DNA of 64,000 bases from Lactococcus protaetiae (GTDB lineage Bacteria > Bacillota > Bacilli > Lactobacillales > Streptococcaceae): NCBI RefSeq assembly GCF_006965445.1, contig NZ_CP041356.1, positions 1 through 64,000 on the forward strand, written 5' to 3'. The notes under the pieces are model-generated. The model did not search any database. It had not been told where the DNA came from and worked only from the letters and a program-made list of their open reading frames with translations. A program made the translations under genes and the position numbers. Positions 1 to 64,000 of this stretch are shown here, piece after piece; within the stretch, counting starts at the first letter, position 1, and every line of letters begins with the position of its first letter.

Positions 1-59
1 GCATAGTCCTGATTAGTTCCGCGCTTTGAACCAATGTCTGATAAAATACTGTATTCCAC
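1..59 (-). CDS. stp: PP2C-type Ser/Thr protein phosphatase, N-terminal fragment
   Basis: Only the first 19 codons are in the window, reading MEYSILSDIGSKRGTNQDYA from a GTG start preceded by AAGGAG. The segment S-D-x-G-x-x-R-x-x-N-Q-D is the N-terminal metal-binding signature of the Stp/PrpC/PppL family, which removes phosphate from targets of the PASTA kinase PknB/PrkC. Position supports this: stp normally follows rsmB, and the start is 51 bp downstream of the rsmB stop. The rest of the gene and presumably the kinase gene lie beyond base 1. Confidence 0.8.
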   Translation of the reverse strand, partial: MEYSILSDIGSKRGTNQDY

Positions 60-110
60 TTTTTCTCCTTAGAAAGAACAAAGTTTTGTTAAACCAATTT
101 CTAATGAAAA

Positions 111-1379
111 TCAGTTTTTCTTAAATTTCGCGACAAAAAATCCGTCTGTATGGTAGAGTTCTGGTGTAATAAAAATACACCCTTCTTTAATAAGATTAGA
201 TTTTTCATGTGAAATCTCAACCTGTTCAAAATCTGGATGGGTTTCGAGAAACTTATGAACGACATCAAAGTTCTCCTCATCAAAGATAGTACAGGTACTG
301 TATATCATTATACCACTTTTTTTCAAGCTTTTCGAGGCGCTCGCTAAAATTTCCAGCTGAATTTCTTGTAAATTCAGGAAATCCGAACTTTCTTTACGAT
401 AGCGGACATCTGGTTTACGACGAATGAGTCCAATGCCTGAGCATGGTGCATCAACCAAAATACGATCAAATTTTTCCTCGCCAAAAGTTTCAAAGATTTG
501 TGTTGCATCAGCATTCTGAGTTGTAATCTTATCCGCAACATGAAGGCGTTCTGCATTTTGTCTAATTAGCTCCAACTTATGATCATACAAGTCCAATGCC
601 GTGATATGACCTGTTGTTAAATATTGAGCCATGTGTGTGGTTTTACCACCTGGTGCTGCACAAGCGTCAAGAATATTTTCTCCACCTGCAATTTCAAGTA
701 GCGGGGCAACCAATTGGCTACTTTCGTCTTGAATCGTAATTTTTCCCTCTTTAAATGCTTCTGTTGCCGCAAAATTGCCGCTGTCAGCAATCAAAGCACT
801 TTCTGTCAGCACTGATGGACAGCTGTCAGCAACGATTACATTGGGGTCAACTTTTCGTAAGCTGACATGACTTGGAACTTCTAAACTTTCTAAGATTTCA
901 CCTGTACGTTTTCCACCAAATTGTCTGACCATTTTGTCTAACAATAGTTTTGGCATGGAATACTTGGTTTCCCAATCTTTTGGTTCTTCATTACGATGAT
1001 CTGAACGCATAAAATTTCGCAACACAGCATTGATAAAATTCGCTGTTGCTTGCCCATCATGGCGCTTTGCAATCTTGACCGCCTCATCAACAGCAGCTGA
1101 GGTAGGAACTTTATCCATAAAGAGAATTTGATCGACAGTCAAAAGCAAGAGCATTTTCGCCCAGGGTTTGGGCTGTTTTTTTAGAAAAGGTGCAATGTGC
1201 CACTCAAGTAAAGCTTTTTTTGAAACCACGCCATAAACCAGCGCCGTCACAAAATTTTTATCTACAGGAGAGAGCTCTGAATCGCGGAGATTACGATCCA
1301 GTGAGATGTTGGCATAGGCATCATTTCCAAAAATATCATTTAGCACATCAAGTGCAATTTGTCTTGCGTTTTTTTTCAT
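111..1379 (-). CDS. rsmB: 16S rRNA (cytosine(967)-C(5))-methyltransferase RsmB
   Basis: SAM-dependent m5C methyltransferase acting on 16S rRNA. At 422 aa it has the usual family length. It has an N-terminal NusB-like RNA-binding region (residues about 5-130), then a Rossmann methyltransferase domain with the SAM loop DACAAPGGKT near residue 238, the PC motif DAPCSG near 310 and the catalytic TC motif STCT near 365, so both cysteines of the RCMT mechanism are present. It lies between fmt and stp, the standard order in lactococci and streptococci, but is separated from fmt by a repeat-filled 288 bp gap. Confidence 0.95.
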   Translation of the reverse strand: MKKNARQIALDVLNDIFGNDAYANISLDRNLRDSELSPVDKNFVTALVYGVVSKKALLEWHIAPFLKKQPKPWAKMLLLLTVDQILFMDKVPTSAAVDEAVKIAKRHDGQATANFINAVLRNFMRSDHRNEEPKDWETKYSMPKLLLDKMVRQFGGKRTGEILESLEVPSHVSLRKVDPNVIVADSCPSVLTESALIADSGNFAATEAFKEGKITIQDESSQLVAPLLEIAGGENILDACAAPGGKTTHMAQYLTTGHITALDLYDHKLELIRQNAERLHVADKITTQNADATQIFETFGEEKFDRILVDAPCSGIGLIRRKPDVRYRKESSDFLNLQEIQLEILASASKSLKKSGIMIYSTCTIFDEENFDVVHKFLETHPDFEQVEISHEKSNLIKEGCIFITPELYHTDGFFVAKFKKN

Positions 1380-1450
1380 AGCCCTATTGTAACATAAAAG
1401 CCCATCCTGACGATGAGCAATGCAAATAAAACTGAGGAAAAGTTGGATTT

Positions 1451-1620
1451 TTAACTTAGCAAGTGCGTGCTATCTCCGACCTTTGGACTCCGCTGTCGAT
1501 GTTCGCTTACGGATATGCTAGTTGTTTCACCTAGTCGGTTGCTACTGCGACTAGGTGCTTTGCCATTTGGCGTTGCGCTTTAGCAGCTTACAGCCAATGG
1601 ACAGCGTAGCCATCTAATAA
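1451..1620 (+). repeat. Dispersed mosaic intergenic repeat, copy 1
   Basis: This copy fills the fmt-rsmB gap. It opens with the family end module AGCAAGTGCGTGCTATCTCC and continues with short palindromic words such as CCTAGTCGG...CGACTAGG and GCGCTTTAGCAGC. The same words recur in the copies near 13.1, 15.3, 32.4, 42.1, 53.3, 57 and 60 kb. No transposase and no protein-like reading frame are visible. Since fmt and rsmB are co-oriented, an fmt-rsmB transcript would carry it. Confidence 0.75.
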
Positions 1621-1667
1621 TTTTACTGCGTAAAATTAAAGGTAAACTAGTGTAAGCAAAGTTGGGT

Positions 1668-2681
1668 TCATTCACCAAGTTTATCCCCAACTTGAATTTT
1701 TTGTCCTAGTCCATTGAGGAAACTTGCGATGTCCATTTTGGGCTTACCTGCTGGCTGGACAATTTTGAGTGTTATTATCCCTTTTCCACAGGCAATTTTT
1801 AATGATTTCTTGGTTTTTTCCACAATTTCTCCAGGCAGCGTACTGACAGAATTTTCGTCAGTACTGACAGCTTCGCTTTCGCTTCGCATATCAATGCTCG
1901 CTACATCGCTAAAGCGACTAGTCGCAATCGTAGCTTCATAAATCTTGAAACGTTCACCATTCCACAGGGTATGAGCCACTGGAAAAGGATTCATGCCACG
2001 AATTTGATTAAAAATCTCACGACTAGTACGAGTCCAGTCAATCTTTTCTTCTTCTGCAGAAATATTTGGTGAAAAAGTGACTTTATCTTCATTTTGTGGG
2101 ATAGGTTTTAACTCACCAGACAGATATTTAGGCAAAGTTTCAAGCAATAAATCACGTCCCACCTCTGCTAATTTTTCAAACATAGTACCGACATTGTCTT
2201 CATCCGTGATTGGAATCGCACTTTGAGCAATCATATCACCCGCATCCATTTTGCGCACCATTTCCATGATAGTTACGCCCGCCTCAGTATCCCCATTCAT
2301 AATCGCATAATGAATCGGTGCGCCACCACGGTATTTAGGCAACAATGAAGCGTGTGTATTAACCGCAAATTTGACACTATCAAGAAGTTTTCCAGGTAAA
2401 AATTGCCCAAAAGCCGCTGTGACAATGCCATCTGCTTGCAACGTAATAAGTTGAGTCATTTCTAATGAGCCTGAGAGCTTTTCAGGCTGGAGTACAGGTA
2501 GATTTACAGTCAATGCAAGTTCTTTTACTGGCGTCATCCGGAGTTCTTGCTTGCGTCCTACTTTGCGGTCAGGTTGCGTTACAACCGCCAAAATCTCATA
2601 TTGATTTGAATCAATCAACCCTTGTAAAACTGTTGCGGCAAAAGGTGGTGTACCCATGAAGATGATTTTTGTTTTTGTCAT
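1668..2681 (-). CDS. fmt: Methionyl-tRNA formyltransferase, with repeat-derived insertion
   Basis: Transfers a formyl group from 10-formyl-THF to initiator Met-tRNA. The N-terminal formyltransferase domain begins [14 protein letters not shown] and has the folate-site stretch [14 protein letters not shown] near residue 110; the C-terminal OB-fold ends with VQPAGKPKM. At 337 aa it is longer than the usual 310-325. The extra residues (about 250-276) fall in the linker before the C-terminal domain and are encoded by a stretch that matches the dispersed repeat plus the iterated palindrome. The ATG overlaps the upstream Nudix stop (ATGA), so translation is probably coupled. Confidence 0.93.
1856..1932 (-). 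repeat. Repeat fragment inside fmt coding sequence
   Basis: Read on the minus strand this segment contains GCGATTGCGACTAGTCGC followed by GTAGCGAGCAT, a word pair also present in intergenic copy 4 (15317-15651), and then GTCAGTACTGAC, the iterated palindrome. It adds about 26 codons in frame to fmt without a stop. Confidence 0.7.
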
Positions 2682-3340
2682 TTATTTTTAATCACTTTCC
2701 AATTTTTATAAATTTTTGACTTTTCCACATGAGGATTATTTCCCCATTCTTCAGTGACTTTTAAAACTAACGGTGATGAGTTTTCCTCTGATAATTCTGT
2801 CAAAGATTTCCACAGAATACCATCAGAATCGTTTTTTCCATCAGCAACAAATTCTGGAAGTTTTTGTGCCTCCTTATCCAATTCTACATCATAGAGGTTA
2901 AAAATATGATGCGTAACGACTTGCTGTTCTTTCTCATAAACCCACGCAGAATAAACCCGAGAATTTGTAGCAGAAAGCACCTTCAATCCAGTTTCCACAA
3001 GAAGCTCACGTACTAGCGTTTCTTGCATAGACTCGCCCATTTCTTGCGAGCCACCAGGCAAATCATAGCGATTTTTATAAGGTCCTTGATTTTTCTCAAT
3101 AACAAGTAGTTGCTGATTTTTAATAGCAACCCCATAGATACCAAAGTGTTTCAACTGAACAAGTTTTGCTTGTTCCGCTGCCACGCCATAAACATCCCCA
3201 AACTCCGCTTTCGCTCCACTACCCAAGGATGTACTTAGGATTCTGGGACAGAGTGACCTCATCTCTTTGGTATGAGGTTGTCCCTCAACATCGGCGGACT
3301 TTTTCGGCTGATGAAGTAATTCCTTCAACATTTCTGTCAT
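2678..3340 (-). CDS. Nudix hydrolase with repeat-derived N-terminal extension
   Basis: Hydrolase of nucleoside-diphosphate-linked compounds; substrate not predictable. The Nudix box is at residues 96-118: G(x5)E(x7)REL then ETGL, with one E of the REUxEE core replaced by V. The start ATG follows AAGAGGAG at good distance and overlaps the upstream stop. Residues about 8-51 are encoded by DNA that aligns with the dispersed intergenic repeat, so the protein carries a foreign N-terminal segment of about 45 residues before the fold begins near GIYGVAIKN. It is the last of three overlapping genes between priA and fmt. Confidence 0.85.
3188..3320 (-). repeat. Repeat copy inside the 5' part of the Nudix gene
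   Basis: On the minus strand this stretch follows the order of words in intergenic copy 4: ATTACTTCAT, then ATGTTGAGGGACAACCTCA, then GATGAGGTCACTCTGTCCC, then GTAGTGGAGCGAAAGCGGAG. Copy 4 has ATGTTAGGGCACAACCTCA, TATGAGGTCACCCTGTCCC and GCAGTAGAACGAAAGCAGAG. Order, spacing and sequence are all retained, and the frame stays open. Confidence 0.75.
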
Positions 3341-3717
3341 TTTCTCCTCTTGTATGGTCGAAATTTTTCATGTTTTTGTTCAAATTCTTGAATTTCACAA
3401 ATCAAGTCATCTCGAAATTTCACAAGCGAGCAACCGTCGAAAACACTTTCCTCACCTTCATAGACACAAGTAAATGTCCATGTGAAAAAACCAACCACAC
3501 CGTCACAATAATAATTTTCCACAGGCCAAGACTTCACTTGATTACACACAGGTTTATTCCAGTGGATAAACCATTTTTCACACTCATCCTTTCCACTGTA
3601 CTGCGCACCATAACACTCTGTGTATAAAACATCCTCTGTCAGCACTGACAGAAATTCGTCATCATCTTTGTTCAACCAAGCGTTAATCATTTTCTGAAAA
3701 ATCTCACTTTTATCCAC
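3337..3717 (-). CDS. NTF2/SnoaL-like protein
   Basis: A 126 aa protein of the nuclear-transport-factor-2 (SnoaL-like) fold: an N-terminal helix (IFQKMINAWLNKDDDEFLSVL) leads into EDVLYTE, and a W-rich second half has TWTFTCVYEG and DGCSLVKFRD. Family members are small cone-shaped enzymes or binding proteins with diverse ligands, so no reaction can be assigned. The gene overlaps both neighbours by a few bases, suggesting translational coupling with the YcaQ-like and Nudix genes. The LSVLTED part is encoded by a copy of the iterated palindrome (3635-3652). Confidence 0.7.
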   Translation of the reverse strand: MDKSEIFQKMINAWLNKDDDEFLSVLTEDVLYTECYGAQYSGKDECEKWFIHWNKPVCNQVKSWPVENYYCDGVVGFFTWTFTCVYEGEESVFDGCSLVKFRDDLICEIQEFEQKHEKFRPYKRRK

Positions 3718-4924
3718 TTCTGGCTCGCCATCCTTTCACATATTCAATCTTTTCACAAGCATTAAACAGTTTAAAACGTTCTACACAGGTGGAAAATGCT
3801 TGTTCTAATTCTGGAGTAAACTTTTCATTTTCTTCTAACCAAAAGTTTTTCACAGCCAAAACACGTTCCTTTGTCCGTCGTTCAATCTCAACCCGACCAA
3901 CAAAATGTCGACCGTAAATGACAGGTAAAACATAAGCCCCATATTTTCGCTTTTCTTTTGGAGTATAGATTTCCCATTTATAATCAAAATCAAAGACTTC
4001 TTTAATCAAATTTCTATCCCAGAGCAAACTATCTAGCGGTGCCAAAAATTCAACCCTCGAAACGTTTTCTGTCAGTGCTGACAGCTCCGTCAATAAAGCT
4101 TTGTCAGCACTTTTCATATAGAGCCGTTCTGTCAGTCCGCTGACCGCTACTTCTGAAATAGCTCCAGACGATAAAAGCTCTTGAAAAGCCTGATTTCTAG
4201 CCTGAGCTTTGAAGTTTTCGATTCCTAGCCAAGCATCACTTCTTTTATTCCACAGCAGGCCAACAGCGCCAATCCGCCGTAAGACAAGCTGTTGATAGTA
4301 ATCTGCCTCGCTCTCAAAAATCTGCTGAGACATTATCAGCTTCGATGATAAAAATTTTTCTGCTAAACCATAGGCTTTTTGGCGCCCTGTTTTATGATGA
4401 ATGATTAACTCACCATGAAAATACATCGTTTCAAGCGCCGCACGTGCCACAGATGAACTGGCTCCCCAATCCCAGACAATATTTTCAACTTCTAAATGTC
4501 TTAAATCTTTCGCAAATACAAAATTTTCCTTTACAAGTATCTCTCGAATTTTTGGTATCATTTTCAAAACTTGATCACTGGATTGACGCGCCATTGATTC
4601 TGCATAACTGATACCTGCGTATTTTTGAACAAACATGGGCAGGTCTTCCACAGGAAAAATACAAAGATTTTTATCAAAAAAATCAATCAGTTTTCGTTCT
4701 TTATAAAGAAGAACAGCTAATAACTGCTTATCAAAATTCTCAACACGCGCCTGTAGAACAATCTCAGGACTAATCCCGCAAACATCCACAGGATCAAACT
4801 GAATCGAACCCACTCGCTTGATATAATCCAAAATACCCATTTTTCCCGAAAAAATCTTATCCCCAAGCAAACCTTGTCGATAGAGAAGAAAGGCTTGCGC
4901 CTCCTCTTTTGTTATCTTTATCAC
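3710..4924 (-). CDS. Winged-helix DNA glycosylase-like protein (YcaQ/AlkX family)
   Basis: A 404 aa protein of the HTH_42 superfamily, which includes E. coli YcaQ and Streptomyces AlkZ, glycosylases that unhook alkylated bases and interstrand crosslinks. Near residue 41 it has IQFDPV: the Q-x-D form of the catalytic motif seen in the YcaQ/AlkX branch (AlkZ has QxQ). Further family features are WDWGASSSVAR near 150 and the C-terminal FLAPLDSLLWDRNLI. It starts 9 bp downstream of priA, so it likely shares the transcript of this replication-repair enzyme. Activity on crosslinks is inferred from the family only. Confidence 0.8.
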   Translation of the reverse strand: MIKITKEEAQAFLLYRQGLLGDKIFSGKMGILDYIKRVGSIQFDPVDVCGISPEIVLQARVENFDKQLLAVLLYKERKLIDFFDKNLCIFPVEDLPMFVQKYAGISYAESMARQSSDQVLKMIPKIREILVKENFVFAKDLRHLEVENIVWDWGASSSVARAALETMYFHGELIIHHKTGRQKAYGLAEKFLSSKLIMSQQIFESEADYYQQLVLRRIGAVGLLWNKRSDAWLGIENFKAQARNQAFQELLSSGAISEVAVSGLTERLYMKSADKALLTELSALTENVSRVEFLAPLDSLLWDRNLIKEVFDFDYKWEIYTPKEKRKYGAYVLPVIYGRHFVGRVEIERRTKERVLAVKNFWLEENEKFTPELEQAFSTCVERFKLFNACEKIEYVKGWRARSG

Positions 4925-4933
4925 CTATTTTCC

Positions 4934-7267
4934 TCATACAAAATTTTGTGGCTCGCTATCAATCAAAACCCGTAGCTCTTTATTTTCACGCAACTGAGTC
5001 AGCTCCAAGACTTGATTCAACGCTCGCTCAAGCGATTCCTCAAAGCGATATTTCACCAAAATCTGGTAATGATAAAGATTATGTGTCCGCGCAATAGGTC
5101 TTGGCGTTGGTCCTAAAATCTTCGATTTTTCTGTTAGATTTTGTCTAAGCATCTGAGCAATTTCATAAGATTTTTGGATGGCAACTTCCTCATTTTTATG
5201 AGAAACCAGCACTTGAACAGTAAAATAATAAGGCGGATATGACAATTCACGACGAAATCTCATTTCCATCTCATAGAATTTCTCATAATCTTGTGATTTT
5301 GTCAGTTCAATCGCATAATGCTTGGGATTAAAAGTCTGAATCAAAACTTCACCCTTTTTATCTGCCCGTCCAGCTCGTCCAGCCACCTGCATCAAGAGTT
5401 CAAATGACCGCTCGCTTGCTCTGAAATCAGGCAAATTCAGTCCTGTATCTGCGTTGATGACCCCAACCAAAGTGACGTTAGGAAAATCTAATCCTTTTGC
5501 AATCATTTGAGTACCAAGCAAAATATCTGCTTCATGATGCCCAAATTTCTCCAAGATTTTCTCGTGCGCATTTTTTGTTCGTGTGGTGTCTACATCCATA
5601 CGTAATACACGAGCTTCTGGTAGGATTTCGTGCAACTCTTCTTCAACCTTTTGCGTACCAGAGCCATAGTATCTGATTTTGCGTGATTGGCAGTTAGGGC
5701 AAGTCTGTGGAATCCCCTGAACATGCCCACAATAGTGACAATTAAGCGTTCTTGTGTCCATGTGCAAAGTCAATGAAATATCACAATTTGGACAATCCAC
5801 AACAAATCCACATTCACGACACATCACAAAAGAAGAATAACCGCGCCGATTGAGCATGAGAATCACTTGCTCATCTTTCTCTATTTTTTCCTTTATCTTA
5901 CTGAGTAAAACATGAGAAAAATTAGAAGATTGATCTGAAATTTCACGCCGCATATCAACGATTTCCACATCTGGCAAAATCGCAGACTCATTTGCCCGCT
6001 TTGTCAAAAGCAACAACTCATAAACACCACGCATAGCACGCGCACGCGACTCTAGGCTTGGTGTTGCAGAACCCAAAACCAATGCTGCATGATGCCACTT
6101 CGCACGCAAAAGCGCAATATCTCTGGCATGATAACGTGGACTTGCATCCTGTTTATAAGAGCTTTCATGTTCCTCATCAATGATGATCACACCAAGATTT
6201 TCCACAGGTGCAAAAATCGCTGAACGCGCCCCAACTACAACTTGCGCTGTACCAGACTTAATCTTTCGCCACTCATCATACTTTTCACCATCTGACAAAC
6301 CACTATGCATGATAGCAACTTTCTCACCAAATCGTGCAATAAAGCGGTTAGTAATCTGTGGTGTCAAAGAAATTTCAGGAACTAGCATGATTGCCGTCTT
6401 TCCCAATTCCAAAAAATGCGCAATCGTCTGCAAATAGACCTCTGTTTTCCCAGAGCCCGTAATTCCCTCCAGCAGAAATGGTTTTTCCACAGATTTAATA
6501 ATATGATTAAAAGCACTCTGTTGTTCATCATTAAGCACTTTTGCGCTGTCGCTACTTACAGCGTCAAATGTAGCTTGCGTCCGTGATAACTCAACCTCCT
6601 CAATGTGAACCAGTTGGTTTTCCACAAAGAATTTTAAAATAGCAGAAGAAAAGTCCAAATCTTTTACTGACAACTTTTCGTTAGCGTGCCTCAGCAAGTA
6701 GTATTTCATCTCTAATCGCTTCTTCGCTCGTTTTTCAATCTCAAATGCTGACAACTTATCAACATCGTTAATCACAACAAATTTTTGTGTTTTCCGATTT
6801 TCTTTCGATTTTGCGACATATTCCACGCTCAATTCAGCTGAACGAACTTTCTTTGCTGACAAAACTTTGTCCGCTTCTGTCAGTTGTGACCACTTGACCT
6901 TAGAACCATCAGCAGCCACTAATAATTTGTCATAACTCGAATTGAGTAAATTTGGCAACATTGCTTTTAAACAAGAAATTTTATAAGAAAAAACAGAATG
7001 TCTCATCTCATCAGCCAACCATAACTGCTCTTTTGTCAGTACAGGTTCAGGGTCTAAAAGCTCACTGACAGCTTTCAAGTCAGAAAAAATTTCTTCTTCA
7101 GCAAAATCAACAACAATTCCTTGCACCAAACGATTGGCAGAACCAAAAGGCACATGGACACGCATTCCAATCATCAAAAAATCCAAAAGCTCATCTGGAA
7201 CACGATAAGAAAAAGCTTTGTCTGTCTGCATCAGAGGCACATCAACAATAATTTTAGCTATTTTCAT
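4934..7267 (-). CDS. priA: Primosomal replication restart helicase PriA
   Basis: 3'-5' helicase that reloads the replisome at stalled forks. The start chosen (MKIAKIIVDVPL) has GGAGG six bases upstream; the frame is open further up but without a ribosome site, so the longer start is rejected, giving 777 aa. Features in order: N-terminal DNA-binding domain (1-105), Walker A GITGSGKTEVY (268-278), DEEH box near 365, the PriA zinc-binding region with paired CxxC motifs (CRECG, CPNC, CHYCG, CPNC; about 490-535) and helicase motif QVAGRAGRADK. It lies downstream of rpoZ, as usual in Firmicutes. Confidence 0.95.
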   Translation of the reverse strand: MKIAKIIVDVPLMQTDKAFSYRVPDELLDFLMIGMRVHVPFGSANRLVQGIVVDFAEEEIFSDLKAVSELLDPEPVLTKEQLWLADEMRHSVFSYKISCLKAMLPNLLNSSYDKLLVAADGSKVKWSQLTEADKVLSAKKVRSAELSVEYVAKSKENRKTQKFVVINDVDKLSAFEIEKRAKKRLEMKYYLLRHANEKLSVKDLDFSSAILKFFVENQLVHIEEVELSRTQATFDAVSSDSAKVLNDEQQSAFNHIIKSVEKPFLLEGITGSGKTEVYLQTIAHFLELGKTAIMLVPEISLTPQITNRFIARFGEKVAIMHSGLSDGEKYDEWRKIKSGTAQVVVGARSAIFAPVENLGVIIIDEEHESSYKQDASPRYHARDIALLRAKWHHAALVLGSATPSLESRARAMRGVYELLLLTKRANESAILPDVEIVDMRREISDQSSNFSHVLLSKIKEKIEKDEQVILMLNRRGYSSFVMCRECGFVVDCPNCDISLTLHMDTRTLNCHYCGHVQGIPQTCPNCQSRKIRYYGSGTQKVEEELHEILPEARVLRMDVDTTRTKNAHEKILEKFGHHEADILLGTQMIAKGLDFPNVTLVGVINADTGLNLPDFRASERSFELLMQVAGRAGRADKKGEVLIQTFNPKHYAIELTKSQDYEKFYEMEMRFRRELSYPPYYFTVQVLVSHKNEEVAIQKSYEIAQMLRQNLTEKSKILGPTPRPIARTHNLYHYQILVKYRFEESLERALNQVLELTQLRENKELRVLIDSEPQNFV

Positions 7268-7391
7268 AAGACCTCCGATATTTCCAATTATTCTGTAATC
7301 ATTACTCTCTATTATAGCAAATACAGAAATTTTTCGCCTTACGAAGTTTTCCATACCGAACAAAAAAAGCGCACGACGGCGCTTGTTCATC

Positions 7392-7745
7392 TTATTCAGC
7401 CGCAGCCGCTTTCGCAGCACGACTACTTTTTTGTTTTGCTTCTTCTTCAGCTTCCTCTTTAGCGATTTGCTCTTTGATAAGTTGCTCTTTCATCTTCGCT
7501 TGCAAACGTTCCAACTCACGTTTTTCGACCAAAGTCTTACGCTTTGCTTCTGGTGCTGGGTGAATCTTGACCGTACCATCAGCAATTTCTTCCAATGATT
7601 GCAATGTCCGCTTTACCGCTTTAAACTTCTTCGTTGGGCGTTCACCATCACGCAATTCATGCGCACGTTTCGCTTCCAAAACAACCAAAGAATACTTTGA
7701 ATCCACTTGATCCAACAACTTGTCAATAGAAGGTTCCAACATCAT
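7392..7745 (-). CDS. rpoZ: DNA-directed RNA polymerase omega subunit
   Basis: 117 aa subunit that helps assemble RNA polymerase. The N-terminus [30 protein letters not shown] (start given at its first residues) is the omega core with the conserved KYSLV and AKRAxEL segments. The C-terminal third is a charged, Ala/Glu/Lys-rich helix, a feature of lactococcal and streptococcal omega. Two ATGs are adjacent and either could be used; GAGG lies 8 bases before the first. Gene order gmk-rpoZ-priA is standard. Confidence 0.93.
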
Positions 7746-7887
7746 AATACTTTACCTCAATTTCTAAACTTTTTCATCATCTATGTTACTCTATAACTTC
7801 GTTATCACGCTCGCCCAATTCAATAAGCACAAACGCAACCCAACACAGACCATCACTTCAAGAAGCTCAAAGATAAACAATAAAATC

Positions 7888-8547
<660 letters not shown>

Positions 8548-8677
8548 TCATAACAGACAAAGTCTACACAATGATTATCGTTCACAAATCATTCTACCAA
8601 AAATATAAAACCAGCACCAGTTTTTGTAACAAAAAAGTAATTAAAAATATTTTTTCAGAAATATATCATCCAAAGAA

Positions 8678-8701
8678 AAATCCAACTCAAGAGTTGGATT
8701 T
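8678..8701 (-). terminator. Rho-independent terminator after rny
   Basis: Perfect 11 bp stem AAATCCAACTC/GAGTTGGATTT with a 2-base loop, followed on the minus strand by TTTTC. It starts 6 bp after the rny stop. Confidence 0.85.
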
Positions 8702-8706
8702 CATTC

Positions 8707-10302
8707 TTATTTAGCGTAGTCAACTGCACGAGTTTCACGGATAACAGTAATTTTGATATTACCAGGATAATCCATCTCGTTTTCAATACGATTTTTGATG
8801 TCACGCGCAAGCACGGTCATCTTATCATCTGAAAGTTTTTCAGGTTTAACCATCACACGAATCTCACGACCCGCTTGTAAAGCAAAGGCAGTTTCAACAC
8901 CGTCAAAGCTTGTTGAGATTGCTTCAAGGTCTTTCAAACGCTTGATATAGTTCTCAATAGACTCACGACGAGCACCAGGACGTGCAGCAGACAAAGCATC
9001 CGCAGCAGCGACCAACACAGCAATATTACTCATAGGGTCAGTATCCCCGTGGTGACTTGCAATCGCATTGATGACCACTGGATTTTCCTTGTACTTACGA
9101 GCCAGCTCTGTTCCGATTTCAACGTGGCTTCCCTCAACTTCATGGTCAAGCGCCTTACCAATATCATGTAAGAAACCTGCCCGTTTAGCGAGTGCTACAT
9201 TTTCTCCCATCTCAGCAGCCAAATTACCAGCAATATGAGCCACCTCAACCGAGTGATCTAACACATTTTGCCCATAAGATGTACGGAAATGTAAACGTCC
9301 CATAATCTTCATCAAATCAGGATGGAGATTGTGAGCACCAACTTCAAAGGCTGCCTGCTCACCATATTCACGCATCTTATGATCTAGCGCTTTGCGATTT
9401 TTCTCTACCAATTCTTCAATGCGAGCAGGGTGGATACGACCATCTTGAACGAGCTGTTCAAGTGTCATCCGAGCAATCTCACGACGAATTGGGTCAAAAC
9501 CAGAAAGTACAACTGCTTCTGGTGTATCATCAATGATGACATCAATCCCAGTCAGAGCTTCAAAAGTACGAATATTACGACCTTCACGACCAATAATCCG
9601 TCCTTTCATCCCATCATCTGGTAAATTAACAACTGACACTGTTTGTTCAGCCACAGAATCCGATGAGACACGTTGAATGGCAAGAGAGATGATATTTTTA
9701 GCACGTTTATCAGCCTCAGCGTGTGCTTTCTCCTCACTACTCTTAATAATCTGTGCCATCTCTTTGGTCAAACCATCTCGTGTTTCAGAGAGGATAATAT
9801 CACGAGCATCATCAGTGCTCAAACTTGAGATACGCTCCAACTCCAGACGTTTCTTTTCTTCAATATGCGTTAATTGTTCTTCGCGCTTACTGAGCGTATC
9901 AGTCTTTCTAACGAGGTTCTCCTCTTTAGAATCTAAGTTTTTTTCTTTTTGCGTCAAGGTATCATCCTTGCGGTCCAAGATTTCTTCACGTTGTTTTAGG
10001 CGTTTTTCAGTCTCCTTTAACTCCTTACGTTCTTGCTTAAATTCATCTTCGATTTCACGACGTTGCTTTTGTTCTTCTTCACGAAGCGTGTAACGTGCCT
10101 CTTTTTTGAAAGTCTCTGCTTCCTTTTTCAGAAGTTCTGCTTCACGTTTAGCACTCGCCATAACCTCATTTGCTTTATTTTCCGCCTCATTAAAAAGAGA
10201 ATCAGCATCCTGCTTATTTTTCTTGATATTCTGAGCGTAAAAAATGAAAGCGACAACTAATACAACCAATAAGACCAAAAGAACGATAGAAATAATGTTC
10301 AT
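8707..10302 (-). CDS. rny: Ribonuclease Y
   Basis: Membrane-anchored endoribonuclease that starts mRNA decay in Firmicutes. At 531 aa it has an N-terminal membrane helix (residues 3-23), a long charged coiled coil (about 30-190), a KH domain with [16 protein letters not shown] (about 225-290) and an HD domain with the metal-binding [10 protein letters not shown] near 370. Start ATG follows GAGGAG. It has its own promoter and terminator and so appears monocistronic. Confidence 0.95.
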
Positions 10303-10394
10303 TAGTCTCCTCTAAAGCTAGTAATACTGCGGTTCAATACCACCAGCAGTTTGATTATAAATTTAAAGTATTTTGCGGAGCAAGATACCTGTTT

Positions 10395-10423
10395 ATTATA
10401 CCATTTTAAGCTTTATTATTCAA
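10395..10423 (-). promoter_or_regulatory. Promoter of rny
   Basis: On the minus strand TTGAAT, 17 bp, TATAAT, about 90 bp before the rny start codon. Near-consensus sigma-A hexamers with ideal spacing. Confidence 0.65.
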
Positions 10424-10480
10424 TTCTTGATTATATAACGCTTTCATTTTTTAACCAAGCAAGTGTCTACTAACATCAGT

Positions 10481-10636
10481 AGGAGAAAGAACCTCCCATT
10501 GATGAAGTAATCACTTCAAAAATGTGACATTTAAAAAGTCTTTACGTATAGTATGATGGAGCAAGAATGCTCTGTCCTCTGACCATCTTGGTAGCCCTAG
10601 GGTCTTTGCGCTTTAGCGCTTAGACTTCAGGGACAG
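10481..10636 (-). repeat. Dispersed mosaic repeat, copy 2 (merged with toxin leader)
   Basis: Contains the GAAGTGATTACTTCAT-type end (10503-10518, orientation reversed) and the block 10594-10636 (GCCCTAGGGTCTTTGCGC...) which matches the reverse complement of 15399-15442 in copy 4 at roughly 42 of 44 bases. The toxin-1 promoter and the start of its leader lie inside it. Confidence 0.65.
10524..10552 (+). promoter_or_regulatory. Predicted promoter of toxin-like gene 1
   Basis: GTGACA, 17 bp, TATAGT. The same arrangement (GTTACT, 17 bp, TATAGA) lies before toxin gene 2, and the segment CTTTACGTATAG around the -10 box is identical in both, which supports function. Predicted leader about 160 nt. 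Confidence 0.55.
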
Positions 10637-10672
10637 CAGAAAGCTGACATTTTCAATGTCAGCTTTTCGTTG

Positions 10673-10712
10673 CACACCCCTAATCAATTTTTATATTATA
10701 TCGTGGAGGTGT
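10673..10712 (+). promoter_or_regulatory. Anti-SD/SD pair in toxin 1 leader
   Basis: GCACACCCCT (10672-10681) can pair with the SD region GGAGGTGT (10705-10712), seven of eight positions counting G-T. Copy 2 keeps the same possibility (CACACTCCCC with GGAGGTGTG). An SD hidden in a stem is typical for type I toxin mRNAs. Confidence 0.5.
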
Positions 10713-10718
10713 AAAACC

Positions 10719-10869
10719 ATGAAAGGTTGTCCATCTCTTGGTATTGGGAAAAGGTACAATGATTATTGTTGTTCTAAGCTTTAGCATAGGCGCAATATTG
10801 GGCTCTTTCAAGACAATTCTTGAAATCATCAAGCTCATCATTGACATCAAAAAAACTAGTCACAAATAG
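10719..10869 (+). pseudogene. Type I toxin-like small hydrophobic peptide, copy 1 (frameshifted)
   Basis: A strong SD (GGAGGTGT) sits 6 bases before ATG. The frame from this ATG stops after 21 codons, but one base fewer in the GGGAAAA run (10746-10752) gives a 49-residue peptide of the same length as copy 2, sharing CP at positions 4-5, M14, and from LSFS onward nearly every residue, ending IKLIIDIKKTSHK. As written, only an internal ATG at 10759 (36 aa, containing the full hydrophobic segment) would give product. Hydrophobic helix plus Lys-rich tail resembles Hol_Tox/TxpA-like toxins. Either inactivated copy or base-call error. Confidence 0.55.
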
Positions 10870-10952
10870 CGACTAGCAAGTCCCATACCAAGAGTCCAGA
10901 GTACGCCGTGTGTTGACGCACACGGTTTTTTTGCGTCTCTTTTCTCTTTGTT
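10849..10952 (-). ncRNA. Predicted antisense (antitoxin) RNA 1
   Basis: A minus-strand promoter (TTTACA, 17 bp, TATACT; 10959-10987) predicts a start near 10952. A terminator on the same strand, stem CTAGTC/GACTAG with seven Ts (10849-10876), predicts an end near 10849, so about 104 nt. The RNA covers the toxin 1 terminator and the last codons of the toxin gene. Copy 2 predicts an antisense RNA of the same size and position. Confidence 0.6.
10906..10932 (+). terminator. Terminator of toxin 1 mRNA
   Basis: Stem CCGTGTG/CACACGG followed by seven Ts on the plus strand. It lies inside the predicted antisense RNA. Confidence 0.75.
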
Positions 10953-10958
10953 AAGACT

Positions 10959-10987
10959 AGTATAGCAAAAATTTTCGCTCTTGTAAA
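10959..10987 (-). promoter_or_regulatory. Promoter of antisense RNA 1
   Basis: Minus strand TTTACA, 17 bp, TATACT, directed toward the 3' end of the toxin gene. Copy 2 has TTGAAA, 17 bp, TATAAT at the same place. Confidence 0.6.
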
Positions 10988-11002
10988 ATTCAAAATTTTA
11001 AG

Positions 11003-11057
11003 CAGATTCAAGCTAATCTTTGAAATCATCAAGCTCATCATTGACATCAAAATTGTT
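11003..11057 (+). repeat. Relic of a third toxin gene
   Basis: The stretch TGAAATCATCAAGCTCATCA and following TTGACATCAAAA is identical to the toxin 1 segment coding for EIIKLIIDIK. The start, SD, terminators and antisense promoter are absent, so this looks like a truncated duplicate. Confidence 0.6.
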
Positions 11058-11104
11058 AATACCCTCATCTTATTAACAAAGCAAAAGATGATAGATATAA
11101 CTTA

Positions 11105-11139
11105 GAAAAAACATCAAAGTATGCTCTCTGATGTTTTTT
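11105..11139 (-). terminator. Terminator after the ChW protein gene
   Basis: Stem AAAACATCA/TGATGTTTT with a 13-base loop and T tracts on both strands, 15 bp after the stop codon of the minus-strand ChW gene. Confidence 0.75.
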
Positions 11140-11153
11140 AGTGGTTCATAATA

Positions 11154-12716
11154 TTATTTGATTGATGCCACAAACGGATTTGGTGCATCTTGCTCAACTA
11201 CATGAACTTCAATAGCTTCCAGACGACGAGACTCTCCACGTGTTCCAGCAAATTGTCCGTCTGAGAATACCCCCGACCAGCCAGTGCCTTGAAGGTGAAC
11301 ACGGTAGAAGACACGGTGTGTACTACGCATTGACTCAGGAAGTTGGATAGAGATTCCCTCCATACGACGCATTTCTCCTGTCGTACCAACAGTTGTCACA
11401 CCACTAGCACTTGTACCAACAACATCTCCTTTACCTTGAAGGTGAGCTTCTACTTCGAAGTTGAACGTGCCTCCCTTACCGTCATGGATATTTTGGAATG
11501 TTACTTGCTCCAGACGGAGCGCCTGACCTGTCGTTCCGATAATCTCTCCGTGACCTACTTTGTCCATATCGCCAAGCCCTTGCACGTGAGCACCGAATTG
11601 AGAGCGAAGGGTGTGTTCTGGAGTGCTAATGGTAGTAGCCAGAGTCACGGTAGGAAGGTTAAAGTTCATTGGTCCTGTAAATTCTGCAGTGATATCGTAT
11701 TTCTTATTTGGATCCAAATCTGTGAATGTTGCTGTCTGACCTGCTTTTACTGTTTTTGTGACAGGTTCTTTCTCTGTTTCACCAGCTGGAACGACTGCAG
11801 GTTTAATTGTATATTTCACATCTTGTTGCGCCTTAAACAAATCAATATTTGGTTGAAGTGCTGTGGTGTTCGTGATATCAAGAACCACTTCAATGCTATC
11901 GCCAGTTGTTGCTCCTTGTTTCAATCTCATGCCAGCTGCACTAACATCAACAGCATTGATAGTTACGGGCATACCAATCAATCCACCTAATCCAGTTGTT
12001 CGATTGAGATCATTTGTAATTTGTGTACGCTGTGCCGCTGTGAAGTCTACATTCGCTTTGTTCCAGTCGATGGTATAGCTGCTAATGATTGTACCTCCTG
12101 GTACATTAGCATTATTGACAGTAACCGTGATAGCATTTGCGATATCTGTCTCTACGACGTCCGCTCTCATAGCAGCCCCTACGACCACATTAGCTCCAAG
12201 AACTCCCAAATTAAACTGATTAGAAGCGTTGAATGAATGACTCAGTGTTCCATCGACTGTTGCTTGGACCTCACCACTCATTGTTGCTTGGGCAATCCTG
12301 ATATTCAAATTGAGAACTTCAGCCGTAGACGAAGAATGACGAAGTTGGATTGTGTGTGAACCTATACCAAGATTATCAATGGCAAGCATTAGGTTAGCAA
12401 AGCTACCGCTAACGTTACCACCTGCTCGCCATGATGTTTCCCCAGGTTCTAGCATTTGAAGAGTATTAGTGGTGATATCTAATTTTTGCCTAATAAGCAT
12501 CTCTAAATTGCTATCTCCTACGCTAAAATCTCTTGCCAATAGCGGTACAGAACCATAAGTGAAATCGAGAATTTCTGTAGCCGTTGGTGCTATTGCTGTA
12601 GTGCCAACGCCTTCCGCCAATACACTAACTGCTGGTGCGAGTGGCGCTACAAGAAGAGTTGAAGTTGCTGCTGTTGCTGTGAGTGCGCGAAGCACTTGTT
12701 TTACGTTACGTTTCAT
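11154..12716 (-). CDS. Secreted protein with three C-terminal ChW repeats
   Basis: A 520 aa exported protein. The signal peptide (residues 1-35) has a basic start MKRNVKQ, a hydrophobic core and an Ala-rich cleavage region near VLAEG. The middle is low in Lys/Arg, rich in Thr/Asn/Val, and probably beta-structured adhesin-like domains. The last 140 residues hold three units of the ChW type (pattern HxQG-G...GTxGxxxRxExI): HVQGLGD, HLQGKGD and HLQGTGWSG. Only the third keeps the tryptophan. ChW repeats occur in surface or secreted proteins of clostridia and lactic acid bacteria. ATG follows AAGGAAT. The gene sits between the two toxin-antitoxin cassettes. Role unknown. Confidence 0.75.
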   Translation of the reverse strand: MKRNVKQVLRALTATAATSTLLVAPLAPAVSVLAEGVGTTAIAPTATEILDFTYGSVPLLARDFSVGDSNLEMLIRQKLDITTNTLQMLEPGETSWRAGGNVSGSFANLMLAIDNLGIGSHTIQLRHSSSTAEVLNLNIRIAQATMSGEVQATVDGTLSHSFNASNQFNLGVLGANVVVGAAMRADVVETDIANAITVTVNNANVPGGTIISSYTIDWNKANVDFTAAQRTQITNDLNRTTGLGGLIGMPVTINAVDVSAAGMRLKQGATTGDSIEVVLDITNTTALQPNIDLFKAQQDVKYTIKPAVVPAGETEKEPVTKTVKAGQTATFTDLDPNKKYDITAEFTGPMNFNLPTVTLATTISTPEHTLRSQFGAHVQGLGDMDKVGHGEIIGTTGQALRLEQVTFQNIHDGKGGTFNFEVEAHLQGKGDVVGTSASGVTTVGTTGEMRRMEGISIQLPESMRSTHRVFYRVHLQGTGWSGVFSDGQFAGTRGESRRLEAIEVHVVEQDAPNPFVASIK

Positions 12717-12772
12717 AGATATTCCTTCTTTTCTTTTTTATTTTTTGATTTGATTTGCTTTGTTAAATTTTT

Positions 12773-12807
12773 CTCTTGTGCAAGCACAAGAGAAGGGACG
12801 TCCCTTC
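12773..12807 (-). promoter_or_regulatory. Tandem hairpins in the ChW gene leader
   Basis: Two adjacent strong palindromes about 57-91 bases before the start codon: CTCTTGTG-CAAG-CACAAGAG and GAAGGGACGTCCCTTC. Neither has a T tail on the minus strand, so they look like leader structure rather than a terminator. Confidence 0.4.
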
Positions 12808-13041
12808 ATTTTTTGAAGAAACTTTAGGATAGGTGGCTGAAACGCTGGCTAGGCGTTCAACTGACCTAAGCTATAAAATAATGAGCTAGCCACTTCTCAT
12901 TTATTTATAATCTTATTCTAACTTATTTTGTTCCAATTACAAAGCAATATGATATAGGCTTATATAAAGCCATTTATAAGGTTTTGCTTTTCTAATATTT
13001 TTTTCATTTTGTTATTTACTGCTTTTGATAGAAGAATATTT

Positions 13042-13076
13042 ACATCAAAAAAACTAGTCGTGATTTACGACTAGTC
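13042..13076 (-). repeat. Relic of toxin gene 3' end with antisense terminator
   Basis: ACATCAAAAAAACTAGTCGT followed by a complementary CGACTAGTC reproduces the 3' end of toxin gene 2, including the hairpin that terminates the minus-strand antisense RNA. No toxin reading frame precedes it. Confidence 0.5.
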
Positions 13077-13101
13077 ATATTATTTTCATTCAATCTTCTC
13101 T

Positions 13102-13475
13102 TGAAGTGATTACTTCATTGGTGGGGAATTCTTTCTCCTCCACCAATGTTAGGACACAACCTCTAGGTGTAACAACTAAGCAATCTGTACGCAGCTAAAG
13201 CTGCAACAGTCTGCTTAACATCAAAGATATGAGGTCACCCTGTCCCTGAAGTCTATCTCGCTTTGCTCCGCTGTCGATTTCGCTAAGTTGCTAAAGCAAC
13301 AAGCTCAAATCGCAAGCGCTAAAGCGATAAGACCCTAGGGCAGTAGAACGAAAGCAGAGATAGTGCTGCTTATCCCGCCACCTTATAGAGATGGGGAAAT
13401 TGCCACTCCGACTAGGTAGCGAGGATGGACAGCGTAGCCTAAAGGGCGGAGATAGCACGCACTTGCTAAGTTTAA
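13102..13475 (+). repeat. Dispersed mosaic repeat, copy 3
   Basis: About 370 bp of the repeat family directly before toxin gene 2. It begins GAAGTGATTACTTCATTGG, contains AGGTCACCCTGTCCCTGAAG and GGGCAGTAGAACGAAAGCAG, and ends GATAGCACGCACTTGCTAAG. It shares order and words with copy 4 but has extra palindromic units (for example GCAGCTAAAGCTGC and TTGCTAAAGCAA). Confidence 0.75.
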
Positions 13476-13482
13476 ACATTTG

Positions 13483-13511
13483 GTTACTTTTTTACCGACT
13501 TTACGTATAGA
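13483..13511 (+). promoter_or_regulatory. Predicted promoter of toxin-like gene 2
   Basis: GTTACT, 17 bp, TATAGA, just after the end of repeat copy 3. Same geometry and same CTTTACGTATAG core as the promoter of copy 1. Leader of about 85 nt. Confidence 0.55.
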
Positions 13512-13552
13512 TAAGTGGAGAGCATCTCTCCGTACTTTGAGTAACTTGGTTG

Positions 13553-13596
13553 CACACTCCCCTGACAATTCTAGATAATCTTACAGCGGAGGTGTG
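13553..13596 (+). promoter_or_regulatory. Anti-SD/SD pair in toxin 2 leader
   Basis: CACACTCCCC (13553-13562) is complementary, with one bulge, to the SD region GGAGGTGTG (13588-13596). Conserved in copy 1. Confidence 0.5.
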
Positions 13597-13601
13597 AAAC
13601 T

Positions 13602-13751
13602 ATGGTTATTTGCCCCTTTTGGTTGTGGAAAGGTATTTTGATGATAATTATTGTCCTAAGTTTTAGTTTAGGCACGATATTGGGTTCTTTCAAGACAATT
13701 CTTGAAATCATTAAGCTCATCATTGACATCAAAAAAACTAGTCGTCATTAA
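13602..13751 (+). CDS. Type I toxin-like small hydrophobic peptide, copy 2
   Basis: An intact 49-codon gene with SD GGAGGTG five bases before ATG. The peptide begins MVICPFWLWKGILM, continues with a hydrophobic helix (about residues 12-30, IIIVLSFSLGTILGSF) and a second amphipathic stretch ILEIIKLIID, and ends KKTSRH. One membrane segment with a basic tail is the design of type I toxins (Hol_Tox/TxpA/BsrG, Fst), though I cannot match it to a named family. The last codons also form the terminator hairpin of the opposing antisense RNA. It lies directly downstream of metK, convergently. Confidence 0.65.
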   Translation: MVICPFWLWKGILMIIIVLSFSLGTILGSFKTILEIIKLIIDIKKTSRH

Positions 13752-13834
13752 CGACTAGTACCCCACAACCAAGAATTCAGAGTACACCGTGCGATGGTTG
13801 CGCACGGTCTTTTTGTGTATCTTTCATCTTTGTT
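13731..13834 (-). ncRNA. Predicted antisense (antitoxin) RNA 2
   Basis: A near-consensus minus-strand promoter (13841-13869) predicts a start near 13834. The stem ACTAGTCG/CGACTAGT followed by seven Ts (13731-13759) ends the RNA after about 104 nt. It is fully complementary to the last codons, 3' UTR and terminator of toxin mRNA 2. Same size and layout as copy 1. Confidence 0.65.
13786..13814 (+). terminator. Terminator of toxin 2 mRNA
   Basis: Stem ACCGTGCG/CGCACGGT followed by CTTTTT on the plus strand, 35 bp after the toxin stop. Confidence 0.75.
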
Positions 13835-13840
13835 AGAGTT

Positions 13841-13869
13841 ATTATAACACTTGCAGTTGAGTTTTTCAA
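13841..13869 (-). promoter_or_regulatory. Promoter of antisense RNA 2
   Basis: Minus strand TTGAAA, 17 bp, TATAAT: one of the best promoter matches in the window. It starts directly after the metK stop codon and points toward toxin gene 2. Confidence 0.7.
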
Positions 13870-13870
13870 C

Positions 13871-15070
13871 TTAATCTGAGAGCGCTGCTCTAAGTGCTTC
13901 GACTTTGTCTGTCCTCTCCCATGGGAGATCAATATCTGTACGGCCAAAGTGTCCATAAGCCGCTGTTTGAGCATAGATTGGACGGAGAAGGTCAAGCATT
14001 TTGATGATTCCTGCTGGACGGAGGTCAAAGACTTTACGGATGGCAGCAAGAAGTTCATCATCAGAAACTTTTCCTGTACCAAATGTTTCAACATTGATTG
14101 ATGTTGGTGTGGCTACACCAATCGCATAAGATAGCTGGATTTGAGCTTTGTCTGCAAGTCCTGCTGCGACGATATTTTTTGCGACATAGCGCGCAGCGTA
14201 TGAAGCCGAACGGTCAACTTTTGTTGCATCTTTACCAGAGAAAGCTCCTCCACCGTGAGGTGCATAACCGCCATAGGTATCAACAATGATTTTGCGCCCA
14301 GTCAATCCAGAGTCACCTTGAGGGCCTCCGATAACAAAGCGTCCTGTAGGATTGATGAAATATTTTGTTTCATCATCCAGAAGCTCTGCTGGAATAACTG
14401 CTTTAATGACTTTTTCTTTCACATCTGCTGTGATTTGTTCAAGTGTCACATCTGCTGCGTGTTGTGTTGAGATAACAACAGTATCAACACGTTTTGCTTT
14501 GCCGTTGTCATCGTATTCAACGGTTACTTGTGATTTTGCATCTGGACGAAGGTATGAAATCTCTCCAGATTTGCGAAGATCTGCCAACTTTTTCACAAGT
14601 TTGTGTGAAAGCGAGATAGCGAGCGGCATATACTCTGCTGTTTCATTGGTTGCAAAGCCAAACATCATCCCTTGGTCACCTGCACCGATAAGGTCAAGCG
14701 GGTCAACCACTTTGCCATCTTTTCCGCGCACTTCTTCGGCTTCATTGACACCTTGTGCAATATCTGGTGATTGTTCTACGAGCGAGACGTGAACTCCGAC
14801 TGATTTGTAGTCAAAGCCGTTTTCACTATCTGTATAACCGATTTTTTTGATGGTATCACGTACAACACCTGCGATATCAACATAGGCTGATGTTGATATT
14901 TCACCAAAGACATTGACTGTACCTGTATAAACCACTGTTTCACAAGCGACATGGGCGTCTGGGTCTTGTGCAACGATGGCATCTAAGATAGCATCTGAGA
15001 TTTGGTCTGCGACCTTATCTGGATGGCCTTCTGATACTGATTCTGACGTAAATAAACGTTTTTCTGACAT
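13871..15070 (-). CDS. metK: S-adenosylmethionine synthetase
   Basis: Makes SAM from methionine and ATP. At 399 aa it is full length. Motifs: [13 protein letters not shown] at residues 15-27, [10 protein letters not shown] near 120 (the MetK hexapeptide), and [13 protein letters not shown] near 265. The start ATG is preceded by GGGGGA, an SD that forms part of the SMK riboswitch. The gene is transcribed alone from a promoter before the riboswitch. Confidence 0.97.
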
Positions 15071-15071
15071 T

Positions 15072-15216
15072 TTGATGTCCCCCTACTTTTTTGATTCGGT
15101 TACAAGGATTTGTCGGTCTAAATCGTTCAACTAGGGAAGCTATCTTGAAAACTCCCACGTTTCACTAATATAGAACCACCTGATTGATAAAAATCAGCCT
15201 TTCGGGACTTGTAACT
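15072..15216 (-). promoter_or_regulatory. SMK box (SAM-III) riboswitch before metK
   Basis: On the minus strand the leader reads GAGTTACAAGTCCCGAAAGG and, after about 90 nt, CCTTGTAACCG, then the SD GTAGGGGGAC. The pairs GTTACAAG (15208-15215) with CTTGTAAC (15099-15106), the TCCCGAAAGG element and the G-rich SD are the parts of the SMK box of lactic acid bacteria, where bound SAM lets an anti-SD mask the metK SD. An extra hairpin (CTGATTTTTATCAATCAG) lengthens one arm. A TAGAAT -10 box at 15222-15227 puts the RNA start at the first stem. Confidence 0.88.
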
Positions 15217-15316
15217 CTTTTATTCTACTCTTTTTTCATGAAAATTGCACTATCATGAGATTTATTGTTTCTGATATTGCTTAATTTCTAAAAATTCCGT
15301 TTGGAAATTAAGCATT

Positions 15317-15651
15317 GAAGTGATTACTTCATTGGTGGGGGATTCTTTCTCCTCCACCAATGTTAGGGCACAACCTCACATCAAAGATATGAGGTCACCC
15401 TGTCCCTGAAGTCTAAGCGCTAAAGCGCTAAGACCCTAGGGCAGTAGAACGAAAGCAGAGCTTGCCATTTCGCCTTATCGCTTTAGCGATTTAGAGCGAA
15501 TGGACAGCGTAGCGAAGCGGAGATAGTGCTGCTTATCCCGCCACCTCATAGAGGTGGGGGAATTGCGATTGCGACTAGCCACTTTAGTGGCGTAGCGAGC
15601 ATCGACAGCGTATCCCAAAGGGCGGAGATAGCACGCACTTGCTAAGTTAAA
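15317..15651 (+). repeat. Dispersed mosaic repeat, copy 4
   Basis: The most complete copy of the type with the GAAGTGATTACTTCATTGG end. Order of palindromic words: CATTGGTGGGGG...CCTCCACCAATG, ACCTCACATCAAAGATATGAGGT, TAAGCGCTAAAGCGCTTA-type unit, CCCTAGGG, GAACGAAAGCAGAG, CGCTTTAGCG, and the end GATAGCACGCACTTGCTAAG. Weak open frames crossing it differ between copies and have no ribosome sites. Confidence 0.8.
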
Positions 15652-15731
15652 GTTTGCGCTTGATGATAGTTTTCCCAATCATCGCAAGACAATACAAAAT
15701 CTATTTTTAGACAAGCTGGCTGAACGTTTGA

Positions 15732-16928
15732 TTAATACTTTTTAAACATATATTCTCTTGACAATGGCAAGCCTTGACCTGATGAACCTTTTGTCACAAG
15801 ATATTGGATGACGTCAATATTCCCCGCCTCAAAGCTTGCTGCACAAGCTTGTAAATATAAAGTCCACATTCTGGCAAATGGGCGACCCATTTCAGTTTCA
15901 ACTTCATCAAAAACCTTTATGTAATTTTCATTCCAGATTTCTAGTGTTTTTTGGTAATGACGACGAAGAGGTTCTAAATCATCAAGTTGCAGTTTTGCAG
16001 TCATGATATGGTCAATATTTTCTGCAACATTTGGGATGTAGCCACCAGGGAAAATGTATTTTTCGATGAATGGATCAACTCCCGCTCCACGATGTTGTCC
16101 AGTGATTCCGTGAATCAATGCGCGACCATTTGGTTTCAGATAGTCATATACTTTTTGGAAGTACATTTCAAGATTTTCTTTACCGACGTGTTCAAACATT
16201 CCGACAGATGTGATGTAGTCAAATTCTCCCTCTTTAAGGTCACGATAGTCTATGAGAAAAACTTTTACTTTGTCTTGTAATCCTAAATCTTCAGCTTTTT
16301 TGCGAACATAATAATATTGCTCATCGGACAGTGTTACTCCCACACAGTCCAGACCGTATTCTTGAGCTGCTTTAAAGATAAGCGTTCCCCAACCACAACC
16401 AATATCAAGTAATCTTCCACCTGGTTTGCTATTGAGTTTGTCCAGAATATGATGTACTTTAGCGATTTGTGCGTCTTCTAAAGACATTTCTTCGTGTTCA
16501 AAGTAAGCGCAAGAGTAAGTCATCGTTGGGTCGAGCCATTTCTTGTAAAAGTCATTCCCAATGTCATAATGGCTATGGATATCTTCTCGACTTTCTTTTT
16601 GGTCATGATTGCCAAGAAGTCGTTTCATGATTGCCTTGCTAAATCCTGATTGATCGGTTAAAAAACTACCCGATTTGCGATAGGCTGACGCGATAAGTTC
16701 TTGGATACTTCCGTCAATCTCAATTTCTTCATTCATGTATGCTTCAGCTAACACTAGGGTTGGTGTCGCTGAGAGGTCACTAAATGAGAATTTCTTATTA
16801 AATGTGATGTGTGCTTGGGTTGTACCATCGCCGTATTTTTCTGTTTTGCCATTCCAATAAGTCACTTCGATGGGAATGTCAAAAGCTGACGAGAGCGCTT
16901 TGTTTAATACTGTTTTTTCGAATACCAA
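15732..16928 (-). CDS. cfa: Cyclopropane-fatty-acyl-phospholipid synthase
   Basis: SAM-dependent enzyme that adds a methylene bridge to unsaturated acyl chains of membrane lipids. 398 aa. The SAM-binding loop [11 protein letters not shown] is near residue 163, with GVTLSDEQ following and the family-typical YSCAYF near 137 and EHVGKENL near 240. The start is TTG with AAAGGA about 10 bases upstream. Neighbouring metK supplies the SAM, but the genes are separated by repeat copy 4. Own promoter at 17013-17041. Confidence 0.93.
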
Positions 16929-17012
16929 ATTGTTCTTTTCCTTTCAAAATAAGATGCAGGGCGCTCTTAAAGCTAAGAGAGTGAACTCGTTCCTAACATC
17001 ATTCTAATAAAA

Positions 17013-17041
17013 ACTATACTCTGTAGGTTAAGGAATGTCAA
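17013..17041 (-). promoter_or_regulatory. Promoter of cfa
   Basis: Minus strand TTGACA, 17 bp, TATAGT, about 90 bases before the TTG start. Confidence 0.7.
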
Positions 17042-17249
17042 ATAGTTGCTATCGTTAGATTTTCTGAAAGTTTAGTCTTCTTTTGATGAAACAGTGTATA
17101 GACTCATTAATATAAGGACTACATTCAATTTTCGGAAAGAAATATGGAACGTATTCTTTGAAATAATCGAATAAATGCTCTTATAACCGAGTTAGATTAG
17201 AGCTGAATGAAAAATGATAAATCATTCTAAGATATTTCTTTGCTTTCTG

Positions 17250-17640
17250 ATATTTTATATCTCCGTACTTCCTAAATTACACGGTCTATTGGCTTAGGAG
17301 CTAAAACTTCAAGATCAAAAGACGATTTTTATGAGTTCTGGACGAGCAACCTCACCTCTTGATATAACTGAGTTCGTACGATTAGAAATGAGTTAAAAAA
17401 GATAAATTTCTCCAAAAAACTTTGTTTCTCTCCGAGATTTCCTATTTTTCATCATTTCTTGTCAATCGTACTTATACCTTGATATAACTGAGTTCGCAAC
17501 ACCAAAAGCTAGGAGAAAAGACAAAATGGAACCTGCTCTATGAGCAAAACCACATTTTTCTATCTCCGTGCTTTCAGCACTACGGTGTCCATTGGCTTAT
17601 GTGTTAAAGCACAAAGAGCCAAATAGCATTTCTCTACACT
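17250..17640. repeat. Degenerate repeat remnants between cfa and birA
   Basis: No gene is visible in 17042-17642. Two decayed relatives of the mosaic repeat are recognisable (17255-17345 and 17558-17640, both TATCTCCGT...ACGGT, ATTGGCTTA, then GTTAAAGCA-like words). A 19-base direct repeat CTTGATATAACTGAGTTCG occurs at 17358-17376 and 17478-17496. Confidence 0.5.
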
Positions 17641-17642
17641 TC

Positions 17643-17672
17643 TTGACGGTGTTACTCACATCTTGGTATAAT
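17643..17672 (+). promoter_or_regulatory. Promoter of birA, apparently leaderless
   Basis: TTGACG, 18 bp, TATAAT; the ATG begins 6 bases after the -10 box, so transcription should start at or next to the initiation codon. No ribosome site fits between. Confidence 0.65.
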
Positions 17673-17678
17673 AATTGT

Positions 17679-18430
17679 ATGAGTGACAAATTAGAAAAAA
17701 ATAGTATTTTACTAAAAAATCCTTGGCTATCTGATGTTAAAATCGTTGCTGAATCTGAGTCAACACAAAAAGATGCAAAGCTTGATAATCAGGAAAATTG
17801 TCTTTATATGACTGAGCGCCAACTGGCGACTTATGGGCGTTTTGGTCGCCAATATTTCGCTGCTGAAGATGGCGGAATTTATATGAGTTTGATGCTTCAT
17901 CCTTCCGTCAGTACTGACAGATTGCCTAATTATACGCTTTTGACTGGTGCTGCTGTGGTCAGTGCGATTGAAAAACTGACAGATAAAAGACCTCAAATCA
18001 AATGGGTCAATGACATTTATTTGGGGAAAAAAAATTCGTCGGTATTCTCGCAGAGGCTTCTGTCAATGCTGACAAGATTCCTCAGATTATTATTGGTGTT
18101 GGAATTAATTTTTCAATTCACGATTTTCCAGAAGAATTATCTGAAAAAGCAACTTCACTTTTTGCTAATGAACAGCCTACTGTCACACGTTCTGAGTTAG
18201 TTGCAGAAATTTGGTCAGAGTTTCATCGTTTGAGTAATGGAGATTTTTTTGATATTTACAAAGCTCACTCTTTCATTTTAGGAAAACAGGTTGAATTTTC
18301 TCAGTCAGGTGAGGATTACATTGGTATCGCGACAGATTTGACGGCATCTGGGGAATTAATTGTTGATTTGTTTAACGGTCAACAGAAAGTGCTATCTAGT
18401 GGCGAAATTTCATTAAAAAAATGGACTTAA
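17679..18430 (+). pseudogene. birA: Biotin-protein ligase, frameshifted at an A8 run
   Basis: Group I biotin ligase (no N-terminal HTH): biotinylates carrier proteins such as AccB. The reading frame begins MSDKLEKN, has the ESESTQ and TYGRFGRQ biotinoyl-adenylate loop region, and KWVNDIYLGKK. It then shifts at eight As (18027-18034). With nine As it would continue KFVGILAEASVN, IIIGVGIN and a C-terminal domain to LKKWT at 18430, about 250 aa, aligned position by position with the E. coli YLQDRKLAGIL segment. A single-base deletion in a homopolymer suggests base-call error, slippage, or true inactivation. Confidence 0.8.
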
Positions 18431-18446
18431 TTAAGTCCATTTTTTC
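18415..18446 (+). terminator. Terminator overlapping the birA stop
   Basis: AATGGACTTAA/TTAAGTCCATT followed by TTTT on the plus strand; the stop TAA is in the loop. Confidence 0.75.
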
Positions 18447-18603
18447 GTAATTATTATTATATTATTATAGGAGGTCCAGTTTTAGGTCATGGCGGACCAG
18501 TTTTTTTATTTGATTTATCTCTGTCAGTATACTGACAGAATCTTTGAATGACTTATGTTTAAAACTTTAGTATCACACTCTGCCAGAATTCCAAGAATTT
18601 TGG

Positions 18604-19122
18604 TTAAAAGTCCGACCAGTCATCTTCTTTTTCATCTGAAATCGGTTCCGCATCTTTCATCTTGCGATTTTGATTTTTAGGTTGTTCTTCCCAAGGATTG
18701 CCCCAATTATTTGATTTTGTCGAATTCCAAGAGTCTTGGGTAAAACGATCGTCATAATGGCGCGCTTTATCCTCAAAACGATTTGCCCATCTTTCTGACT
18801 TTTCATCCATTTTACGAGACCATTTATCTGCTTTTTCTTCCCATTTTTGAGCCTTACGATCCCACTTATCTTGATAACGCTCATTTTCCCGATTACGCTC
18901 ATTGTAGTAATTCCCACGATTGCTATAGCCACTTGGCATAATCCAGCTTGCCACGAAATAAAGGAAAATCAAGCCTCCCCAACTTCCAAAAGCTAATACT
19001 ACAAATAGGATACGTAAAATCGTCACAACATCACGACCCCAACCAAAATATTCACAAATCCCAGCGATAACTCCGCTAATCATACGATTATTAGTAGATT
19101 TTGTTAATTGTCTTTGAGACAT
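18604..19122 (-). CDS. PspC-domain envelope-stress membrane protein
   Basis: 172 aa. The PspC domain covers residues 1-62: NRMISGVIAGICEYFG, a hydrophobic helix ILFVVLAFGSWGGLIFLYFVASWIMP and the typical WIMP end. The remaining 110 residues are polar and W-spaced (KWDRK, KWEEK, KWSRK, RWANR), likely a cytosolic amphipathic tail. The start is MSQRQ with AAAGGA upstream; a longer frame lacks a ribosome site. Together with a short PspC gene and a DUF4097 gene upstream it resembles the lactococcal yth cluster, reported to be under the cell-envelope two-component system CesSR. Confidence 0.85.
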   Translation of the reverse strand: MSQRQLTKSTNNRMISGVIAGICEYFGWGRDVVTILRILFVVLAFGSWGGLIFLYFVASWIMPSGYSNRGNYYNERNRENERYQDKWDRKAQKWEEKADKWSRKMDEKSERWANRFEDKARHYDDRFTQDSWNSTKSNNWGNPWEEQPKNQNRKMKDAEPISDEKEDDWSDF

Positions 19123-19292
19123 TATTTTTTCCTTTCTAGGTTTGGAGCGCAAGCACTCATTTCGAAGATTTGATTCAAAACAAGTGCATTATATTTTAAG
19201 CCCGTAGTATGCGCTCCTCACACACTATTCTTCCGATACTGAACTTACTAAAGCAACATCGGCTATCAGGAAGCAACTCAGCTTTATCTGAT

Positions 19293-19495
19293 TCAACTCT
19301 TTGCCTGTGTCATTAACAAACTTGCGATAAGATAGATAATGAATAATATCCCCCAACTTCCGAAAGCACCAAGGACAACTACAATACGAATAATATTGAT
19401 TAACGTTCGATTCAAGCCAAAGTATTCTCCAAGTCCCCGATGGTTCCTGCTATGACTCTATTATCGCTTGACCTTTTAAGTTTTCTCTTAGACAT
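19293..19495 (-). pseudogene. Short PspC protein, frameshifted
   Basis: From ATG 19495 (AAAGGATG upstream) the frame reads MSKRKLKRSSDNRVIAGTIG and then shifts. Adding one G to the GGGG run (19435-19438) gives IGGLGEYFG, a hydrophobic helix VVVLGAFGSWGILFIIYLIA and an end at 19293, about 67 aa, which is a minimal PspC protein. It lies between the other two genes of the envelope-stress group, all on the same strand. Confidence 0.75.
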
Positions 19496-19554
19496 TTATC
19501 ATCCTTTTCGTTCCGTCAGTATACTGACAGAAATTTTGTCAGCAACTTTCTGCT

Positions 19555-20658
19555 TTAGTTTTCTTCTTTGTCAGCGTCTTTTAACCAAATTGTTCCTGAT
19601 TTTGTTTCAAATTCAAAAGTCAAAGTATCTTCTCCTTGACGAACAATCGCAGCACCATTTCTTCCAGCTTCAAATGGTGTATCAAGGTTCAAACGTGTCT
19701 TATATCCACCAAAAATCGTACGCACATGACCGACAAGACCTAGTGTTTCTGGCACAGCAACTTTAATGTCACCATTCACATTTTTCACATTTAATTTGCG
19801 AGCTTTGCCAATTGTTTCGGTCACAAGGATATTACCATTGACCAATGTCACATCAGCAGATTCAAAAGCCGTTGTAATACGAATATTACCATTAACACCA
19901 TTCAACTTAATTTCATCAACGATACCATCAAGTAACTTGATTTCTCCATTTTTATTGCTGACTTCAACTGCATGACTTGTCACTTCACTGACTTCAGCGG
20001 TACCATTGACCTGATTGATATTTAAAGCATTTGCTTCAATCTTTTCAACCTTCACCTCTGCATGAACCGTGTTCAATTCAATGTTGTCATAATTCTTTGC
20101 TGGTAAATACAATGTAAGGTCAGCAGCAATTCGGCCATTGACTACAATTTCAAGCGTGTCATCAACAACTTCGATTTTAGTTTTTTCAGCAACATACGCT
20201 TCAATATTTCCCTCGTCAACTGCTCCGTAAACTTTATATTCAGCTTTCACATGGGCATTATCTCCAGGTAGAACCGTTACTTTTCCGCCCTTAATGTCAA
20301 TGTTGACTTTGTCAAAATCTCCCTCAACATCGTTTTCTACTGGATAAGACGTTGATTTTACTTTCGGAAAGCCATTTGAAAAATCAATATTGTCATCTAC
20401 TGCTTTTGAAACGCCTTGGAAAAGTTCTTTACCTTTTGCAAAGATACTTTCTGCAACATTTTTCATTGCATCAGGAAAATCAACATTATGATTTACATAG
20501 CCTTCCTTGTCAGTAAATGTAAATTTTGATGAGGATTCTTCATCAGTATTGACAGATTCATCAGCTCCACCCTTTTTTTCAAGAAGTTCCAAAGCTTCAT
20601 CTTCCGTAATAATTCCGCGACGCATCAAATCCATAATTCTATCTTTTTTGTTAGCCAT
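19555..20658 (-). CDS. DUF4097 beta-repeat protein (LiaX/YthC-like)
   Basis: 367 aa. Residues 1-30 form a small helical domain (MDLMRRGIITEDEALELLEK, the SHOCT-like end seen in LiaX). After an acidic linker there is a right-handed beta repeat (about 110-340) with repeated Val/Asn-Gly-Asn/Ile units such as VNGNIRIT and VNGNILVTE, the DUF4097 pattern. Enterococcal LiaX senses daptomycin and host peptides; the same role here is inferred. Start ATG follows AAGGAT. First gene of the group with the two PspC genes, with a palindrome in its promoter region. Confidence 0.8.
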   Translation of the reverse strand: MANKKDRIMDLMRRGIITEDEALELLEKKGGADESVNTDEESSSKFTFTDKEGYVNHNVDFPDAMKNVAESIFAKGKELFQGVSKAVDDNIDFSNGFPKVKSTSYPVENDVEGDFDKVNIDIKGGKVTVLPGDNAHVKAEYKVYGAVDEGNIEAYVAEKTKIEVVDDTLEIVVNGRIAADLTLYLPAKNYDNIELNTVHAEVKVEKIEANALNINQVNGTAEVSEVTSHAVEVSNKNGEIKLLDGIVDEIKLNGVNGNIRITTAFESADVTLVNGNILVTETIGKARKLNVKNVNGDIKVAVPETLGLVGHVRTIFGGYKTRLNLDTPFEAGRNGAAIVRQGEDTLTFEFETKSGTIWLKDADKEEN

Positions 20659-20715
20659 TTTTATCCTTTCTTGCTTTGTCAAAGCACTTAACATCTTTAA
20701 AAACTTTTTTATATC

Positions 20716-20728
20716 TGAGATTATCTCA
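20716..20728 (-). promoter_or_regulatory. Palindrome before the envelope-stress group
   Basis: TGAGATTATCTCA, a perfect 6+1+6 palindrome 58 bases before the DUF4097 start. A related half, GAGATAAT, lies 25 bases further upstream. Possible response-regulator site; no consensus was verified. Confidence 0.35.
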
Positions 20729-20763
20729 ACCTCACACTCTTATTATCTCAAACTTTCCAACAA

Positions 20764-20792
20764 AAAAAATCAGCCCAAAGACTGATTTTTTA
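20764..20792 (-). terminator. Bidirectional terminator
   Basis: AAAATCAG/CTGATTTT stem with T tracts on both strands, between the glucosaminidase gene and the DUF4097 gene. Confidence 0.65.
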
Positions 20793-20848
20793 TTTGTTCT
20801 TTTAAACTGACTTACATCAATATTTATCAGTACTGACAGAACCCATTC

Positions 20849-22451
20849 TCATTTAGGTTGAATATAAGTTGCCAATGCCGCCACTCCAGCAGAAATATGA
20901 CGCTCACTCACAATATTATTCCCCTTAACATTCATCTCAGAAACTAATATTGAATTATCTGGATACACCTTCTCTACAAAAGCCACATGACCATAAACAG
21001 AACTCGAACCCGCAACTCCTGGAGGGAAACTTACCGCATAACCCTCTGTTGGAACAGTCGTCGTATAATAACCTTGTGCCTGAGCATTAATCCCCACTCA
21101 CCACCATTACCCATATGAGTTCCAATCTGACCCCAAGTTGAATGATTCGGTTATACACATACTGCGTACAATTTCCAAACGCATAACTCTCTGAACCTGG
21201 ATATTCCACCCCATTATAAGCAGGAAAATTCGATGTATCCAATTTTGAACTTAACACAGGACTTGCTGGTGTATCTGACGCCCATACTTGAGTACTACTA
21301 TCTACATTGTCATAGAAATTCAGATTATATTCTTGGATAATATCAATCAGTTTTTGAGCATAGTCAGGATCTGTCGCAAAAACACCCTGCAATGATTCCG
21401 CTGCTTCTTGATAAGTTTTCGACTGAGACTTCCAAGAACCTGCATAAATATCTGGATTCCAAGTCGTCCCTTTCAACATTAAGTTAATATAATCATCTAA
21501 AGATTGATCATAGTTACTATAAACCCGAAAACTCTGTTGAGTAAAATAAGGATTAGTTCCAGCAAATTCTTGCGTTTGGAATGTCACTGATTTCCCTAAA
21601 TAAGCCCCTGTAATATTGAAAATATTAAAGTACTTCTGAGCCATATTACTTTGACCATAACCCGACTCTAAAATCGCTTGCGCCAAGATAATCGAAGCAA
21701 AAAGATTATTTTTCCCCGCCAAAACCTGTACTCGAGGTGCAATACTCTTGATGAAAGCTTCTGGGCTAGACGTATCAATTTTCTTAATGGGTTGAGCCGC
21801 CTCTATTTTCTTCAATACAGGACCTGTATAAATGGAAGTGGCGTTACTCAGCTTTGAGCTTCCCACTGTCGAAGACTGATAATAAGCAGAATTCGCATAA
21901 CTAGAAACAACTGTTTCAGAATGTGAAAAAACATGACTTGTTACAGTTTTTGTAGATGAGCTAATCGTTTTACTCGGAGTACTTGGCTTAGGTGATGCTG
22001 GCTTCGGCTTACTTGGTGATGCTGGTGTGCTTGGTTTTGGAGGCGTCGGTTTCGGTTTATCCGGCGTACTCGGTGGAGTAGGCGGCGTGCTAGGCTCCGT
22101 AGGTTTAGTTTCATCTGGAGGCGTGACTGACGAATCATCTCCTGAATTTCCCGTTCCTTCCGAACTCTCCCCATTGCTTCCCGTCTCATCTGGCGTATTG
22201 TCTGGCGTCTCATTATTATTATCTGTTGTTACTTGACCCGTATCACCTGTATTCGTTTGACCCGAATCATCACTCGTTACTAATTCATTACCATTATTCA
22301 CAACCTGTGACGTACACGTCACCTCATTCGAAACTGGTAACTCATCTGCATGAGCCGTAGCACCAAACGTACTTATCCCCAAGGCTAGTGCTGTACCTGC
22401 TACTAGCTTGTAGGTCTTTCCAGTTCTTTTTTTACTATTTTCAACCTTCAA
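20849..22451 (-). pseudogene. Secreted glucosaminidase-CHAP cell-wall hydrolase, two frameshifts
   Basis: The product would be about 534 aa: signal peptide (KLVAGTALALGISTFGATAHA), a Thr/Glu/Asn-rich then Pro-rich linker (TPP/KP repeats, residues about 60-165), a GH73-type glucosaminidase domain (about 225-385, with QAILESGYGQS and YFNIFNI), and a C-terminal CHAP amidase domain that begins GNCTQYVYNR. The frame breaks twice within 45 bases (near 21137 and 21096); one extra G at each GGGG run restores QLGGQIGTHMGNGGEWGIN, a perfect CHAP core. Start is TTG with AGAGG 8 bases upstream (a second TTG lies six bases earlier). No anchor motif is seen. Confidence 0.8.
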
Positions 22452-22608
22452 AATCAAAACCTCTTTTTATTCTACTCGCTCTCAATGAAATTTATGATAA
22501 CACTCTTATTACAATATTGTAACACTTTCTAAATTATAACGCAAGCTAATCACTTCTCATACTTATATATACGTAAATTAATCTAAAATATCACTCCTAT
22601 AAACAAAA

Positions 22609-22631
22609 AAATCTGCCAAAATGGCAGATTT
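22609..22631 (-). terminator. Terminator of fba
   Basis: Perfect 10 bp stem AAATCTGCCA/TGGCAGATTT with a 3-base loop and a T tract on the minus strand. Confidence 0.8.
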
Positions 22632-22659
22632 CCTCTTTATTAAGATTTATTACTAATTC

Positions 22660-23556
22660 TTAAGCTTTGTTTGCTGAACCAAACACATCAATACGTTCTT
22701 CAACAGACGCAGTAATTGCATCAAAACCAGGTTTCAAGAATTTACGTGGGTCAAAGAGTTTTTTCTTCATGTATTCTGCTTCATTAGCATCAAATTCATT
22801 AACGAATTTACGAGTTGCAGCTGCAAAAGCAAGTTGACATTCCGTATTAACATTAACTTTAGCAACACCGTTCGCAATAGCTTCACGAATTTGATCATCA
22901 GGGATACCTGAACCACCGTGAAGTACGATTGGCACATTGTGTCCCATAGCTTCAACCAAAGCAGCATTCAATTTTTCTAAGTGATCAATATGAAGACCAG
23001 TCCATCCTTCTGGATAAGGTCCGTGAATATTACCAATACCAGCTGCAAGGAAGTCTACACCAAGTTTAGCCATAGCAACAGCATCTTCGATAGGAGCAAG
23101 TTCACCATCACCGATGATACCATCTTCTTCACCACCAATAGTGCCAACTTCACACTCTACAGAGATTCCTTTTGCGTGTGCTTTTGCGATAACTTCTTCA
23201 GCATATTTAAGGTTTTCTTCAATTGGAAGATGTGAACCATCAAACATTAATGAAGAGTAACCAACTTCAATACACTCCAAAGCATCTTCAAAGTGACCAT
23301 GGTCAAGGTGAATAGCCACAGGAACAGTAATACCCATTGATTCAACAAGAGTTTCAATGAGAAGTTTACACATTTTGTAACCACCCATGTATTTAGCCGC
23401 ACCCATAGAAGTTTGGATCAATACAGGAGTCTTTTTAGCTTCTGCTGCACGCAAGATAGCTTGTGTCCATTCAAGGTTGTTTGTGTTGAAACCACCGATA
23501 GCGTATCCGTTATCACGAGCGGCTTGTACGAATTTTTCTGCTGAAACGATTGCCAT
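22660..23556 (-). CDS. fba: Class II fructose-bisphosphate aldolase
   Basis: Zn-dependent glycolytic aldolase, 298 aa. Zinc ligands and active site: HLDHGH (83-88), the ECEVGTIGGEED segment (about 133-144), AAGIGNIHG (about 173-181) with a metal His, and VLHGGSGI near 208. The C-terminal NVNTECQLAF is typical of the FbaA type. ATG follows GGAGG. Monocistronic with its own terminator. Confidence 0.96.
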   Translation of the reverse strand: MAIVSAEKFVQAARDNGYAIGGFNTNNLEWTQAILRAAEAKKTPVLIQTSMGAAKYMGGYKMCKLLIETLVESMGITVPVAIHLDHGHFEDALECIEVGYSSLMFDGSHLPIEENLKYAEEVIAKAHAKGISVECEVGTIGGEEDGIIGDGELAPIEDAVAMAKLGVDFLAAGIGNIHGPYPEGWTGLHIDHLEKLNAALVEAMGHNVPIVLHGGSGIPDDQIREAIANGVAKVNVNTECQLAFAAATRKFVNEFDANEAEYMKKKLFDPRKFLKPGFDAITASVEERIDVFGSANKA

Positions 23557-23684
23557 TTCAAAATCCTCCGAATATTTTATTACTTACCTAGTATAGCATT
23601 TTGTGAAGTATTTTTCTAGTGTTAGCACATCAAAAGATAAAAGTAATCGCTTAACTACGCGGTTTGAGACTAAAGTAGTAAAAA

Positions 23685-23707
23685 AGTTGGTAACTTAGTT
23701 ACCAACT
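23685..23707 (-). terminator. Terminator of the rRNA-tRNA operon
   Basis: Stem AGTTGGTAAC/GTTACCAACT with loop TAA followed by TTTTTT on the minus strand, 9 bases after tRNA-Leu(UAA). Confidence 0.85.
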
Positions 23708-23715
23708 ATATATAA

Positions 23716-23801
23716 TCCCGAGGACCGGTTTCGAACCGGTACGAAGGTTACCCCTCGCAGGATTTTAAGTCCTGTGCGTCTGCCAGTTCCGCCACCCCGG
23801 G
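23716..23801 (-). tRNA. tRNA-Leu (UAA)
   Basis: 86 nt cloverleaf with long variable arm; anticodon loop ACTTAAAATC, T-loop GGTTCGAAACC, acceptor CCCGGGG/CCTCGGG. Confidence 0.95.
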
Positions 23802-23835
23802 TGATTATAGAAAAACTCCCACTGGGGAGAAATTA

Positions 23836-23907
23836 AGCGAACGACGAGATTCGAACTCGCGACCCCAACCATGGCAAGGTTGTGTTCTACCCCTGAACTA
23901 CGTTCGC
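23836..23907 (-). tRNA. tRNA-Gly (GCC)
   Basis: 72 nt; acceptor GCGAACG/CGTTCGC, discriminator T, anticodon GCC in CCTTGCCATGG. Confidence 0.95.
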
Positions 23908-23928
23908 AACGCTTGTGTCTTCCGACAA

Positions 23929-24001
23929 TGCCGACTACATGATTCGAACACGCGACCCTCTGATTACAAATCAGATGCTCTACCAACTGAGCTAAGTCGG
24001 C
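23929..24001 (-). tRNA. tRNA-Thr (UGU)
   Basis: 73 nt; acceptor GCCGACT/AGTCGGC, anticodon TGT in CTGATTTGTAATCAG. Confidence 0.95.
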
Positions 24002-24014
24002 TAATACCTAAAGA

Positions 24015-24096
24015 TGCGGATGAAGGGACTTGAACCCCCACGCTGTTAAGCGCTAGATCCTAAATCTAGTGCGTCTGCCAATTCCGCCACATCCGC
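24015..24096 (-). tRNA. tRNA-Leu (UAG)
   Basis: 82 nt with long variable arm; anticodon TAG in AGATTTAGGATCT, acceptor GCGGATG/CATCCGC. Confidence 0.95.
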
Positions 24097-24105
24097 GAGG
24101 AATTA

Positions 24106-24178
24106 TGACCCGTGCTGGGCTCGAACCAGCGACCCTTTGATTAAAAGTCAAATGCTCTACCAACTGAGCTAACGAGTC
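24106..24178 (-). tRNA. tRNA-Lys (UUU)
   Basis: 73 nt; anticodon TTT in TTGACTTTTAATCAA, acceptor GACTCGT/ACGGGTC. Confidence 0.95.
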
Positions 24179-24195
24179 ATTAGTCTATTGACTAA

Positions 24196-24268
24196 CGGTT
24201 CCGACGGGAATCGAACCCGCGATCTTCGCCGTGACAGGGCGACGTGATAACCGCTACACTACGGAACC
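24196..24268 (-). tRNA. tRNA-Asp (GUC)
   Basis: 73 nt; anticodon GTC in CGCCCTGTCACGGCG, acceptor GGTTCCG/CGGAACC, discriminator G. Confidence 0.95.
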
Positions 24269-24295
24269 TATTCAAATAAAGGCTGAATCAACCTA

Positions 24296-24368
24296 TGGGA
24301 GTTAACGGGATCGAACCGCTGACCCTCTGCTTGTAAGGCAGATGCTCTCCCAGCTGAGCTAAACTCCC
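24296..24368 (-). tRNA. tRNA-Val (UAC)
   Basis: 73 nt; anticodon TAC in CTGCCTTACAAGCAG, acceptor GGGAGTT/AACTCCC. First tRNA after 5S, three bases away. Confidence 0.95.
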
Positions 24369-24371
24369 CAA

Positions 24372-24487
24372 ACTTGGCCACTCGCCTATCTCCCAGGGGC
24401 AACCCCCAAGTACTTCCGCCGTAGATGGACTTAACTGCTGTGTTCGACATGGGAACAGGTGTATCTCCATCGCAATGATGACCAAAT
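24372..24487 (-). rRNA. 5S ribosomal RNA
   Basis: 116 nt; terminal stem ATTTGGTC/GGCCAAGT, core CCTGTTCCCATG, CGAACACAG and AGTTAAG of bacterial 5S. It follows 23S by about 85 bp. Confidence 0.93.
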
Positions 24488-24571
24488 CTTTAAATGTTCC
24501 TTTGAACATTCAAAACTAAATAACAATCCTTCTAACTTCTAAACCTTAAGCATTTTATAGTTGACTCTTTT

Positions 24572-27466
<2,895 letters not shown>

Positions 27467-27650
27467 TGATGATTCAATCATCTTTTTTCAAGTATAAGTT
27501 TGTAAATTCTTTAAAATTCACAGCTTTTCGGTTTATTTATCGTTATTAGATATTGTTATTTAGTTTTCAAGGTTCAAGATGATTTTAACGTCTTTTCTGA
27601 CAAGATACCTTCGGCTGAAACTAATCTCAACACTTACTTTCGTATCTTCA

Positions 27651-27723
27651 TGGAGCCTAGCGGGATCGAACCGCTGACCTCCTGCGTGCAAAGCAGGCGC
27701 TCTCCCAGCTGAGCTAAGGCCCC
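27651..27723 (-). tRNA. tRNA-Ala (UGC), in the 16S-23S spacer
   Basis: 73 nt; anticodon TGC in CTGCTTTGCACGCAG, acceptor GGGGCCT/AGGCTCC. A single tRNA-Ala in this spacer is usual for lactococci and streptococci. Confidence 0.95.
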
Positions 27724-27806
27724 ACAATCAAGAAGTTGATTCTTGCGTGGTCTATCTCTAGACCCTCAAAACTGAATAAAGTTGAATGCTCATCCTTGTA
27801 TATATT

Positions 27807-29359
<1,553 letters not shown>

Positions 29360-29510
29360 GTATTTAAGTCACCTTAGTGACTGGCTTGTCTTTCATTATT
29401 GATTGACAGATTTTTGATGTCTTTACGACATCACATGAGTCATTCTTCTTTATTCAGTTTTCAAGGGTCTAAACGCTTGAGTGGCTTCCCTCTCTCGCGA
29501 CAACTATTAT

Positions 29511-29539
29511 ATTCTATCAAACTACACACCCTTTGTCAA
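29511..29539 (-). promoter_or_regulatory. rRNA operon promoter
   Basis: Minus strand TTGACA, 17 bp, TAGAAT, preceded by an AT-rich upstream region; about 150 bases before 16S. Confidence 0.75.
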
Positions 29540-29627
29540 TTATTTGTTGTGATTTGATAAAACTTTTTTTATTCATCCTTTTTGTTACTCCCTTTAACCA
29601 TACAATCACTCCTTACTTCTAAATAAA

Positions 29628-29647
29628 AAACCACTTAAATGTGGTTT
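29628..29647 (-). terminator. Terminator of the TRIC-family gene
   Basis: AAACCAC/GTGGTTT stem followed by TTTTATTT on the minus strand, 5 bases after the stop codon. Confidence 0.7.
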
Positions 29648-29652
29648 GCGAG

Positions 29653-30306
29653 TTAGTATTCTATTCTTGGGAGATTTATTTTTTTTACCTCTGATATAAT
29701 CCTGATGAATACGATGCAAGCTACTGCAATTGACAGTGCAAAATAGTGATTTAACTCTGGGCGTAAAATAACATACAGAATCCCTCCTATAATGCAGGAT
29801 ACTGCATAAATATTTTCTCTAAATATCATCGGAACTTGGTTGGCTATGATATCACGGATCATTCCTCCACCGACTCCCGTGAGAACTCCTAAAAATACAA
29901 TAAAGAATAAATTATGTTCAAATCCTTTAGCGATTCCTGCATCTATCCCCAAAACTGTAAAAATTCCTAGACCGATAGCATCCGAAACCAGTAAAAGAAT
30001 ATTATAAAAACGTGCAACTTTAAAAATATTAAAAGCTTCTCTCTTTGATTTTATAACCGTAGCAATTACCATAGAAGTGATTGAAGCAATGATTGATATA
30101 ATAATGAAAAAAGGTGATTTTAATGATGTTGGCGGAACAATACCTAATAACAAATCTCGAAAAATCCCTCCGCCAACTGCTGTGATAACAGACATCACTA
30201 AAATCCCAAAAACATCTAATTTATGATTGATTCCAACTACGGTTCCCGAGATGGCAAATGCAACTGTGCCTAAAATTTCAAAAAACAAGTAGATGTTGTT
30301 AATCAC
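29653..30306 (-). CDS. TRIC/UPF0126-family membrane protein (YicG-like)
   Basis: 217 aa with seven predicted helices in two similar halves, each with the family motif: AFAISGTVVGINHKLDVFG...AVGGGIFRD (residues about 17-57) and SDAIGLGIFTVLGI...GVGGGMIRD (about 105-150). The family comprises bacterial TRIC-type cation channels; E. coli YicG has been reported to transport glycine, so the substrate is open. Start GTG at 30306 follows AAGGGGC; longer frames upstream have no ribosome site. It sits alone beside the rRNA operon. Confidence 0.85.
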   Translation of the reverse strand: MINNIYLFFEILGTVAFAISGTVVGINHKLDVFGILVMSVITAVGGGIFRDLLLGIVPPTSLKSPFFIIISIIASITSMVIATVIKSKREAFNIFKVARFYNILLLVSDAIGLGIFTVLGIDAGIAKGFEHNLFFIVFLGVLTGVGGGMIRDIIANQVPMIFRENIYAVSCIIGGILYVILRPELNHYFALSIAVACIVFIRIISEVKKINLPRIEY

Positions 30307-30396
30307 GTGAAGCCCCTTACTCTTTATTACGATGTTGATATAAATTAGCAATTAGCGATAGTATTCATTATACATTATATCTTACGTGTTTTCGAT

Positions 30397-30429
30397 AAAA
30401 AAAGACTACTTAATTAAGTAGTCTTTTTT
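30397..30429 (-). terminator. Terminator of thrS
   Basis: Perfect palindrome AAAGACTACTTAATTAAGTAGTCTTT (split here as AAAGACTACTTAA/TTAAGTAGTCTTT) with T runs on both strands. Confidence 0.85.
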
Positions 30430-30431
30430 AG

Positions 30432-32371
30432 TCAGTTAACACGGCTGAAGTTTGCAACATCTTCTGTGATGTTGGTGATAAAATCTTCAAACGGAATAAC
30501 CGATGTTTCTTTTGAACCATAACGACGGATATTAACCGTACCATCCGCTTGTTCTTGATCTCCTATGACAATTTGATATGGAATCTTGTGGGTTTGAGAT
30601 TGACGAATCTTGTAACCCATTTTTTCATTGGTATCGTCAACTTTTACTCTGAAGCCTTTATCTTGAAGTTTGTGTTGAATTTCCCATGCATAATCAGCAT
30701 GAATCTCGTTGTTTACCGGAATGATTGTAGCTTGTGTTGGAGCTAACCATGTTGGGAATGCTCCTTTGTAAACTTCAATGAGATATGCCGTGAACCGTTC
30801 CATCGTTGAAACAATACCTCGGTGTACCATAACCGGACGATGTTTTTCACCATCTGAACCAATATAACTGAGGTCAAAACGCTCTGGAAGAAGAAAGTCA
30901 AGCTGAATTGTTGATAATGTTTCTTCATTTCCAAGAGCAGTTTTGACTTGAACATCTAATTTTGGTCCGTAGAAAGCTGCTTCTCCCTCTGCTTCGAAAT
31001 AATCAAGTTCAAGCTCATCCATTGCTGCTTTAAGCATATTTTGAGCATTTTCCCACATTTCATCATTATCATAATATTTATGTGTATCTTCTGGATCACG
31101 ATATGATAAACGGAAGCGATAATCTGTGACATTAAAGTCTTTATAGACATCCATCATCAATGTTAAAGCATTTTGGAATTCTTCTTTGATCTGGTCTGGA
31201 CGAACAAAAATGTGACCATCATTAAGTGTCATTTCGCGGACTCTTTGCAAGCCTGAGAGAGCTCCTGATTTTTCATAACGGTGCATCATCCCTAGTTCAG
31301 CGATACGAATTGGCAATTCACGGTATGAACGAACATCATTTTTATAAACTTGAATATGATGTGGGCAGTTCATTGGACGAAGCACCATTTCCTCTCCATC
31401 TCCCATATCCATAGGCGGAAACATATCTTCTTGATAATGGTCCCAGTGTCCTGATGTTTTATAAAGTTCAACATTAGCCATGATCGGTGTGTAGACGTGC
31501 CAATAGCCTCGTTTAACTTCCATATCTGTAATGTAGCGTTCAATTGTACGTCGAATTGTTGCTCCGTTTGGCAACCAGACTGGGAGGCCTGAACCGATTT
31601 CTTGAACATTTGCAAAAAGTTCAAGTTCACGCCCAAGTTTACGATGATCACGTTCTTTCATTTCTTCACGGAATTTGAGATTTGCTTCAAGCTCCTCTTT
31701 TGTAAACCACGCTGTTCCGTAAATACGTTGCATCATTTTATTATCCGAATTTCCACGCCAATAAGCCCTGCAACATTTAAAAGATGGAAAAATTTGATAA
31801 CTCCTGTGCTAGGAACATGAGGACCACGGCAAAGGTCTGTATATTCCCCTTGAGTATAAATTGTCAATCCGCCTTCATCTTCATTGTGTTCTTCAATGAG
31901 CTCGAGTTTGTATGGGTCATGAGCAAAGATTTCCTTTGCTTGTTCTTTAGTGACTTCTCTTCTTTCAGATTTGAAGTTTTCTTTTACAATTTTCTTCATT
32001 TCTGCTTCAATAACTGGAAGGTCTTCATTGGTAATTTGACCTTCGTTATTATCAGTATCGTAATAGAAACCGTCTTGAATTGCTGGTCCTACTCCAAGAT
32101 GAATATTTGGAAAATGACGTTTTGCTGCTTGAGCAAAAAGGTGGGCAGCACTGTGACGAAGAATCCCTAATGCATCTTCATGTTCTGGTGTCACAATCTC
32201 AAAATCTGCATCTCCCATAATTGCACGTGTTGCATCAATAAGCTTGCCATTGACTTTACCTGCTAAAGTTTTTTTGGCGAGACTAGGTGAGATTGACTTT
32301 GCGATTTCAAATGTTGTTACACCAGATTCGAACTCTTTGATGTTACCGTCTGGAAATGTGATTTTAATCAT
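30432..32371 (-). pseudogene. thrS: Threonyl-tRNA synthetase, one frameshift
   Basis: Charges tRNA-Thr. The N-terminal TGS domain starts [17 protein letters not shown], followed by the editing domain with [10 protein letters not shown], and the class II catalytic core and anticodon domain in the second part ([32 protein letters not shown]). The frame breaks near 31765: one more G in GGG gives [21 protein letters not shown], the exact ThrS sequence type, total about 646 aa. ThrS is essential, so an error in the sequence is the likeliest cause unless a second copy exists elsewhere. Controlled by a T-box. Confidence 0.9.
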
Positions 32372-32396
32372 ATTTTTGCCTTTCTTTGCTTGTTTT

Positions 32397-32566
32397 ATCA
32401 AAACAAGTGCGTGGCTGTCGATGCTCGCTATGCCACTAGGTGAAACAACTAGCATATCCGTAAGCACTAAAGCGCCAACGGCTATCCTATAAAGTGGCTA
32501 GTCGCAATCGCAATATTCCGACCTCTTAGGTCAGAGATACAGCAGCACTAAACCTTGACTTCATTA
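32397..32566 (-). repeat. Dispersed mosaic repeat, copy 5, in the thrS leader
   Basis: On the minus strand it starts AATGAAGTCAAGG and ends GCACGCACTTGTTTTGATA, 25 bases before the thrS ATG. It therefore lies downstream of the T-box terminator and inside the thrS mRNA leader. Internal words CCGACCTCTTAGGTC and GCGACTAGCCAC are shared with other copies. Confidence 0.75.
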
Positions 32567-32586
32567 ATCTGTCAGTACTGACAGAT
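32567..32586. repeat. Iterated palindrome, perfect 20-base copy
   Basis: ATCTGTCAGTACTGACAGAT, a perfect palindrome, between the T-box and repeat copy 5. Representative of about fifteen copies of TCTGTCAG-YR-CTGACAGA in the window. Confidence 0.8.
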
Positions 32587-32594
32587 TTATGGAA

Positions 32595-32851
32595 ATAAAA
32601 AAACGCAAATCCCCATCCTAAAAGGACGCAATTTGCGTGTTACCACCTTTGTTTAGTTACTGACAGAACTCTGTCAGTGACTTACTTGTCTTTGACGTAA
32701 CGTGTCAGCGACGCTTTCTGTTATTTCCAGAAAGAAATTTCACTTGAGTTTTATCTCTTGTTACTTTGTGCGAGTGGTATTTTTAGTTTCCATCTGTAGG
32801 CTCGCATCAACCACCTACTTTCTTTAAAATTTTCACTAAAAACTTGTCTCT
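32595..32851 (-). promoter_or_regulatory. T-box riboswitch controlling thrS
   Basis: On the minus strand a long Stem I region with AATACCACTCG (threonine codon ACC as likely specifier, 32776-32778) is followed by the T-box core AAAGGTGGTAACACGC and a terminator, stem ACGCAAAT...ATTTGCGT followed by seven Ts. Uncharged tRNA-Thr is expected to pair with specifier and T-box and prevent termination. The antiterminator region also holds CTGACAGAACTCTGTCAG, a relative of the iterated palindrome. Confidence 0.88.
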
Positions 32852-32857
32852 TCTTAT

Positions 32858-32886
32858 ATTGTAAATTTTATATAATGGTTTGTCAA
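32858..32886 (-). promoter_or_regulatory. Promoter of thrS T-box transcript
   Basis: Minus strand TTGACA, 17 bp, TACAAT; start predicted near 32851. Confidence 0.7.
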
Positions 32887-32902
32887 GAAGAAAATTAATA
32901 AT

Positions 32903-33226
32903 CTAACGGTGATTTTTTATCATATGGCGTATTGCAAATAATGGATGATAGATGATCATGCGTGGTCCCGAATATCTCATAATTACTCGGATTTTTTCCC
33001 TCATGTCCTTACTATAGCAATGAACTGTGCATTTTTGACAAGTTGTCTTATCTTCACCAAAACGGCAATATTTCAGCCTGAGATGAGCATAGTCATGAAT
33101 TTTTTGACAATCCTCACAAAGTTCTTTTTTATACCCGTGGTTCTTCGCGCAATATAATTTAATCATGCGTGTAACGGTAGATTTTTCATATTGTATTTTT
33201 GGACCAACATTAACTTCTCTCGGCAT
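32903..33226 (-). CDS. YgbA-like nitrous-oxide-stimulated promoter family protein
   Basis: 107 aa, cytosolic. Matches the YgbA_NO family: IKLYCAKNHG, CEDCQKIHDYAHLRL, CRFGEDKTTCQKCTVHCY, MREKIRVIMRYSGPRM and HPLFAIRHM in the order of E. coli YgbA. Seven cysteines, mostly spaced CxxC or Cx5-6C, point to metal or Fe-S binding. In enterobacteria ygbA is regulated by the NO sensor NsrR and helps recovery from nitrosative stress; that role here is inferred. It starts after thrS's promoter region and shares no operon with it. Confidence 0.85.
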   Translation of the reverse strand: MPREVNVGPKIQYEKSTVTRMIKLYCAKNHGYKKELCEDCQKIHDYAHLRLKYCRFGEDKTTCQKCTVHCYSKDMREKIRVIMRYSGPRMIIYHPLFAIRHMIKNHR

Positions 33227-33305
33227 GAAATACTCCCCTGTTTATATAAACTTAACACGTTAAGTTTTAAATATCTATTTTTATCCAATACTCTTAATTT
33301 TATCA

Positions 33306-33330
33306 AAAAAGCACCCATAGGTGCTAAATT
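33306..33330 (-). terminator. Terminator of the ATP-cone gene
   Basis: AGCACC/GGTGCT stem with loop CATA and TTTTTT on the minus strand. Confidence 0.65.
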
Positions 33331-33382
33331 TTTTGAATACTTTTGAGTAAAAATAATAAGTTTCTAATAATGCTTGAAACTG

Positions 33383-33700
33383 TCAATGTCTTTGTTCAAT
33401 ATTTTGCTTAGTTTTGTAAGCAAGAAAATCGCGCGCAACGTCCTTGTCAAAATCGTTGAGCTGTTTGATGACTTGATTTTGAATCGTTTCAATTTCGATT
33501 TTTTCAAAAGGAAGTTCAGCAATAACTTTTTCTACAACTTTTGTGACATTATTTGCTATCATGTTAGCGTGTAAAGGCTTGTCTGCATATTTTCCATTAA
33601 TTGCAGCTTTAAAAACTGCCGTTTGAATACGGAAACTATCCCAATCTACGACACGTCCATTTCGTTTGATTACAACTTTATTGAGTAATTTTGGTTGCAT
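33383..33700 (-). CDS. Stand-alone ATP-cone domain protein
   Basis: 105 aa almost wholly made of one ATP-cone: VIKRNGRVVDWDSFRIQTAVFKAA with the nucleotide-binding KRNGR turn, then a helical part VEKVIAELPFEKIEIETIQNQV. ATP-cones are allosteric nucleotide sensors, usually fused to ribonucleotide reductase or NrdR. No reductase or zinc finger is attached here, and no nrd gene is adjacent. Possibly a regulator acting in trans or a remnant. Confidence 0.8.
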   Translation of the reverse strand: MQPKLLNKVVIKRNGRVVDWDSFRIQTAVFKAAINGKYADKPLHANMIANNVTKVVEKVIAELPFEKIEIETIQNQVIKQLNDFDKDVARDFLAYKTKQNIEQRH

Positions 33701-33754
33701 ATTTTTACCTCCAACTGATTCATTCTTAACTTTATTATATCAAAATTCTCTCTA

Positions 33755-35002
33755 TTAGCTAAATGTATTCATCACTAAAATGATATTAAGAACTGTAATA
33801 AGCAATCCCATCAACAAAAGTAACATTTTTGTGTACCATACATTCTTATATTTGCCCATCACTTTTTTTGAACTGGTGAGGTAAATTTGTAAAAATATGG
33901 TGATTGGTAATTGAATACTTAAAAAAACCTGAGAATAAATTAAAATATCAAAAGTTGTGGTTACTAAACTAAGCACACAAATGGCAATTGTCGCAGCAAC
34001 AATTGTAATCAGCACACCCAATTTACTATGTGGATCATGAATATCATAGGGTTCGCTGAAAATTCCAGCAAAAATTGAACCTCCAGCCATGCCCGCAGTC
34101 ACAGATGAAGCAATCCCAGCAAAAAGAAAAGCAAGAGCAAAAATAATGGCACTAGCTGGTCCTAAAAGGGGAGTTAACATTTCCTGAGCCTGATTGATTT
34201 CTGTAACAACTTTGGGGAAGAATACAGCTGCAGCAATAATGATAATGGCACTGTTAATAACCCAACCCAAAAACATTGAAAAAAGCGTATCAAAAAATTC
34301 AAATTTTAGTTGCTTTTGAATCACAGCTTCATTTTCCAAATTCCATTGACGACTTTGGATAACCTCAGAGTGCAAAAAAAGATTATGCGGCATCACAACT
34401 GCTCCTAAAGCACTCATGATAATAGGAATTGAAGCACTACTGATTGAAGGACGAATGGTTGCTTTTGCCGCAGATAACCAATCAATATGTGGAATAATAA
34501 AAATTTCAAAAAGAAGTGCAAGACCAATCAGACTAACAAAGCCAATAATAACTTTTTCGATTTTTGAATATGAATTACTAAAAAGAAACCAAATCACAAG
34601 CCCAGCAGTAAGTATCGCTCCCAACGGAATCGGTAGCTTGAATAACATCTCCAAAGCAATCGCACCACCTAATATTTCCGCTACCGCCGTAGAAATTGAT
34701 GCCAAAACTGCTGTGCTTAAAATAATTCGACTAACCACAGGTTTCAAATATTGGGTAGCATTTTCTGATAAACACTTCCCTGTAACAATACCTAAATGTG
34801 CAACATTATGCTGAAGAAAAGCAAGCATTATGGTTGATAGAGTGATAACCCAAAGCAGTTTATAGCCAAATTGTGAACCTGCGGCAAGGTTAGCCGCCCA
34901 ATTCCCTGGATCAATGAAACCAACAGCAACGATTAGCCCTGGACCAACATAACGTAAAAAATCTAATGCTGGATGTCGCTTATCTCGTAAAAATTTTCTC
35001 AA
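33755..35002 (-). CDS. Nramp-family divalent metal transporter (divergent)
   Basis: 415 aa, about 11 membrane helices. Metal-binding motifs are present: DPGNWA in helix 1 (residues 32-37) and GAVVMPHN in helix 6. In helix 3 the usual ATDIAEVIGAA reads STAVAEILGGA, so the Asp of the proton pathway is Ala while the Glu is kept. It is clearly different from the second Nramp gene (49813-51363), which is canonical and next to mntR. Substrate (Mn, Fe or other) is unknown. No partner gene. Confidence 0.8.
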   Translation of the reverse strand: MRKFLRDKRHPALDFLRYVGPGLIVAVGFIDPGNWAANLAAGSQFGYKLLWVITLSTIMLAFLQHNVAHLGIVTGKCLSENATQYLKPVVSRIILSTAVLASISTAVAEILGGAIALEMLFKLPIPLGAILTAGLVIWFLFSNSYSKIEKVIIGFVSLIGLALLFEIFIIPHIDWLSAAKATIRPSISSASIPIIMSALGAVVMPHNLFLHSEVIQSRQWNLENEAVIQKQLKFEFFDTLFSMFLGWVINSAIIIIAAAVFFPKVVTEINQAQEMLTPLLGPASAIIFALAFLFAGIASSVTAGMAGGSIFAGIFSEPYDIHDPHSKLGVLITIVAATIAICVLSLVTTTFDILIYSQVFLSIQLPITIFLQIYLTSSKKVMGKYKNVWYTKMLLLLMGLLITVLNIILVMNTFS

Positions 35003-35086
35003 TTATTTTCTCACATTTTCTGTAATTCTTGTCAAATATTATAACACCTAGCGATAATAATTACAAAGTTAAAAATTAAGTAAGAA

Positions 35087-35119
35087 AAAAGCCATTAACT
35101 ATCATAGCTAATGGCTTTT
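35087..35119 (-). terminator. Terminator of the nitroreductase gene
   Basis: AAAAGCCATTA/TAATGGCTTTT stem followed by TTCTTAC on the minus strand, 7 bases after the stop. Confidence 0.75.
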
Positions 35120-35125
35120 ATTCAA

Positions 35126-35734
35126 TTATTTTACAACGATAAAACGGTCAGCATCATCCATAAATGTTTTTTCACCTGCTGGTGCTTCAATTGAACCGAA
35201 TACAAGTTGTCCACGGAGTTTCCAACTTGATGGAATATTCCATTCTTTAGCTACTGCTTCATCAATCAATGGATTGTAATGTTGAAGGTTAGCACCAAGT
35301 CCAAGTTCTGCAAGTGCTGTCCAAGCATTGACTGAGATAATTCCTGTGCCTTGTTCTGACCAAACTGGAAAATTATCAGCATAAAGCGCAAATTGTTCTT
35401 GAAGTCCTTTTACTACATCTTGGTCTTCAAAGAAAAGTGCTGTACCAAAAGCCGCTTTAAAGCCATCAAGTTTCGCACGTGTTCCATCCCATGCTGATTC
35501 GGGTGCACCTTGAGCTTCCATTGCTGCTTTTAGTTCTGGTGCTACGATTTCATCCCAAAGTTTGTTTTGAGCATCCCCTGTCACAATCAAAACGCGTCCT
35601 GTTTGTGAGTTGAATGCTGTTGGTGAAAGACGAACTGCTTCTTTGATTGTTTCAATTACTTTTTCTTCGTCTCCAACATTTTTTCCGAGAGCGTAGATAG
35701 TACGACGATTTTCAAGTGATTTAATAAATGACAT
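35126..35734 (-). CDS. cinD: CinD-type nitroreductase, copper-regulated
   Basis: 202 aa FMN-dependent NAD(P)H nitroreductase-family protein: ENRRTIYALG at the start (FMN phosphate site), SPTAFNSQTGRVLI, and WTALAELGLGANLQHYNP. It closely resembles lactococcal CinD, a copper-induced nitroreductase that lowers quinone/nitro stress. Two cop boxes flank the promoter, which fits CopR control. ATG follows AAGGAAAC. Confidence 0.88.
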   Translation of the reverse strand: MSFIKSLENRRTIYALGKNVGDEEKVIETIKEAVRLSPTAFNSQTGRVLIVTGDAQNKLWDEIVAPELKAAMEAQGAPESAWDGTRAKLDGFKAAFGTALFFEDQDVVKGLQEQFALYADNFPVWSEQGTGIISVNAWTALAELGLGANLQHYNPLIDEAVAKEWNIPSSWKLRGQLVFGSIEAPAGEKTFMDDADRFIVVK

Positions 35735-35766
35735 AATGTTTGTTTCCTTTTTTTATTTTTATTGTT

Positions 35767-35803
35767 TACATATGTAATCTTACCACATAAATTTACAGTT
35801 GTA
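35767..35803 (-). promoter_or_regulatory. Promoter with two cop boxes
   Basis: TACATATGTA (35767-35776) and TACAGTTGTA (35794-35803) both fit TACANNTGTA, the CopR/CopY operator. On the minus strand the -35 box TTTACA overlaps the first met box and the -10 box TAAGAT (17 bp apart) lies just before the second, so bound repressor would block polymerase. Confidence 0.8.
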
Positions 35804-35869
35804 AATTATTTTAACTCAAAATATGAAAATTTTTTATGATTCTTCTTTTTCAACGGTAAATATATACAT

Positions 35870-35902
35870 AAAACTCACTTCATTATGATGAAGTGAGTTT
35901 TA
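35870..35902 (-). terminator. Terminator of upp
   Basis: AACTCACTTCA/TGAAGTGAGTTT stem followed by TATG with T-rich tail on the minus strand, 10 bases after the stop. Confidence 0.7.
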
Positions 35903-35910
35903 ATCATTTG

Positions 35911-36539
<629 letters not shown>

Positions 36540-36766
36540 TTGTGCTTCCTTTCGATACTTTTCTATAAAAGTTTGTGGATAGGTGGTGTTTTAATCACAC
36601 CAATTTGACATTTACTTGACTGCTTATCAATGCGTCTAAACGCATCTTTACAGTAACTATAGGGCAGATTTGTTCATTGTAGAGTGAAGAAATCTCCTTA
36701 TCATCCAGTCTAAACGGGGCTTTAACTGGATAAGTTCCGCCTTATATTTTACCACTTTTTCACAAA
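36540..36766 (-). promoter_or_regulatory. Structured leader of upp
   Basis: Three hairpins in order on the minus strand: ATCCAGT...ACTGGAT (with GCCCC in the loop), ATGCGTTTAGACGCAT and GGTGTGATTAAAACACC. I see no clear PyrR-binding consensus (AGxCCxGxGAGG) and no terminator just before the gene. Function unknown. Confidence 0.35.
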
Positions 36767-37240
36767 TTAGTCTAAATTTTTTAAGAGCCAGACATTCATT
36801 AGTGAATGTTCGCTTCCTTCTAAAGGTCTCTCTAAAGCCTCAAAGTGATATTTGTCATAAAGTTTCAAGGCGGTTTCGAGACTTGTATGGCTCTCAAGAT
36901 AGATTTGTTTATAATATTTTTGGGCAAATGATAGTGCGGTATCCATTAATTTTTTTGACCAGCCTTGTTGCCTGATTTCGGTTGAAATATAAAGTTTCTG
37001 AAGCTCGCAAATCTCTCCGATAAATGGTGCCACGCCTACTCCTCCAAAAATATGATTATTTTCATCAGCAATCACGAAATATGCTGCATGAGCGCTTTTT
37101 CGATAAAATTCTTCTAAATGCACTAGATTGGAATCGTAGTATGCGGTTCCTGGAAGGTCAAGTCTTTCACTTTTTAAAATCTTTCGAATGAGTTGATAAA
37201 GTTGTTCATCGTCTTGAGACTGTATGGGTCTAATTTTCAT
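36767..37240 (-). CDS. GNAT-family N-acetyltransferase
   Basis: 157 aa single GNAT domain: IRPIQSQDDEQLYQLIRKIL at the start, FGGVGVAPF strand, LQKLYISTEIRQQGWSKKLM (acetyl-CoA loop, degenerate RxxGxG/A reading RQQGWS) and a C-terminal ALKLYDKYHFEAL. Substrate not predictable. It lies upstream of upp on the same strand with a 227 bp structured gap. Confidence 0.85.
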   Translation of the reverse strand: MKIRPIQSQDDEQLYQLIRKILKSERLDLPGTAYYDSNLVHLEEFYRKSAHAAYFVIADENNHIFGGVGVAPFIGEICELQKLYISTEIRQQGWSKKLMDTALSFAQKYYKQIYLESHTSLETALKLYDKYHFEALERPLEGSEHSLMNVWLLKNLD

Positions 37241-37330
37241 GTTTTTTAACTTAGTAAGTATTGCTATTTTTTTAGGCAGTAAAATGAGAAACAGTGGCTC
37301 CGTTTCACTATCCTGTCCGTTTTTTTAGTG

Positions 37331-38491
37331 CTACCTATTCGCAGTGGAATTTTTACTTTCGTTTCTTTTTAAGACTAACTTAATCAGGAATGGTGCAATC
37401 AAAGTCGCTAGGATAATGACGATGACAAGCTCAGAATAAACTTCATCTGTTACAATGCTACTTGCTAAACCTATTTGAGCAACAATCAATGCCATCTCCC
37501 CTCGTGAAATCATCCCTGTACCAATCAAAAGACTTTCATTTGTGGTCAATTGACTTGATTTTCCAACGAAATAGGCAGGAAGAAATTTTGTCAAAATCGC
37601 TAAAATAGTAAATAGGATAATTATCCAAGGATGATGAATTAGACTATCAAATTGTACTGAAAGTGCGATTGAAACAAAGAAAACTGGAATAAAAATCACA
37701 TAACCAATCGCTGATGTATACTCTTCAATTTTATGGCTCACTTCGGTCTGAGAAATCGCAAGTCCTGCAAAGAAGCTACCGATAACTGCTGACATTCCTA
37801 CACTATCTGCTAAAAGACTCAAACCTAAGCAAATAATCAGTGCAACTGTTGTATTTTTAACTGCGATAGGTAGTTTTTCAACAAACTTCCAAAGTTTTGG
37901 AATAAGTTTGTGAACAACAAAGAGGAAAACAAAAAAGAGAATTTCTAATAAAAACTGAAATAGAAGCTGTGTACCCGAACCACCATTTTTGAAACTTGTA
38001 AAAATGGACAAGACTAAAACAGCTAAGATATCATCAACTACTGCTGCTCCGAGAATGATTGAGCCTGCTCGTGTACTAAGTTTACCATACTCTTGAAGGA
38101 CCTCAACGGTAATTGAAACCGAAGTTGCCGCAAAAACAATTCCGTAGAAGAAGCTCGTTGAAAAACCATAACCGAGCCCTGCAGCAACTAAAGCAAAAAC
38201 AATAAGAGGGACTGCGACTCCTCCTATTGCAACAAGCATTGAGGCTTTGAAATTCTTTTTGAGCACTGTCAAATCGCTCTCAAGACCAGCTAAAAACATC
38301 AGCAAAATAACACCAATCTCCGACATCACTTCGATAACATGACCGCCGTGAATCCAACCTAAAATGGATGGGGCAAGTAGGATACCGATTAGCATTTGTC
38401 CCACAACAGCAGGAATTTTCAAACGTCTTGAAAGAAGCGTTGCGATGAGAGAAGCGACGAGGATAATCGTAAGTTGTAAAATATCATTCAT
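37331..38491 (-). CDS. Cation:proton antiporter (CPA2, NapA/KefB type)
   Basis: 386 aa with about 12 helices. VGQMLIGILLAPS (residues 30-42), the crossover region FAATSVSITVEVLQE and the ion-binding GAAVVDDILAV (about 150) with the two adjacent Asp characteristic of electrogenic NapA-type exchangers. It has no C-terminal TrkA_N nucleotide-binding domain, unlike KefB/KefC. Likely Na+/H+ exchange. Confidence 0.87.
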   Translation of the reverse strand: MNDILQLTIILVASLIATLLSRRLKIPAVVGQMLIGILLAPSILGWIHGGHVIEVMSEIGVILLMFLAGLESDLTVLKKNFKASMLVAIGGVAVPLIVFALVAAGLGYGFSTSFFYGIVFAATSVSITVEVLQEYGKLSTRAGSIILGAAVVDDILAVLVLSIFTSFKNGGSGTQLLFQFLLEILFFVFLFVVHKLIPKLWKFVEKLPIAVKNTTVALIICLGLSLLADSVGMSAVIGSFFAGLAISQTEVSHKIEEYTSAIGYVIFIPVFFVSIALSVQFDSLIHHPWIIILFTILAILTKFLPAYFVGKSSQLTTNESLLIGTGMISRGEMALIVAQIGLASSIVTDEVYSELVIVIILATLIAPFLIKLVLKRNESKNSTANR

Positions 38492-38545
38492 CTCTTAATT
38501 TTAACATAATTTTTTTAGAGCTAAACAAGTTATCCACAGAAATCG

Positions 38546-39707
38546 TTAAAATACAAACGCTTTCACGATTCGTTCTGTTGCTTCTTTGATTATTTCAAAT
38601 GGTGCTGCTGCATTGAGCCTTGCATGAAGCGTTCCTTCGGTTCCAAAGGAATTTCCTTTATTGAGAATGACTTTTGCTTGATCATGTAATTTTTCTTGAA
38701 GCTCTGTTTCTGTCAGCGGATACTCTGAGAAATCCAGCCAAATCAGATAAGTTCCTTGTGGTTTCATTACTTTAATTTTTGTTTTTTCTGTCAGTACTGA
38801 CAGAATGTAATTAACGTTATTTTCAAGCACTTCCTTTAGTTCTGACAGCCATTCGGCACCATTTGTCAGTGCTGCTTGCGTTGTCATCATCCCCAAAGTA
38901 TTAATTTCATGTTGGTTATTAGAAAGTCTTTTTGCCATAAACTTCTCGCGTAAATCTTTGTTTTCGATGATAGCAAAAGAGCATTTCGTTCCTGCAATAT
39001 TAAAAGTTTTAGTCGCTGATGATAAAATAATAGTAAATTTCTTAAATTCTGGTGAGAGGGTATTGAAGCTATGATGAACATTGCCAAATAGTACTAAATC
39101 CTGATGAATTTCATCCGACACTAAAATCACATGATGCTTTTGACAAAGTTCCCCAATTTTTTGAAGTTCATCTTTTCGCCAAACTCGTCCCCTGGATTAT
39201 GGGGTTGCAAAGAATATAGAGTTTAACTTCATGGTCAACAATATCTCGTTCTAATTGTTCAAAATCAATGACAAACTCACCATTAATCTCTGTCAGTGAA
39301 TTTTCGACTAATTGGCGTTGATTAAGTTTCACTGTTCTTGCAAAAGGAGGATAAACAGGTGTATTAATCAGTACTGCGTCATTTTCCTTAGTCAATGCCT
39401 GAACCGCAATGCCAATCGCTGGAACGACACCATCAGCAAGAACGATAGCTTCTTTTGGAAAATCATAGCCGTGTTGTGTACTTTCCCACTGCTGAATGGA
39501 TATAAGCAATTGCTCTGGTACGTAGGAGTAACCGTAAACACCATAATCTGCATATTCGTGAATAGCTTCTGTTATTTTTGGTAGAGCGATAAAATCCATG
39601 TCTGCCACCCACAAAGGCAGACGTTCTTCATCTTTTTCAACCTCTCTCCATTTGACAGAGTGGTGGTTCAAACGATTGGGTACTGTTGTAAAATCATATT
39701 TTGTCAT
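38546..39707 (-). pseudogene. patB: MalY/PatB-type cystathionine C-S lyase, two frameshifts
   Basis: PLP enzyme cleaving cystathionine or cysteine conjugates. The N-terminal part has LPLWVADMDF, ADGVVPAI and NTPVYPPF; the C-terminal part has LVSDEIHQDL and the PLP lysine in SSATKTFNIAG. The frame is lost between 39201 and 39190, where one more C and one more G restore CNPHNPGGRVWRKDEL, the exact family sequence. About 388 aa when corrected. Two losses 12 bases apart in C4 and G4 runs suggest base-call errors. It belongs by theme to the nearby metA/metB genes. Confidence 0.82.
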
Positions 39708-39759
39708 TTTATTTTAACTTTCTCATTTTTTATCATTTTCGCATCTTTGGCACTCGAAT

Positions 39760-39940
39760 GTTCAATCTGTCTCTCCACGCTTTACTCCGTTGTTCGTTTG
39801 CTTACCATCTGGCATCAGCTTTGCTCATTTACAGCCAATGTTCAAAATATTCCGCTCCTTAACAATTCGTAAATGTAAAGCATCAATGATTATCCTATAA
39901 ATTTGGAATCTCAAATCGCAAGTTGATTCGTCATACTGAC
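39760..39940 (+). repeat. Degenerate mosaic repeat, copy 6
   Basis: Fills the patB-metB gap. It keeps only eroded words (TCCGTTGTTCGTTTGCTTACC, CATTTACAGCCAATG, CTATAAATTTGG, AATCGCAAG) in family order. No gene seen. Confidence 0.4.
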
Positions 39941-39949
39941 AGATTTTTG

Positions 39950-41037
39950 TCATTTTTCCAAAGCTTGCTCAAGGTCTGCAATCAAATCGCTGACATCTTC
40001 AATCCCAATTGATAAGCGTAACAAATCATTAGTCAGACCGTAACTCACACGAATTTCTTCTGGAATATCATGATGAGTCTGAGTCGCAGGATAAGTAATC
40101 AAACTCTCAACTCCACCCAAACTTTCTGCAAATGTAAAAACTTTCAGGCGATTTAAAATCTGTGGAATCTGTTTTTCATCCCTTACTTTAAGTGAAATCA
40201 TCCCTCCTTTTCCAGAATAAATGACTTCCTTTACTGACGGATTTTCTGTCAGCGCTGATACAATCTTGCGTGCATTGTCAGTAGCTCTCTCCACACGTAA
40301 ACTCAATGTTTTCAACCCTCTCAACACCAAATAACTGTCAAATGGTGACAAAACTGCCCCCGTTGTATTGAGATGATGGAGTAATTTCTCATACAACAAC
40401 TCATCTCGAACAATCACAGCCCCTGCCAAAACATCGTTATGCCCGCCAAATATTTAGTTGCAGAATGAATGACCAAATCCGCTCCAAGCTCCAATGGACG
40501 CTGATAAATAGGAGTATAAAATGTATTATCTACGAGAACTTTTGCGCCATTTTCCTGCGCTTTATCAGCTATTTTTTCAATATCAAATTCAACCATCATT
40601 GGATTTGTTGGTGTTTCAATATAGACAATATCTGTTTCTTTCGTGATTAAATTTATCATTTCTTGCTCATCATTAGCATAAGAAAATGAGAATCTTCCTT
40701 GAGCTTCCTGTTCATCAAACCAGCGGAATGAACCGCCATACAAATCTCGACTTGCTACGACTTTGCTTCCTACAGGAAAAATTTCCAAAGCAAGAACAAC
40801 AGCCGACATTCCTGATGATGTCGCCAAAGCATATTGACCTGACTCAATAGCTGCTAAGGCTTCCTCCAAATTCGCACGAGTCGGATTTTTTGTTCTTGTA
40901 TAGTCAAAACCAGTTGATTTGCCAAATTCAGGATGTTGATAGGTCGTTGAAAAATGCAGCGGACTAACCAAGGCTCCTGTAATTTTATCTTGTCGATTTC
41001 CAGCTTGTGCTAAAATTGTGTCTAATTTTTTACTCAT
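39950..41037 (-). pseudogene. metB: Cystathionine gamma-synthase/beta-lyase family enzyme, one frameshift
   Basis: PLP-dependent trans-sulfuration enzyme, about 362 aa when corrected. YQHPEFGKSTGFDYTRTKNPT (N-terminal) and the PLP lysine in HSATKYLAGH. The frame breaks near 40440, where one more G in GGG restores LAGHNDVLAGAVIV. C-terminal LGGVESLITYPATQTH is typical of the family. It lies 30 bp downstream of metA, which favours cystathionine gamma-synthase; the family cannot be split from cystathionine beta-lyase by sequence reading alone. Confidence 0.82.
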
Positions 41038-41067
41038 ACATTTTCTCTCATTTCTAATAAAACAGCA

Positions 41068-42027
41068 TTAATTCTCATGATTATTAAAATCATAATCTGC
41101 TTCCAGATGCTTACTCAGCCGTTCAACAACATAAGGGTTTCCTTGATATACCGCATAGTTAAGCCAGTTAGAAAAGAACAATGATGCTGCAGATGACCAA
41201 GTCATTCGAGGTTGCTTTGTGTCGTCATCTTCTGGAAAATAATTTTCAGGAAAATCTGGCTCCAGACCCGCAGCCTTATCTCGATGATATTCCCACGATA
41301 ATGTCTCTCTATCATACTCTAAATGCCCAAAAAGATAAACTTCTCTTAAGTTACTCTTTGTCAGCACTGACAAACCTGTATCATGAGCTTTTGATAATAT
41401 TTCAAAATCTGTCAGTGCTGACAGAGCCGCTTCATCAGAAGCTGTATATCGTGAATGAGGACAAAAGAAGCTGTCATTGAAGCCTCTAAAAAGTGGATGC
41501 TTAGGATTCTCAACAGAATTCTCATAAATTCCACATAACTTTCTGGATAAATCAACTTTCTCTATCCCATAACGCGCATAAAGTCCTGCTTGAGCTCCCC
41601 AGCAAATATGCAAAGTTGAGTAAACATGACTCTTACTCCAATCCATGATTTCAAGAAACTCTTCCCAGTAATCGACCTCTTCAAACTCTAACTGCTCCAC
41701 AGGAGCTCCCGTCACAATCATACCATCGTAAAAGTGTGCCCTAACTTCATCAAAAGACTTATAAAAACTATCTAAATGATGCTGTTGCGTATTCTTCACC
41801 TCATGTGTCGCAGTATATAAAAAGTCTACATCAATTTGAAGCGGAGTATTTGATAAGAGACGCAGAAGTTGAGTTTCTGTTACCGTTTTTCTAGGCATCA
41901 AATTAACCACTAACAAATTCAACGGACGAATATTCTGACTTCGCGCTCGCTCACTATCCATTACAAAAATATTATCTGCCCGCAAATCTTCTATCGCGGG
42001 CAGATTTTTTATCACTTTTACTGGCAT
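41068..42027 (-). CDS. metA: Homoserine O-acetyltransferase (MetA family)
   Basis: First step from homoserine to methionine. 319 aa, GATase-like fold: NLMPRKTVTETQLLRLL near residue 43, the catalytic Cys in HICWGAQAGLYARYG (about 142), and His/Glu in FGHLEYD near 236. The specificity position reads TGAPVEQLEFEEVDYW, with Glu after GAPV; in characterised members Glu there marks acetyl-CoA use and Gly marks succinyl-CoA use. So O-acetylhomoserine is the likely product. The mRNA leader contains repeat copy 7. Confidence 0.93.
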   Translation of the reverse strand: MPVKVIKNLPAIEDLRADNIFVMDSERARSQNIRPLNLLVVNLMPRKTVTETQLLRLLSNTPLQIDVDFLYTATHEVKNTQQHHLDSFYKSFDEVRAHFYDGMIVTGAPVEQLEFEEVDYWEEFLEIMDWSKSHVYSTLHICWGAQAGLYARYGIEKVDLSRKLCGIYENSVENPKHPLFRGFNDSFFCPHSRYTASDEAALSALTDFEILSKAHDTGLSVLTKSNLREVYLFGHLEYDRETLSWEYHRDKAAGLEPDFPENYFPEDDDTKQPRMTWSSAASLFFSNWLNYAVYQGNPYVVERLSKHLEADYDFNNHEN

Positions 42028-42053
42028 AATTCCCCTAAATCTCTCATTATTTT

Positions 42054-42183
42054 TATCAAAACAAGTGCGTGCTAATACTCCGACCTCTTAGGTCGGAGAT
42101 AAAGCAGCACTAAGCTTTGAATTTCGTCCGACTAAATTCAGTGGTAAATCGAAACTCCCACTGAATAAGTCTTGACTTCATAA
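42054..42183 (-). repeat. Dispersed mosaic repeat, copy 7, in the metA leader
   Basis: On the minus strand it begins ATGAAGTCAAGACTTATTC, contains GTGGGAGTTTCG...ACCAC and the hairpin CTCCGACC-TAA-GAGGTCGGAG-like unit, and ends GCACGCACTTGTTTTGATA 31 bases before the metA ATG. The promoter upstream places the whole element in the 5' UTR. Confidence 0.8.
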
Positions 42184-42192
42184 TTAGATTTA

Positions 42193-42220
42193 ATTATAGC
42201 CCTTCAAAACCTATTTTCAA
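42193..42220 (-). promoter_or_regulatory. Promoter of metA-metB
   Basis: Minus strand TTGAAA, 16 bp, TATAAT; start near 42186, leader about 160 nt. Confidence 0.65.
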
Positions 42221-42309
42221 TAGTTTGGCAATATAATTCCATGATGATGAGATTTAAAAATTTTATGAGAAAGAATCGTCAGCACACTGACAGACAATTT
42301 TACAAACAA

Positions 42310-42360
42310 AAACTCTGTCAGTTCAATGCTCACCTTAATCGCATTGAACTGACAGAGTTT
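42310..42360 (-). terminator. Very strong terminator after the OYE gene
   Basis: A perfect 20 bp stem (AAACTCTGTCAGTTCAATGC and its complement 42341-42360) with an 11-base loop and TTTTTG on the minus strand, 4 bases after the stop. The stem contains CTGTCAG/CTGACAG, the half-site of the iterated palindrome. Confidence 0.85.
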
Positions 42361-42364
42361 TATT

Positions 42365-43450
42365 TCATTGATACCGTTTTTCCAAATACTTAAACATTGG
42401 ATGTGGCATCGGTAAATTCTGAATTGCTTCACCAAAAGGTTTGCTAATAATTTCATCCGTACGCTTTTCAATCAGTTTAACAGCAAACTCTGGGTCAATC
42501 AAAAGTTGCTGACCAATTGCGGCAAGTTCCGCATTTTCAAGTAAGCCCTCCACATCTTCAAGGCTTCTCACACCTCCGACACCAATCAACGGTATTCTTC
42601 CCTCCAAAGCATCATGAATATAAGCTAGTTCTGATTTATCCTGATAATTTTCATCATTTGACTTACGTCCAAAATGTTTCAAAGAAATATGTAAATAATC
42701 TAATTCTTTCTCTTTTAAAGTTTCTAAAAACCAGAGTGTGTCTTCAAATCTAATCCCAGGTTCTGTTATCTCCACAGGAGATAAACGATAACCAACCGCA
42801 AAAGGTCTGTCAGCGATTTCTTTTACTTCCCTCAATACTCTATCAATCACTGCTAACGGAAATTTTGCTCTATTTTCTAAACTTCCTCCCCATTCATCCG
42901 TCCGACGATTAGAATGTGGTGAGAAAAATTGTTGCAACAAATAAGTATTTGCACCATGAATTTCAACTCCATCAAATCCCGCAGCAATTGCTCTTCTTGT
43001 TGCTTGACCAAACGCCTCAATAATTTCTTCAATCTCAAAATTATCCAGCTCACGTGGCTGTTCTGCATTTGGACTTTCTGCTGCAAAAGCCGATGCAGAA
43101 ACGGGCTGTTCACCGATTGTTTTCTGAGAAGTCATCCGTCCAGCATGAAAAATCTGCAAAATTGCTTTCGTCCCCGATTGATGAACTCCTTTAGAAAGTT
43201 GAGTCAAAGCCCCAATCGCTTCATCCGTAGCAATAGTCAACTCTCCGGGCCATCCCTTACCATTATCAGTAACATTAGCTGTTCCTGTAATTACTGCTCC
43301 TAACCCTTTACTTCTCATTGCGTAGTGCTGTATTTCTTCTTTTGTCACCGTACCATCGTGAAAACTTGACACAATAGTCATTGGTGCCATAACCAATCTA
43401 TTTCTTAAAACAACACCTGAGCGCAGTGCCAGTGGTTCATTAAATTTCAT
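42365..43450 (-). CDS. Old-yellow-enzyme family NADH:flavin oxidoreductase
   Basis: 361 aa FMN TIM-barrel. RNRLVMAPMTIV (residues 17-28), ILQIFHAGRM near 100, FDGVEIHGANTYLLQQFFSPHSNRRTDEWGG (starting about 170, with the active-site H and N), and LIGVGGVRS near 293 for the FMN phosphate. Reduces activated alkenes in related enzymes; substrate unknown. Start ATG follows GAGGAAAAG. Confidence 0.9.
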   Translation of the reverse strand: MKFNEPLALRSGVVLRNRLVMAPMTIVSSFHDGTVTKEEIQHYAMRSKGLGAVITGTANVTDNGKGWPGELTIATDEAIGALTQLSKGVHQSGTKAILQIFHAGRMTSQKTIGEQPVSASAFAAESPNAEQPRELDNFEIEEIIEAFGQATRRAIAAGFDGVEIHGANTYLLQQFFSPHSNRRTDEWGGSLENRAKFPLAVIDRVLREVKEIADRPFAVGYRLSPVEITEPGIRFEDTLWFLETLKEKELDYLHISLKHFGRKSNDENYQDKSELAYIHDALEGRIPLIGVGGVRSLEDVEGLLENAELAAIGQQLLIDPEFAVKLIEKRTDEIISKPFGEAIQNLPMPHPMFKYLEKRYQ

Positions 43451-43469
43451 TTGACTTTTCCTCTTTATT

Positions 43470-44033
43470 TCAATATTTTTCTTTTATTCTTGAAATAATT
43501 TTTTCATAAATTATTTTCATTTCGGGTTCAGACGATTTTTCAACAAATTCATCAATTGGAATCCATGCGATACCTGCAGTTTCTGCCTCATTTTTATGCA
43601 ACAGCGCCTTCTCATTCGCTTCAAACAAAAATGTTACATTAAGGTGGATATGCGCTGATACATAACCATGTGTCCGATGAAAATGTCCAGCAACTGGTCC
43701 ATTTTCTATTGAAATCGGCTGCTCAGATAATATCTTTAATTCTGATAAACCACTCTCCTCACGCACTTCTTTTTGTGCTACTCTCAACAAATTCGCATCA
43801 CCATCAGCATGACCTCCCATCCAGCCCCAGCTTTGATAAATCTTGTGAAATATGCCCAATATCTTATCATGCTTTTCATTCAAAACAAACGCACTCGCTG
43901 TAAAATGAGCAATCGAATCCCTCGTCAAGTTTCGCGAATCTTTTGCGGACTCACGAAATACTTTCAAATCAGAAATTTCCTGCTCACCTCGTGGAACATA
44001 ATTTTCTAACAAAACTTGTAATTCAGTTTTCAT
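43470..44033 (-). CDS. Nudix hydrolase
   Basis: 187 aa. Nudix box GGHADGDANLLRVAQKEVREESG starts near residue 74: the catalytic EVREE is intact, but the first conserved Glu is Ala and the Arg of RE is Lys. The preceding KIYQSWGWMGGH and following APV-like GPVAGHFHRTHGYVSAHIHL resemble predicted pyrophosphohydrolases of unknown substrate in lactic acid bacteria. 18 bp upstream of the OYE gene on the same strand. Confidence 0.85.
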   Translation of the reverse strand: MKTELQVLLENYVPRGEQEISDLKVFRESAKDSRNLTRDSIAHFTASAFVLNEKHDKILGIFHKIYQSWGWMGGHADGDANLLRVAQKEVREESGLSELKILSEQPISIENGPVAGHFHRTHGYVSAHIHLNVTFLFEANEKALLHKNEAETAGIAWIPIDEFVEKSSEPEMKIIYEKIISRIKEKY

Positions 44034-44060
44034 TTTTTCTCCAAATCTTATGACAATCTA

Positions 44061-44969
44061 TTATAAAAAAATAACAACAGCACTCATTAAAATTAATGAG
44101 ACAAACATTGATAAGCTAATCGCCAATCCTGCCGTTCCCCTATCATTACCAAATTCTGTTGCCTGTAGCATATGCAAAAATGACATTGGGCAAAAAAAGA
44201 TAAGAAGTAATACTACTTTTACCAAATGAGGAAAAGGTAAGAAAAGATAGGTTATTATTGAAAGAACAGCCGCCAAAATATAACGCCAAAATAAAATCTT
44301 CAAAACTAATCCAAATTTTCCTTGAGGAAGTTTAAACTCCATAAATAAACCTATCGTAAAAATCGAAAGCAAGGTGTTTGCATTTGCCATCGGCTGAATA
44401 GGAATAAGCCATTTCTCAGGAAAACTCAAACCAAATATCGCAAGAATAAACATCAAAACATAAACAACAAAGGGAGGATTTCTAAATAAAACTCCAAGCA
44501 CCTCACGTAAAATAAATCCATGTTTATTTTTTTTACTTGTAGATTCAACAATCGCCTGTGTTGCCCCTGTCACCATAAAGGAGTTTCCCATATCAAACAT
44601 AGCCAGAAAAGGAATAGCGGCTGGAAAAAAATTGCTTACAAACGGAATAGAGAAATTTCCGATATTATAGCCCGACAAGTCAAACATATACAAGCCTCTT
44701 TCTTCTATGCTTGATTTTCGACCTAAAAATTTACCAATAAAAATTAGAACAAGGTTAGAACATACTCCCATGACCATAAGTATGAAGTACAAACTTGAAA
44801 GTTTAGTATTGTTCACACCTAGCAAGATTGTCGCAGGTAGGGTAACATAAACCACTATTTTCGAAACAAGAGCCCCATCTTTTTGTTGAACCAGACCAAT
44901 TTTTTTTAGCACAATAGCAAGAATTAGCACAAGCAAAATACTAAGCGCATTTAAAATAATAGTTGTCAT
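44061..44969 (-). CDS. AEC-family transporter
   Basis: 302 aa with about ten helices. Family signs: VYVTLPATILLGVNN in helix 2, FDLSGYNIGNFSIPF (the crossing helix with N-x-G) near residue 100, and the repeat-related TEFGNDRGTAGLAISLS near 275. Members export or import organic acids such as malate, or auxin in plants. Substrate unknown. Forms a possible operon with the Nudix and OYE genes. Confidence 0.85.
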   Translation of the reverse strand: MTTIILNALSILLVLILAIVLKKIGLVQQKDGALVSKIVVYVTLPATILLGVNNTKLSSLYFILMVMGVCSNLVLIFIGKFLGRKSSIEERGLYMFDLSGYNIGNFSIPFVSNFFPAAIPFLAMFDMGNSFMVTGATQAIVESTSKKNKHGFILREVLGVLFRNPPFVVYVLMFILAIFGLSFPEKWLIPIQPMANANTLLSIFTIGLFMEFKLPQGKFGLVLKILFWRYILAAVLSIITYLFLPFPHLVKVVLLLIFFCPMSFLHMLQATEFGNDRGTAGLAISLSMFVSLILMSAVVIFL

Positions 44970-45093
44970 TTTCTCCCATTCTGTTGGTGTTTTATACTTT
45001 ATTAATTTTTACATTTTTCTTAATTCTATCATTTTTTAAGCTATTTGTTTTCTTGGGAAATTCTGACCTTCATTTACCTTATTCATTTACCTT

Positions 45094-45125
45094 TGGCAGA
45101 GATAGCACATACTTGTTAAGTTAAA
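45094..45125 (+). repeat. Short end fragment of the mosaic repeat, copy 8
   Basis: GGCAGAGATAGCACATACTTGTTAAGTTAAA resembles only the terminal module (GGAGATAGCACGCACTTGCTAAG). The remainder of 44970-45197 is AT-rich and holds nothing else I can support. Confidence 0.4.
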
Positions 45126-45197
45126 TCCTAACATTAAGATTCATTGTAAATAAACCGTGATACAAAAACTCTTGGTTTATTTCACATTCTAGATGAA

Positions 45198-45515
45198 ATG
45201 AAGGTTTTTAATGAACTAACGAATGATTATTGTGATTGCTTGGAGAAAGTTAGAAAATGGCGAGGGCTGACTTATAAAGAAATTGCTGAGGAAATCCCAA
45301 TGGATGAAAAATCAATACGCCGTATCTTTCACGGAGAAACGACAGCGAAGATAGAGAATTTAGTTTGTATTTGCCTAGTCCTCCATCTGCCCTATGAAAA
45401 TATCATAACATCAAAGTCCAATCATCAAAGGTATCATTTTGCGCTAATGTACTATCATGGCAATACGCTGGACGAAACGCGACGCTTATTAAAGCTTCAA
45501 GGGGTAACAATATAA
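45198..45515 (+). CDS. HTH protein, probably truncated
   Basis: 105 aa from ATG 45198. Residues 18-50 form an XRE-like helix-turn-helix (VRKWRGLTYKEIAEEI, then DEKSIRRIFHGETTAKIENL). The C-terminus (NTLDETRRLLKLQGV) resembles the tails of phage-type regulators. No good ribosome site precedes the ATG, and the frame is open for about 16 codons upstream without a usable start, so this may be the 3' part of a longer gene. It is the first gene of a plus-strand accessory block. Confidence 0.5.
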   Translation: MKVFNELTNDYCDCLEKVRKWRGLTYKEIAEEIPMDEKSIRRIFHGETTAKIENLVCICLVLHLPYENIITSKSNHQRYHFALMYYHGNTLDETRRLLKLQGVTI

Positions 45516-45655
45516 GCGCTGAAATTTTAATAGGAACTGTTCTTCTATTCTGAAGAGTGTGGACTTTGCATATTGTATTCGGTTTCAACCTGTTAGTGCT
45601 AAAATAGGTTTTGTAAAAAGGTTAACAAATTTTATTTATATAGGAGGATTCAGAA

Positions 45656-47832
45656 ATGGATCAGATGGTGTTAGCTACGCAACAATGGCTGAATACAACT
45701 TACGGAAACGTGAGTGGCTTTACGCAAGTTCCAGAGGATGGGCAAACAGGCTAGCCGACAATTTACGGTTTGATTGAAGGACTGCAGCACGAACTGGGCA
45801 TCACAAGTTTGGTTGAAAACTTTGGAGCAACAACAGCTTCTCTGTACGACCAAAAAGTGACGCCAAATTCAAAGCAGGATATACGAGTAATTACGTTTAT
45901 CTTATCCAAGGTGCTTTTTGGTGCAAAGGAATAAATCCAGTAGAATTTAATGGAATTTTTTCTGAAAACACAACGACTGCGATTGAAGCGCTCCAAACAG
46001 ATGCAGGCTTCCCTGAGACAGATGGTGTTTTGGATTCCATGTGGGCGAAAGCTTTATTTGATATGAGCGCCTTTGTTTTGGTCCCTGGTGGTGCTGAAAC
46101 GATTCGGGAAATGCAACAATGGTTGAACGTGAACTACAATGAGTATTTTGGAATCATGCCTTGTGATGGGATTTATCAGCGCGATACGAATACAGCATTG
46201 ATTTATGCCCTTCAAGCAGAGGAAGGCTTGGGAGTGGGGACAGCTAACGGTGCCTATGGTCCGACAACTACAGCCGATACACCAACCTTATCTATTGGAG
46301 CATCGGGAAATTTTGTAGAAATCTTACAATATGCACTTTATGTGAATGGTTTCTATCAGTCAGGACCGTTTGATGGAAACTATACTCAAGCTGTTGCAGA
46401 TGCGGTAAGTGCTTTCCAAAAATTTATGGTTATTCCTGTTACTGGTACCGCAAATGTCACAACATTCAAGGCCTTGCTATCTAGTGCTGGAGATACTAAT
46501 CGTTCTGCAACAGGAGCAGACACTGCAACTCAGCTTTCTTCTGCGCAGATTCAAACTTTGGCTAACTTTGGAGTAAAATATATCGGACGCTACCTGACAG
46601 GAACAGTAGGTTCAGCTAACACACCTAAAAATTTGACGGTCTCTGAAGCCACAGCTATTACGGCTGCGGGAATTTCTATTTTCCCGATTTACGAGGATGG
46701 CGGTTATGTGTTGACTTATTTCACTGCGGCACAAGGTTTGACCGATGGGGATGCGGCTGGTATTGCCGCTCGTAATCTTGGAATTCCTGCTAATACAGTC
46801 ATCTACTTTGCTGTGGATGTGGATATCGAAGATGGAGATATTGACGGAACAGTCATTCCTTATTTTGCTAGTGTACAATCCGAATTAGCAAATTATGGCT
46901 ACCAAGTTGGTGTTTATGGCACGCGAAATGTCTGTGCGCGTGTAAGTAATGCAGGTTATGCCAACTTTGCTTTTGTTGCGGATATGTCCACAGGCTGGTC
47001 AGGAAATCTTGGCTTTGCGATGCCACAAAATTGGGCATTTGATCAGTTTTGTGAATTTACGTTAGGCTCTGGAAGTGGGGCTGTGGATATTGACCAAGAT
47101 GCAGTTTCAGGTAGAGATACTGGCTTTAATACACTTGTGTCAGATATTCCAAGCGATATTTTACAAAAGATAGGTCAGATTGGGAATTTATTACCTACGC
47201 TTTCTGATGCCGCTAAAATTACGGTTTCACTAGACAAAGAATTTAAGTTTTCAGCCCCTGGTTATGATATTTATTCTAAATTGACCTTAAGCACTAGTGT
47301 TGGAGAAGGCGATAACGTTACCACTTTTGATATTTCAGATGGAGCAATCAACGCGACTTTCACTAATACCCTGTTCAATTTATATGATTTCACTCAATTA
47401 GATTCTACAAAGCAGGCGGGAACTCTTTTTAACGAACTAGGAAACTCTATACAAAATGGAAGTCTCAATGTTGGAATTGCCACTGAACATTCTGATGAAG
47501 AAGCAGGAAATATTGGGATTCAAATGACTTATACTTTTAAAGCTGATGAAGTTGAAGATGGTCCAGAGGTGGAATATGAATGGGAAGTCCAAGTTTACTA
47601 CAATAAACCTGTGATAGCAGCTAAAAACGCTGATGGATACTCTTCGCTTGCTCAAGTTGTTGCAAACTGCGCAGTGACAGTTGCTGGTTCGGTAAAACTT
47701 GCACATATCTATGCTGTAATGAATGAAACTGTCCCTGGGACAGAGTGGGTTGATGATGATGCAGAAGAAGTATTACCAGTTCTTCAAAATATCGCCCCTT
47801 TTTTGAGCAATTTGCATAGTGTTCAAAAATAG
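45656..47832 (+). pseudogene. Glycoside hydrolase-like DUF1906 protein with peptidoglycan-binding units, disrupted
   Basis: AGGAGG lies 8 bases before ATG 45656 (MDQMVLATQQWLN). A TAG replaces the Trp codon at residue 33 (DGQTG-stop-PTIYG), and a single G is lost near 45880; beyond this the frame is open from 46030 to the end. N-terminal two units (about residues 1-115 and 125-290) resemble repeated peptidoglycan-binding folds; then a DUF1906 (Rv2525c-like) TIM barrel with FGVKYIGRYLTG, IFPIYEDGG, IYFAVDVDI, YGYQVGVYG and WAFDQFCE; then a 230-residue tail of unknown kind. No signal peptide is seen. About 725 aa if intact. Confidence 0.75.
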
Positions 47833-47935
47833 ATGTATGCAGTGTAAATGAATAATAAGCATTAAAGTGTTAAAATAGTGGAGAACTTGAATTGAAGTGA
47901 GGTAATTTAAGAATTTGAAAAAAGCAATATTAAAG

Positions 47936-48490
47936 ATGATTGCTAACTGGAGAAGATTTAGATATGACAAGGCAAAAACGATTTACGTTGGAAAGTTTAA
48001 AGTCATCATTCTTAACCCTTTGAATAAAAAAATAGATTACACAATAAATGGAGCAAATATTACCATTAATGATACGCTTTTTTTGATAGACAGCATAACG
48101 ATGATAACGATTGATCAGTTAGGCACTGCTCAACTTGTTAGCAAGCAGTACAAAATTGGTAAATTTGATGTCGTAGTTTCCACTTCTTCTGGAGAAGAAA
48201 TGACCGTTAAATTATCAAACGATGACGAAATTATGGTAAACGAGAAAAAGTTTATCATTTCAAAAGATACTTTGATTAAAATAGAAAATGAGCAAACTTC
48301 TGTTCATTTTCCTGACTTTAATCTTTCTTGGTTAAAGATATTCTCATCTGTCCGAAAAATTGCTAAACTTGAAATTAAGCATGCTCCTAGGACAATTAGG
48401 CTCGTTTATCTAATTATTTCAAGTCTATTGACTCTCGTTATTGTTTACATTGTCGTCTCTTTTATTTTTAGAATACTATTTGCACAATAA
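47936..48490 (+). CDS. C-terminally anchored membrane protein, unknown function
   Basis: 184 aa from ATG 47936 (a TTG at 47915 is an alternative and is closer to GAGG at 47899). The N-terminal 120 residues look beta-rich with two similar halves (IYVGKFKVIILNPLN... and YKIGKFDVVVSTSSG...), each followed by an INDTLFLI/VNEKKFII-like strand, so an internal duplication is likely. The last 30 residues form one membrane helix (LVYLIISSLLTLVIVYIVVSF). It is 80 bp downstream of the DUF1906 gene on the same strand, so may work with it. Confidence 0.6.
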   Translation: MIANWRRFRYDKAKTIYVGKFKVIILNPLNKKIDYTINGANITINDTLFLIDSITMITIDQLGTAQLVSKQYKIGKFDVVVSTSSGEEMTVKLSNDDEIMVNEKKFIISKDTLIKIENEQTSVHFPDFNLSWLKIFSSVRKIAKLEIKHAPRTIRLVYLIISSLLTLVIVYIVVSFIFRILFAQ

Positions 48491-48642
48491 ACCAAAAATA
48501 GATGCATTTATAATGGTCTCCAAAGTTAAAAAAATAGGATTACGTATAGAAGACTGTTAAAAAAGAAAGTTCTCAGACTCATCGTTCGTATCCGTCAATT
48601 TACATTTCATAGCAGAAATTGTCATAAGAAAAATAGGAAAGT

Positions 48643-48675
48643 ATGCCATTAGAGTTAGAATCTTTAATGGCATTT
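48643..48675 (+). terminator. Bidirectional terminator
   Basis: ATGCCATT/AATGGCAT stem followed by TTTTAT on the plus strand, between two convergent genes. The gap before it (48491-48642) shows nothing else. Confidence 0.6.
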
Positions 48676-48682
48676 TATATTC

Positions 48683-49551
48683 CTACTTAATTTCGATGAT
48701 ATATTCGCAAGAAAATTTTCCTTCTGGCGCAAGTTCATTGATTCCAAATTTTGTTGTCAAATCACCATCTGTATTTTCATCATCAGCAATCCCACACCAG
48801 GGTTCTATGCAGACAAATGGCGCTTCAGCAGGATAAGGTGACCACAATCCAAAATAGGGCATATTTTTCCATGTTACAGTGACACTATGCTCATCAAGGT
48901 CATTCGTCAATGAGACTTTCATCTCATCTGAAGAAGTATAAACCAAAGCATCTTGGTCAAAAAGTTGATGTGTCAATGGAAGTTCAGAAACGTCTACTTC
49001 AGATTTTTCATCTAATTTTAACGTGCCCGATGCTGGATTAAGAGGGATAAATATTCTCTTTTCATTTGGTGAAATCGTCAAAGTATAATCTTCAAATGAG
49101 CCATTTTTTAAAGGAACATTAAAAGCTGGATGAGCTCCAACACCAAAATTCAGAAATTTTTCATCGTCATTTTTTACTTCATAACGAATTTTAATCTTGT
49201 TTGCATTGAGTGTGTAAGAAACTCGGAAAGTAAATTTAAAAGGGTAATGTAATAAGCTTTCTTCTGATTGGCACAGTTCATAGATAAGTTCATCGTCATC
49301 TTCTTTCACCAGCTTAAACTCACTATCACGCGCAAATCCATGTCCACCCATTTTGTAAGTTTCTTCTCCATAATGATATTCCCCATTTTTCAGCTTACCA
49401 ACGATAGGAAAAAGAACTGGGCATGGCGTGCCCAGAAATTTTGGTCTGCTTGCCAAAGGTATTCAATATCATTAGATTTGATAGAGTTCAATTCCGCACC
49501 AAAACTATCAATAACAACTGTAAGTTGGCTGTTTCGCAAAGTATTTTTCAT
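48683..49551 (-). pseudogene. LacX-like aldose 1-epimerase family protein, one frameshift
   Basis: From ATG 49551 (GAGGAG upstream) the frame reads MKNTLRNSQLTVVIDSFGAE and WQADQNFWARHA, then shifts at CCC (near 49430); one more C continues PVLFPIVGKLKNG and the rest, about 289 aa. GGHGFARDSEF, GVGAHPAFNVP (catalytic His region) and CIEPWCGIADD are those of the LacX branch of galactose mutarotases. LacX proteins are linked to sugar metabolism in lactococci, but the true substrate is unknown. Deletion again in a C run. Confidence 0.82.
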
Positions 49552-49632
49552 CAAATTCTCCTCAACTCTGTTTTCATGCCTTTATTTTATCATTTTTTTC
49601 CTTGAAAGACTTGCACGATAGGGAAGTGCTTT

Positions 49633-49762
49633 GAAGTGATTACTTCATCAGTGGAAGATTCTTTCTCTCCCACTGATGTTAGTAGAACGAAAGCAAAGCT
49701 TAGTGCTGCTTATCCCCCTACCTAAAAAAGGTAGGGGATTTAGCAGGCACTTGCTTGGTTAA
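49633..49762 (+). repeat. Dispersed mosaic repeat, copy 9 (short form)
   Basis: Begins GAAGTGATTACTTCATCAGTGG, with complementary CCCACTGATG, then GTAGAACGAAAGCAAAG, GTGCTGCTTATCC, the hairpin CCCCTACC...GGTAGGGG, and ends GCAGGCACTTGCTTGG. It contains both ends but only part of the middle. Confidence 0.75.
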
Positions 49763-49768
49763 AATAAA

Positions 49769-49790
49769 AGGTTAGGAAAATTCCTAACCT
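49769..49790 (-). terminator. Terminator of mntH
   Basis: AGGTTAGGAA/TTCCTAACCT stem with a 2-base loop and TTTTATTTT on the minus strand. Confidence 0.8.
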
Positions 49791-49812
49791 CATTTTAATG
49801 ATTCATCACAGA

Positions 49813-51363
49813 TTATTTAGAGTCATTGTTGACAAGAAGCATTTTTTTGTTTCCATGATAAAGCTCAACAATTGTCCAAGCTAATAAAGCTAAAACCAAA
49901 ATAATTAAGAGAATTGCAATAACTTCTGCGAAACTTGACCAATTTTCTGGAAAGAATACTTTAATTTGACTGGGTAAACCAATCAAATTAAGATAGGTCA
50001 GTGCAACGACAGAGAGCCAGCCTAGTGACTGAACCACCCAATTATTTTTAAAACTTCCCATTTCGTTCTTACTATTTGTCAACATAAGGAGAGGAATAAT
50101 CGAAAATGGAAGTGCAAAGGCGAGAAAGACCTGTGAATCATTCATCAGATTGTTAATCATCTCATGTTGAGCTTGCAAGCTATATCCTTTTGTCATTGAC
50201 ACACATATTAGTACAGGAATAACTGAGAGCAAGCGAGTAAGCAACCGTCTTGCCCAGATTGGCATTCTCATATGAATGAATCCTTCCATAATAACTTGGC
50301 CGGTCAATGTTCCTGTGATTGTCGAATTTTGTCCAGAAGCAAGTAGGGCAACAGCAAATAATGTAGATAAAGCACCTGTTTTAGCAACTTCTGCAAGTAC
50401 TCCATTACTTAAAACAGTTGGGTTTGATAAAGCATCATACAAACCAAAGAACGAAGGGTCTTTAATCACCCCAGTCTTGAAAACTGCTACCCCCATGATA
50501 AGCAATAGAGAATTGACGACAAAAGCCAGAGTCAACTGAATATTAGAATCCCAAGTAGAAAAGCGCACAGCTCGCGCAATATCTGCTTTATCTTTATGAT
50601 TAATCTTTCTTGATTGAGAAATTGAAGAATGAAGATACAGGTTATGTGGCATAACTGTAGCACCAATAATACCCAAGGCACCAGTCAAGGGCGTCATTCC
50701 TGCAATTTCTGGATGAGTTGAAAAAGTACGTTGGTTAGGAACAAATCCTTCAATAATTCCTTTCCAATCAGGATTAGACAAAGCCACTTGATAAACAAAG
50801 ACAGCTAAGATAACTAAAATCAGGCAGACCACCAATGCTTCAATTTTTCTAAAACCTATCTTTGTCAATAAAAGGAGCAAAAAGACATCTAATACCGTGA
50901 TAAAGACAGCTAATACTAGCGGAATGTTAAAAAGAAGATAGAGCGCAATCGCCGCTCCAATCACCTCTGCAATATCTGTTGCCATAATGGCAAGTTCAGT
51001 CAAAATCCATAAAATTACACCTAAAGCTTTACTTGTCCTTGCTCGAATTGCTTGCGCCAAGTCCATCTGACTGACAATCCCTAACTTAGCAGACATATAC
51101 TGCAACAACATAGCAATAAGACTAGACATCAAAATAACAGAAATTAATAGATATTGGAAATTTTGTCCACCAGTGATTGATGTAGACCAATTTCCTGGGT
51201 CCATGTAACCAACGGCTACTAAGGCACCTGGTCCCGAATAAGCGAGTAGGGTCTTAAAAAATTTAGAATCCTTTGGCACTTCAATCGTGCCGTTAATTTC
51301 CGCTAACGATTTCCCATTCGTATGATGGATTAATTTCATACGTTGAGCGTTACGACTTTTCAT
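49813..51363 (-). CDS. mntH: Nramp manganese transporter MntH
   Basis: 516 aa, 11-12 helices. Canonical motifs: GYMDPGNWSTSI (helix 1, metal Asp and Asn), MATDIAEVIGAA (helix 3, proton-path Asp and Glu), GATVMPHNLYLHSS (helix 6, metal Met and His) and SGQNSTITGTLTGQ. Proton-driven Mn2+ uptake is the expected role. The DtxR-type regulator gene mntR lies immediately upstream on the same strand, with its own promoter region and palindrome between. Confidence 0.92.
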   Translation of the reverse strand: MKSRNAQRMKLIHHTNGKSLAEINGTIEVPKDSKFFKTLLAYSGPGALVAVGYMDPGNWSTSITGGQNFQYLLISVILMSSLIAMLLQYMSAKLGIVSQMDLAQAIRARTSKALGVILWILTELAIMATDIAEVIGAAIALYLLFNIPLVLAVFITVLDVFLLLLLTKIGFRKIEALVVCLILVILAVFVYQVALSNPDWKGIIEGFVPNQRTFSTHPEIAGMTPLTGALGIIGATVMPHNLYLHSSISQSRKINHKDKADIARAVRFSTWDSNIQLTLAFVVNSLLLIMGVAVFKTGVIKDPSFFGLYDALSNPTVLSNGVLAEVAKTGALSTLFAVALLASGQNSTITGTLTGQVIMEGFIHMRMPIWARRLLTRLLSVIPVLICVSMTKGYSLQAQHEMINNLMNDSQVFLAFALPFSIIPLLMLTNSKNEMGSFKNNWVVQSLGWLSVVALTYLNLIGLPSQIKVFFPENWSSFAEVIAILLIILVLALLAWTIVELYHGNKKMLLVNNDSK

Positions 51364-51425
51364 ATTTACCTTTTCTAAGTTGAAGTTTGTTCAACATCTA
51401 TTTTCCAATTTTGTTTTTTCATTAT

Positions 51426-51437
51426 ACTGAGCTCAGT
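51426..51437 (-). promoter_or_regulatory. Palindrome at the mntH promoter
   Basis: ACTGAGCTCAGT, a perfect 12-base palindrome, ends directly at a TATAAT -10 box on the minus strand (51420-51425 as ATTATA on the plus strand). Candidate MntR operator; inference from position only. Confidence 0.4.
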
Positions 51438-51453
51438 AAGTCTATCCTTAGCA

Positions 51454-52146
51454 TCATTCATTTTCATCATCAAATCTTGTTGTAAAGCCATTTCTTTGCA
51501 TCAGATAGATTTTATCTTGGAGAAAGTGAGGAATAATCGAACATTTCCCATTATCTTCTTTTATGATGACTGAACCATCTTGAAGTCTTTCAATGATTTT
51601 AATCAGGTGAGGCATTGACATTTCAAGTTTTCTAAAGAAATCTTCACAAGACTCAGCCATTGTCGTAATATAATATCTTTCACCAATTTTTGCCTGCTTT
51701 AAATTAATTTCTGATTGTTGCATTTCCCAAAATACTTCCGAAGGAATCTCCGAGCCATGAGGATCTGTTTTGGGATAACCCAAAAGCGCGTAAAGATATT
51801 CGACAAGTTTCGGTGAAGAAGCATGTTCCAGATTTTCTGCTTCATCATGTACCTCTTCTGAGAGATAGCCAAGCTTCTCTACTAAAAATGTTTCCCAAAC
51901 TCTATGACTTTTTATTATAAAACGTGCCTGTACTCTTCCCATATGAGACAGACTTACACCTCTATAAGGGGTATAGATGACAAGTTCTTTTTTGGACAAT
52001 CTTTTAATCATCTCGGTGGCGCTTGGAGAAGCTACATCTAACTTTTTAGCAATTAAATGAATGCTTACTGCTTCATTGTCATTTTTACTTTCCAAATTAT
52101 AAATCGCTTTGAGATAATCTTGCTCATTTTTCGATAATTTTAACAT
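51454..52146 (-). CDS. mntR: DtxR/MntR-family metal-dependent regulator
   Basis: 230 aa. Winged helix at residues 1-70 (MLKLSKNEQDYLKAIYNL, KKLDVASPSATEMIKRLSKKELVIY), dimerisation and metal domain with SHRVWETFLVEKLGY, EVHDEAENLEHASSPKLVEYL (metal ligands E and H) and a C-terminal FeoA/SH3-like part. The ATG at 52146 is preferred over a TTG five codons upstream because the ATG fits better with GAAAGAAG. Next to mntH, so Mn-dependent repression of uptake is the likely role. Confidence 0.9.
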   Translation of the reverse strand: MLKLSKNEQDYLKAIYNLESKNDNEAVSIHLIAKKLDVASPSATEMIKRLSKKELVIYTPYRGVSLSHMGRVQARFIIKSHRVWETFLVEKLGYLSEEVHDEAENLEHASSPKLVEYLYALLGYPKTDPHGSEIPSEVFWEMQQSEINLKQAKIGERYYITTMAESCEDFFRKLEMSMPHLIKIIERLQDGSVIIKEDNGKCSIIPHFLQDKIYLMQRNGFTTRFDDENE

Positions 52147-52177
52147 ATCGTCTTCTTTCAATTTTTACGATAGCAAA

Positions 52178-52206
52178 ATTATAGCACTACCTTTTTATTT
52201 TGTCAA
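52178..52206 (-). promoter_or_regulatory. Promoter of mntR
   Basis: Minus strand TTGACA, 17 bp, TATAAT: full consensus. Confidence 0.75.
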
Positions 52207-52264
52207 TAAGTTTAGCACAGGCTATAAATTTGTTTTGTTATCTATCTCTATCCAGAATATGAAA

Positions 52265-52286
52265 AAACTGTGGTTAACCACAGTTT
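52265..52286 (-). terminator. Terminator overlapping the yhaM stop
   Basis: AAACTGTGGTT/AACCACAGTTT perfect stem with TTTTTTC on the minus strand; the stop TAA of yhaM overlaps the stem. Confidence 0.8.
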
Positions 52287-53229
52287 AATCTATTTTTGGT
52301 TTATAGAAATTACGATTATCAAGCGCCCAAACACGCTGACTAAATTGTCCTGGTTCTAGGTTAGCTGTCGCCGTTTCCATCATCATCATGCTTGCGTCCA
52401 TCATATCAATCTGATGAATCATTTCGGCTTCCATGATTTGTGGACGAATCGGACTGCCGTATTCCAGTTCGCCGTGATGGCTAAGCAGGCAATGGCGAAG
52501 CAAAAGTAAATCTTCTTTTTCATCACCAATTCCTAGTTCAAGTGCTGCCTTACTTACTTCTTCATCAATCAAGACAATATGTCCAAGAAGATTTCCTCGA
52601 AGAGTGTAACTTGTATTTTCAAATCCTGTAAATTCAAGACATTTTGCCATGTCATGCAACAAAACACCCGCAAACATAAGCGATGAATTTAGTTGTGGAT
52701 AAACTTCACAGATTTTTTCTGCCAATTGGAGCATTGTCGTCGTGTGATAGGCAAGGCCGCCTTCAAAGGCATGATGGTTTGTTTTTGCCGCTGGAAACTC
52801 ATAAAATTCTTTATCAAATTTCTTTAGGATACTGCGAACAATTCGATTCCAAGTACCATTTTCAATCTTGAAAACAATGGATTGAACGTATTCACGCAAA
52901 TCAGTTTCGTTGACTGGTGATTTTTCTCGGTAATCTTTGGGATTATTTGGCTCACTATCTGTGGCTAAGCGCAGCTGAATCTTGTTGACCTGTGGCATTC
53001 CATTGTAAAGCTCTTTGAGCGCCTTCATGTGAACAACTTTCCCTGCCCGGAACTGTTCTACTGCTTTGTTGTTGGCATCCCAGATATTACCAGAGATTGT
53101 TCCTGTGCGGTCTTGAAAACTGATAGCCAGATAATCTTTACCCGCCCTTGTTTGCCTGAGTTCGACCGATTTGATGAGGTAAAAACCTTCAAAAAATTCG
53201 CCTAATTCTAAGTTTTTGATGAGAACCAT
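52285..53229 (-). CDS. yhaM: 3'-5' exoribonuclease YhaM
   Basis: 314 aa. OB-fold at residues 10-90 (YLIKSVELRQTRAGKDYLAISFQDRTG) and an HD domain: HHAFEGGLAYHTTTML (about 160-175), LLHDMAKCLEF near 200, LGHIVLIDEEV and LLSHHGELEYGSPIRP near 255. YhaM degrades short RNA 3' ends in Firmicutes. Start ATG follows GAGAGGAAA. In streptococci it commonly follows rmuC; here a mosaic repeat separates them. Confidence 0.92.
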   Translation of the reverse strand: MVLIKNLELGEFFEGFYLIKSVELRQTRAGKDYLAISFQDRTGTISGNIWDANNKAVEQFRAGKVVHMKALKELYNGMPQVNKIQLRLATDSEPNNPKDYREKSPVNETDLREYVQSIVFKIENGTWNRIVRSILKKFDKEFYEFPAAKTNHHAFEGGLAYHTTTMLQLAEKICEVYPQLNSSLMFAGVLLHDMAKCLEFTGFENTSYTLRGNLLGHIVLIDEEVSKAALELGIGDEKEDLLLLRHCLLSHHGELEYGSPIRPQIMEAEMIHQIDMMDASMMMMETATANLEPGQFSQRVWALDNRNFYKPKID

Positions 53230-53273
53230 GATGTTTCCTCTCTTATATGAAAGTATACTATGCTGAATTAACT

Positions 53274-53441
53274 AATGAAGTCAAGACTTATTCAGTGGGA
53301 GTTTCGTAAAACATTTGTCCATTTTCTCTAGTCGCTATCTTCGCTGTCCGTTTGTAGAACGGCGTGCGAAGCACGTAGCACCGTAGCGAGCATCGACAGC
53401 GTAGCCGTAAAGTGGAGATAGCACGCACTTGCTTTGATAAA
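53274..53441 (+). repeat. Dispersed mosaic repeat, copy 10
   Basis: Begins AATGAAGTCAAGACTTATTC and ends GCACGCACTTGCTTTGATAA, the family ends, plus strand. The last 94 bases match the reverse complement of 60060-60153 (copy 12) with about four differences, so these two copies separated recently. Palindromic core ACGGCGTGCGAAGCACG. Confidence 0.85.
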
Positions 53442-53568
53442 ATATATCATTTTAAAGTTAGTCTAGTATATAGCTAAACTGTTGTAAAAAACGTCATTTT
53501 ATATTCTGGGACGAAATACATTACGCTAATGCACGTGGCGTTTCCCAGCCATAGAATTAGCTATGCGG

Positions 53569-54882
53569 TTAGTCTTCCAAGTCTAGCAACTTACTGCTGA
53601 CACTATCTGGAGCTGCGTCAATACTCTTCAATTTTCTTTGCATCACATTAGTACGAGTTGTAATAAGTTTTGTGATTTCAGATTCAGATTCTTGCAATTT
53701 CTTTTGTACTTTTTCAAGTTGACCACCAAATTTGTCAAATTCGGTACGAATACTTCCAAGAAGTTCATAGACTTCTGATGATTTTTGTTCAATTTGCAAA
53801 GTTTTAAATCCCATTTGCAAGCTATTTAGCACAGCTGTCATTGTTGTTGGACCTGTGATATTGACCTTATAGTCACGACTGATTTGTTCATAGAGTTCAG
53901 GATTATTGACGACTTCCATGAATAATCCTTCTGTTGGCAAGAACATCATTGCAAAATCTGTCGTTTTCGGCGGAACGATGTACTTTTCACTAATTGACTT
54001 AGCTTGCGATTTTACTGCATTAAATAAGGCTTTTCGTGTTTTTTCAATTTCTGCTGTATCGTTGGATTCCAGTGCCGTCTGCAGGCGTTGATAATCCTCC
54101 ATTGGGAATTTCGAATCAATCGGTAAAAGTAACTCTGAATCAGCGATTTTCCCAGGCAAGACTAAAGCGTAATCTACTGCATTACTCCCCTGAATATTGA
54201 CTTGTTCACGATATTGGCTCGCTGTAAACATCTGCTCCAAAATCCTTCCGAGCTGAATTTCGCCAACGATACCTCGCGTTTTGACCCCTGTCATAACTTT
54301 TTGTAAGCTATCCACATCACTGGCAAGACTCCGCATTTCTCCGAGTCCTTCCTCAACATTTTTTAAATGCAAGGTCACTTGCTCAAAACTTTGCGAAATT
54401 CTGCGATTGAGTGTTTCCTGAAGTTTTTCATCAACCGTTTCTTGAATTTGACTCAAGCGCTTATCATTAGACTCTTGTAAATCTTTGAATTTTTGATCAA
54501 AACGTTCTGTAATACTTTCTGTCAGCACTGACAAGGTACTCACTGTTCTATCAGTGGATTCTGTCAAGCTTGATGAAATTTTCTCCAATTTTTGCTCATT
54601 TGAACTTTGCAAATCTTTGAACTGATGGTCAAATTTTGTGTTAATATTTTCTGTCAGTACTGACAGATTACTATTCACGCTATTACTCACTGTCTGTAAG
54701 TTGGCTGATAATTCTTGACGGTTTTGTCCGAGCTGCTGATTGATATCCGAACGCATTTCTGAGAGATTTTGCTGAATATAATTGAGCTGACTACCTGTTT
54801 TGCTATTGTCTGTTTTTTTAAAGAAGTTAGCAACTGCAAGTAGAATCAGAACAATCAGTAAAATGATAATGATGATTTCCAC
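53569..54882 (-). CDS. rmuC: DNA recombination protein RmuC
   Basis: 437 aa. N-terminal membrane helix (IIIILLIVLILLAVANFF), a long coiled coil (about 30-190), then the PD-(D/E)XK-like RmuC domain with GVKTRGIVGEIQLGRILEQ, VDYALVLPGK, LLPIDSKFPMEDY (acidic active-site region) and TDFAMMFLPTEGLFMEV. Limits rearrangement at inverted repeats in E. coli. GTG start after AAGGAG. Two SVLTES/SVLTEN stretches in the coil are encoded by iterated palindromes (54518-54534, 54650-54667). Confidence 0.92.
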   Translation of the reverse strand: MEIIIIILLIVLILLAVANFFKKTDNSKTGSQLNYIQQNLSEMRSDINQQLGQNRQELSANLQTVSNSVNSNLSVLTENINTKFDHQFKDLQSSNEQKLEKISSSLTESTDRTVSTLSVLTESITERFDQKFKDLQESNDKRLSQIQETVDEKLQETLNRRISQSFEQVTLHLKNVEEGLGEMRSLASDVDSLQKVMTGVKTRGIVGEIQLGRILEQMFTASQYREQVNIQGSNAVDYALVLPGKIADSELLLPIDSKFPMEDYQRLQTALESNDTAEIEKTRKALFNAVKSQAKSISEKYIVPPKTTDFAMMFLPTEGLFMEVVNNPELYEQISRDYKVNITGPTTMTAVLNSLQMGFKTLQIEQKSSEVYELLGSIRTEFDKFGGQLEKVQKKLQESESEITKLITTRTNVMQRKLKSIDAAPDSVSSKLLDLED

Positions 54883-54891
54883 ATTTTCTCC

Positions 54892-55569
54892 TTAAATCTT
54901 TGTCATTAATCTTTCCTTTAATTTGGCAATATTTTTCTCAACATTACCATTAAAGACATAGGAGCCAGCAACAAATACGTTAGCACCAGCATTTTTAGCT
55001 TGTTCGATGGTATGATTATCAATCCCACCATCTACTTCAATTTCAAAGTTTAGTTTTTTTTCTTTACGGATCTGACTGAGTTCACGCACTTTATCCATCA
55101 TTTCAGGGATAAATTTTTGTCCACCAAATCCTGGATTAACTGTCATAACCAATACCATGTCAACCATTGATAATACTGGTTTTATTACCTCCACTGATGT
55201 CCCGGGATTAATGACCACTGATGCTTGCATCCCTGCAGCTTTTATCTTTTGTAGTGCACCATGAATGTGATGAGTCGCTTCAACATGAATACTCATGCTA
55301 TCCGCACCTGCTACTGCAAACTCCTCAACATATTTCTCAGGATTTTCGACCATCATGTGAACATCTAAAAATAAATCTGTTTGTGGGCGTAAAGCTGCTA
55401 CAACTCCTGAACCAAATGTCAGATTGTCCACAAAATGTCCATCCATCACATCAATATGAACAACTTCCGCACCTGCTGCCTCGATACGTTGAACATCTCG
55501 AACAAAATATCCAAAATCTGCTGACAAAATTGATGGTGCAATTTTATTTTTAAAATTCATTTCTATCAT
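54892..55569 (-). CDS. rpe: Ribulose-phosphate 3-epimerase
   Basis: 225 aa TIM barrel: IAPSILSADFGYF, VVHIDVMDGHFVDNLTFG (metal Asp and His), LDVHMMVENPE, VMTVNPGFGGQKFIPE and EVDGGIDN (metal Asp), all expected positions. Pentose phosphate pathway. The first ATG is 2 bases after AAGGA; the ATG at 55560 (MNFKNKIAPS) is an alternative with long spacing. It lies after rsgA and two small membrane genes, and 9 bp before rmuC. Confidence 0.94.
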   Translation of the reverse strand: MIEMNFKNKIAPSILSADFGYFVRDVQRIEAAGAEVVHIDVMDGHFVDNLTFGSGVVAALRPQTDLFLDVHMMVENPEKYVEEFAVAGADSMSIHVEATHHIHGALQKIKAAGMQASVVINPGTSVEVIKPVLSMVDMVLVMTVNPGFGGQKFIPEMMDKVRELSQIRKEKKLNFEIEVDGGIDNHTIEQAKNAGANVFVAGSYVFNGNVEKNIAKLKERLMTKI

Positions 55570-55840
55570 TTTCCTTATTTTCTTCTAAGTTTTCTTTGAG
55601 CCATTTGTCATGCGCTGTTTCTTCTTGAATAATGCTAGAAACAGATCCTGACTCCCGAGGCTTTGTCACAGCGGTTAAAGAACGTACGCCAAACCAGATT
55701 GCAAAACAAATTCCAAGTAATGTCAAGACGAGCATCATCATGTATCCTGTCCCACTTCTCAAAAATAAAGTGGCAACAATCTGCGCGATAACAGCTATAC
55801 CCAAGAAAAAAATAGCTATCTTTTTTGATTTTTCTTTCAC
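55550..55840 (-). CDS. Small membrane protein, two helices
   Basis: 96 aa. Two hydrophobic helices (IAIFFLGIAVIAQIVATLFL and YMMMLVLTLLGICFAIWFG) with a short loop, then a charged C-terminal tail rich in Glu/Lys/Asn. Not recognised. It overlaps the upstream gene by 4 bases and rpe by 20, so translational coupling is likely. The conserved operon setting suggests a lactococcal-lineage gene rather than an artefact. Confidence 0.65.
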   Translation of the reverse strand: MKEKSKKIAIFFLGIAVIAQIVATLFLRSGTGYMMMLVLTLLGICFAIWFGVRSLTAVTKPRESGSVSSIIQEETAHDKWLKENLEENKENDRNEF

Positions 55841-56055
55841 TTTTTCTTCTTTCCAATCCCAAAAAATGCCCGATTAATCCAATAAACCGTAGCTATTGAG
55901 AATGCTAAAAGAACAACCATCACGATGACTCTAATCCCAATACTCATCTGATTTCTAAACAAAATGGCTAATACCCACACCAAAATTAAAAAAATGAGCA
56001 CGCCTTGTCTAAACCAAATGTTATCTTTAAACTTGTTTTTTCCGTCTTTTTGCAT
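55837..56055 (-). CDS. Small membrane protein, two helices
   Basis: 72 aa with GAGGG 6 bases before ATG. Two helices ([15 protein letters not shown] and [19 protein letters not shown]) between basic ends ([17 protein letters not shown]). The start lies inside the end of rsgA (29-base overlap). Family not recognised. Confidence 0.65.
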
Positions 56056-56908
56056 AAATTTCCCTCGTTTTATTAATCTCGTTTAATAATTGCAAATAAT
56101 TTTCATATCGACTTTTTAAAATCTTTTGATGTTCCAATGCTTCTTTTACGGCACACTCTGGCTCATGTGTATGTGTGCATTCTCGAAATTTACAACTGTG
56201 ACTTATTCTCAAAATCTCTGGAAACGCAGCATTCAAATCTGGTTGGTTATCCACCTCGTAATCAAGACTTGAAAACCCTGGTGTATCAGCAATCAATCCA
56301 TTTGCAACTTCAAAAAATTCAACATGGCGTGTTGTATGTCGTCCACGTCCGAGTTTCTCTGAGGTTTCACCTGTTGCAAGCTCCATTTCTGGTGCGATTT
56401 TATTAAGTAAAGTTGTCTTGCCAGCACCCGTCTGTCCCATAAAAACAGTCACTTTGTCATGAAGAACTTTAACCAACTTCTCTGCCTCAAAGAATATCTC
56501 ATAACCAATACTCTCATAATTTATCCTAAATTTTTCATATTCCGATTGCTCTGCGATTAAATCTAGCTTTGAAATGTAAACAAGAGGGTGTATATTTTTG
56601 TGTTCCAAAAAAACTAAAAAACGGTCCAACAGGTTCAGACTAAAGTCAGGATTGACCGTCGACATAATAACTACTGCTTGGTCAATATTTGCAATTGACG
56701 GACGGACTAGACTATTTTTTCGTTCATGTATATCAAGGATATAACCTTCTGAATTTTCCTCAGCAGAAAAATCCACAAAATCTCCAACAATAGGCTTCAT
56801 CCCTTTTTTGCGAAAGTTTCCCCGTGCACGTGTTTGATAAACTTTATCTCCCACCGCAACATCGTAAAAACCTGCTAAAGATTTGACAATACGTCCATTT
56901 TTTATCAT
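56027..56908 (-). CDS. rsgA: Ribosome small-subunit GTPase RsgA
   Basis: 293 aa. OB-fold (1-65), circularly permuted GTPase with G4 SKLDL near 118, G1 [14 protein letters not shown] near 166, G3 DTPGFS near 213, and the zinc finger C(x4)C-H-T-H-x-PEC at about 245-260. Helps 30S maturation. The ATG lies 6 bases after a TATAAT box, so the mRNA is predicted leaderless. First gene of rsgA-orf-orf-rpe-rmuC. Confidence 0.93.
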
Positions 56909-56914
56909 ATTCTC

Positions 56915-56943
56915 ATTATAACAAAAAAAGGCTTAACTGTAAG
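56915..56943 (-). promoter_or_regulatory. Promoter of rsgA, apparently leaderless
   Basis: Minus strand CTTACA, 17 bp, TATAAT, then 6 bases to the ATG, the same gap as at birA. The -35 box lies inside the terminator of the upstream gene. Confidence 0.6.
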
Positions 56944-56949
56944 CCTTTT
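56926..56949 (-). terminator. Terminator of the 3D-domain gene
   Basis: AAAAGGCTTA/TAAGCCTTTT stem, TTTTTTTG on the minus strand. It is 550 bp after the gene's stop, so repeat copy 11 would be part of the 3' UTR. Confidence 0.7.
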
Positions 56950-56976
56950 ATTATTTTTTAGTCTGTAATACCATTT

Positions 56977-57460
56977 TATCAAAACAAGTGCGTGCTATCT
57001 CCACCTTACGGCTACGCTGTCCGTTTGCTTAACTGCTAAAGCAGCAAGAGCAAAAGGCAAAGCACCTAGTCGGAATAGCAATCTTTGAATTTCGTCCGAC
57101 TGCCATAGGGCGTTGGCGCTTTTAGCGCCTAGACTTCTTGGAAAAGACCACTTCGCCTTACGACTTTAGTCGATTGCGATTTGAACTTCCGACTTTAGTC
57201 GGTTAGTGAAATCGACAACGTAGCAAAGCGTAGATAGAGCGAATGGATAACGAAGTGAAGCGGAGGTGTGACCTCATATCGAAGATGTGAGGTTGTACCT
57301 TAAATTCAGTGGTGAGTTGCCCTTTTATCAGTCGCATTGCCTTTTGCTCTTGCTGCTTTAGCAGCTAAGCAAACGGACAGCGTAGCGCAGCGAAGATAGC
57401 AACTAGAGAAAATGGACAAATGTTTTACGAAACTCCCACTGAATAAGTCTTGACTTCATT
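56977..57460. repeat. Dispersed mosaic repeat, copy 11 (long, with 50 bp inverted repeat)
   Basis: The largest copy. 57011-57060 (GCTACGCTGTCCGTTTGCTT...) and 57338-57387 are inverted copies of each other with one mismatch over 50 bases. Between them lie CGACTTTAGTCG units, GGCGCTTTTAGCGCC and an ACCTCATATCGAAGATGTGAGGT hairpin. Both family ends are present (TATCAAAACAAGTGCGTGC and AAGTCTTGACTTCAT). Confidence 0.85.
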
Positions 57461-57500
57461 TCTAGAGATGAATTGGTGAACTTTTTGATTCTTACCAAAA

Positions 57501-58549
57501 TCAGCTTAAGACTGTGATTTGAAGATTTTGACGTCCCCATGCAATAGCTTGAGCATTTGTTGGGAAATGAACATCAATAATATTTCCTATGATCGCACCA
57601 CCTGTATCACCTGCAATTGCAACTCCATATCCGGGAACCTCTACCATTGATCCCAACGGAATAACACTTGGGTCAACGGCGATACACATTGGATTCTTAC
57701 TCAAATCAATCCCATTGCTGTAATACCATTTAGAGCATAAGCTGTCGCTTGAACATTTATTGTGCGACCTGAGCTTGTCGGTGGAATAACCGGTTTTGGA
57801 GGGGTTGGGTTTGAATCTGAATTTGATGTGTTACTTGTTGAGCTAGAAGATGTACTCGTTTGCGCTTGCTGTGCTTCCGCTATAGATTTTGCCAAGGCTT
57901 CATCGTGAGCTTTTTGTTCAGCTGCTGCTTTCGCTTGCATTGTACTCAATAATTTTTGATTTGATGCAATTTTATCTTTTAATGTCAAGATATCGCCTTG
58001 CAAATCGGTCACTTGTTCTTGATAATTTTTCTGATCTTGAACTAATTTTACTTGAGTGGCTTCCAAACTTGCTTTCATACTTCTTAGAGTATTCTCTTTT
58101 TCAACCAAGGCTTTTGCTTGGTTGGATTCTGCTGTCATCACGGCATTCAAGCTTGTTAGACGCATAACCATATCTGAGAGATTTTTCGATGATGCAATCA
58201 CATCAATCACTGACATCGTCATCCCACCATTAGATTGCATCGCACGCATTTGATGAGCAATCACTTCTTTTAGGTTTGCTACATCATCTTGTGTTTGGGC
58301 AATTCCAGATTGCAAATCGTCAATCTTACCTTGAGTTTGCTGAACTTTTTGTTGTGATGACTGAGCTTTACTGTAAAGGTCATTTACTTGTGTAAGCTCT
58401 GCATTTAGCTGAGTTTGGAATGTTTGAATTTGCTGATTCACTTCATTTTGGGTGCTGTCAGCTCCCACAGGAAGCCCTGATGAGACCAACAGTAACACGC
58501 CTGCAAATACTCCAACTTGCTTTACTTTTTTAGAAATTAGCTTCTTCAT
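57501..58549 (-). pseudogene. Secreted coiled-coil 3D-domain cell-wall protein, one frameshift
   Basis: Signal peptide (VGVFAGVLLLVSSGLPVGA, residues 11-30), a CwlO-like coiled coil (35-225) with Gln/Asn-rich heptads, a Ser/Thr/Pro linker, and a C-terminal 3D domain. The frame breaks near 57713: one more G restores GITAMGIDLSKNPMC, followed by VDPSVIPLGSMVEVPGYG, GDTGG and IDVHF, carrying the three Asp typical of 3D domains (MltA-like lytic transglycosylase fold). About 349 aa. Likely a peptidoglycan hydrolase of the PcsB/Usp45-like group. Confidence 0.82.
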
Positions 58550-58708
58550 ACTTCATCTATTCTAACACATCACCGTCCATTTTTTGTTTCATAATCGTTA
58601 CAAATGTTAATTAAACAAATCAAAAGATACAGAAACACACTTTCTAGGAAGCGTTCCCTCTTTTTGTAAGCAAATTTTCATTAATATTTTTGTTTAAATT
58701 TAGAAAAT

Positions 58709-58736
58709 AATCACTGACAGAGTTTGGTCAGTGATT
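58709..58736 (-). terminator. Terminator overlapping the MFS gene stop
   Basis: AATCACTGAC/GTCAGTGATT stem with TTATTTTC on the minus strand. The stop TGA is within the stem. Built from the CTGAC half-site of the iterated palindrome. Confidence 0.7.
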
Positions 58737-59999
58737 ATTTTTTTCTGTCAGTGATTTTATTCTTTTTTGCAAATTTTTATCATATTGTCTGGTTAGCGGG
58801 AAGAGTAAAAGTAGACTTCCACAGATAATTCCTCCACTACCACTGATTAACAATACTTTTTCAACACCGATTCCCTCTGATAGTGGTCCTGCAAATATTA
58901 GACCTACTGGTCCCGCAAGGCTTGTCAGCGCATTTATCATCCCCATCACTCGTCCCAAATACTCCGCCTCAAAGCTTTGTTGTATCATTGCCATCTGGAG
59001 AGAACTAAAAAACGGGGTTGCAATCCCGGCAATAGCATTAAAGACTACAAAAATATAAAAACCTGTCCGATTAGCTGGTAAAAACCCTCCAAGTCCTATC
59101 ACCACTCCGATAAGTATTAGGGAGATAATCATTGGCAATATTCTGTTTTTGTTTTTTCCGAATATTCCTATAAACAAGCCTCCTAGAAGCATGAAACTTG
59201 AATAAACTACTTCAATCACACCAGCATCTCCAATCGTTCCACCAAAATATTGTATTGTGATTAGAGGATACATACTCATTCCTGGCATAAAAAGCAGCAT
59301 GAATAAAGCAGCTATTAAGGTTATCCACCACATTCCGCGATTTGAATGAAGCTGTGTAAATCCTTCTTTAGTATCTTTCCACAGACTAACTTTCTCTCCT
59401 GTTGAAGAAACGGTAGGCAACTTCACTAATAACAACAGACCTGCACCGATAACAAAACCAATAACATCAGTTAATATCAGCCACTGCATTGAAACAATGG
59501 AGTACAGAAATGCTCCCAGTGCTGGTGATACAATGAAAATGAGTGATTGCATCATACCAAATTGGCCACTCACACGAGTCAACTCATCTGTGGGAACCAT
59601 TGTCGGCATTACTGATTGCACTGTTGGCATCTGAAAAGTCTGTGCTAATGCCCGCATAGTAATCACAATGAAAACGAGAACAATCGGAAATTCTCCACGG
59701 ACCAGCGCTACTGCAGAAAGTATGATAGCAAGAAAAGCAACAACAGCATCTGAGCTAATCAGCACTGTTTTTTTGCTCCATTTATCAATTAATGGTCCAA
59801 CAAAAGGACTGAAGATAACCATTGGTACCATACCAGCAATTGTCGCAAAACTTAAAATCGAAGCTGAACCTGTCTGCTCTGCAAGATACCAAATAATCGC
59901 ATACTGCACAACCATCGATGTGATGCCAGAGAGCAATTGACCTGATAGGAATAAATAAAAGTTCCGTCGCCAATGCGGTGGAGCTTGAGTATTTATCAT
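58728..59999 (-). CDS. MFS efflux transporter (MefA-like)
   Basis: 423 aa, 12 helices. FYLFLSGQLLSGITSMVVQYAIIWYL at the start, FVGPLIDKWSKK (MFS loop 2-3 motif), RALAQTFQMPTVQSVMPTMVP and EAEYLGRVMGM are the signs of the Mef/MFS_3 group, which includes macrolide exporters. Specific drug unknown. ATG 59999 is chosen; a TTG 22 codons upstream keeps the frame but its codons run into the end of repeat copy 12. AGGAG lies about 13 bases before the ATG. Confidence 0.85.
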   Translation of the reverse strand: MINTQAPPHWRRNFYLFLSGQLLSGITSMVVQYAIIWYLAEQTGSASILSFATIAGMVPMVIFSPFVGPLIDKWSKKTVLISSDAVVAFLAIILSAVALVRGEFPIVLVFIVITMRALAQTFQMPTVQSVMPTMVPTDELTRVSGQFGMMQSLIFIVSPALGAFLYSIVSMQWLILTDVIGFVIGAGLLLLVKLPTVSSTGEKVSLWKDTKEGFTQLHSNRGMWWITLIAALFMLLFMPGMSMYPLITIQYFGGTIGDAGVIEVVYSSFMLLGGLFIGIFGKNKNRILPMIISLILIGVVIGLGGFLPANRTGFYIFVVFNAIAGIATPFFSSLQMAMIQQSFEAEYLGRVMGMINALTSLAGPVGLIFAGPLSEGIGVEKVLLISGSGGIICGSLLLLFPLTRQYDKNLQKRIKSLTEKNNH

Positions 60000-60059
60000 A
60001 ACGTCTATAAATCTCCTGTAAAATTTATCAGAAAACTTTCCTTTCTTTGATTCGGATTT

Positions 60060-60344
60060 TATCAAAACAAGTGCGTGCTATCTCCACCTTACGGCTACGC
60101 TGTCGATGCTTGCTACGGTGCTACGTGCTTCGCACGCCGTTCTACGAACGGTCTCCGCAACTTCGTTGCTCCGCTGTCCGTTTGCTTAACTGCTAAAGCA
60201 GCAAGAGCAAAAGGCAAAGCACCTAGTCGCAATCGCAATACTCCGACCTCTTAGGTCAGAGATAAAGCAGCACTAAGCCTTGAATTTCGTCCGACTAAAT
60301 TCAGTGGTGAGTTGAAACTCCCACTGAATAAGTCTTGACTTCAT
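60060..60344 (-). repeat. Dispersed mosaic repeat, copy 12, upstream of the MFS gene
   Basis: On the minus strand it begins AATGAAGTCAAGACTTATTC and ends GCACGCACTTGTTTTGATA about 60 bases before the MFS ATG. It holds the palindromic units CACGTGCTTCGCACG-like, GCTGCTTTAGCAGTT, CTCTGACCTAAGAGGTCGGAG and ATTCAGTGG...CCCACTGAAT. Confidence 0.85.
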
Positions 60345-60485
60345 TATTATATTCTCAATATGGGACAGAGATTGCTCTCCCAATAAATCGAACACTTTTC
60401 ATAATTGTAATAACTGATATCGTTTTCATTATATCAAATTTGCTGACAGACTCAAAATTCGCTCCAGCATTGTTTTGAGAATAGA

Positions 60486-60519
60486 AAAAGTTACTGACAG
60501 AATCTTGTCAGTAACTTTT
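60486..60519 (-). terminator. Terminator of pheT
   Basis: AAAAGTTACTGACA/TGTCAGTAACTTTT stem, TTTTTC on the minus strand, 4 bases after the pheT stop. Again built on CTGACAG/CTGTCAG. Confidence 0.8.
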
Positions 60520-60523
60520 GATT

Positions 60524-62921
60524 TTAACGAATCTCAACATTTAGTTTTTCAACTAAATTTTTTGTGATTTTATTGACTGCTGCCGCAATTTCTTCATCTG
60601 TCATGCTGCTATCAGCTGGCTGGAAAATCAAGCTATATGCCATTGATTTCTTGCCCAGTGGTAATTTTTCACCTTGATAGATGTCAAATAATTCAGCCCC
60701 ACAAGTGTTTTAACACGGCTGTCAGTAATGACAGAAATGATATCAGCATGAGTTTTCTCTACATCAATCAACAGCGCAATATCGCGTTTTACAGCCTGTA
60801 CTTTTGGAATATCAGTAAAGATTGTTTGCGCTGGTAACTCTTCAAGCATGACTTGCAAGTCAAGACCAGCGACATAAGTTTCAGCAATATCATATTTTTT
60901 AGCAATTGCTGGATGAATTTCACCAACGAAGCCAATCACACTTTCACCGATTTTGACGAGAGCAGTACGTCCTGAATGCATTGCGGAATTTTCAGAAAAT
61001 GGGACAAAAGATACGTTTTGATAACTTTCAAGCAAATTTTCAACAATGCCTTTGACATAGTAAAAGTCTACAGGAACAGCGCCTTCATCGTAAGTTTTAT
61101 CTACTACATTTCCAGAAATGGCGAACGCCAAATTAGGTACTTCAGTTGGACGACCATCCTCAGCTGTACTTGGCAAGAAAATATTTCCAATCTCATAAAT
61201 CGCAACATCTGCATTTTTACGATTTTGATTGTAGTTAATAATGTCAAGCAAACCAGGAATCATGTTGACACGGAGGGTCATACGGTCTTCAGTCATTGGC
61301 ATCATTAGATTTGTTGTATCAATTTTGCCCACAAATTCTGTAGCTTTTTCAGGAGTTACAAGTGAATAACCAATCACTTCGTCAAGTCCTGCCGCTTCAA
61401 CAATTGTGCGAACCTTGCGGCGGAATTTTTGCATGTCGGTCAATTCGCCTGCATTTTGCGACACTGGCAAAGTGCTTGGTAACTTGTCATAGCCATAAAT
61501 CCGCGCCACTTCTTCGACCAAATCAGCTTCAATACTGATGTCCCAGCGCCGTGATGGAATTTCGCAAGTGAATGTTTCATTGTCAACTTTGACATTGAAG
61601 CCAAGTTGCAAGAAAATTTTCAGCACTTCGTCTTGAGTCAATTTTGTGCCAAGTGCTGCATTCACACGGCTCAACGTAATTGACACTTCTTGGACAGCAG
61701 GCTGATAGTCGTTGCTTTCAACCACACCAGACAAGACTTGACCTCCTGCTAACTCAACAATCATTGAGGCTGCAAAATCAAGCGCAGTGCGCACTGTACC
61801 TTCGTTAATGCCTTTTTCAAACCTAGAACTTGCCTCAGAACGAAGCGCAAATTTTTGTGAAGTTTTACGGATTGATGTCCCATCAAAAAGTGCAGCTTCC
61901 AATGCAACGGTCGTCGTGTTATCAGTGATTTCAGAATTCACGCCACCCATAACACCGCCCAGGGCGACAGGGACACCGTTGCTCGTTATGACAATGTCAC
62001 TTTCAGCGAGTTCGCGCTCTTCGTGGTCAATCGTCAAAATCTTCTCACCTGCTTTTGCATCACGAACGACAATTTCATCGCTCCCGAATTTGTCAAAATC
62101 AAAGCTATGCAAAGGTTGTCCGAAGAGCATGAGGACATAGTTGGTCACATCAACGACGTTATTAATCGGCTTCACACCTGCATTCATCAGACGATTTTGC
62201 AGCCATTGCGGACTTTTGCCAATTTTGACATTTTCGATGACACGAATCTTGTAAGTCGGCACCTTGTCTGTGTCAACTTTGACAGAAACTCTGTCAGCTG
62301 CGAGTAGCGACGGATTTTCTGTCAGCGCACGTTCTTCAAGTTTGACAGGTAAGCCGTAAATCGCGCCCACTTCCCAAGCTGCACCGTGCATAGACAGCGC
62401 GTCCGCGCGGTTCGGCGTGATGGACAGCTCGATAATCTCATCATCCATATCCAGATATGGGAAAATGCTGTCGCCGGGCTTAGCATCCGCTGGCATTTCA
62501 AAAATCCCATCTTCGTGCTTCATTGGGTTAATTTTTTCATCAATACCGATTTCATCAAGCGCACAAAGCATTCCTTGCGACTCAACTCCACGAATTTTGC
62601 CTTTTTTAATCTTGATATTATCAACAATTCGCGCGCCAACCAAGGCTGTAATGGTCTTCATGCCAACACGCACATTTGGCGCACCGCAGACAATTTGCAG
62701 CGGCTCATTGCCACCGACATTGACCTGCGTGATATGCAGATGCGTTTCAGGAATGTCTTCGCTCGACAAAATTTCACCGACCACAAGCTTTGATAGCCCT
62801 CAGCTGGCGTCGTCACGCCCTCCACTTCAATGCCCGATGTGGACATTTTTTCTTCCAATTCTGCGGCTGTTGCCGTGAGGTCTGGCACCAGTTGTTTTAA
62901 CCATTTGTAACTAACTTGCAT
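60524..62921 (-). pseudogene. pheT: Phenylalanyl-tRNA synthetase beta subunit, two frameshifts
   Basis: Starts [15 protein letters not shown]. The tRNA-binding domain (about 40-150, [11 protein letters not shown]), B3/B4 domain, B5, catalytic-like core and the C-terminal FDX-ACB domain follow in order; about 799 aa when corrected. The frame breaks after GYQSL (near 62785; one base more gives [10 protein letters not shown]) and near 60697, where one more G gives TLVGAELFDIYQGEKLPLGKK, then the end at 60524. PheT is essential, so sequencing error is likely. The alpha subunit gene pheS is not in the window; upstream is an inserted segment. Confidence 0.9.
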
Positions 62922-62924
62922 TTT

Positions 62925-63446
62925 TTATTTTTCCTTTTCAATCATAAAAAGATAATGAGGCATCACAATATCACGGTAACGCTTAGTAAATCTACTTTTG
63001 ACAATCATATTATTTCGAATGGCTACATTCATTGAGGCTAGATTTGTATCTCTGACTATTGAAGTTACATTTCCCGCTTTCAATTTTTCAAAAGCATACT
63101 TTTTAACTGCTTGCGCAGCCTCTACTGCAAAACCATGGTGCCAAAATTCTTTAATTAAATGATAACCAATTTCTTTATAGCTTTTTCCTTCAACAATTTG
63201 GTCAGTTATCCCACATTCTCCAATGACTTGCCCTGTCTCTTTTAACTCAACAGCCCATAAACCATAGCCATTTTCTTTATAAGACTGCTGATTCCAATTT
63301 AGCCAATTCAGAACTTCTTCATCGGAAAATGCGTGTTCATAAGCATACATGACTTCCGAATCTTGCAGAAATTTATTTAAATTGGGAACGTCGTCATTTT
63401 CCCATTCCCGCAAAATCAAACGCTCAGTTTCAATCATTTTCTTCAT
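62925..63446 (-). CDS. GNAT acetyltransferase (RimJ/RimL type), inserted before pheT
   Basis: 173 aa. ERLILREWENDDVPNL at the start, YGLWAVELKETGQVIGECGI, EIGYHLIKEFWHHGFAVEAAQAV (acetyl-CoA site, with W and H replacing the usual G) and NLASMNVAIRNNM typical of this group that acetylates ribosomal proteins or small molecules. It starts 2 bases before the stop of the duplicated pheT fragment and its SD GGAG is part of that fragment. It ends 3 bp before pheT. Likely acquired. Confidence 0.85.
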   Translation of the reverse strand: MKKMIETERLILREWENDDVPNLNKFLQDSEVMYAYEHAFSDEEVLNWLNWNQQSYKENGYGLWAVELKETGQVIGECGITDQIVEGKSYKEIGYHLIKEFWHHGFAVEAAQAVKKYAFEKLKAGNVTSIVRDTNLASMNVAIRNNMIVKSRFTKRYRDIVMPHYLFMIEKEK

Positions 63447-63448
63447 TT

Positions 63449-63541
63449 TTATTTAAACTGCTCCAATTCTGTGGTAGTCGCCGTCAGATCTGGTACCAGT
63501 TGTTTTAACCTTTTGTATGATACTTGCATTTTTTATTTTTC
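63449..63541 (-). repeat. Duplicated 5' end of pheT
   Basis: Matches 62853-62939 at roughly 80-85 percent: same leader TTTTTATTTTTCC before ATG (63529), then [18 protein letters not shown], after which the frame leaves PheT and stops at 63449 (26 codons in all). This is a broken copy left on the far side of the inserted acetyltransferase gene. Confidence 0.85.
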
Positions 63542-63561
63542 CTTTTTCCTTTATTAAAAGA

Positions 63562-64000
63562 TTATATTTCTTTATTTTTGACAAAGTCTATAAACTTTTT
63601 GACATTCCAAATTCTTTCCCTATAATCAACAGGATAGAATTTTATATATTCTTGCGGTACGACAAGGGTCACATTTTCTTCAGCCATTTCATCAAGTTGT
63701 TGAGGAGAAATCCCTTGTTGCAAAGTTAATAAATGCTTATTGGGAATTCTCTCCGCTTCATTCAAAATCTGACGCCATCTATCTTTACAAGTTGTCTTTG
63801 CTCCTAAAAAAGTAAGTTTCCCCACTTGAAATTGAGAATTATGATAAGCCTTTCCATCTGGAAAAATGAAATCAGGTTTACGATTGCCTTCAGTTTTAAC
63901 TTGTTCTTCAAATTTAAGATGATTTCCACTAAATATAGCAGCCGTGTGGTTTTCCAAAGATTTGCCAGCCCTACTTTTTCTTCGGTTTAGGACTGAGTTA
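63562..64000 (-). CDS. Type II restriction endonuclease, EcoRII family, C-terminal part
   Basis: Incomplete: the gene runs off the window at its 5' side. The 146 visible residues begin NSVLNRRKSRAGKSLENH and include PDFIFPDGKAYH, LTFLGAKTTCKDRWRQIL and LTLQQGIS, which match the catalytic EcoRII C-domain (PD-(D/E)XK-type active site; the Lys/Arg in AKTTCKDRW and the PDF Asp). EcoRII-family enzymes cut at CCWGG or similar; the actual target here is not known. A DNA methyltransferase should lie nearby, beyond base 64000. Confidence 0.85.
   Translation of the reverse strand, partial: NSVLNRRKSRAGKSLENHTAAIFSGNHLKFEEQVKTEGNRKPDFIFPDGKAYHNSQFQVGKLTFLGAKTTCKDRWRQILNEAERIPNKHLLTLQQGISPQQLDEMAEENVTLVVPQEYIKFYPVDYRERIWNVKKFIDFVKNKEI

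What the first reader, a model, noticed from the sequence alone, without database searches (positions are those of the whole stretch)
10524..13869. Two type I toxin-antitoxin-like cassettes with matching architecture, plus two relics
Seen: at 10524-10987 and 13483-13869 the same ordered parts occur. They are a promoter with CTTTACGTATAG core; anti-SD/SD complementarity; a strong SD; a 49-codon hydrophobic peptide with basic tail; a toxin terminator; a convergent promoter with 17 bp spacing; and an antisense terminator within the last toxin codons, giving an antisense RNA of about 104 nt in both. Relics at 11003-11057 and 13042-13076 show repeated duplication. Known: TxpA/RatA, BsrG/SR4 and Fst systems share this logic. 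Inference: a type I system unlike any family I can name.
Basis: partly seen in the sequence, partly recalled or inferred. Interest (0 to 1): 0.88.

Follow-up and report, generated by a model that had tools for sequence, protein, structure and literature searches.

The report
Competence-triggered toxin with antisense RNA guard
A Lactococcus chromosome carries two copies of a small membrane-peptide gene guarded by an antisense RNA, and its promoter looks like those of the DNA-uptake genes, which suggests that the cell switches on a self-acting toxin when it becomes competent to take up foreign DNA.

Summary
Its SD-proximal ATG opens a 21-codon out-of-frame ORF overlapping a 36-codon toxin ORF. 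I found 17 cassettes: 14 in 9 of 18 congeneric genomes, 3 in a second genus. Sixteen toxins scanned matched no toxin family.

(1) The toxin promoter looks like a ComX (competence sigma) promoter. A matrix from 16 comGA promoters ranks cassettes 1 and 2 first and second of 255,872 placements in the window. The same bipartite box precedes comGA, ssbB, comFA, radC, coiA, radA and recA here. (2) The segment before the toxin start pairs with the 3' UTR; sequences differ between lineages while pairing persists (0 of 200,000 permutations as good).

Best reading: a new type I toxin family in the competence regulon, held by a housekeeping antisense RNA. Expression and toxicity are untested.

The parts
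10524..10550 (+). Cassette 1 toxin promoter, ComX type: GTGAC-N16-CGTATA
   Evidence: Pattern hit; best of 255,872 placements in the window with a comGA-derived matrix (20.1 bits)
10594..10636 (.). Fragment of a dispersed repeat in the cassette 1 leader, which is 76 nt longer than that of cassette 2
   Evidence: 98% match over 43 nt at 15400-15442 and 93% over 28 nt at 13314-13341; distances
10673..10680 (+). Cassette 1 anti-SD segment (CACACCCC)
   Evidence: Read; SD partner at about -40 in the predicted fold
10705..10712 (+). Cassette 1 strong SD (GGAGGTGT)
   Evidence: mean pairing probability 0.8
10719..10784 (+). Cassette 1 leader ORF, 21 codons, out of frame and overlapping the toxin start
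10735..10747 (+). Cassette 1 leader strand of the long-range helix (pairs with 10882-10894)
   Evidence: Inverted repeat I15
10759..10869 (+). Cassette 1 toxin ORF, 36 codons, hydrophobic with basic tail
   Evidence: coding constraint
10848..10952 (-). Cassette 1 antisense RNA (predicted, about 103 nt), ending inside the last toxin codons
   Evidence: Promoter and terminator; length
10855..10877 (-). Cassette 1 antisense RNA terminator
10882..10894 (+). Cassette 1 3' UTR strand of the long-range helix
10905..10926 (+). Cassette 1 toxin mRNA terminator
10959..10987 (-). Cassette 1 antisense promoter, TTTACA-17-TATACT with TG (housekeeping type)
10994..11052 (+). Relic 1: duplicate of the toxin C-terminal coding segment, no cassette around it
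   Evidence: Family D2, 83%
13038..13075 (.). Relic 2: duplicate of the antisense-terminator hairpin, also upstream of the G001 cassette
   Evidence: Family D3; G001 copy at L015:4985
13483..13509 (+). Cassette 2 toxin promoter, ComX type: GTTAC-N16-CGTATA
   Evidence: second of 255,872 placements (19.7 bits)
13553..13562 (+). Cassette 2 anti-SD segment (CACACTCCCC)
   Evidence: SD partner at about -42
13588..13596 (+). Cassette 2 strong SD (GGAGGTGTG)
   Evidence: pairing probability 0.8
13602..13751 (+). Cassette 2 ORF, 49 codons: leader fused in frame to the toxin; conserved toxin part starts at ATG 13641
13617..13628 (+). Cassette 2 leader strand of the long-range helix (pairs with 13763-13774)
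13729..13834 (-). Cassette 2 antisense RNA (predicted, about 103 nt)
13737..13759 (-). Cassette 2 antisense RNA terminator inside the last toxin codons
13763..13774 (+). Cassette 2 3' UTR strand of the long-range helix
13786..13808 (+). Cassette 2 toxin mRNA terminator
13841..13869 (-). Cassette 2 antisense promoter, TTGAAA-17-TATAAT with TG (housekeeping type)

Best explanation
These are two members of a chromosomal family of type I toxin-antitoxin-like loci of Lactococcus (and one more genus of the same family) whose toxin belongs to the competence regulon. A housekeeping promoter with an extended -10 makes a roughly 100-nt antisense RNA all the time. When the competence sigma factor ComX accumulates, it transcribes a roughly 260-380-nt toxin mRNA from a GTKAC-N15/16-CGTATA promoter. 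That mRNA is born closed: an anti-SD near its 5' end covers the SD, and the segment just before the toxin start is locked by an 8-12 bp helix to the 3' UTR. The antisense RNA is complementary to the mRNA 3' end (last toxin codons, 3' UTR and terminator) and is expected to pair there and feed RNase III decay, as in txpA/RatA and bsrG/SR4. Toxin is made only when ComX-driven mRNA outruns the antisense RNA. A strong SD drives a short leader ORF that overlaps the toxin start or ends shortly before it, and the inner toxin ATG usually has its own weaker SD-like run, so the toxin is probably reached by coupling or reinitiation; in three cassettes leader and toxin are fused in frame. The 26-38 aa peptide would insert into the membrane and slow or stop growth of competent cells. 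Shown by sequence: parts, promoter resemblance, coding constraint, covarying helix, no match to a known toxin family. Inferred: transcription, ComX dependence, antisense action, coupling, membrane toxicity, biological role.
For: (a) Promoter. Of 18 congeneric comGA upstream regions, 13 have GTKAC-N15/16-CGTA, 3 a variant, 2 no site found. A matrix from those 16 puts cassettes 1 and 2 first and second in the window (20.1, 19.7; next 15.3), also with own and G001 comGA left out (19.6, 17.9; next 16.1). GTKAC-N15/16-CGTATA occurs 14 times in the genome (3 for the pattern read backwards): 2 toxins, comGA, ssbB, comFA, radC, coiA, radA and recA (the last two about 300 nt upstream of the ORF), and 5 others. 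14 of 17 cassettes score 10.3 or more, 10 of 17 reach own comFA (13.3); 0 of 200 shuffled upstreams did as well in 10 of 17. G014 has a 15-nt spacer in comGA and in all five toxin promoters. (b) Antisense side. In 16 scored cassettes the predicted antisense RNA is 93-103 nt, its promoter has TG in 15, and it ends 11-28 nt before the end of the toxin ORF. (c) RNA. Self pairing of leader and 3' UTR beats exchanged partners (9 clade representatives, sum -185.5 vs mean -129.9 kcal/mol, 0 of 200,000 permutations); it is in the predicted fold in 15 of 16. (d) Peptide. Amino-acid similarity exceeds a base-matched null at p < 0.05 in 8 of 9 pairs.
Against: No transcript or toxicity data. Three of 17 promoters score low (G014a 8.9, G014d 5.9 split by an insert, G014e 6.8), and for 7 of 17 at least one of 200 shuffles does as well (G008 1, G033a 3, G002 6, G033b 6, G014a 12, G014e 26, G014d 37). 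G002, G011 and G009 depart from CGTATA (TGTATA, CAAATA, CGGATA), and in G009/G011 a TATAAT lies just downstream, so some copies may be under housekeeping control. The short core TTTACGWATA alone is not enriched in the genome (22 vs 31 for the reversed control). Two of the 14 genome hits, L137 inside an ORF and L131 against one, score 18.7 and 18.2, so a good box can occur by chance. By simple count of amino-acid changes only 4 of 9 pairs reach p < 0.05, and the pairs share members. Single-cassette pairing is not always significant (G010 114, G014d 79 of 500 shuffles as good), and it is absent from the G014c fold and weak in G032. The candidate ComX protein is below the family cut-off. Nine of 18 congeners have no detected cassette.
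Confidence: 0.74

Rival explanations
1. An ordinary type I toxin-antitoxin locus driven by the housekeeping sigma factor; the ComX-like look is a chance variant of a sigma-A promoter (GTGACA-17-TATAGT). (The rivals overlap with the main reading and with each other, so the odds do not sum to 1.)
For: The consensus scan accepts cassette 1 as a sigma-70 promoter (10 of 12); G009/G011 have TATAAT nearby; good boxes also turn up in coding sequence (L137).
Against: The comGA matrix ranks both promoters above everything else in 64 kb; the cassette 2 promoter is not listed by the sigma-70 scan; the same bipartite box marks seven late-competence genes in the genome; the 15-nt spacer of G014 is shared by comGA and toxins.
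Confidence: 0.14
2. A competence-induced membrane microprotein that is not a toxin (for example a regulator of membrane or pilus proteins, or of competence exit), with the antisense RNA as a dose control.
For: Coding constraint and ComX-type promoter say nothing about toxicity; the peptides are diverse.
Against: SD masking, long-range closure and an antisense RNA to the 3' end are the usual safety devices of type I toxins; patchy presence (9 of 18 genomes) and five copies in G014 fit toxin-antitoxin turnover better than a core competence part.
Confidence: 0.25
3. Only the RNAs matter: a competence-induced structured RNA and its antisense, with the peptide incidental.
For: Strong covarying helix; leader frames drift freely; by simple amino-acid count only 4 of 9 pairs are constrained at p < 0.05.
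Against: Third codon positions hold the most changes in 8 of 9 pairs and amino-acid similarity exceeds the null in 8 of 9; 17 of 17 keep an uninterrupted 26-38 aa ORF that runs into the antisense terminator.
Confidence: 0.06
4. Degenerate or non-functional repeats (decaying duplicates).
For: Relics 1 and 2, repeat insertions in cassette 1, G014d and G033b, frameshift-like state of cassette 1.
Against: The 'frameshift' state is the common one (13 of 17 out of frame), promoters of both window copies fit best of all, and the similarity test is positive for cassette 1 vs 2.
Confidence: 0.04

Closest known systems
txpA/RatA, bsrG/SR4, bsrE/SR5, yonT/SR6 of Bacillus subtilis (passages of PMC6562991; start of the abstract of PMC5848175)
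   Same: Small membrane peptide, convergent antisense RNA overlapping the mRNA 3' end (100-140 bp complementarity), SD sequestration in bsrG; SR6 is 100 nt.
   Different: No toxin sequence match to a family; no Rfam antitoxin hit (that RatA is in Rfam is recalled); leader ORF; long-range leader:3' UTR lock; competence-type promoter.
hok/sok with mok leader (recalled)
   Same: mRNA closed by 5'-3' pairing; overlapping upstream ORF around the toxin start.
   Different: Sok pairs near the mok start, here the antisense RNA covers the 3' end; no Hok match.
Fst/RNAII (recalled) and the S. mutans chromosomal type I system (start of the abstract of PMC3543317)
   Same: Small toxic peptide and cis-encoded antisense RNA in related bacteria.
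   Different: No Pfam or NCBIfam hit to a toxin family.
Haemophilus influenzae toxTA (abstract and section list of PMC6957337)
   Same: A toxin-antitoxin operon in the competence regulon; loss of the antitoxin affects uptake unless the toxin is deleted too.
   Different: Two-protein pair with homology to type II systems under Sxy/CRP, not an RNA antitoxin and not ComX.
Pneumococcal ComX promoters (passages of PMC6560143)
   Same: T-rich stretch followed by TTMCGAATA just before the start site; lactococcal boxes read TTWCGTATA.
   Different: CGTATA instead of CGAATA; no word beginning with 'toxin' occurs in that paper.

Membership tests
Type I toxin-antitoxin locus (general) | Small hydrophobic peptide ORF under coding constraint | tested here: met
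   26-38 aa in 17 of 17 (hydrophobicity judged by eye); similarity above null p<0.05 in 8 of 9 pairs, simple change count in 4 of 9
Type I toxin-antitoxin locus (general) | Antisense RNA transcribed opposite the toxin mRNA | tested here: inconclusive
   Promoter and terminator predicted in 16 scored cassettes, TG-extended in 15; no expression data
Type I toxin-antitoxin locus (general) | Toxicity relieved by the antisense RNA | not testable with these tools
   needs bench work
TxpA/BsrG-type systems | 3'-end overlap of toxin mRNA and antisense RNA | tested here: met
   Predicted overlap of last toxin codons, 3' UTR and terminator
TxpA/BsrG-type systems | Toxin or antitoxin sequence homology | tested here: not met
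   No toxin or antitoxin family in Pfam, NCBIfam, PHROGs or Rfam
Fst / Hol_Tox / Ldr / Hok toxin families | Match to a curated toxin model | tested here: not met
   16 toxins scanned: only LapA_dom (3 members, best E 0.0011; E 0.0087 was 16.4 bits against a cut-off of 28) and nupC (1 member, 0.051)
ComX (SigX) late-competence regulon | ComX-type promoter upstream | tested here: met
   For the two window copies: top two placements with a comGA matrix; box shared with comGA, ssbB, comFA, radC, coiA, radA, recA. Not for G014a, d, e
ComX (SigX) late-competence regulon | ComX-dependent transcription | not testable with these tools
   S2 Table of PMC11244767 (RNA-seq of the ComX regulon) could not be opened: supplement look-ups are capped at 0
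hok/sok-like mRNA closure | Conserved long-range pairing between the region upstream of the toxin start and the mRNA 3' end | tested here: met
   0 of 200,000 permutations as good; in the predicted fold in 15 of 16
hok/sok-like mRNA closure | Translational coupling through an overlapping upstream ORF | tested here: inconclusive
   Of 17: leader overlaps the toxin start in 9, ends 4-29 nt before it in 4, fused in 3, far upstream in 1; coupling itself untested
Haemophilus toxTA | Protein antitoxin encoded in the same operon | tested here: inconclusive
   Leader ORFs are not conserved in sequence or length; other ORFs of the cassettes were not searched for systematically

The most novel reading that the evidence does not exclude
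Lactococci carry a family of RNA-guarded self-toxins wired directly to the competence sigma factor. The constitutive antisense RNA sets a threshold, so only cells with strong or lasting ComX activity make the membrane peptide. That would arrest or sacrifice a fraction of competent cells: a growth checkpoint, an exit timer, or a source of donor DNA for neighbours.
Probability: 0.5. Interest if true: 0.88.

Novelty: new variant of a known kind. Interest (0 to 1): 0.78.

Why it matters
I found no type I toxin-antitoxin system described as part of the Gram-positive ComX/SigX regulon in the listings of nine searches of the held library. That library lacks most subscription papers, and two relevant papers were not held. 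If true, it ties an RNA-controlled membrane toxin to DNA uptake in dairy bacteria. It bears on why only a subpopulation of L. lactis cells activates comX and what happens to them (passage of PMC11244767), and it gives 17 natural variants for studying how an mRNA with drifting sequence keeps a long-range lock. It is testable now: L. cremoris and an L. lactis-like contig carry a copy beside a gene I take for metG, and a comX-overexpression transcriptome of L. lactis exists (passage of PMC13413889).

Tried and rejected
Protein search with the 49-aa peptide alone reached only G000 and G001 below E 1e-3 (18 congeners; 335 family genomes) and nothing in plasmids, phages, genome contigs or viral contigs; alignment A3 found nothing in viral contigs. 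Searching by architecture (antisense-terminator pattern; promoter plus SD pattern) and by profile opened the family.

Rows dropped; 34 hits, 30 fetched; 3 lie in cassettes (L044, L048, L058), 2 are relic 2 (L036, L046); the rest I set aside after an ORF listing without further checks; 20 hits; new cassettes G012, G014:C30, G014:C40; L090, L093 and L098 read and rejected; the others judged from the listing or already known; 20 hits, no new cassette seen; I read five of its loci and judged the rest from the listing; 61 of 335 genomes with a hit at E <= 0.3; beyond the cassettes I read and rejected G018, G021 and G327 and G002:C20, G011:C40, G014:C67 and G010:C10:81721; G032:C56 (L167) is a remnant without SD or leader and is not counted; G038 was fetched but not read; the other listed hits were not opened (several with E near 0.01 lie in open frames of 338-368 aa). 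So 17 is a lower bound. G033b is left out of the pairing and folding counts because an insertion separates its leader from the toxin; its peptide equals that of G033a, so 16 toxins were scanned.

The idea that the short core TTTACGWATA is itself enriched was rejected (22 vs 31). The order-wide profile search found no convincing case outside the own genome (4 of 395 with E <= 0.01, the other three at 0.003-0.005 and not read); it was a sample in which other known carriers need not be present. Genus Lactococcus rests on L200; the window species was not identified. No structure prediction was run: for single helices of 26-49 aa it would not discriminate.

One search stopped with a script error after five rows and was redone. 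Transcript ends used for folding are assumed (start about 3 nt after the 10-mer end of the matrix). In one search the antisense promoter is the best of a 100-nt stretch, and the comGA site is the best of the upstream stretch, which favours good scores. Shuffles keep base composition only. The nine clade representatives were chosen by me.


Full report
WHAT IS THERE. The window belongs to a 2.70-Mb single-contig genome. A record carrying a relative of the toxin is titled Lactococcus cremoris (L200) and matches congener G002, so the genus is Lactococcus; the species was not determined. Cassette 1 lies between a 531-codon ORF that I take for rny (RNase Y) and a 520-codon secreted-protein ORF; cassette 2 lies between that ORF and a 399-codon ORF that I take for metK (ORFs; names from recall). 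In congener G001 the metK-linked cassette is present (L006), while the stretch between its rny and secreted-protein ORFs is only about 240 nt and shows no cassette.

CHECK OF THE OBSERVATION. The two segments are direct repeats (118 nt, 87%) and contain a promoter, anti-SD, SD, hydrophobic ORF, toxin terminator, convergent antisense promoter and an antisense terminator within the last toxin codons. Promoter-like and terminator-like sites are in excess over shuffled sequence. The claim of a 49-codon peptide in both is wrong: in cassette 1 the SD-proximal ATG at 10719 reads 21 codons in another frame, and the toxin ORF starts at the inner ATG 10759. This is not a private defect. Of 17 cassettes, 13 have the two ATGs out of frame, 3 are fused in frame (cassette 2, G008, G012), and G033b is in frame by distance but has an insertion and an early leader stop. 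From the lengths the leader overlaps the toxin start in 9, ends 4-29 nt before it in 4, is fused in 3 and ends far upstream in 1. The distance between the two ATGs is 31-49 nt in 16 of 17. In G014b and G032 the toxin start I used is TTG or GTG. Many inner starts have their own purine-rich, SD-like run (read by eye).

THE FAMILY. Searching by architecture and by profile gave 17 cassettes: G000 (2), G001, G002, G008, G009, G010, G011, G012 (one each), G014 (5, in a 71%-complete genome), and in a second genus of the same family G032 (1) and G033 (2). That is 9 of 18 congeneric genomes; not all profile hits were opened, so it is a lower bound. Two public records, L. cremoris and a near copy in a contig filed under another taxon, carry it downstream of a gene I take for metG. 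The 49-aa peptide found nothing in plasmids, phages or viral contigs, and alignment A3 nothing in viral contigs. The peptides are 26-38 aa from the inner start, hydrophobic by eye, with a basic end. Pfam and NCBIfam gave no toxin family for 16 members; PHROGs nothing for the two window peptides; Rfam three matches in 10300-13900, all below their gathering scores. In nine pairs of related toxins the third codon position holds the most changes in 8, amino-acid similarity exceeds a null with the same base changes at p < 0.05 in 8, but the plain number of amino-acid changes is below the null at p < 0.05 only in 4 (the pairs share members, so they are not independent).

THE PROMOTER. I therefore read the comGA upstream regions of all 18 congeners. 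Thirteen have GTKAC, 15 or 16 nt, then CGTA; three have a variant (L113, L114, L115); in two (L107, L123) no site was found at the start I used. A weight matrix from these 16 sites, scanned over both strands of the window with both spacings (255,872 placements), puts cassette 1 first (20.1) and cassette 2 second (19.7), with the third at 15.3; leaving out the own and G001 comGA sites keeps the order (19.6, 17.9, then 16.1). GTKAC-N15/16-CGTATA occurs 14 times in the genome against 3 for the pattern read backwards. Apart from the toxins, hits precede ComGA (NF041000, over cut-off), SSB (NF005579, over cut-off), RadC and RadA (over cut-off), CoiA (PF06054, over cut-off), RecA (partial stretch scanned) and an ORF with helicase domains that I take for ComFA; for radA and recA the box is about 300 nt upstream of the ORF. 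These are late-competence genes of streptococci (recalled). The remaining five are a PC4-domain protein, a TlyA-family protein, a leucine-rich-repeat surface protein, one site against an ORF (L131) and one inside an ORF (L137); the last two score 18.2 and 18.7, so high-scoring boxes can arise by chance. The pneumococcal ComX site is given as TTTTTNHNNNYTHTTMCGAATADWNWRRD up to the start site (passages of PMC6560143), so the lactococcal box is the expected relative. Over all 17 cassettes, 14 score 10.3 or more and 10 reach the own comFA score (13.3); in 10 of 17 none of 200 shuffled upstreams scored as high, in the other 7 between 1 and 37 did. G014a, G014d and G014e are low, and G014d is interrupted by an insertion. 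In G014 the spacer is 15 nt both in comGA and in its five toxin promoters; G010's toxin also has 15, the other toxins 16. The antisense promoters are of the housekeeping type: TG before the -10 in 15 of 16, 17-nt spacers in 14 of 16 (best site in 100 nt taken). A candidate ComX protein is the 168-codon frame around G000:C1:295367-295741 (minus), below the sigma-70 cut-off; naming it ComX rests on recall.

THE RNA. In cassette 1 the segment 10735-10747 pairs with 10882-10894 in the 3' UTR. The lineages have such a pair with different letters: for example CTTGGTTATGG/CCATAACCAAG in G012, TCTCTGTAGA/TCTACAGAGA in G009, TTCTCTGCTATG/CATAGCAGAGAA in G014b, GGTGATTGGAT/GTCCAATCACC in G033a. For nine clade representatives the summed self-pairing energy is -185.5 kcal/mol against a mean of -129.9 when partners are exchanged, and none of 200,000 permutations reached it. 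Longest uninterrupted helices are 8-12 pairs for self (mean 10.6) and average 7.2 for 220 cross-clade pairs (34 of them at least 9, maximum 13); in G010 the longest such run lies elsewhere in the leader, while the fold uses a 9-pair helix before the toxin start. Against shuffled 3' UTRs the single-cassette result ranges from 0 of 500 (five cassettes) to 114 of 500 (G010). In folds of the assumed mRNAs the helix is in the minimum-energy structure in 15 of 16 (not in G014c; only 4 pairs in G032), and the SD is mostly paired (0.40-0.97), in 14 of 16 with a segment 19-45 nt upstream of the first ATG. The antisense RNA covers the 3' UTR strand of this helix. Within G000 each antisense RNA binds its own mRNA at -165.5 and -167.8 and the other copy's at -97.9 and -102.5 kcal/mol in prediction, so cross-talk is possible.

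HOW IT MOST LIKELY WORKS. Constitutive antisense RNA; ComX-driven toxin mRNA that is closed at birth; pairing of the two RNAs at their 3' ends followed by RNase III decay, as for txpA/RatA and bsrG/SR4 (passages of PMC6562991); escape only when ComX transcription exceeds antisense supply; translation through the strong SD and the leader, reaching the toxin by coupling, or directly when fused; membrane insertion of the peptide. Steps after the anatomy are inference. The leader is not conserved in sequence, frame or length, which argues that its translation or its RNA, not its product, matters.

RELICS AND REPEATS. Relic 1 is a 59-nt copy of the toxin C-terminal segment. Relic 2 is the antisense-terminator hairpin; G001 has it too, upstream of its cassette. 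A dispersed repeat has copies or pieces at 13160-13482, 15378-15651, 1449-1507, 49630-49736, 53383-53433, 56985-57399 and 60068-60217; a piece of it sits in the cassette 1 leader.

NOVELTY. It works like a type I system of the TxpA/BsrG layout with hok-like closure (hok recalled); it is a member of none of the tested toxin families. Competence-regulated toxin-antitoxin is known in Haemophilus as a two-protein operon (abstract of PMC6957337). I found no ComX-driven type I system in the listings. Pneumococcus D39 is reported with three type I systems and 19 ComX sites (passages of PMC6212727); the passages I saw do not link them. Of L. lactis ComX papers I saw passages of PMC11244767 and PMC13413889 only, and their tables could not be opened. 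The most useful single step is to look at the metG-linked copy in L. lactis or L. cremoris RNA-seq with and without ComX.

Noticed in passing
window 22596 (minus strand), ORF 21087-22457: Third-best ComX-type site of the window (15.3 bits), about 110 nt upstream of a secreted glucosaminidase/amidase-type ORF (PF01832 1.7e-29; NF006362 2.6e-157, below its cut-off): a possible competence-linked cell-wall hydrolase.
   Followed up: partly
G000:C1:876921, 2194915, 2322081 (L128, L134, L135): ComX-type boxes just upstream of a PC4-domain protein, a TlyA-family rRNA methyltransferase and a BspA-type leucine-rich-repeat surface protein; possible additional competence genes.
   Followed up: partly
window 13160-13482, 15378-15651, 49630-49736, 56985-57399, 60068-60217 and others: Dispersed repeat family with partial copies in both orientations, a piece of it inside the cassette 1 leader.
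   Followed up: partly
L199 (DINK01000012.1): A contig filed under a Holosporaceae metagenome bin carries a Lactococcus-like locus with the cassette; the bin looks contaminated.
   Followed up: no
G014 (L048, L097, L103, L191, L193): Five different cassettes in one 71%-complete genome; one promoter (L191) is split by an insertion.
   Followed up: partly
window 11154-12716 and L015:2206-4659: Between the two cassette sites G000 has a 520-codon secreted-protein ORF, while G001 has a different 817-codon one at the same place.
   Followed up: no
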